Positions 1 through 22,075 of a DNA stretch of 22,075 nucleotides are shown piece by piece. How positions within the stretch are numbered: the first letter of the stretch is position 1; every line of letters begins with the position of its first letter. This DNA is from a virus: the IMG/VR virus record IMGVR_UViG_3300009785_000113, positions 1 through 22,075 of that record; one strand, written 5' to 3'. A program made the position numbers and the translations under genes. Under the pieces are notes generated by a model that saw only the letters and a program-made list of their open reading frames with translations, made no database searches and was not told the DNA's origin.

Positions 1-2
1 CT

Positions 3-3000
3 ATTAATGGCAAAACTACTACTCCATTTAACTTTAATGTAAAAGTAGAAATACCAGAACAATACAAGTCATTAGATGGTTATAGGTTTACTGTACGTAA
101 AACCTCTAATGACTCTGACAGCTCTAAGATTGCTGAAGTAGTTGCGTTAACTGGTTGGAATGAAATTGAGAATTCAAAACAAGCGTATCCCCGTACTGCA
201 GTAATTGGTTATGCACTAAAAGCAGAAAATGAACATACGGGAGGAGTTCCTACCTTTACTTCTTTAGTAAAAGGATTGTTAGTCAAAGTACCTAGTAATT
301 ATAATCAACCTATTCTAGAAAATGGGGAAGTAGACTGGAGAGAGGTAGAAATACCTAGTAGCACTTTGACTAACACCGGTTATAGGTTACAAAAATCAGG
401 TACGGGTACAGTACTTACACAAGCTAATCCTCAGATATATGTAGGAGGCTGGGATGGTACTTTTGTATACTCTTGGACTCAAAACCCTGCTTGGATTCTT
501 TATGATATACTTACTAATAAAACCTATGGGTTAGGTATAGCAGAAGAAAACATTGATAAGTACAGATTTTATCAGGTAGCACAGTATGCAGACGCTTGTG
601 ATAGTAGTAGTGGCAACTTTATAGGAGTAACGGGTATGGCTGATGGATCTTTTAGGCATAAGCCTAGAGGAGAGTTTATCACTATACGAGAAAATCAAGT
701 AGGTCTTGGTAAAGGTGTTGTATTATCTGAGAGAAGGTTTGTAACTGACTTAACTATCTCTGCACAAGGACAAACTATAGATTTATTAAATTCTTTAGCT
801 GCTTCTATACGTGCGGCTGTTATATATGCTGGTGGTAAGCTTAGTTTAGCTGTAGATATGCCTGATGAGTTTCCTGTTATGTTATTTAATGAAGCTAATA
901 TTAAAGAAGGTACTTTTCAAATAGCTGGAACTAAAGAAAGCGATGTACTAACAGGCGTAGACGTAAGTTATATAGAACCAAGTAATCACTTTAGAAGAGA
1001 AGTAGTGCGTATAGATAGTGCTGATGCTAATGATGGCACTGATGCAGCAGAAATAGAAAACATAGCTAGCTTAGAATTACTAGGTGTTACCAGAAGAAGC
1101 CAAGCTATGCGTGCTGCTCAGTACCAAATAGCTGCAAGTAAGTATATGAGAAGAACTACTACCTTTACTACTGGTACAGAAGCACTTTATCTAAGTCCAG
1201 GCGATGTAATAGCTATTGCTAGTCAAGGTACTGGTATAGCTTATGGTTACGGTGGAAAAGTTATAGCTAATAGTGCTGTATCAGTAGGTACAGATACTAA
1301 CGTTACTTTAGAGCACTTTACAGTTCCCGGCCTAACTAATAATATTTTTACTAGCAATACATATCCTATAGCTTTAAGAGTTATAAGATCTGATAGTGAC
1401 CAGATGGATTTATTTATAGTAAGCAACACTAACTATGAATTGTTTAGTACTGGTAACGTAAGTACAGGTAGTGATACTGCTAATGTATCTGTAGTTGCAA
1501 GATTCAACCCTATAACTAAGAATCTAACTAGTCTTTCTGGTGCAGGATTACTAGCTAACGTAGCACCTAAGAAAGGTGATTTATGGAGTTTAGGAGAATT
1601 TGAAGATACTAGTAATTACTACACTAATAAATCAGGTAAGTTATTTAAGATAACAGATATAGGTAGAGAGCCTGAGCAAGAAGAGTTTACTATATCTGCA
1701 GTAGAATATATATCTAATATATATGTAGATTCAGATACATTTATAAACTATGAACCTACTGCTTATACCGATATAGACAGCCCCTTAAGTGTTCCTCCTG
1801 TTCCAGTAATTAATTTTAAAGCCGTACCTAGAAGAAGAATTGACGGCAGTATAGCAGTTGACGGGGTAATAGAAGAATCAGCTGATAAATTTGGTTTTGG
1901 TCAAACTTTTGCTACTATTTATGAACTTTCTAAACCCGATGAAGTGTTAACTGTAGAAGTTATTAATAACTCTTCTCCGCTTACTTTTAATGTATTTTCT
2001 ACTGCAGGTGTATCTAACGATACTGCTCCTGCTACTCTAGCGGGTAAAAACGGGTTTACGACTCCTATAGGTACAGTACGATTACTGTGTAATTCTTATA
2101 GCATAGTAGATACCGCAGGGGGTACTCTAACTGGTAATATACAGATGCAGGTAAACGGCCTACAAAACTGTTTTGACCGTAATTTTAATAAACATATTTT
2201 AGACGTAAATGATGGAGGGGTATTTGGAGACTTAAAAGGCTCAGATTATGTTACTATACCTGTTATAGAAAAGGCTAATACTGGAGCTTTGTTAGATTTT
2301 GTTGGTCATAACTCTAAGATTACAGAAATAGCAAGACAAATTACTGGATTTACTTCTTCGTCAAATATACTTAAACTAGAAAATACTCTTACAAACGGGG
2401 TAAATTTAGATCAAGTATTACCTGCTGCCCCTTTTTATATTGAAATAAACCAACTGTTAGATTCAAGATACTACAATAATAATAGCTTTTTTGTACAAGG
2501 TACTGAGTATATATATACTCAAGATGGAGAGCTAAACACTGCACAATCTACTAACTTTATAAATATCGATGTAAAACCTATAGCTAGCACTCTTGTAAGA
2601 TTAACTATTGACGGTATTGAGAAAAATAGTGGGCAGTACTCTATTAATGTTAATAGGGATCTTAACATTAAAGCAAACATAGCATATCCTGTTGCAGTTG
2701 GAGATGTCTCTTATCATATAGAAGTTGACCATTATACTACCCCTACCTTAGAAGTACAAGATACCATACAAGCTTATGCCGGTAATGTTTTTACTGTAAG
2801 TAGTACTACCTATGATCCTGCTAGTAGTGACTATAATGTAGCTATGACTGCTAATAGTGTATACAGAATAAGTTTAGCTAGTACTCCTAAATCTAATCTA
2901 AGTGGTGCTAGTTTTGTTAACGTATCTCCTAATCCTATTGGTACAATAAATAATGTAACAAGTAATTCTTTTACTTTTGACTATGATACTAGTGTCTATT

Positions 3001-5126
3001 CAGGACAGTTTAACTTAGCTAATAATAGGGTATATACTGTTAATATAGGTGAAGACTTCGATAGACTAATGATGACTAGTGATTTAACTATAAAAGATCT
3101 TGATTTAGGTATAACTACTATTAGAGCTAGAAATAAAAGTATTATGGGTAGAACTAGTCCTACTGTAACAAAAAGTATTGCAGTATCTTATATACCAATT
3201 CAAAGAGTTACTAACCTAGAAGTGCTAGAATCTTTATATAGAGAACAAACAGGAGGTGTTGCTGTAAGAAGCACTGTGCAGTTTACTCATATAACAAATC
3301 AAGATGTTACTGACTATGAGATATCGTATAAATTAGATAGTGTATTTGCTGTAGGAGATGATGATGGTGGCACAGACTTAACTTCTTATAATACCGTTAA
3401 AGTACCTGCTACAGGAGTTGATGCTGACGGTAAAATAAGATTTACAGTTAATAATGTAAACAGAGGTCAAGTATCAGGCACAAATGCAATTAATTTTAGA
3501 ATAACGCCTTTAAACAAGAGTATACGTGGTTCTACAGCTTATATAAGTAAGACTGTTATAGGTAAAACTGCCAAACCACAGCCTATATCTTCTTTTACCG
3601 CAGGGCAACAAGGTGAACAGCTTACTTTATTCTGGCAGTACGCCAGAGTGAATGGCGAACTAGCAGATATTGACTTAAAAGAAGTTGTATTTAGAAGAGC
3701 CCCAGGTAGTGTTGCTTATACTACTGAAAATTATATTGGTTCTGATCCCTTTGTTATAGTTTCTGCAGGCTCTGTGAGAAAATCTATACCTATTGATACT
3801 TTTGGAACATATACTTACTTAGCAAGAACTAGAGATACTAGCGGTAACTTTAGTGAAGAAGTTACTGGGATAACTTTAACTACTACAAAACCTCAAAGAT
3901 CTTCTACTGTTGCTGCATATAGCGAGGATTCTCCTAGTACGCAATTTGCCTCTATACCGAATAATAACGCTGCAGAGTATAATTTTCCCTCATTTGCTAA
4001 CTCAAATACAGGAGGTATAGCATATGCTTATACTTCTGCTGTAGATAATGCTAATGGAAGTTCTACGGGTTTTAGTGCTACGGGTAGTTTAAGTGACTTA
4101 CTTGCTACTGAAAGTGCAGAATATGTAACTCAGATTAGAGATTTTGGTTCTCAAGTTATTGGTTCTATACAGATTGACATTGAAGCTACACAAGAAATAC
4201 AAAGTACTTATAATGACCAGCATGAAGTATACTTAGAAAGTGTATCTGAAGCTTCTACTGTAACAAGTACCTTAGTAGATGTAGACTTTGGAGGTATAGG
4301 TCATATTTTAGGATTTGCCAATTCAGCTGTAGTAAATGGTAGATATGACTCACCTAATAAAACATGGATGACGGGTGGAGCAGCAGGAAATGTTTGGGGA
4401 ATATGGAATAAGGGTCAATATGTTGGGGATACCGCTAATGCTAATAGCTATTCACTAATAGCAGGGTTAATAAATGCTAATGCCATAGCTTTAGGAGAGA
4501 CCTACTATGCTAACGGTAATTCTACAGGATCTAATGCTTTTGCTAATGTAGTTACAGGCAGTGCTACATACAGTTTAGTAAACTTTATACAATATTCTGA
4601 TACTGCTCAGTTAACTTATGCAGGTGATTTAGGCGCTATATCTACACAAACATTTGTAAGAACTTCATCTTCTACTGACTTATTCTATGCTAATGGTAAT
4701 GTTGATATAAGTAAATTTGATGCATCTTCTACTAATGATGGTTTTATACCTTATGAGACAGGTACTAAAGCTTTTAGGTACTTCCAAATTAAATTTGATG
4801 TAAACAATACAAAGCCTGATGAATTTGACTTTACAATTGATAAGTTTAGATATACTATAGATAAAGAACAGACTGTATTCACTGATACTGTACTTTATAG
4901 CCAATCACCGCGAGTGCTTAGCTATGCAGATTCGGCGTTTACCACAAGACCTGTAATATCATACGCCGTCCTAGATTCAGTAAATTCAGAACAGAATCCG
5001 CCATTAGTAATAACTACAGCAGCTAATACTAATTCTGTATCTTTTAAATTACTTAATTCTCAAGGTTCTGGAGAATACGCTGCTAATAGTAGTGCTAACG
5101 TTATGATAACCATAGTAGGAGTATAA
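3..5126 (+). CDS. J: Tail tip / host-specificity protein, lambda J-like (5' end outside window)
   Basis: Central tail tip protein that forms the distal end of a siphophage tail and contacts the host receptor. The reading frame is open from position 3 to the TAA at 5124-5126, giving 1707 visible residues, already longer than lambda J (about 1130). The segment around 180-305, reading YPRTAVIGY, then a GG turn and LVKGLLVKVPSN, matches the conserved J core. Downstream, roughly 3200-3570 and 3570-3890 look like fibronectin type III-like beta modules. From about 3890 the protein is rich in Ser, Thr, Asn and Ala, as expected of a variable receptor-contacting end. A TTG at 276 could be read as a start, but the frame upstream encodes conserved J-type sequence, so the true start lies left of the window. 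The stop is 4 nt before the next fibre gene. The family call is strong; the receptor is unknown. Confidence 0.87.
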   Translation: MNGKTTTPFNFNVKVEIPEQYKSLDGYRFTVRKTSNDSDSSKIAEVVALTGWNEIENSKQAYPRTAVIGYALKAENEHTGGVPTFTSLVKGLLVKVPSNYNQPILENGEVDWREVEIPSSTLTNTGYRLQKSGTGTVLTQANPQIYVGGWDGTFVYSWTQNPAWILYDILTNKTYGLGIAEENIDKYRFYQVAQYADACDSSSGNFIGVTGMADGSFRHKPRGEFITIRENQVGLGKGVVLSERRFVTDLTISAQGQTIDLLNSLAASIRAAVIYAGGKLSLAVDMPDEFPVMLFNEANIKEGTFQIAGTKESDVLTGVDVSYIEPSNHFRREVVRIDSADANDGTDAAEIENIASLELLGVTRRSQAMRAAQYQIAASKYMRRTTTFTTGTEALYLSPGDVIAIASQGTGIAYGYGGKVIANSAVSVGTDTNVTLEHFTVPGLTNNIFTSNTYPIALRVIRSDSDQMDLFIVSNTNYELFSTGNVSTGSDTANVSVVARFNPITKNLTSLSGAGLLANVAPKKGDLWSLGEFEDTSNYYTNKSGKLFKITDIGREPEQEEFTISAVEYISNIYVDSDTFINYEPTAYTDIDSPLSVPPVPVINFKAVPRRRIDGSIAVDGVIEESADKFGFGQTFATIYELSKPDEVLTVEVINNSSPLTFNVFSTAGVSNDTAPATLAGKNGFTTPIGTVRLLCNSYSIVDTAGGTLTGNIQMQVNGLQNCFDRNFNKHILDVNDGGVFGDLKGSDYVTIPVIEKANTGALLDFVGHNSKITEIARQITGFTSSSNILKLENTLTNGVNLDQVLPAAPFYIEINQLLDSRYYNNNSFFVQGTEYIYTQDGELNTAQSTNFINIDVKPIASTLVRLTIDGIEKNSGQYSINVNRDLNIKANIAYPVAVGDVSYHIEVDHYTTPTLEVQDTIQAYAGNVFTVSSTTYDPASSDYNVAMTANSVYRISLASTPKSNLSGASFVNVSPNPIGTINNVTSNSFTFDYDTSVYSGQFNLANNRVYTVNIGEDFDRLMMTSDLTIKDLDLGITTIRARNKSIMGRTSPTVTKSIAVSYIPIQRVTNLEVLESLYREQTGGVAVRSTVQFTHITNQDVTDYEISYKLDSVFAVGDDDGGTDLTSYNTVKVPATGVDADGKIRFTVNNVNRGQVSGTNAINFRITPLNKSIRGSTAYISKTVIGKTAKPQPISSFTAGQQGEQLTLFWQYARVNGELADIDLKEVVFRRAPGSVAYTTENYIGSDPFVIVSAGSVRKSIPIDTFGTYTYLARTRDTSGNFSEEVTGITLTTTKPQRSSTVAAYSEDSPSTQFASIPNNNAAEYNFPSFANSNTGGIAYAYTSAVDNANGSSTGFSATGSLSDLLATESAEYVTQIRDFGSQVIGSIQIDIEATQEIQSTYNDQHEVYLESVSEASTVTSTLVDVDFGGIGHILGFANSAVVNGRYDSPNKTWMTGGAAGNVWGIWNKGQYVGDTANANSYSLIAGLINANAIALGETYYANGNSTGSNAFANVVTGSATYSLVNFIQYSDTAQLTYAGDLGAISTQTFVRTSSSTDLFYANGNVDISKFDASSTNDGFIPYETGTKAFRYFQIKFDVNNTKPDEFDFTIDKFRYTIDKEQTVFTDTVLYSQSPRVLSYADSAFTTRPVISYAVLDSVNSEQNPPLVITTAANTNSVSFKLLNSQGSGEYAANSSANVMITIVGV

Positions 5127-5130
5127 ACAT

Positions 5131-6324
5131 ATGGCTTTAACAGACTCAAATACATATATTGAACCTACAGCGGGTACAGCTCTTAACAGCGCAAGAGGGC
5201 AAATTAATAACTCTTTACGTTCTATACTAACTAACTTTAAATCTTCGTCTGCTCCTATAGCAGTTAATTTAAGTGCAAGCGGTGCTAACATAGGTGTACA
5301 AGATGGTATGCTGTATAGAAACGATACTAACAAAGCTTTATATATTGCCGACTCTACTAATGTTAAATCAGCCCCTGTAGGTGGTAATTTTACTCGCATA
5401 GGTTTGGGTAATAGAGTAGAAAATGGTATAACCGCTCTTACTGCTAATGCGGCTACCTACGAAATAGGTGAGCTTGTAGCGACAGTATCTGCTACTCCTT
5501 CTCTAGCAAGTAATTCTAGATTGTACTTAAATATTGCTAATAATAGTAATATGTCCGACTTTATTGATATAGGTATACCTCCAGCCTTATCCGTAGTTAA
5601 CACTATGATAGCAATAAATGGTGTTACAAGTGATAGAATTACCTTTAGAAATTTTGTAACTAACGGTAACTCAGGAGCTAATGCTCATTTAAAAGTAACT
5701 ACTACTGTAGGTAATAATACGGCAATAGCACTAGGGACATCTAATACTTCTTCTAATGTCTCATTAGTTAAGTTTGACGGTTCACAGGGTCAAGGTATTA
5801 ACTCAGGTATAAATATTATGGACCAAACAGGGGTAAATTATGCACCTCTATCTGCTAATATTATATCTCAAGCAACTATACAAGGTACTAATACTTCTGT
5901 ATCTCCTTTAGTGCCTGCAGGTAGTATAACTATTTGGCCTGGTGCTTCTGCTCCTGCTGGTTGGCTATTTGCTGACGGTTCTATTATTAGTAGAACTACT
6001 TATGCTGCTTTATTTGCAATTTGCGGTACTACTTATGGTGTTGGTAATGGTTCTACTACCTTTACGCTACCTGACTTTAGTGATAAAACTGCGGTAGGTG
6101 TAGGTTCTAATATTGCTAGAGGTGCTAAAGCTGGTGCTTTACCTTCTGGAGGAGCAATTACTACAGGCTCTGTAAGTACTGGTGTAAATCTTAGTTTCGG
6201 TACAGCTAGTACAGGTGTTAAAGATGCAGGTGGTCTAGCTGTAGCAACTTCGATAAATGATCCAGGCCACACACATGGCCTTGTTTTGCCATTTTTAGGC
6301 ATACATTATATAATAAAAACATAG
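5131..6324 (+). CDS. Tail fibre protein with C-terminal phage tail collar domain
   Basis: Probable fibre attached near the tail tip, 397 aa. Residues 1-60 form a short N-terminal segment resembling other marine phage fibres; the middle (about 60-260) is beta-rich and low in charge. Residues about 263-320 match the phage tail collar domain, with GSITIWPG, then APAGWLFADG and TFTLPDFSDKTAVG. The end carries a GHTH motif (379-382) followed by a hydrophobic LPFLGIHYIIKT tail; HxH pairs bind metal along the axis of T4 gp12-type trimers, so the same is inferred here. ATG at 5131 follows AGGAG (5117-5121) by 9 nt and lies just after the tail tip stop, so the pair is probably cotranscribed. Fibre role is well supported; ligand is not known. 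Confidence 0.85.
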   Translation: MALTDSNTYIEPTAGTALNSARGQINNSLRSILTNFKSSSAPIAVNLSASGANIGVQDGMLYRNDTNKALYIADSTNVKSAPVGGNFTRIGLGNRVENGITALTANAATYEIGELVATVSATPSLASNSRLYLNIANNSNMSDFIDIGIPPALSVVNTMIAINGVTSDRITFRNFVTNGNSGANAHLKVTTTVGNNTAIALGTSNTSSNVSLVKFDGSQGQGINSGINIMDQTGVNYAPLSANIISQATIQGTNTSVSPLVPAGSITIWPGASAPAGWLFADGSIISRTTYAALFAICGTTYGVGNGSTTFTLPDFSDKTAVGVGSNIARGAKAGALPSGGAITTGSVSTGVNLSFGTASTGVKDAGGLAVATSINDPGHTHGLVLPFLGIHYIIKT

Positions 6325-6333
6325 GGAAAAAAT

Positions 6334-6789
6334 ATGAAATATTATAAAGTAAATATAGATGAGATGTATCAAGAAAAGGTATTCTTTGAATATAGAGAAA
6401 TAACAGAAGAAACTAAAGGCCCTTTAGTAAGCAGAGCATTTAATTTAGATGCTTTAAGTAACTTAGAGCCTAAGTTTATGGAATTAGTAGCTGGTCCCAT
6501 AATCGGCATATACTATGAAGCCAGAGGTACTAATGAACATAGAGAAACTATTTGGTTGGACAAAAGAGATACTATTTCTGATGAAGATGCAGAATGGTTA
6601 GTGGCAGCTTGTGTAAGAGCCTGTATAGATAACGAGTGGGATGATTTACTTAAGCCGCCTACTGTAGACGAGCAAGTAGAAGACTTTATCAAAGAATTCT
6701 TTGATAATGAAGAAGATGAAAAGCCTTTAGAACAAAAAGATTTTTTAGCTGAGTTTTTTGCTGATTTAGAAAATGAAGAAGATACATAA
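6334..6789 (+). CDS. Small acidic protein of the tail fibre cluster, function unknown
   Basis: I do not recognise this 151-residue protein. It lies 9 nt after the collar-domain fibre and 19 nt before a second fibre gene, so a role as fibre accessory, assembly factor or small tail component is plausible but only by position. The first 100 residues look like a mixed alpha/beta domain. The last 40 residues are strongly acidic and contain two similar segments, DFIKEFFDNEEDE (117-129) and DFLAEFFADLENEED (136-150), which look like a duplicated acidic amphipathic helix. No signal peptide or membrane segment is visible. The ATG at 6334 follows AGGGA. It could be a chaperone that binds fibre subunits through the acidic tail, but nothing in the sequence proves it. 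Confidence 0.7.
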   Translation: MKYYKVNIDEMYQEKVFFEYREITEETKGPLVSRAFNLDALSNLEPKFMELVAGPIIGIYYEARGTNEHRETIWLDKRDTISDEDAEWLVAACVRACIDNEWDDLLKPPTVDEQVEDFIKEFFDNEEDEKPLEQKDFLAEFFADLENEEDT

Positions 6790-6808
6790 AATTAAGTAAG
6801 GAGCTAGA

Positions 6809-7900
6809 ATGGCTTTAACACGCGTAACATCATCAGTACTAGACGCTAATGCCGTTTCTGCAGAGAAATTGGCTAATTCTTCTATAGTTAGTAGGCACTT
6901 AGGTGATGCTGTAGTTTTATTACGTCACCTAGCGCCAGAAGCTAATCTAATTTCTGCTATTGCTGGAGTAACTACTAATACCAACTTACTTCAAACTAAT
7001 GTTAATGTAGTACAAACTAATGTAGCTGCAGCTATACTAACAGCTGCAGCTAATGATTTAGCAACTTATACTATTATTACCGCTAATGTTAATGTAGTAC
7101 AAAATAATGTAGCAGCTATCACAAGCGGTGCTACTGCTTTTACTGGTGAAGTAACTCTTAACGATGATTTAATAGTACAAGGCAATCTAACAGTTCATGG
7201 TGACAGTATTACTTCTAATAGTATAAACCAGATTATTAATGACCGAATTGTTATGCTAGCTAATAATGTAACCGGCACCCCTACAGCTGATGTAGGCTTC
7301 TTATTTAATAGAGGTAATCAAGGTAACGCAGCTATATACTATGATGAGGGAGAAAGGCAATTTACTCTTGCTGATACTCGTGACCCTGCTACTAATGTAA
7401 GTATACACCCTATAACTTATAGTAATTTAAAAGTAGGTATTGTGGAAGCTGCAGCCATAACTTCTACTGCTTATACTTATGGCGGTACGGATTTAACTAC
7501 TTTTATAAACACTAGAGCGGCTGCCGTAGCAAATGCTAATGACTTTATAACTTATACGCGACTTACTGCTAATGTTAATGCTGTACAAGGTAATCTAACA
7601 ACTTCTATGAATCAGGCTACAGCTAACACTAATTTAGTACAAGATAACGTAGCTGCTTTAACTAGTGGAGCGGTACTTCTAATACCCTTTACTAATACAA
7701 ATGTATCTACTTCGTCCTCTAATGTATACTTTATAGGTAAAAATGTGGCTAACTACGCTAATATAGTAAGTGTAACAGTAGATGGTATATATCAAGCTCC
7801 TGTTATAAATTACGTAGGCAACTTTTCTAACAACACGGTACAATTTACTGATGCTGCACTACCTGCAGGCTTAACCGTAACTATTACCTCGTTAACTTAA
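6809..7900 (+). CDS. Second tail fibre-like structural protein with repeated shaft modules
   Basis: A 363-residue virion protein, probably a trimeric fibre. The N-terminus (MALTRVTSSVLDANAVSAEK) is of the kind that opens many marine phage fibres. Repeated shaft-like modules follow: TNLLQTNVNVVQTNVAA (about 58-74), TANVNVVQNNVAAITSGA (91-108), TANVNAVQGNL (253-263) and TANTNLVQDNVAALTSGA (271-288). Their regular spacing of Val/Leu and Asn/Gln suggests coiled-coil or triple-helical stalk. Between them, about 110-215, lies a beta domain starting with GEVTLNDDLIVQGNLTVHG, a pattern seen in fibre shafts. The C-terminal 75 residues form another beta module. A good AAGGAG site precedes ATG 6809. The stop TAA overlaps the ATG of the radical SAM gene (TAATG). 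Which tail part it forms is unknown. Confidence 0.75.
   Translation: MALTRVTSSVLDANAVSAEKLANSSIVSRHLGDAVVLLRHLAPEANLISAIAGVTTNTNLLQTNVNVVQTNVAAAILTAAANDLATYTIITANVNVVQNNVAAITSGATAFTGEVTLNDDLIVQGNLTVHGDSITSNSINQIINDRIVMLANNVTGTPTADVGFLFNRGNQGNAAIYYDEGERQFTLADTRDPATNVSIHPITYSNLKVGIVEAAAITSTAYTYGGTDLTTFINTRAAAVANANDFITYTRLTANVNAVQGNLTTSMNQATANTNLVQDNVAALTSGAVLLIPFTNTNVSTSSSNVYFIGKNVANYANIVSVTVDGIYQAPVINYVGNFSNNTVQFTDAALPAGLTVTITSLT
6980..7672 (+). repeat. Repeated VQxNVAA modules inside the second fibre gene
   Basis: In-frame protein-level repeats at 6980-7030, 7079-7132, 7565-7597 and 7619-7672. Two copies (7079-7132 and 7619-7672) agree at 14 of 18 residues (TAN-N-VQ-NVAA-TSGA). They bracket the central beta domain, so the gene reads as stalk, beta domain, stalk, tip. 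Confidence 0.6.
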
Positions 7901-8886
7901 TGAGAAAATATAGACAAATAACTACAGAGCTAACTTTTAGATGTAATGCAGCTTGCCCTGCTTGTCATAGGCAAAAACCTTTACGTATAAATTTAAATGA
8001 TAAAAGACATACCATAACCTTAGACGAGTTTAAAAAGCTATTTTATCCAGAATTTCTTCAAAACTTAGAGTGGCTAGTATTGAATGGCAACTTTGGTGAT
8101 TCTATTATGAATAAACATTTTAGAGATATACTAAGATATGTTAAAGAACACGGTACTAAATTACTTATACACACTAATGGCGGTATTCATAATAAAGACT
8201 ACTGGACTGACGTAGGTAATATATTAGATAAGTTTGATATCATAAACTTTGACTTAGATGGTTTAGAGGATACTCACTCAAAATATCGTATAAACACTGA
8301 GTTTACTAAAGTTTTTGAAAATGCTTGTGCTGTTATAGCTACTGGAAGGCCTCAAGTTCATTGGAAATATATAGTTTTTGAACATAACAAACATCAAGTA
8401 GAAGAAGCTAGAGATAGAGCTATTAAAGCAGGCTTTACTACCTTTTCTACTGTAAAAACTTCTAGGGATACTTTTGCACCAAAAACTGGTGAGTTTGTTC
8501 ACAGTAAGAAAACAAAACAGTATAACGAAGCAGAGCGTAAAATACACTGTGTATGGGATGACTGGGGTAAATGGTATATATCTCCAGAAGGATTAGTATT
8601 TAGATGTTGCTGGACAGGTGGGCACTACTATGATCAAGGTGTAACTAGATTCTACTATCCTCCAGAATTTGAAAAACTATTTAATGGCTTTCATATACCT
8701 TTAGATACTATATTAGAATCTAACTACTGGCATAAATTGCGTAGTTTTTTACAGGGATATGAGCGCAGTTTTAAACTTTGTAAGTCTCAGTGCGGTAAGA
8801 TTGTAAGCTCTATAGAGAAAACAGAGTTAAATTTAAAGACTGGTGAGGTAACTATATTTGACTCTAGTAATCAAATGGGCAATTAA
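7900..8886 (+). CDS. Radical SAM enzyme with SPASM/Twitch-like C-terminal cysteines
   Basis: A 328-residue radical S-adenosylmethionine enzyme. The signature CNAACPAC supplies C15, C19 and C22 (CX3CX2C) for the 4Fe-4S cluster that cleaves SAM. Later core elements fit the partial TIM barrel: LVLNGNFGD (about 59-67), in the place of the usual GGEP-type segment, and LLIHTNGG (88-95). The C-terminal third adds C217, the pair C236-C237 in GLVFRCC, and C294/C298, the layout of SPASM or Twitch domains that hold auxiliary clusters. Many such enzymes modify peptides or proteins, others small molecules. The start codon shares a base with the stop of the fibre gene (TAATG) and no separate ribosome site is evident, so it is translationally coupled to a virion gene. 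The substrate is unknown; modification of a neighbouring structural protein is an inference from position. Confidence 0.82.
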   Translation: MRKYRQITTELTFRCNAACPACHRQKPLRINLNDKRHTITLDEFKKLFYPEFLQNLEWLVLNGNFGDSIMNKHFRDILRYVKEHGTKLLIHTNGGIHNKDYWTDVGNILDKFDIINFDLDGLEDTHSKYRINTEFTKVFENACAVIATGRPQVHWKYIVFEHNKHQVEEARDRAIKAGFTTFSTVKTSRDTFAPKTGEFVHSKKTKQYNEAERKIHCVWDDWGKWYISPEGLVFRCCWTGGHYYDQGVTRFYYPPEFEKLFNGFHIPLDTILESNYWHKLRSFLQGYERSFKLCKSQCGKIVSSIEKTELNLKTGEVTIFDSSNQMGN

Positions 8887-8908
8887 GGCATACCTATAAA
8901 CTATTATA

Positions 8909-8936
8909 TTGCTAATTTTTAAAACTTGAGTATAAT
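8909..8936 (+). promoter_or_regulatory. Candidate sigma70-type promoter
   Basis: A perfect -10 TATAAT (8931-8936) lies 16 nt downstream of TTGCTA (8909-8914, 4 of 6 to TTGACA). It sits in the 88-nt gap before the gene starting at 8975. In AT-rich DNA chance matches are common, but a perfect -10 in one of the few gaps of the arm is suggestive. Confidence 0.5.
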
Positions 8937-8974
8937 AAAGTTATTGCCAATTGATAATAAAAAAGGATAGATAC

Positions 8975-9655
8975 ATGAAAAAAGATGGACATGTAGACGT
9001 TGCTTCTTCACGAAGAATGTGTAAAACAATAATGGAAGATGCTAATGAGATTTTACAGGCTCTACCAGAAGACTCAGAATCAGAACTACCTACTTGGTGG
9101 ACTAATAAATTAGCTGTATGCTCAGCTTACGTAAATTCTGCAAGAGACTATTTAGTTTATAGTAACTCTTCTACAGAAGAAGACACTGACGATATTATAG
9201 AAGATACTGCTATGACGGCAACTTATGTATCTAGCGATGATGAACAGGTAACTGTTGGTGAGTACACTACTAGACATTTTGATATGTGTCCCACAGCTGT
9301 AGAACTATATACAAATATAGACGATAAAACTGATATGATTCATCTAGTAGTTGAATCAGCTATGCTACAAGATATGCTATTTAAAATAGAAAAACAAGCT
9401 ATAGCTATGGACAAAGCTGATGACGATATGGTAGTTAAAGCTCAACATTACGCCGACATGATAATGGATATAGCAGAGCAGATGCAGCTTGTTGATGAAC
9501 ACTATTATATAGAAGATACTCACATGGCTAAGATTAGAGAGTTAGCAGACAATACTACTGTTGAATCTCTAAATGTGATAGAAGATACTAGTGATTATGA
9601 TATGCTACCACCTTCTGCACGAATGGTTAAGGAGCAACAGCTTGCCAATTCGTAA
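8975..9655 (+). CDS. Acidic helical protein of the virion gene cluster, function unknown
   Basis: I do not assign a function to this 226-residue protein. The frame can be extended to a TTG at 8951, but ATG 8975 is preferred because AAAGGATAG lies just upstream and a promoter candidate ends at 8936. The N-terminal part (VDVASSRRMCKTIMEDANEI, about 8-27; then PTWWTNKLAV and SARDYL, to about 60) resembles, from memory, a conserved hypothetical protein of marine phages. The middle is acidic (TEEDTDDIIEDT), and residues 105-195 appear to be long helices. No membrane segment or signal peptide is seen. The 3' end overlaps the next small gene by 14 nt and carries that gene's ribosome site. Confidence 0.75.
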   Translation: MKKDGHVDVASSRRMCKTIMEDANEILQALPEDSESELPTWWTNKLAVCSAYVNSARDYLVYSNSSTEEDTDDIIEDTAMTATYVSSDDEQVTVGEYTTRHFDMCPTAVELYTNIDDKTDMIHLVVESAMLQDMLFKIEKQAIAMDKADDDMVVKAQHYADMIMDIAEQMQLVDEHYYIEDTHMAKIRELADNTTVESLNVIEDTSDYDMLPPSARMVKEQQLANS

Positions 9656-9764
9656 GACTAAAAAAGGTTATAAATGGGGCAGTAAAGGCCCTTTTAAAAC
9701 TAAGAAAAAAGCTCAAGAAGTAGCTAAGGCAGCATATGCTAGCGGCTATAAGAAGAAAAAATAA
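9642..9764 (+). CDS. Small basic 40-residue protein with TTG start
   Basis: A short frame missed by ATG-only gene finding. TTG at 9642 is preceded by AAGGAG (9629-9634) with 7 nt spacing, an excellent ribosome site inside the end of the upstream gene. The product reads (M)PIRKTKKGYKWGSKG, then a lysine-rich helix and AAYASGYKKKK. This layout (PIRK, GYKWG, YASGYK) resembles small basic proteins encoded in many tailed phages near structural genes. Their function is not known to me; DNA binding or a capsid-internal role would fit the charge. It overlaps the previous gene by 14 nt in another frame, so translational coupling is likely. Confidence 0.75.
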   Translation: MPIRKTKKGYKWGSKGPFKTKKKAQEVAKAAYASGYKKKK

Positions 9765-9772
9765 ATAAAATT

Positions 9773-9801
9773 TTGACATATCAACCCTCATATGTTTAAA
9801 T
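9773..9801 (+). promoter_or_regulatory. Strong candidate promoter for the beta-helix protein gene cluster
   Basis: Consensus -35 TTGACA (9773-9778), 17-nt spacer, then an extended -10, TG (9793-9794) plus one base and TTAAAT (9796-9801). It lies in the 70-nt gap upstream of ATG 9835 and is the best promoter match seen in the window. It suggests strong transcription of 9835-11184. Confidence 0.6.
9776..9795. promoter_or_regulatory. Inverted repeat within the promoter (possible operator)
   Basis: ACATAT (9776-9781) and ATATGT (9790-9795) are perfect 6-bp inverted arms separated by 8 nt. They cover the -35 end and the spacer of the promoter candidate, where a regulator dimer could block or recruit polymerase. 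Short AT-rich arms can arise by chance. Confidence 0.3.
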
Positions 9802-9834
9802 AATTCATACCCCTAAGATAAGGAGACCATTAAC

Positions 9835-10470
9835 ATGGCAAGTAAAAATACATACTACGTAGGTTCTGGCGGATTCAGTAACTACGCACAACTAACAGAT
9901 ATCCCTAGTGATATTCTAGCCGCAGGCGATACTACTATTATAGTAGGTCCAGGCACTTATACCCCTCTTACAGATGCTGTACTAAACGATATCAGCTTTG
10001 TAGGCCAAGGTAATCGTGATGAGATCGTTGTAAGCGGTAACATGACTATAGCTAACACCTCTACTGGTGTTACTAGATTTGAAAACTTAACTCTTACTGG
10101 CACAGGTACTGCTTCTGCAGTAACAGGAGCTGTAACTAAACTAGGTTTGGCCTCTGCTCCTTTGCACTTTAGACGTTGTACTATTAATAGTACTGCTCTA
10201 GGCGTAGTTCATCACGCAACATCTGCTTTTGCAACTACTACTAAACAGGTTGTGATGGACCATTGTGATGCTACAGGAACAGACAGAGCTATTTATTCTA
10301 ATGCTAACGTAGCAGTTAACTTTAGTGCTCTAAATACAGTAGCTAATGCATACCACACATATGGTGCTGGTGGCGTAGCTATAGTTGGTGGACCTACAGT
10401 AAGAGCTTCTACCGGTGGTGCAGCTAATGTCGGTAACTCTACTGAAACAATAATCGCACTATTATCATAA
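9835..10470 (+). CDS. Beta-helix-like virion protein, probably abundant
   Basis: A 211-residue protein with the look of a right-handed parallel beta-helix. Short strands rich in Val, Ile, Thr and Asn alternate with Gly/Asn turns: TTIIVGPGTYTP (33-44), ISFVGQGN (53-60), RFENLTLTGTGT (81-92), LHFRRCTINST (110-120), VVMDHCDATGTD (139-150). The phrase GPGTYTP is common in pectin-lyase-fold proteins. No catalytic site could be picked out and the protein is shorter than depolymerases, so a structural role (decoration, fibre or tail component) is more likely than an enzyme. It follows the strongest promoter candidate and an AAGGAGA ribosome site, and codon choice mixes ATC, ATT and ATA, hinting at high expression. 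Structural role is inferred. Confidence 0.7.
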   Translation: MASKNTYYVGSGGFSNYAQLTDIPSDILAAGDTTIIVGPGTYTPLTDAVLNDISFVGQGNRDEIVVSGNMTIANTSTGVTRFENLTLTGTGTASAVTGAVTKLGLASAPLHFRRCTINSTALGVVHHATSAFATTTKQVVMDHCDATGTDRAIYSNANVAVNFSALNTVANAYHTYGAGGVAIVGGPTVRASTGGAANVGNSTETIIALLS

Positions 10471-10493
10471 TAACAATTTAAAGGAGAAAAATC

Positions 10494-10823
10494 ATGGCTA
10501 TGATTAAAAAAGAAGTCACTGGTTCAGCTGAAGATATGAAAGCAGTGAAAAACGGAAAAAATGCATCCAAAACGGCAATCGGAGGTACTGAGCGTACTTC
10601 TTTTACAGGGTCTAATGATTCTCGTCCAGCGGGTGCTGCTGGTCCAGGTGTTGGTATGAAAGCTGTAGAAGGCTATATCAATCAAGCACCAGTAATGATG
10701 GACATCAGCAACCAACCTATCGGTGGAATCGGCATTGGCGGTCCTAAAGGAGTAGCAACAACAAAAAGAGTTACTGTTACTTCTGAGTCTGTTACTGGCG
10801 GTTTTGGTGGTAAAGTATACTAA
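10494..10823 (+). CDS. Glycine-rich small protein, function unknown
   Basis: A 109-residue protein I do not recognise. A Lys/Ala-rich start (MAMIKKEVTGSAEDMKAVKN) is followed by a Gly/Pro-rich stretch (RPAGAAGPGVGMKAVEGYI), the run PIGGIGIGGPKG near residues 76-87, and a beta-like end with GGFGGKVY. It looks largely unstructured or glycine-loop-rich. AAGGAG (10481-10486) sits 7 nt before ATG 10494. Isoleucine codons are five ATC and two ATT with no ATA, unlike the ATA-rich neighbours; this suggests high expression or a different history. The stop TAA overlaps the next ATG (TAATG). Placement with the beta-helix gene suggests a virion or assembly role. Confidence 0.68.
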   Translation: MAMIKKEVTGSAEDMKAVKNGKNASKTAIGGTERTSFTGSNDSRPAGAAGPGVGMKAVEGYINQAPVMMDISNQPIGGIGIGGPKGVATTKRVTVTSESVTGGFGGKVY

Positions 10824-11035
10824 TGGCAAAATCACTTTCTGGCGTAGAACTTAGAGCGGGATCAACTAAACATATTGGCGACAATAGGTATGGTCTACGT
10901 GAAGCCTATGATCCTAAAGTAGATGCCGCTACTAAAAAGTATTATAGAGATGGAGCGCCAGTAGTAGTTACTGAGGTAAAAAATCCTCTAACACAAGTTA
11001 TAACTACTATTAAACCAACGGGTAATGCAGTCTAA
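10823..11035 (+). CDS. Small protein coupled to the glycine-rich gene, function unknown
   Basis: A 70-residue protein, starting at the ATG of a TAATG junction and ending at another TAATG junction, so it is the middle member of a three-gene translationally coupled chain. It is polar and mildly basic (GSTKHIGDNRYGLREAYDPKVDAATKKYY is its central character, split by a GDNRYG turn), with a Val/Thr-rich end. No motif, membrane segment or signal peptide is visible. Likely part of the same virion or assembly module as its neighbours by position only. Confidence 0.62.
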   Translation: MAKSLSGVELRAGSTKHIGDNRYGLREAYDPKVDAATKKYYRDGAPVVVTEVKNPLTQVITTIKPTGNAV

Positions 11036-11184
11036 TGATTGCTTCAGAGGTTTTTCAGCGTTCAATGCTAAAAACAACTAAAAATAAGAAGAAGCCTGCA
11101 AGGGCTTCTTCTAAATCTACAACTGTTAAAAAACCTGTTAAAAAGATAAAAAATCCATCAAAAAGACTTAATAGAGTTTACTAA
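11035..11184 (+). CDS. Lysine-rich 49-residue protein at the end of the rightward arm
   Basis: A short frame beginning at the ATG of TAATG (11035-11037) and ending with TAA at 11182-11184. After MIASEVFQRSMLK the sequence is a run of Lys, Ser, Thr and Pro (KNKKKPARASSKSTT, VKKPVKKIKNPSKR). Such composition suggests a disordered polycation that could bind nucleic acid or acidic protein. Support comes from the coupling pattern, shared with the two genes upstream. Its last 27 nt overlap, on the opposite strand, the 3' end of the methyltransferase-like gene. Translation is likely but unproven. Confidence 0.5.
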   Translation: MIASEVFQRSMLKTTKNKKKPARASSKSTTVKKPVKKIKNPSKRLNRVY

Positions 11185-11694
11185 GTTTTTTAGCCAAGTT
11201 TTATCATAAGGCGCACATATCATTACCTGCGCTGCACTAGTATTAATAATTTTTGATATAATACTAGCGTGATCTACATCAACACTTACAAAGATTAAAT
11301 CATCCATAGTAAGATATGAGTAGTCATATTCTAAAGCATCCATACATTCAATTTTTATAGCTTCTTTAGCTGGGCTAGCTTCAATAAGTTTTTTACTTAT
11401 TTTTGCTCTACTACTATCTATTTCTATACCAATTTGTTTTATTTCTGGATTTCTTCTATGTAGATCAAACATAGAATATGGGTACATACCACTACCTATA
11501 AGAATAACTGTAGGATTTTTATCTAACTTAGATAGTTGTTTTTTATCACGTAAAGTACGTAGTATCCAAGCATTTCTTTCTGCTTTTTTATAAGCCAAAC
11601 CTAAATCTTGTTTAGCATATAACTTAAGTAGCGTTATCTCATTTTCCGCTACCATATTTTTCCACTTAGTCTCTTCTTTATCTATATCAGCCAT
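11158..11694 (-). CDS. Rossmann-fold SAM-dependent methyltransferase-like protein
   Basis: A 178-residue protein with a class I methyltransferase-type core: a helical N-terminal part (1-58), beta strand and loop VILIGSGMYP (63-72), an acidic end of the next strand (IGIEID, 88-93, likely binding the SAM ribose), CMDALEYD (117-124), and the strand DDLIFVS (131-137). The overall pattern recalls small nicotianamine-synthase-like methyltransferase folds, but no acceptor site is recognised. The frame extends to an ATG at 11736, yet ATG 11694 is preferred because it overlaps the glycosyltransferase stop as ATGGCTGA, the same junction type seen at PhoH/nuclease. As last gene of the leftward operon, paired with a glycosyltransferase, it may decorate a sugar, DNA or small molecule; the substrate is unknown. 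Its 3' end overlaps a convergent gene. Confidence 0.62.
   Translation of the reverse strand: MADIDKEETKWKNMVAENEITLLKLYAKQDLGLAYKKAERNAWILRTLRDKKQLSKLDKNPTVILIGSGMYPYSMFDLHRRNPEIKQIGIEIDSSRAKISKKLIEASPAKEAIKIECMDALEYDYSYLTMDDLIFVSVDVDHASIISKIINTSAAQVMICAPYDKTWLKNLVNSIKSF
11160..11191. terminator. Possible bidirectional terminator at the convergent junction
   Basis: An A5 tract (11160-11164) and ACTTA (11166-11170) pair with TAAGT (11182-11186) and a T5 tract (11187-11191), with G11165 bulged and an 11-nt loop. On either strand the stem ends in a U-run, as expected for a two-way terminator between converging genes. The stem is nearly all A-T, so it would be weak. It overlaps the stop codon of the lysine-rich gene and adjoins that of the methyltransferase-like gene. 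Confidence 0.35.
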
Positions 11695-12802
11695 TGTGAA
11701 TTTTTGTGATGACACGCGCTGACTCCTCTGCCCCATTTATTTTAAAATTAAACTTATTGGGTTTTTTTGTAAGTACCTCGGTTAATACTTCTGACAACTT
11801 ATAAAACTCTGAGTTATTAAGTACTTTAAAGAAGTTATAGGGCTCAAAAACGTAAGCTCTTACAAACTGTTCCATCTTTCTACCACTTTCTCTAGGTATT
11901 ATTATAGAAGGTATCTGTCCTTTAAGTATCTCAGTAGTAGCATTATAACCTCCGTATGTTATATACGCTGCACAATGTTTTAACTTCTCTCTTAAATTAG
12001 GAATATAGTCTACTAAATACAGATTATCTTTTTTACCATTCTTAGTACTCATATACCTATTAGCTACTGGCATAATAAAATCATATTCAGTAAAGTCTTT
12101 AGCTATTTTCATTATATGTTTAAATAACAATACACCCTCCTGCTTATTGAGTCCTGTACTTACAAATATTTTATTGCTGTTACCTATATGTTCTTCTGAC
12201 TGCTTATTATCACATACATATCCTGTGTAATATAATTTATCTTTAATATGTTCTACAATCTGCCTACTATTAGCATGTCTATGTCTATCTGCTATAAGCG
12301 GTAAAATATTTTCATCACCATGAACTAATACTGCTTCTGCATAGTACTTACATATAAGATTTTGCGTATAACTAACCCAATCTTGTAACTGATTATCATG
12401 AGGTTCATCCCATGGAAAATCACGTACAGATATTATAATTTTTATATTTCTTTTCTTACATTCTTCAAAGTATCTGATATACTCATGAGCAAACTGGTGT
12501 CTACAGAAAGGGAATCCTTCACAAACAAGTGTAGTTATTTTTTTATCATCTAATACTTCTATAAATTTTTTTATTCTAAAATTAATAAGATTCTCAGACA
12601 TAATAAACTGAAAAATGCTACCATCGTTAGGAACTTTATAATTCTTCAGAAAAGATACATGCTCAACCTCATACTGTAACGGGGGTTGAAACAGCTGATC
12701 AATAATAATAACATCATTGTACTTAGCTGTCTCTTCGGCAATAAATTTAGTTCTCTGGCTATGTCCTAGGCCTTGATAGTATTGCGTAAGAAAAGCTATC
12801 AT
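11687..12802 (-). CDS. GT-B fold glycosyltransferase, MurG/GT28-like (COG4671 type)
   Basis: A 371-residue predicted glycosyltransferase. The N-terminal Rossmann half has the glycine loop QGLGHSQR (10-17) near residue 10, as in MurG-like and COG4671 proteins, and ISVRDFPWDEP (124-134). The C-terminal half begins with IFVSTGLNKQEG (212-223) and contains the nucleotide-sugar binding signature YITYGGYNATTEIL (280-293) followed by GQIPSIIIPR, very like MurG and UDP-sugar transferases. No transmembrane segment or signal peptide is seen, so it acts in the cytoplasm. Donor and acceptor are not readable. In phages such enzymes modify DNA bases or surface glycans; either is possible. It overlaps the methyltransferase-like gene by 8 nt and lies 9 nt after thyX. 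Confidence 0.78.
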   Translation of the reverse strand: MIAFLTQYYQGLGHSQRTKFIAEETAKYNDVIIIDQLFQPPLQYEVEHVSFLKNYKVPNDGSIFQFIMSENLINFRIKKFIEVLDDKKITTLVCEGFPFCRHQFAHEYIRYFEECKKRNIKIIISVRDFPWDEPHDNQLQDWVSYTQNLICKYYAEAVLVHGDENILPLIADRHRHANSRQIVEHIKDKLYYTGYVCDNKQSEEHIGNSNKIFVSTGLNKQEGVLLFKHIMKIAKDFTEYDFIMPVANRYMSTKNGKKDNLYLVDYIPNLREKLKHCAAYITYGGYNATTEILKGQIPSIIIPRESGRKMEQFVRAYVFEPYNFFKVLNNSEFYKLSEVLTEVLTKKPNKFNFKINGAEESARVITKIHNG

Positions 12803-12811
12803 TTATTTACT

Positions 12812-13480
12812 TTAACTCTCTAATGATGCTGCTAAAGGAAATATCTCTGCTATTACCTTAGCACAAGCATGGGCAATTTCCATATGTTCTTTTTGTGTAC
12901 CATTAGCGCCACGCAGTTCAATGTAATGTACCCAACTACGAATACTACCTTGCATATATAAACGTGTCTTTGTAAGACCTTCGGGCAGTATCTTACGTGC
13001 TTGTTCTTTAGCAATACCTTTTGCAATAGCATTTTCGTAAATTACTTTTGCGACTTCGGCAATATGCTTTTGTTGGGCGTCCCACCACATTTGTAAATTA
13101 TTGTCGTCAGTTGAAATACTATTTTGTCTATTCTGTGGGTCTTGTAAACGAGCTTCACTATATTCAAATATATCACCTTGCTCTGCTGGATCAGCATAGC
13201 GTTGGCTAAATTCTTGGAAAGCAAAACTACGATGACGTACAATTTGATGTGCAATATCTCTTGTAGTTTCAATTTCTAAGGTAGCATTAACCATTTCTAA
13301 TGGTGACCAGTGTTGATGCTTAATTAAATATTTAAGTAGTCTTTCACTTGTTTCATGATTGATTTGTGCTGTGGGGTTACTTACTTTTGCACAAAACGCA
13401 ATTAGGTCTTGTAAATTCTCTAGTCCTTCTGCCTCAAACGCTGGTGTCGCTTTTGAATAGCATAATAATTTAACTATCAT
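12812..13480 (-). CDS. thyX: Flavin-dependent thymidylate synthase ThyX
   Basis: Converts dUMP to dTMP using methylenetetrahydrofolate, NADPH and FAD, supplying thymidine for phage DNA. The 222-residue length is normal. The signature RHRX7S is present as RHRSFAFQEFS (82-92), followed by QRY. The C-terminal substrate-binding region is also typical: LYMQGSIRSWVHYIELR (174-190), then NGTQKEHMEIA. His55/His57 in the HQHWSPLEM segment match the usual HxSxxEH-type region loosely. The gene overlaps the preceding dUTPase-fold gene by 11 nt; GAAAG stands 8 nt before the ATG. No intron or homing gene interrupts it. With the dUTPase-fold protein upstream it forms a dTMP-supply pair. Call is strong. Confidence 0.95.
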   Translation of the reverse strand: MIVKLLCYSKATPAFEAEGLENLQDLIAFCAKVSNPTAQINHETSERLLKYLIKHQHWSPLEMVNATLEIETTRDIAHQIVRHRSFAFQEFSQRYADPAEQGDIFEYSEARLQDPQNRQNSISTDDNNLQMWWDAQQKHIAEVAKVIYENAIAKGIAKEQARKILPEGLTKTRLYMQGSIRSWVHYIELRGANGTQKEHMEIAHACAKVIAEIFPLAASLES

Positions 13481-14105
13481 CTTTATTACTTTCTATCATA
13501 TTATCTACTGTGTTTCTAGAGTAACTCTCGGAATACTTATCTAATTGTACATGCCTACTTGGCCCTTTAGGATCATTAGGGTTTAGTTGTTTTCCGATTT
13601 TAGTTTTAATTTTTTGAATATAACCTTGTGATCGAGTTTTCCATTCAATTTTTTCTATCTCATTGACGTAATTTATTACCATTCGAGGACGTTCAATTAC
13701 GGAGAAGAGCGCTATTTTTTGAGCTGGCTGTATAATCTGGGCTTGATCATTTTTATTTTCTATCAAAACCCATATCTCATTCCTAAAGCCATAATTGAAA
13801 CAACTTACTCCGTCTGCTACTACTAGGCCCTGTTGATATACAACTGTGCTAAAAGATCTTATTTCTATTTCATATTTAGGAGCATGTATATGTGGATATA
13901 TTCCCGCAGGTATAGGTAATATTTTACCTGCAGGAATTGTTAAAGGTTCTGATAAAGCTGCTCTTATATAGAAAAATGTATCTAGAGGGTTGTCGTCATC
14001 AAAAGCCCACTCTATGCCCATAGTCTTTTCTAGTTCTAATGCTCTATAGCTTTTTTCTATGCTTATATTACAAACTACGGAGTCGTTCAATATTTTCTTC
14101 TCCAT
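13470..14105 (-). CDS. dUTPase / dCTP deaminase-fold protein with altered active-site motif
   Basis: A 211-residue protein of the trimeric dUTPase-like fold. Recognisable pieces are LTIPAGKILPIPAG (55-68), IRSFS (82-86, in place of PRSS), the beta-hairpin region GLVVADGVSCFNYGFRNEIW (93-112, in place of GVIDxDYRGE) and IQPAQKIALFSVI (125-137, in place of GdRIAQL). The aspartate that normally follows GVI appears to be Cys102 and the DY to be NY, with two extra residues, so ordinary dUTPase catalysis is doubtful. A TRSQGYIQK stretch (157-165) may be a remnant of the C-terminal lid. A GTG at 14132 extends the frame, but ATG 14105 with AGG upstream is preferred; it overlaps the exonuclease gene by 38 nt. 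It could be a dCTP deaminase relative, a noncanonical pyrophosphatase or a non-enzymatic family member. Confidence 0.68.
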   Translation of the reverse strand: MEKKILNDSVVCNISIEKSYRALELEKTMGIEWAFDDDNPLDTFFYIRAALSEPLTIPAGKILPIPAGIYPHIHAPKYEIEIRSFSTVVYQQGLVVADGVSCFNYGFRNEIWVLIENKNDQAQIIQPAQKIALFSVIERPRMVINYVNEIEKIEWKTRSQGYIQKIKTKIGKQLNPNDPKGPSRHVQLDKYSESYSRNTVDNMIESNKDDS

Positions 14106-14916
14106 CTTTACCTGATGCAATAGCTGTTTCACAGTAAGCTTTAAGATTAATCAACTTTTCATTCCTAATCAGTTGCTCTTTACCCGCATTAAGATTTGTG
14201 ATATATTTAGACTTACCTTTTATAGGTAATGCTTCTAGTAGCGTGTCTAAGTCTCCATATTCTTTGATCAGTCCTTGAGCCCTTTTAGGACCGATACCTT
14301 CAATACCTAGAATATTATCGCTTTTATCGCCTTCTATAATTCTAGACATCATATATTGTGTAGGAGTTAGTTCTGTATCCTCAAATAAAGACTGTTGCGT
14401 TACCTCTTTTCTACCGAACATATTAAAAATAGATACATTATCGTCTACTAGTTGTATAAGATCTCGGTCAGACGATACTATCCAAGTATGTTCATACTCT
14501 TTTGATGTATTTTGAGTAATCCATGCTAGTGTATCATCAGCTTCTACACCTCTAAATTTAACTACATCATCGTCTAATTCATCAGGTAAGCTATTAAGTA
14601 CTGCGAAAAAATCTTCATAGCGTTTAATTTCTTCTGGGTCTTCTGATTTTGTACGAGTACCTTTATACTCTTCTAGCATATTTAGACGATAGTAGCTTTT
14701 ACCAAAGTCAAAACAAACAATAGTTCTAGAAGCTTCATAAGAGTTTGCTAGTGACCTAATGGTACGTATAAAGTCAGTACCATAAGAGTCGTAGTTAACT
14801 CTCCTACTCCACCTGTAAGCAAGATTATTAGCGTCAATAATTAAAAGATTGTTGTGCGTTATATTATTTTCTGTTTGAGTAAGCTCGCTCAGATCATCCC
14901 AAGATTTAGTTGTCAT
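14068..14916 (-). CDS. 5'-3' exonuclease / flap endonuclease, T5 D15 and T4 RNase H family
   Basis: Structure-specific nuclease that removes RNA primers and 5' flaps during replication. The 282-residue protein shows the family metal ligands: D28 (LLIIDANNLAYR), D70 (IVCFDFGKSYYR), E125, D127 and D128 (VEADDTLA), D150 and D152 (SSDRDLIQL), D197 and D200 (EGDKSDNILG). The helix-three-turn-helix DNA-binding motif follows as GIEGIGPKRAQGLIKEYG (204-221). EYKGTRTK (83-90) matches the arch region, which includes conserved basic residues. No DNA polymerase domain is fused. The ATG at 14916 follows AGGA, and the gene sits behind the only sizeable gap of the leftward arm, which holds an inverted repeat. 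Call is strong. Confidence 0.93.
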   Translation of the reverse strand: MTTKSWDDLSELTQTENNITHNNLLIIDANNLAYRWSRRVNYDSYGTDFIRTIRSLANSYEASRTIVCFDFGKSYYRLNMLEEYKGTRTKSEDPEEIKRYEDFFAVLNSLPDELDDDVVKFRGVEADDTLAWITQNTSKEYEHTWIVSSDRDLIQLVDDNVSIFNMFGRKEVTQQSLFEDTELTPTQYMMSRIIEGDKSDNILGIEGIGPKRAQGLIKEYGDLDTLLEALPIKGKSKYITNLNAGKEQLIRNEKLINLKAYCETAIASGKDGEENIERLRSL

Positions 14917-14931
14917 TTATATAATTCCTAT

Positions 14932-14958
14932 TTTGTATAACTTATATTACTATACAAA
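14932..14958. promoter_or_regulatory. 8-bp inverted repeat in the largest gap of the leftward operon
   Basis: TTTGTATA (14932-14939) and TATACAAA (14951-14958) are perfect inverted arms separated by 11 nt, with arm centres 19 bp apart, close to two helical turns. The dyad fills most of the 48-nt gap between the PD-(D/E)XK nuclease stop and the exonuclease ATG. It could be an operator, an RNA hairpin that punctuates the operon, or an RNA processing site. Confidence 0.4.
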
Positions 14959-14964
14959 TAGCTA

Positions 14965-15414
14965 TTAAGCAAGATCAGTTTGTTCTTTAATGGCCTTTAA
15001 CCAGTCTGATAATAATGTTATTTTAAACTGATGATCAAAAGCTTTAACTTCCATATAGCTATCTACTATTAGATCATCATTAAAAGCTACAAAATCTTTA
15101 GACCTATTCCATCTAAATATTAATAGAGGTTTCTTGTGCATAACTAAAGCTTCTCTAACTGTTTGTTCCCAAAAACTATACATATTAGTACTCTTGGCAG
15201 TTAATAAATTATTCCACTCTATCTCTTTGTAATGTTTACACTCTATACAATAAGGAAACCAAGCTGTATCATGAGGCATCCAAACATCGCCTTTTAGATA
15301 GTCTATAGCGCCACTAAGCGGCACTCTTCTAAACTCTTTTCCAAATTCTTTAGAAAGAAGCAGCGCTATTTTCGCTTCATAAGCGCTGCCTTTAATTTTA
15401 CCTGCGTTAGCCAT
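14965..15414 (-). CDS. PD-(D/E)XK nuclease, Holliday-junction-resolvase-like
   Basis: A 149-residue nuclease of the restriction-endonuclease fold. The order fits Hjc-like resolvases and VRR/RecB-type nucleases: KGSAYEAKIALLLSKEF with E13 near the N-terminus, RRVPLSGAIDYLKGDVW with D43, and the ECK motif in YCIECKHYKEI (E58, K60). Resolvases act on branched recombination intermediates; the neighbouring exonuclease and PhoH-like ATPase place it in DNA replication or recombination. No DNA-binding extension is visible. Its ATG overlaps the end of the PhoH-like gene in an 8-nt ATGGCTAA junction. Nuclease fold is well supported; junction specificity is inferred. Confidence 0.78.
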   Translation of the reverse strand: MANAGKIKGSAYEAKIALLLSKEFGKEFRRVPLSGAIDYLKGDVWMPHDTAWFPYCIECKHYKEIEWNNLLTAKSTNMYSFWEQTVREALVMHKKPLLIFRWNRSKDFVAFNDDLIVDSYMEVKAFDHQFKITLLSDWLKAIKEQTDLA

Positions 15415-16141
15415 TAAATCCCAACTTATACTTGTTTATGATATACTCTTTAACTAGGTCACTTCTTACAATATCTTCTATTTCAAATTCAACAAACGCA
15501 AAATTATTCATAGATTTTAGAATCTTCATAAAATCTAAAATACCGTTCTTGTCAGAAGTTTTAGTAAAGTCACTCTGAGTATGATCTCCACAAAATAGTA
15601 TTTTACTATCTTTACCTATTCTAGTAATTATACTGTCTAATTCATGAAAATTCAAGTTTTCGCACTCATCCACTATTACTATAGTATCATTAAAAGTGGT
15701 TCCTCTAATAAAAGACGTACTTATAAAGGCTATACTACCTTGTGCTTTTAAACTTTCGTAGGCATCATTAAATGAGAAAAGCTCCTCACAAATAGACTTG
15801 TAAGGAGCTTCATATGCAGATATTTTTTCTTCTTCTGTGCCTTTTAAAAAGCCCATATCTCTTGTAGGTACGACTGACCTTACTATTGCTATTTTTTTAT
15901 AAGCACTACTAGGATCTAATACCTCTTCTAAAGCTAAATATAAGCTAAGAAAAGTTTTACCTGTACCAGCTATACCGTGCAATAATAAATTATTATCTTG
16001 TCTATATAATGTGAAAGTGTCTTCTTGGTGTTTAGTTATAGGCTCAAAAGTTGATAAATCATCTATTCTTACTTTTTTAAAACCTTTTTCTTCATTTTTA
16101 CTTCTAGTGTAGTTTTTTAGTTTGGTTATTGATCGCGCCAT
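15407..16141 (-). CDS. phoH: PhoH-like P-loop ATPase
   Basis: A 244-residue ATPase of the PhoH family, a helicase-superfamily-1-like P-loop NTPase frequent in marine phages; the biological role is unsettled (phosphate stress, RNA or DNA handling). Walker A is GIAGTGKT (56-63), Walker B is IVIVDECEN (154-162), and the sensor region is LFCGDHTQSDF (182-192). Other family stretches are IVRSVVPTRDMGFLKGTEEEK (split around residues 86-106). The N-terminal 35 residues are basic and likely flexible. ATG 16141 follows GAAAGG by six bases and lies 12 nt after the glutaredoxin stop; the 3' end overlaps the nuclease gene. Confidence 0.9.
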   Translation of the reverse strand: MARSITKLKNYTRSKNEEKGFKKVRIDDLSTFEPITKHQEDTFTLYRQDNNLLLHGIAGTGKTFLSLYLALEEVLDPSSAYKKIAIVRSVVPTRDMGFLKGTEEEKISAYEAPYKSICEELFSFNDAYESLKAQGSIAFISTSFIRGTTFNDTIVIVDECENLNFHELDSIITRIGKDSKILFCGDHTQSDFTKTSDKNGILDFMKILKSMNNFAFVEFEIEDIVRSDLVKEYIINKYKLGFNG

Positions 16142-16153
16142 GCAACGCCTTTC

Positions 16154-16390
16154 TTACAATGATTTGTCCAGTACTCCAGACTTCATAAGTTCATTATAAC
16201 CTCCTATATAATTTCCGTCTATAAAAATTTGTGGAACACTACGTGCATTAGGTACTACTTCCAGCAGTTGTTCTTTTGTCCAACCAGCTCCAACTACACG
16301 CTCCTCATAATTAACACCAGCTTTTTTTAACGCTTCTTTTGCTTTGGTACAAAAACCGCAGAAGTCTTTACTCCACACTATTGCTTGCAC
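16154..16390 (-). CDS. Glutaredoxin
   Basis: A 78-residue dithiol glutaredoxin that can reduce ribonucleotide reductase. The active site is CGFC (11-14), a variant of the usual CPYC. The cis-proline VPQIFIDG (52-59) and the glutathione-binding turn GGYNEL (63-68) are present. The start is GTG at 16390, overlapping the MazG-like stop by one base (TAGTG), with an AAGG-type site upstream. Its place in the same operon as nrdA and nrdB supports service as their electron donor, as T4 NrdC does; that link is inferred. Confidence 0.9.
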   Translation of the reverse strand: MQAIVWSKDFCGFCTKAKEALKKAGVNYEERVVGAGWTKEQLLEVVPNARSVPQIFIDGNYIGGYNELMKSGVLDKSL

Positions 16391-16794
16391 TATAAATCGC
16401 CTTCTTTTCTATTCTCCGAATAATGAGCATCAAATTCTCCGCCCGGATACCTATTTTTTAGCTTGTTTATATTTTCTGCAATGACTTCATTAGGGTCGAT
16501 TCCTAGTGCTCGACAAGAATTAATCCAATACCACATAATATCTCCAAGTTCTCGTTTAGCATGAAACTGAGTGCCTTCGTCCATAGGTTTGCCTTGGAAT
16601 ACACACTTCTTTACTATTTCCATAAACTCGCCACCTTCTGCACTAATACCTATAGCGCCGGTCATTAGTAGTGCCATATTAACACCTGTTTCTTCTTGAA
16701 TATCGCTCATATGTATATACATTTCATGAACATCATTTGATGCGTTACTAGTTACTACTTCTACAAATTCTTTATATCTATTTAGATCAATCAT
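16390..16794 (-). CDS. MazG-like nucleoside triphosphate pyrophosphohydrolase
   Basis: A 134-residue all-helical NTP pyrophosphohydrolase of the MazG-like family. The metal-binding pattern ExxE...ExxD is visible as E53/E56 (SAEGGEFMEI) and E82/D85 (RELGDIMWYW), followed by a helix and NINKLKNRYPGGEF (108-121), typical of the family. In phages these enzymes cleave nucleotides, with dUTP, dCTP, dGTP or ppGpp proposed in different cases; the substrate here is not readable. The ATG overlaps the nrdB stop as ATGA, and AAAGGA inside the nrdB end gives a ribosome site, so translation is coupled to nrdB. Confidence 0.87.
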   Translation of the reverse strand: MIDLNRYKEFVEVVTSNASNDVHEMYIHMSDIQEETGVNMALLMTGAIGISAEGGEFMEIVKKCVFQGKPMDEGTQFHAKRELGDIMWYWINSCRALGIDPNEVIAENINKLKNRYPGGEFDAHYSENRKEGDL

Positions 16795-17918
16795 AAGCTA
16801 AATCCTTTAAAGCTGTCTTTATCGACATCTTGTTTAGTGCCTCCAATTATATAACTAGAGATTTCTGTTTCTTGCGGGGCAACTTGTACTTCACTACCAC
16901 TAATCCATTTTTGCGTCCAGGGCAAGGGATTAGCTCTAGGTACTGAAAATATAGATTTCATACCAATGGATAACATACGTTTATTTGCAATCCACTCTAT
17001 ATAGCCCTCTAGCAGTTCGGCATTCAATCCTATCATAGATCCATCTTTAAATAGGTAGCGAGCCCATTCTTTTTCCTGTTCAACAGAGTCTGCAAACATT
17101 TTAACTACTTCTTGTTCGCACTCCTTAGCTATAGAAATAAAATCAGGATCATCTTGTGGTAACAGCTTTAAAATCTGTTGAGTAGAGGCAAGATGTAAAT
17201 TTTCATCACGAGCAATAAACTTAATAATTTTAGCATTACCTTCCATCTTTTTAAGTTCTGCAAATGCCCAGCTACAAGCAAAGCTTACATAAAAACGTAC
17301 TCCTTCAAGAATATTTACACTTACTAAGCATAGGTATAGTAATTTCTTTAGTTCGTACAGATCAACTATTACCTCTTTACCATTAACTGTATGAGTACCC
17401 TCTCCTAGTAACTGATACCATTGAGTATAATCAATAAGATCATCATAGTATTTAGAAATATCGGTAGCACAGTCCATAATTTCTTGAATGTCCATCATTT
17501 CATCAAAAACTTTACTAGGATTAGCATATACATTACGAATAATATGTGTATAGCTGCGACTATGAATAGTCTCACTAAAAGCCCATGTTTCAACCCATGT
17601 TTCTAGCTCTGGTATAGTAATCAAAGGCAATAGTGCTAGGTTAGGTGATCTACCTTGTACTGAGTCTAGTAGTATTTGCCGTTTTAGATTAGAAGTAAAG
17701 ATATGACGTTCATGATCTGTAAGATTCTTAAAATCTGCAGCATCTTTTAGAACATCTACTTCTTCTGGTCTCCAAAAGAAACCAAGCTGTTTATCTGTGA
17801 GCTTATCAAAAGATTTATACTTTAATACATCGAAACGTTGCATACCTATACCTTCATCCGAGTCTAGGAACATTTTAGCTTTAGTGTGATCATTGTTATT
17901 TGTGTTTAGTACTGACAT
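16791..17918 (-). CDS. nrdB: Ribonucleotide reductase class Ia beta subunit NrdB
   Basis: Holds the diiron centre and tyrosyl radical that start ribonucleotide reduction in NrdA. The 375-residue length equals the E. coli family norm. Iron ligands are D85 (LLDSVQ), E116 and H119 (SETIHS), E205 (NILEGVRFY), E239 and H242 (ARDENLHLA); the radical tyrosine is Y123 (HSRSYTHI). LGEGTHTVNGKEV and DGSMIGLN are also familiar NrdB stretches. The C-terminal tail (QDVDKDSFKGFSL) is the expected NrdA-docking peptide. The tyrosine and iron ligands are intact, arguing for a standard Fe-tyrosyl enzyme rather than a manganese/phenylalanine variant. It follows nrdA by 14 nt and overlaps the MazG-like gene by 4 nt. 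It reads very like enterobacterial NrdB. Confidence 0.97.
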   Translation of the reverse strand: MSVLNTNNNDHTKAKMFLDSDEGIGMQRFDVLKYKSFDKLTDKQLGFFWRPEEVDVLKDAADFKNLTDHERHIFTSNLKRQILLDSVQGRSPNLALLPLITIPELETWVETWAFSETIHSRSYTHIIRNVYANPSKVFDEMMDIQEIMDCATDISKYYDDLIDYTQWYQLLGEGTHTVNGKEVIVDLYELKKLLYLCLVSVNILEGVRFYVSFACSWAFAELKKMEGNAKIIKFIARDENLHLASTQQILKLLPQDDPDFISIAKECEQEVVKMFADSVEQEKEWARYLFKDGSMIGLNAELLEGYIEWIANKRMLSIGMKSIFSVPRANPLPWTQKWISGSEVQVAPQETEISSYIIGGTKQDVDKDSFKGFSL

Positions 17919-17932
17919 TATTATTTAACTTT

Positions 17933-20227
17933 CTATAAAACACAGCTATCGCAAGCTGCTTCATCTTCTATTATCATATCATCTAATTGACCACTATCCT
18001 CTAATTTAGTGACATCAAGTTCTCCCTGCCCGTCGAAAGTATTAAAATAATATAGTTGTTTTCCACCATACTTATAGAACATCAATGTGTGTTGTAACAT
18101 AGTGCTTAGCGGTATTTTTTCGTCTGGAAAGTGCTGAGGATTATAGCTCGTATTTACACTAATACCTTGGTCAATGTATTTCTGCAATACTGCCATAATT
18201 TTTAAGTACCCTTCTGGCGACTGTTGATCCCATAAAAGTTCATACTTAGCTTTAAGCTTATGAATACCGGGTATGACTTGCTTCAGTACTCCATCTTTAG
18301 ACTGTTTTACTGATACATAGGCACGTGGGGGCTCAATACCATTGGTTGCATTAGCAATTTGAGCGCTTGTTTCTGCAGGCATAAGAGCCATAAGAGTAGA
18401 GTTACGAATACCGTGAGTTTTAAGTTGTTCTCGTAACCCTACCCAATCTTGCCGTTCAACATGCGGAATCAGTTCATCTAAATCTTTCTTGTATGTCTGG
18501 TTCGGTGTAATGCCATGCCCATACTTTGTTTCCATTACTCCAGGTATTACCCCTTGCTCTAATGCTAAATCAGCACTTGCTTTAATTAAGTAGTAGCTCC
18601 ATGCTTCTGCATATTCATCTATTAGAGATAGATCTGGATTAGTATAATTTGTATTATTTTTAGCTAACCAGTAAGCTAAGTTAATAATACCAATGCCTAA
18701 AGGTCTTCTTTTCATAGTGCTATTATACGCTGCTAGTACTGGATAATTTTGATAACTTAATAAAGCATCTAGTCCTCGTACTGCTAGAGTACAAACTTTT
18801 TCAAAGTCTGTAGGAAGTTTTATATTACCCCAGTTTATAGCACTAAGTGTACATAAAGCAATCTCGCCTTCTGGATCATCTAAAGATTTAAGAGGTTTAG
18901 TAGGTAGATTAATCTCTGTACACAAGTTTGATTGTCTAATAGGGGCTACACTCTCTATAAAAGATCCATGCGTATTAGCATGATCTACATTCATTAAGTA
19001 TATTCTACCTGTATTTTTACGCTCTTCCATAAAGTTAGTAAACAAGTCAATAGCTTTAATAGTTTTCTTTCTTATTGTAGTATTAGCTTCTGCTCTTTCA
19101 TAAAGCATTTTAAAACGATCTTGATCTACAAAAAAAGAGTCGTACAGTCCAGGTACGTCATGCGGAGAAAATAAAGTAATATCTCTGCCAGTTAGTAATC
19201 TTTCATACATAAGTTTATTAAATTGTACGCCATAGTCCATACCTCTAACACGATTATCTTCAGTACCTTTATTATTTTTAAGTACAAGAAGATCTTCTAC
19301 TTCTAAGTGCCAGATAGGGTAGTAAATAGTAGCTGCCCCATTTCGTACTCCACCTTGAGAACAAGAACGTGTAGCTGCCTGAAACATTTTATAAAAAGGA
19401 ATTACGCCTGTGTGGTATGCATCACCGTTTCTAATAGGCGAGCCTAGTGCTCTAATTTTACCAGCATTAACGCCTATGCCTGCTTTTTGACTAACATACT
19501 TTACTATAGCAGATGTAGTAGCACTAATACTATCTAGACTATCATCAGACTCTATAAGTACGCAACTAGAAAATTGACGTTGTGGAGTACGTACTCCCGC
19601 CATAACAGGCGTAGGTAGACTAATATCGTACTGACTAATAGCATCATAGTACTCTTTTACCCATTTCATCCTAGTATCCTTTGGATAATCTTGAAATAAG
19701 GTCAGGGCTATCATCATATAAGCCATTTGGGGAGTTTCATATATTTGTTTAGTAACACGATTTTGAACTAAGTACTTACCGCGCCATTGCTCCATGCCCG
19801 CAAAAGCTAGAGTATTATCTCTATAATGCTTAATATAGCTATCAGCTTTAGCAAATTCTTTATTAGTATACTTATCCAATATACCTGAGTCATAAAAACC
19901 AGCCTTAATATTTTTATTAACCAGCTCAAGTAAAGTACAAGGCTCATACTGTCCGTACACTTGTTTTCTTAGATGATAGTTAATTAAACGACCAGCTACC
20001 CATTGATAATTAGGGCTAGCTTCTGATATTAGATCAGCAGCGCTTTTGATAAGTGTTTCTTGTATATCACTTGATTGTATATTATCATAGAATTGAATCT
20101 TACTGTTTATCTCTACTTCACTTACGCTTACCCCTGCTATATCTTCACAAGCAAAGGTAACTACTTTATGCAGTTTTTCAATATCCAGTGGTTCGTAGCT
20201 ACCACTACGTTTAATTACATTTATCAT
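17933..20227 (-). CDS. nrdA: Ribonucleotide reductase class Ia alpha subunit NrdA
   Basis: Catalytic subunit that turns ribonucleoside diphosphates into deoxy forms. The 764-residue length matches E. coli NrdA (761). Residues 1-90 form an ATP-cone, so dATP activity control is possible. Active-site residues are C222 (QFSSCVLIE), N434, C436 and E438 (SNLCTEI), C459 (ALCTLSA), and the radical-transfer pair Y726-Y727 (LYYFNT). The C-terminal shuttle thiols are C759 and C762 in ACDSCVL, spaced CX2C rather than the CX4C of E. coli. No intein or intron interrupts the gene. It lies 14 nt after the SbcC-like gene and upstream of nrdB in the usual order. Confidence 0.97.
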   Translation of the reverse strand: MINVIKRSGSYEPLDIEKLHKVVTFACEDIAGVSVSEVEINSKIQFYDNIQSSDIQETLIKSAADLISEASPNYQWVAGRLINYHLRKQVYGQYEPCTLLELVNKNIKAGFYDSGILDKYTNKEFAKADSYIKHYRDNTLAFAGMEQWRGKYLVQNRVTKQIYETPQMAYMMIALTLFQDYPKDTRMKWVKEYYDAISQYDISLPTPVMAGVRTPQRQFSSCVLIESDDSLDSISATTSAIVKYVSQKAGIGVNAGKIRALGSPIRNGDAYHTGVIPFYKMFQAATRSCSQGGVRNGAATIYYPIWHLEVEDLLVLKNNKGTEDNRVRGMDYGVQFNKLMYERLLTGRDITLFSPHDVPGLYDSFFVDQDRFKMLYERAEANTTIRKKTIKAIDLFTNFMEERKNTGRIYLMNVDHANTHGSFIESVAPIRQSNLCTEINLPTKPLKSLDDPEGEIALCTLSAINWGNIKLPTDFEKVCTLAVRGLDALLSYQNYPVLAAYNSTMKRRPLGIGIINLAYWLAKNNTNYTNPDLSLIDEYAEAWSYYLIKASADLALEQGVIPGVMETKYGHGITPNQTYKKDLDELIPHVERQDWVGLREQLKTHGIRNSTLMALMPAETSAQIANATNGIEPPRAYVSVKQSKDGVLKQVIPGIHKLKAKYELLWDQQSPEGYLKIMAVLQKYIDQGISVNTSYNPQHFPDEKIPLSTMLQHTLMFYKYGGKQLYYFNTFDGQGELDVTKLEDSGQLDDMIIEDEAACDSCVL

Positions 20228-20241
20228 CTATATCTACTTTC

Positions 20242-22068
20242 TTATTGTATACTGCTAATGTTGTTATTTTTTACTATAGATATCTTATCTATTAGTGGAT
20301 GAGTAAAATCATGTGATATTAAAAAAACATTTAAATCATGTTCTTTTTGTAGTACTTCTACAAGTTTTTCTTTTCCTTCATCATCTAGCACTCCTGTAAT
20401 CTCATCTAGAAATAGAAGATTAATACTGCTACCTCCTAATTTAGATAGCAAGCTTCTAATAGCTAAAAGAACGGATGTTTGGATTCTACTAAATTCTCCA
20501 CCAGATACTGTTTCTATGGGAGTACTTATTCCATTGTTGATTACTGTTATATTCAGTTTTTCTTTATCTAACGCAAATTCTACTTGAAACTGTCCGTCAC
20601 TTAGTAAAGATAGGTAATAATTAATAGTAACTTCTAATTCCTTAGTTAAATTCTCAAGCTTAAAAGCTACAATTCCAGAGGTGCTGAAAGCTTTTTTAAG
20701 AATATTTAGAGAAATTGATTGATCTGACTTAATCAATATAGCATCTTTAACTCCTGCTTGTCTAATTGTAAATTCATTTTTTTGTTCAATTAGAGCATCT
20801 ACCTTCGCGTTATGTGCACTAACCTTTTTATTGTGCTCAATAGCATCATTTATATCTTTACTATTAATACTTGCAATAGTTTGTAGGCTTTTTAATTCAG
20901 CTTGTAACTCTGTTAGATTAGGAAATGTTGTAGGCATTACAGTATCGATAAGTTGCGTTAGCTGTTCAAACTTGTTAATTTTATATTGATTATCTACATA
21001 CTCTTTTTTATTAGCATTAATTGACTCTACTTCTTTACTCCATACTCTTGCTTTATCCATTGCCTCTATATGAGTATCTTTATTTCTAGCAATTTTTAAT
21101 TGCAAGTCTTCCTTAATTTTTAACATATGCGTGTTATCTATAGACTGACCACAAGCATTACACTTATCATTGATCTTAGTATTTTTTAACTCAGTTTCTA
21201 AATTAACTATTTCCTTGTTGAGCATTCCTAAGTCCATCTTAAGCGTTTGATACTCATCATAAAATTCAAAAGGTTTTGGCTCCGTAAGTCCTACCTCGAA
21301 ATGCAAGGTATCTCGTTCTTGAATATACATATTATTTTTATCTATTTTTTTACAGGTATCGTTTAGATTAGTAATCTCTCTAGTAAGATCACTAATTCTA
21401 ATTAGAGCGCTCTCATCAGCCTCCGGTACTAGCATCTCCCCTGTCTTACTAGGTATACTAGTATTATCTAAAAAATCTACTATAGATTTTAGCTCGCCTT
21501 GTGAAAAGTTTAAGTCTTTTTCTAGCTGAGAGGAGTTAGCTTTAATCTTTTCTCCAATATCTAAATATTGGTCTAGATTAAATAGCTTTATTAAGAACTT
21601 TTTCCTGTTAGTATCAGTAGCTTTTAAAAAGTCTAATAAGTCTGTAGATGACTGATAAGTTAGCTGGGAAAATACTTCAAAATCTGCGTCAATAATCTGG
21701 CTTATTTTTTTATAAGTATCAAGTACTTTATGCTCCGATATATCGATACCGTCTTGTATTAGTTGAACTTTAGTTTGTGCGCCTACACGTTTAATAGTTA
21801 CTTTATAATCTACGCTGCCTACTGTAAATGTTAATGCTGCATCCCAAGTTTTACTAGCACCCCATCTATTAAGAATATCTGTTTTCTTAATACCTTTTAC
21901 ATTTTTATTGAACAGTAGCTCTTGTATAATAGTAGATATAGAAGATTTTCCACTACCGTTTGGAGCAGTAAGCTGTGTTATTCTACTTTTATTTAAATCA
22001 AGAACATTATTATCTCCATAGCTAAACATATTAGAGAATTCTAAGTTTTTTAATATAATTTTACTCAT
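20242..22068 (-). CDS. SbcC/Rad50-type ATPase, T4 gp46-like recombination nuclease subunit
   Basis: A 608-residue SMC-like ATPase that, with an SbcD/gp47 nuclease, processes DNA ends in recombination-dependent replication. Walker A is APNGSGKSS (35-43); two coiled-coil arms (about 175-300 and 312-450) flank a zinc-hook CNAC (303-306) for dimerisation; the ABC signature is VSGGEFSR (521-528); Walker B is NLLFLDEITGVLDDEG (550-565); and the H-loop is LISHDF (583-588). The length is close to T4 gp46 (560), much shorter than bacterial SbcC. The gene is complete: ATG at 22066-22068. Only 7 nt upstream are visible, and the start sits in ATGAGTAA, so overlap with a preceding gene, perhaps the gp47-like nuclease, is likely but outside the window. 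Confidence 0.92.
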   Translation of the reverse strand: MSKIILKNLEFSNMFSYGDNNVLDLNKSRITQLTAPNGSGKSSISTIIQELLFNKNVKGIKKTDILNRWGASKTWDAALTFTVGSVDYKVTIKRVGAQTKVQLIQDGIDISEHKVLDTYKKISQIIDADFEVFSQLTYQSSTDLLDFLKATDTNRKKFLIKLFNLDQYLDIGEKIKANSSQLEKDLNFSQGELKSIVDFLDNTSIPSKTGEMLVPEADESALIRISDLTREITNLNDTCKKIDKNNMYIQERDTLHFEVGLTEPKPFEFYDEYQTLKMDLGMLNKEIVNLETELKNTKINDKCNACGQSIDNTHMLKIKEDLQLKIARNKDTHIEAMDKARVWSKEVESINANKKEYVDNQYKINKFEQLTQLIDTVMPTTFPNLTELQAELKSLQTIASINSKDINDAIEHNKKVSAHNAKVDALIEQKNEFTIRQAGVKDAILIKSDQSISLNILKKAFSTSGIVAFKLENLTKELEVTINYYLSLLSDGQFQVEFALDKEKLNITVINNGISTPIETVSGGEFSRIQTSVLLAIRSLLSKLGGSSINLLFLDEITGVLDDEGKEKLVEVLQKEHDLNVFLISHDFTHPLIDKISIVKNNNISSIQ

Positions 22069-22075
22069 AGAGTAA

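Follow-up and report, generated by a model that had tools for sequence, protein, structure and literature searches.

Two radical SAM genes as fixed parts of the tail module in a lineage of uncultured marine lambda-like siphophages

Why would a phage encode a radical SAM enzyme directly behind a gene for a fibre-like structural protein? This question is raised by a 22,075-nucleotide stretch of viral DNA (IMG/VR record IMGVR_UViG_3300009785_000113, positions 1 to 22,075; hereafter called the window) in which the gene for a fibre-like protein of 363 amino acids, fib (6809-7900, plus strand), is followed by a gene with an ATG start for a radical SAM enzyme of 328 amino acids, rSAM1 (7900-8886, plus strand). 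The putative fibre role of fib is suggested by its position and repeat-rich sequence, and its product has no match in Pfam or PHROG. An earlier note on this DNA had called the two genes translationally fused and proposed that the phage modifies its own fibre or another structural protein during late expression, with a metabolic role placed there by chance as the alternative.

The assignment of rSAM1 to the radical SAM superfamily made in that note was confirmed by a profile search against PHROG 21308 "radical SAM" (E 5e-28), by weak matches to Pfam PF04055 (E 4e-4, 21 bits, below the Pfam cut-off of 29.5) and to several NCBIfam radical SAM/SPASM models, every one scoring below its curated cut-off, and by a Foldseek search with an AlphaFold model (mean pLDDT 69, with a poorly modelled auxiliary domain of low confidence). 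The top fold match was BlsE (4e-7), MoaA was found at 6e-6, and SkfB, SuiB, and anSME were also recovered, while a PDB sequence search returned no sequence relative at the thresholds used. The protein combines this profile and fold likeness to the radical SAM barrel with a CX3CX2C motif near its N-terminus (C15/C19/C22) that is invariant in 77/77 orthologues. Five further cysteines at positions 217, 236, 237, 294, and 298, all exactly where the earlier note had placed them, are each invariant in the same 77 orthologues, unlike C143, which is not conserved.

The label "SPASM-like" is better replaced by twitch-like. The residues C217-X13-G231-X4-C236 and, further on, C294-X3-C298 are invariant and form a twitch signature (CX9-15GX4C plus a distal CXnC), which is also a partial SPASM signature; the seven-cysteine SPASM set (CX9-15GX4C-CX2CX5CX3C-C) is absent from rSAM1, which has CX13GX4C, C237, and CX3C only, and the Pfam SPASM model scores E 0.06 and 14.1 bits against a cut-off of 21.5. 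This cysteine pattern would be explained better by a single auxiliary cluster, as in twitch enzymes, than by a complete SPASM domain. Like the twitch enzymes BtrN, BlsE (its best fold match), and MoaA-like proteins, rSAM1 has the CX3CX2C core and one C-terminal auxiliary domain of the form CX13GX4C...CX3C, but the known substrates of BtrN, BlsE, and MoaA, which have a single auxiliary cluster, are small molecules, and the genes of these enzymes belong to biosynthetic clusters, whereas rSAM1 is a core gene of a tail operon. With the SPASM peptide maturases anSME, PqqE, SuiB, SkfB, and AlbA it shares the radical SAM barrel, the partial signature, and the fold matches to SkfB, SuiB, and anSME, but it is without the seven-cysteine set, scores far below the NCBIfam cut-offs (the best RiPP or peptide maturase model, TIGR04317, gives 48.5 bits against 380), and no RiPP precursor was identified. 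We rejected the identification of rSAM1 as viperin (NF038283, 22.7 bits against a cut-off of 180) and as MoaA, NirJ, AhbC, or AhbD (21/284, 26/515, 26/650, and 19/500 bits versus cut-off, respectively).

The junction of the two genes is a TAATG stop/start overlap (7898-7902, plus strand). As the earlier note had described, the enzyme begins in the fibre stop codon, with the ATG of rSAM1 using the last A of the TAA at 7898-7900; the genes overlap by one nucleotide, however, and are not fused. The same 1-nt overlap is present at 67 of 76 readable junctions (64 TAATG, 2 TAGTG, and 1 TGATG), and the genes lie within 8 nt of each other at the others. Promoter-like sites were no commoner than expected by chance in a promoter scan.

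IMG/VR holds at least 127 relatives of rSAM1, and in all of the best 80 that we took for comparison (73-78% identity) the gene order is gpJ-collar-orf151-fib-rSAM1-orf226-orf211-orf70, followed by convergent methyltransferase-like, glycosyltransferase, ThyX, dCTP-deaminase-like, and exonuclease genes, each as far as the contigs extend. In the window, the upstream part of this series consists of a gpJ-type central tail fibre or host specificity protein (276-5126, plus strand; PF13550 E 6e-18, PHROG 31 E 3e-68), whose reading frame is open at the 5' edge so that position 276 is merely the first start codon listed, a tail collar-domain fibre protein (5131-6324, plus strand; PF07484 E 1e-21), and orf151 (6334-6789, plus strand). 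The first gene 3' of rSAM1 is orf226 (8951-9655, plus strand), with the conserved N-terminus KDGHxDVASSRRMC...LPTWWTNKLA. Further downstream, a conserved overlapping pair encodes a methyltransferase-type protein (nicotianamine-synthase/CntL-like) and a conserved glycosyltransferase (Glyco_tran_28_C, at 11687-12802) on the minus strand (11158-12802), convergent to the tail operon, and a strong terminator-like hairpin (11087-11112) lies between the convergent gene sets. The gpJ of a 72-kb relative (L101:1568-7966, 2132 amino acids) has an apparent intein-like insertion near its N-terminus.

The pairing with the fibre was also found when it was not sought via rSAM1 itself. With orf151 as an independent query and 80 loci, all 64 of the 64 loci that read past the fibre carry rSAM1 (68-100% identity), and the other 16 stop inside or before the fibre. 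rSAM1 is therefore an obligate core gene in this lineage of lambda-like siphophages, which are marine and uncultured. Conservation of the fibre-radical SAM pairing across phages was the check that the earlier note had proposed, and because the pairing is kept in 80/80 close relatives and in 64/64 orf151-found loci, its alternative of placement by chance is rejected. Such synteny within one phage lineage is evidence of a core gene and says nothing of the substrate.

rSAM1 is under strong purifying selection. No other protein of the segment is as well conserved, with a mean pairwise identity for rSAM1 of 0.79 compared to 0.42 for the fibre, 0.52 for orf151, 0.70 for ThyX, and 0.75 for the exonuclease; 185 of its 328 columns are at least 95% identical (12 of 363 for the fibre), and its median dN/dS is 0.053 (0.136 for the fibre). 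The fibre, by contrast, belongs to the most rapidly evolving proteins compared, ranges from 214 to 863 amino acids in length among relatives, and has no contiguous conserved peptide among the relatives compared. In a mirror-tree analysis of distance covariation, its divergence tracks that of rSAM1 least of all neighbours.

These results bear directly on the idea that rSAM1 is a maturase specific for the C-terminal portion of the neighbouring fibre. The slot behind a phage fibre gene is often used by a fibre chaperone such as lambda tfa, and such a role would agree with this habit and with the adjoining genes and their conserved 1-nt overlap. But the fibres of three relatives (L001-L003, 215 amino acids) have only some 73 N-terminal residues in common with the fibre of the window and entirely different C-termini, while their enzymes are 77-78% identical, and neither an invariant fibre peptide nor excess covariation was found. 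Because the fibres vary while the enzyme stays about 78% identical, the fibre C-terminus is disfavoured as a sequence-specific substrate; judged from these alignments the fibre is unlikely to be one, and we consider a dedicated fibre maturase very improbable. The earlier suggestion of the fibre as substrate is thus not upheld. Better candidates are the N-terminal 70 or so residues of the fibre, the repeated tail peptide of orf151, or a conserved protein of the tail, for instance gpJ or gpL.

According to its sequence and predicted structure, orf151 has a folded N-terminal domain, well modelled but without a match in a fold search, and an acidic C-terminal tail with two copies of the motif DF[IL]xxFF. 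One to three copies of this invariant motif are found across 84 distinct orthologues, and 20 of the 25 near-invariant columns fall in this tail (residues 103-144). The motif is a possible docking motif or substrate peptide; short motifs repeated in a gene close to one for a radical SAM enzyme could recall multi-core precursor peptides, by analogy, and a docking motif is equally possible. As a specific rSAM1 partner, the orf151 tail initially scored a partial r of 0.39 (p 0.001), but this lead was dropped because exonuclease and ThyX, unrelated slow genes, gave equal values, and the distance-covariation test singled out no specific partner among the neighbours of rSAM1.

A second radical SAM gene, rSAM2, is located upstream in the same tail operon. 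We first met it in a 72-kb relative (contig 3300005512_000016), where it encodes 395 amino acids and begins at the end of the minor tail protein gene. The preceding gene encodes gpL (TIGR01600, PF05100), and the following genes encode NlpC/P60-type K proteins. The protein is of the N-twitch type (NF033640, N_Twi_rSAM; 348 bits, cut-off 170), and Pfam SPASM matches its N-terminal cysteine domain at residues 5-72. The same relative encodes a third radical SAM protein as well, which has a B12-binding domain and whose gene (L099:16690-18300) is close to those of other enzymes. All four long relatives that we examined (4/4) have rSAM2, as do at least 541 stretches in IMG/VR, and in each of the 80 loci taken for context its place is between L and K to the extent that the contigs reach. 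In 50 of these 80 loci (L111-L190) there is no ATG near the conserved start, and the nearest usual start is a TTG within the gpL gene, 18 codons before the first conserved cysteine.

One contig (3300031622_000012, L173) overlaps the first 2534 bases of the window with 2529/2534 identities and has the gene order M-L-rSAM2-K-K-JAB-like-I-J, with rSAM2 at L173:5001-6167, just 5' of the window; the virus of the window itself therefore has rSAM2. A profile search confirmed nine long rSAM1 contigs, rSAM1 is present in 14 of 25 rSAM2 contigs while the other 11 apparently end before its site (from coordinates), and contigs spanning both places carry both genes. The module resembles the lambda tail-tip module M-L-K-I-J in its gene order and in a gpL-type C-terminal cysteine domain, the pattern of which is kept in gpL of these phages, but the lambda module is, to our knowledge, without a radical SAM gene. 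Lambda gpL holds a surface [4Fe-4S] cluster without known function (PMC10721106), and that rSAM2 might act on gpL is a guess. That rSAM2 shares the tail operon with rSAM1 favours a tail-building role, and it makes the finding more interesting than the earlier note had it.

Outside the lineage, annotated phage isolates have distant relatives of rSAM1 only. The nearest named ones, from Campylobacter Firehammervirus (CP220 and F379) and from Pelagibacter phage Mosig, are 24-26% identical to it across 60-71% of its length. Unlike rSAM1, which is a single obligate gene, these lie in multi-gene metabolic clusters among aminotransferase, carbamoyltransferase, amidinotransferase, and sugar-nucleotide genes, and the authors of the CP220 study regarded its radical SAM module as exchangeable and probably non-essential (PMC2853527). 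A search for rSAM1 in bacterial genome contigs gave one unrelated-looking Vibrio match (25%, profile not significant), and in 398 genomes from its phylum we found two distant relatives, of which the first lies within a housekeeping region and the second next to a sugar-kinase-like gene. In cells, NF033640 genes are rare (2 of 398 genomes above cut-off) and, while belonging to the same family as the phage genes between L and K, stand in apparent polysaccharide export and modification clusters: one is surrounded by genes for an O-antigen-type ABC exporter, rmlC/rmlD-like proteins, and methyltransferases (L273) and the other lies beside sugar-nucleotide and glycosyltransferase genes (L274), with the neighbours identified from sequence. 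The polysaccharide export cluster of the former has a tandem array of N_Twi_rSAM-like genes (L273:4235-11143), one of them apparently joined to an ABC-transporter ATPase. None of the papers covered by a literature search describes a radical SAM enzyme of a phage that acts on proteins of the virion.

Because of these sugar and metabolic neighbours of cellular NF033640 genes and of distant phage relatives of rSAM1, a sugar or other small-molecule substrate is a serious alternative, as chance placement is not. In the form that we weighed, rSAM1 and rSAM2 would modify a nucleotide-sugar or glycan destined for the virion or the host surface, e.g., to block superinfection, and the conserved glycosyltransferase at 11687-12802 could be a partner of both enzymes. 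Twitch enzymes such as BlsE, the fold match of rSAM1, act on sugar-containing small molecules. Besides the polysaccharide-type clusters around the cellular N_Twi_rSAM genes, host-recognition clusters of pelagimyophages carry radical SAM cassettes together with LPS genes (PMC7029224). However, neither enzyme adjoins the glycosyltransferase, each stands single among tail genes in every relative, and phage glycan cassettes usually vary, while rSAM1 and rSAM2 are never absent and the former is under strong constraint. We regard a glycan-directed role, the chief rival reading, as rather unlikely. An ordinary auxiliary metabolic gene for a cofactor or nucleotide step (MoaA-, heme-, or QueE-like), with late transcription as incidental, is improbable: weak likeness to MoaA, NirJ, AhbC/AhbD, and QueE-like models would agree with it, and viral radical SAM genes are often labelled in this way, as in 261 "ahbD" calls among Baltic viruses that their own authors termed speculative (PMC9301287), but such NCBIfam matches lie far under the curated cut-offs, partner genes of these pathways are not evident beside rSAM1, and the position and overlap of a gene that is never missing are fixed across the lineage.

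Our best reading, to which we give a probability of roughly 45%, is that rSAM1 modifies a protein associated with the tail, or a group that such a protein carries, during assembly and that rSAM2 does so for another tail-tip component. The fold neighbours that modify peptides (SkfB, SuiB, and anSME) would count for protein modification, as far as the model goes. Against it speak BlsE as top match of that model, given what single-cluster enzymes of known function act on, the polysaccharide clusters around cellular kin of rSAM2, the mixed metabolic and host-recognition clusters around distant phage kin of rSAM1, covariation without a specific partner, and the low confidence of the modelled auxiliary domain. 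Of the earlier proposal that the phage modifies a structural protein late, a role in tail building is likely in view of the conserved pairing and of rSAM2, but not the fibre as substrate.

In this reading of tail-protein modification, rSAM1 is probably produced late, as part of the tail operon and coupled in translation to fib, and most likely uses a 5'-deoxyadenosyl radical together with one auxiliary Fe-S cluster; its target would be a tail-associated protein, or a group on one, while tails assemble. rSAM2, with its different N-twitch architecture and its place between L and K in the same operon, probably acts on another tail-tip component. That both enzymes, each encoded in the tail operon behind a structural gene, use radical chemistry to introduce changes such as crosslinks, epimers, or methyl groups into tail-tip and fibre-associated proteins before phage exit is a tentative and somewhat doubtful extension.

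Radical SAM genes of phages are usually regarded as loosely attached metabolic cargo. In the present lineage, which is represented by hundreds of viral contigs, two such genes have a fixed place in the tail module, and the strong constraint on rSAM1 suggests that it helps to build or arm the virion. We know of no phage in which a tail protein is modified by radical SAM chemistry; if a tail protein is indeed the substrate, this would be a form of virion chemistry new for phages.
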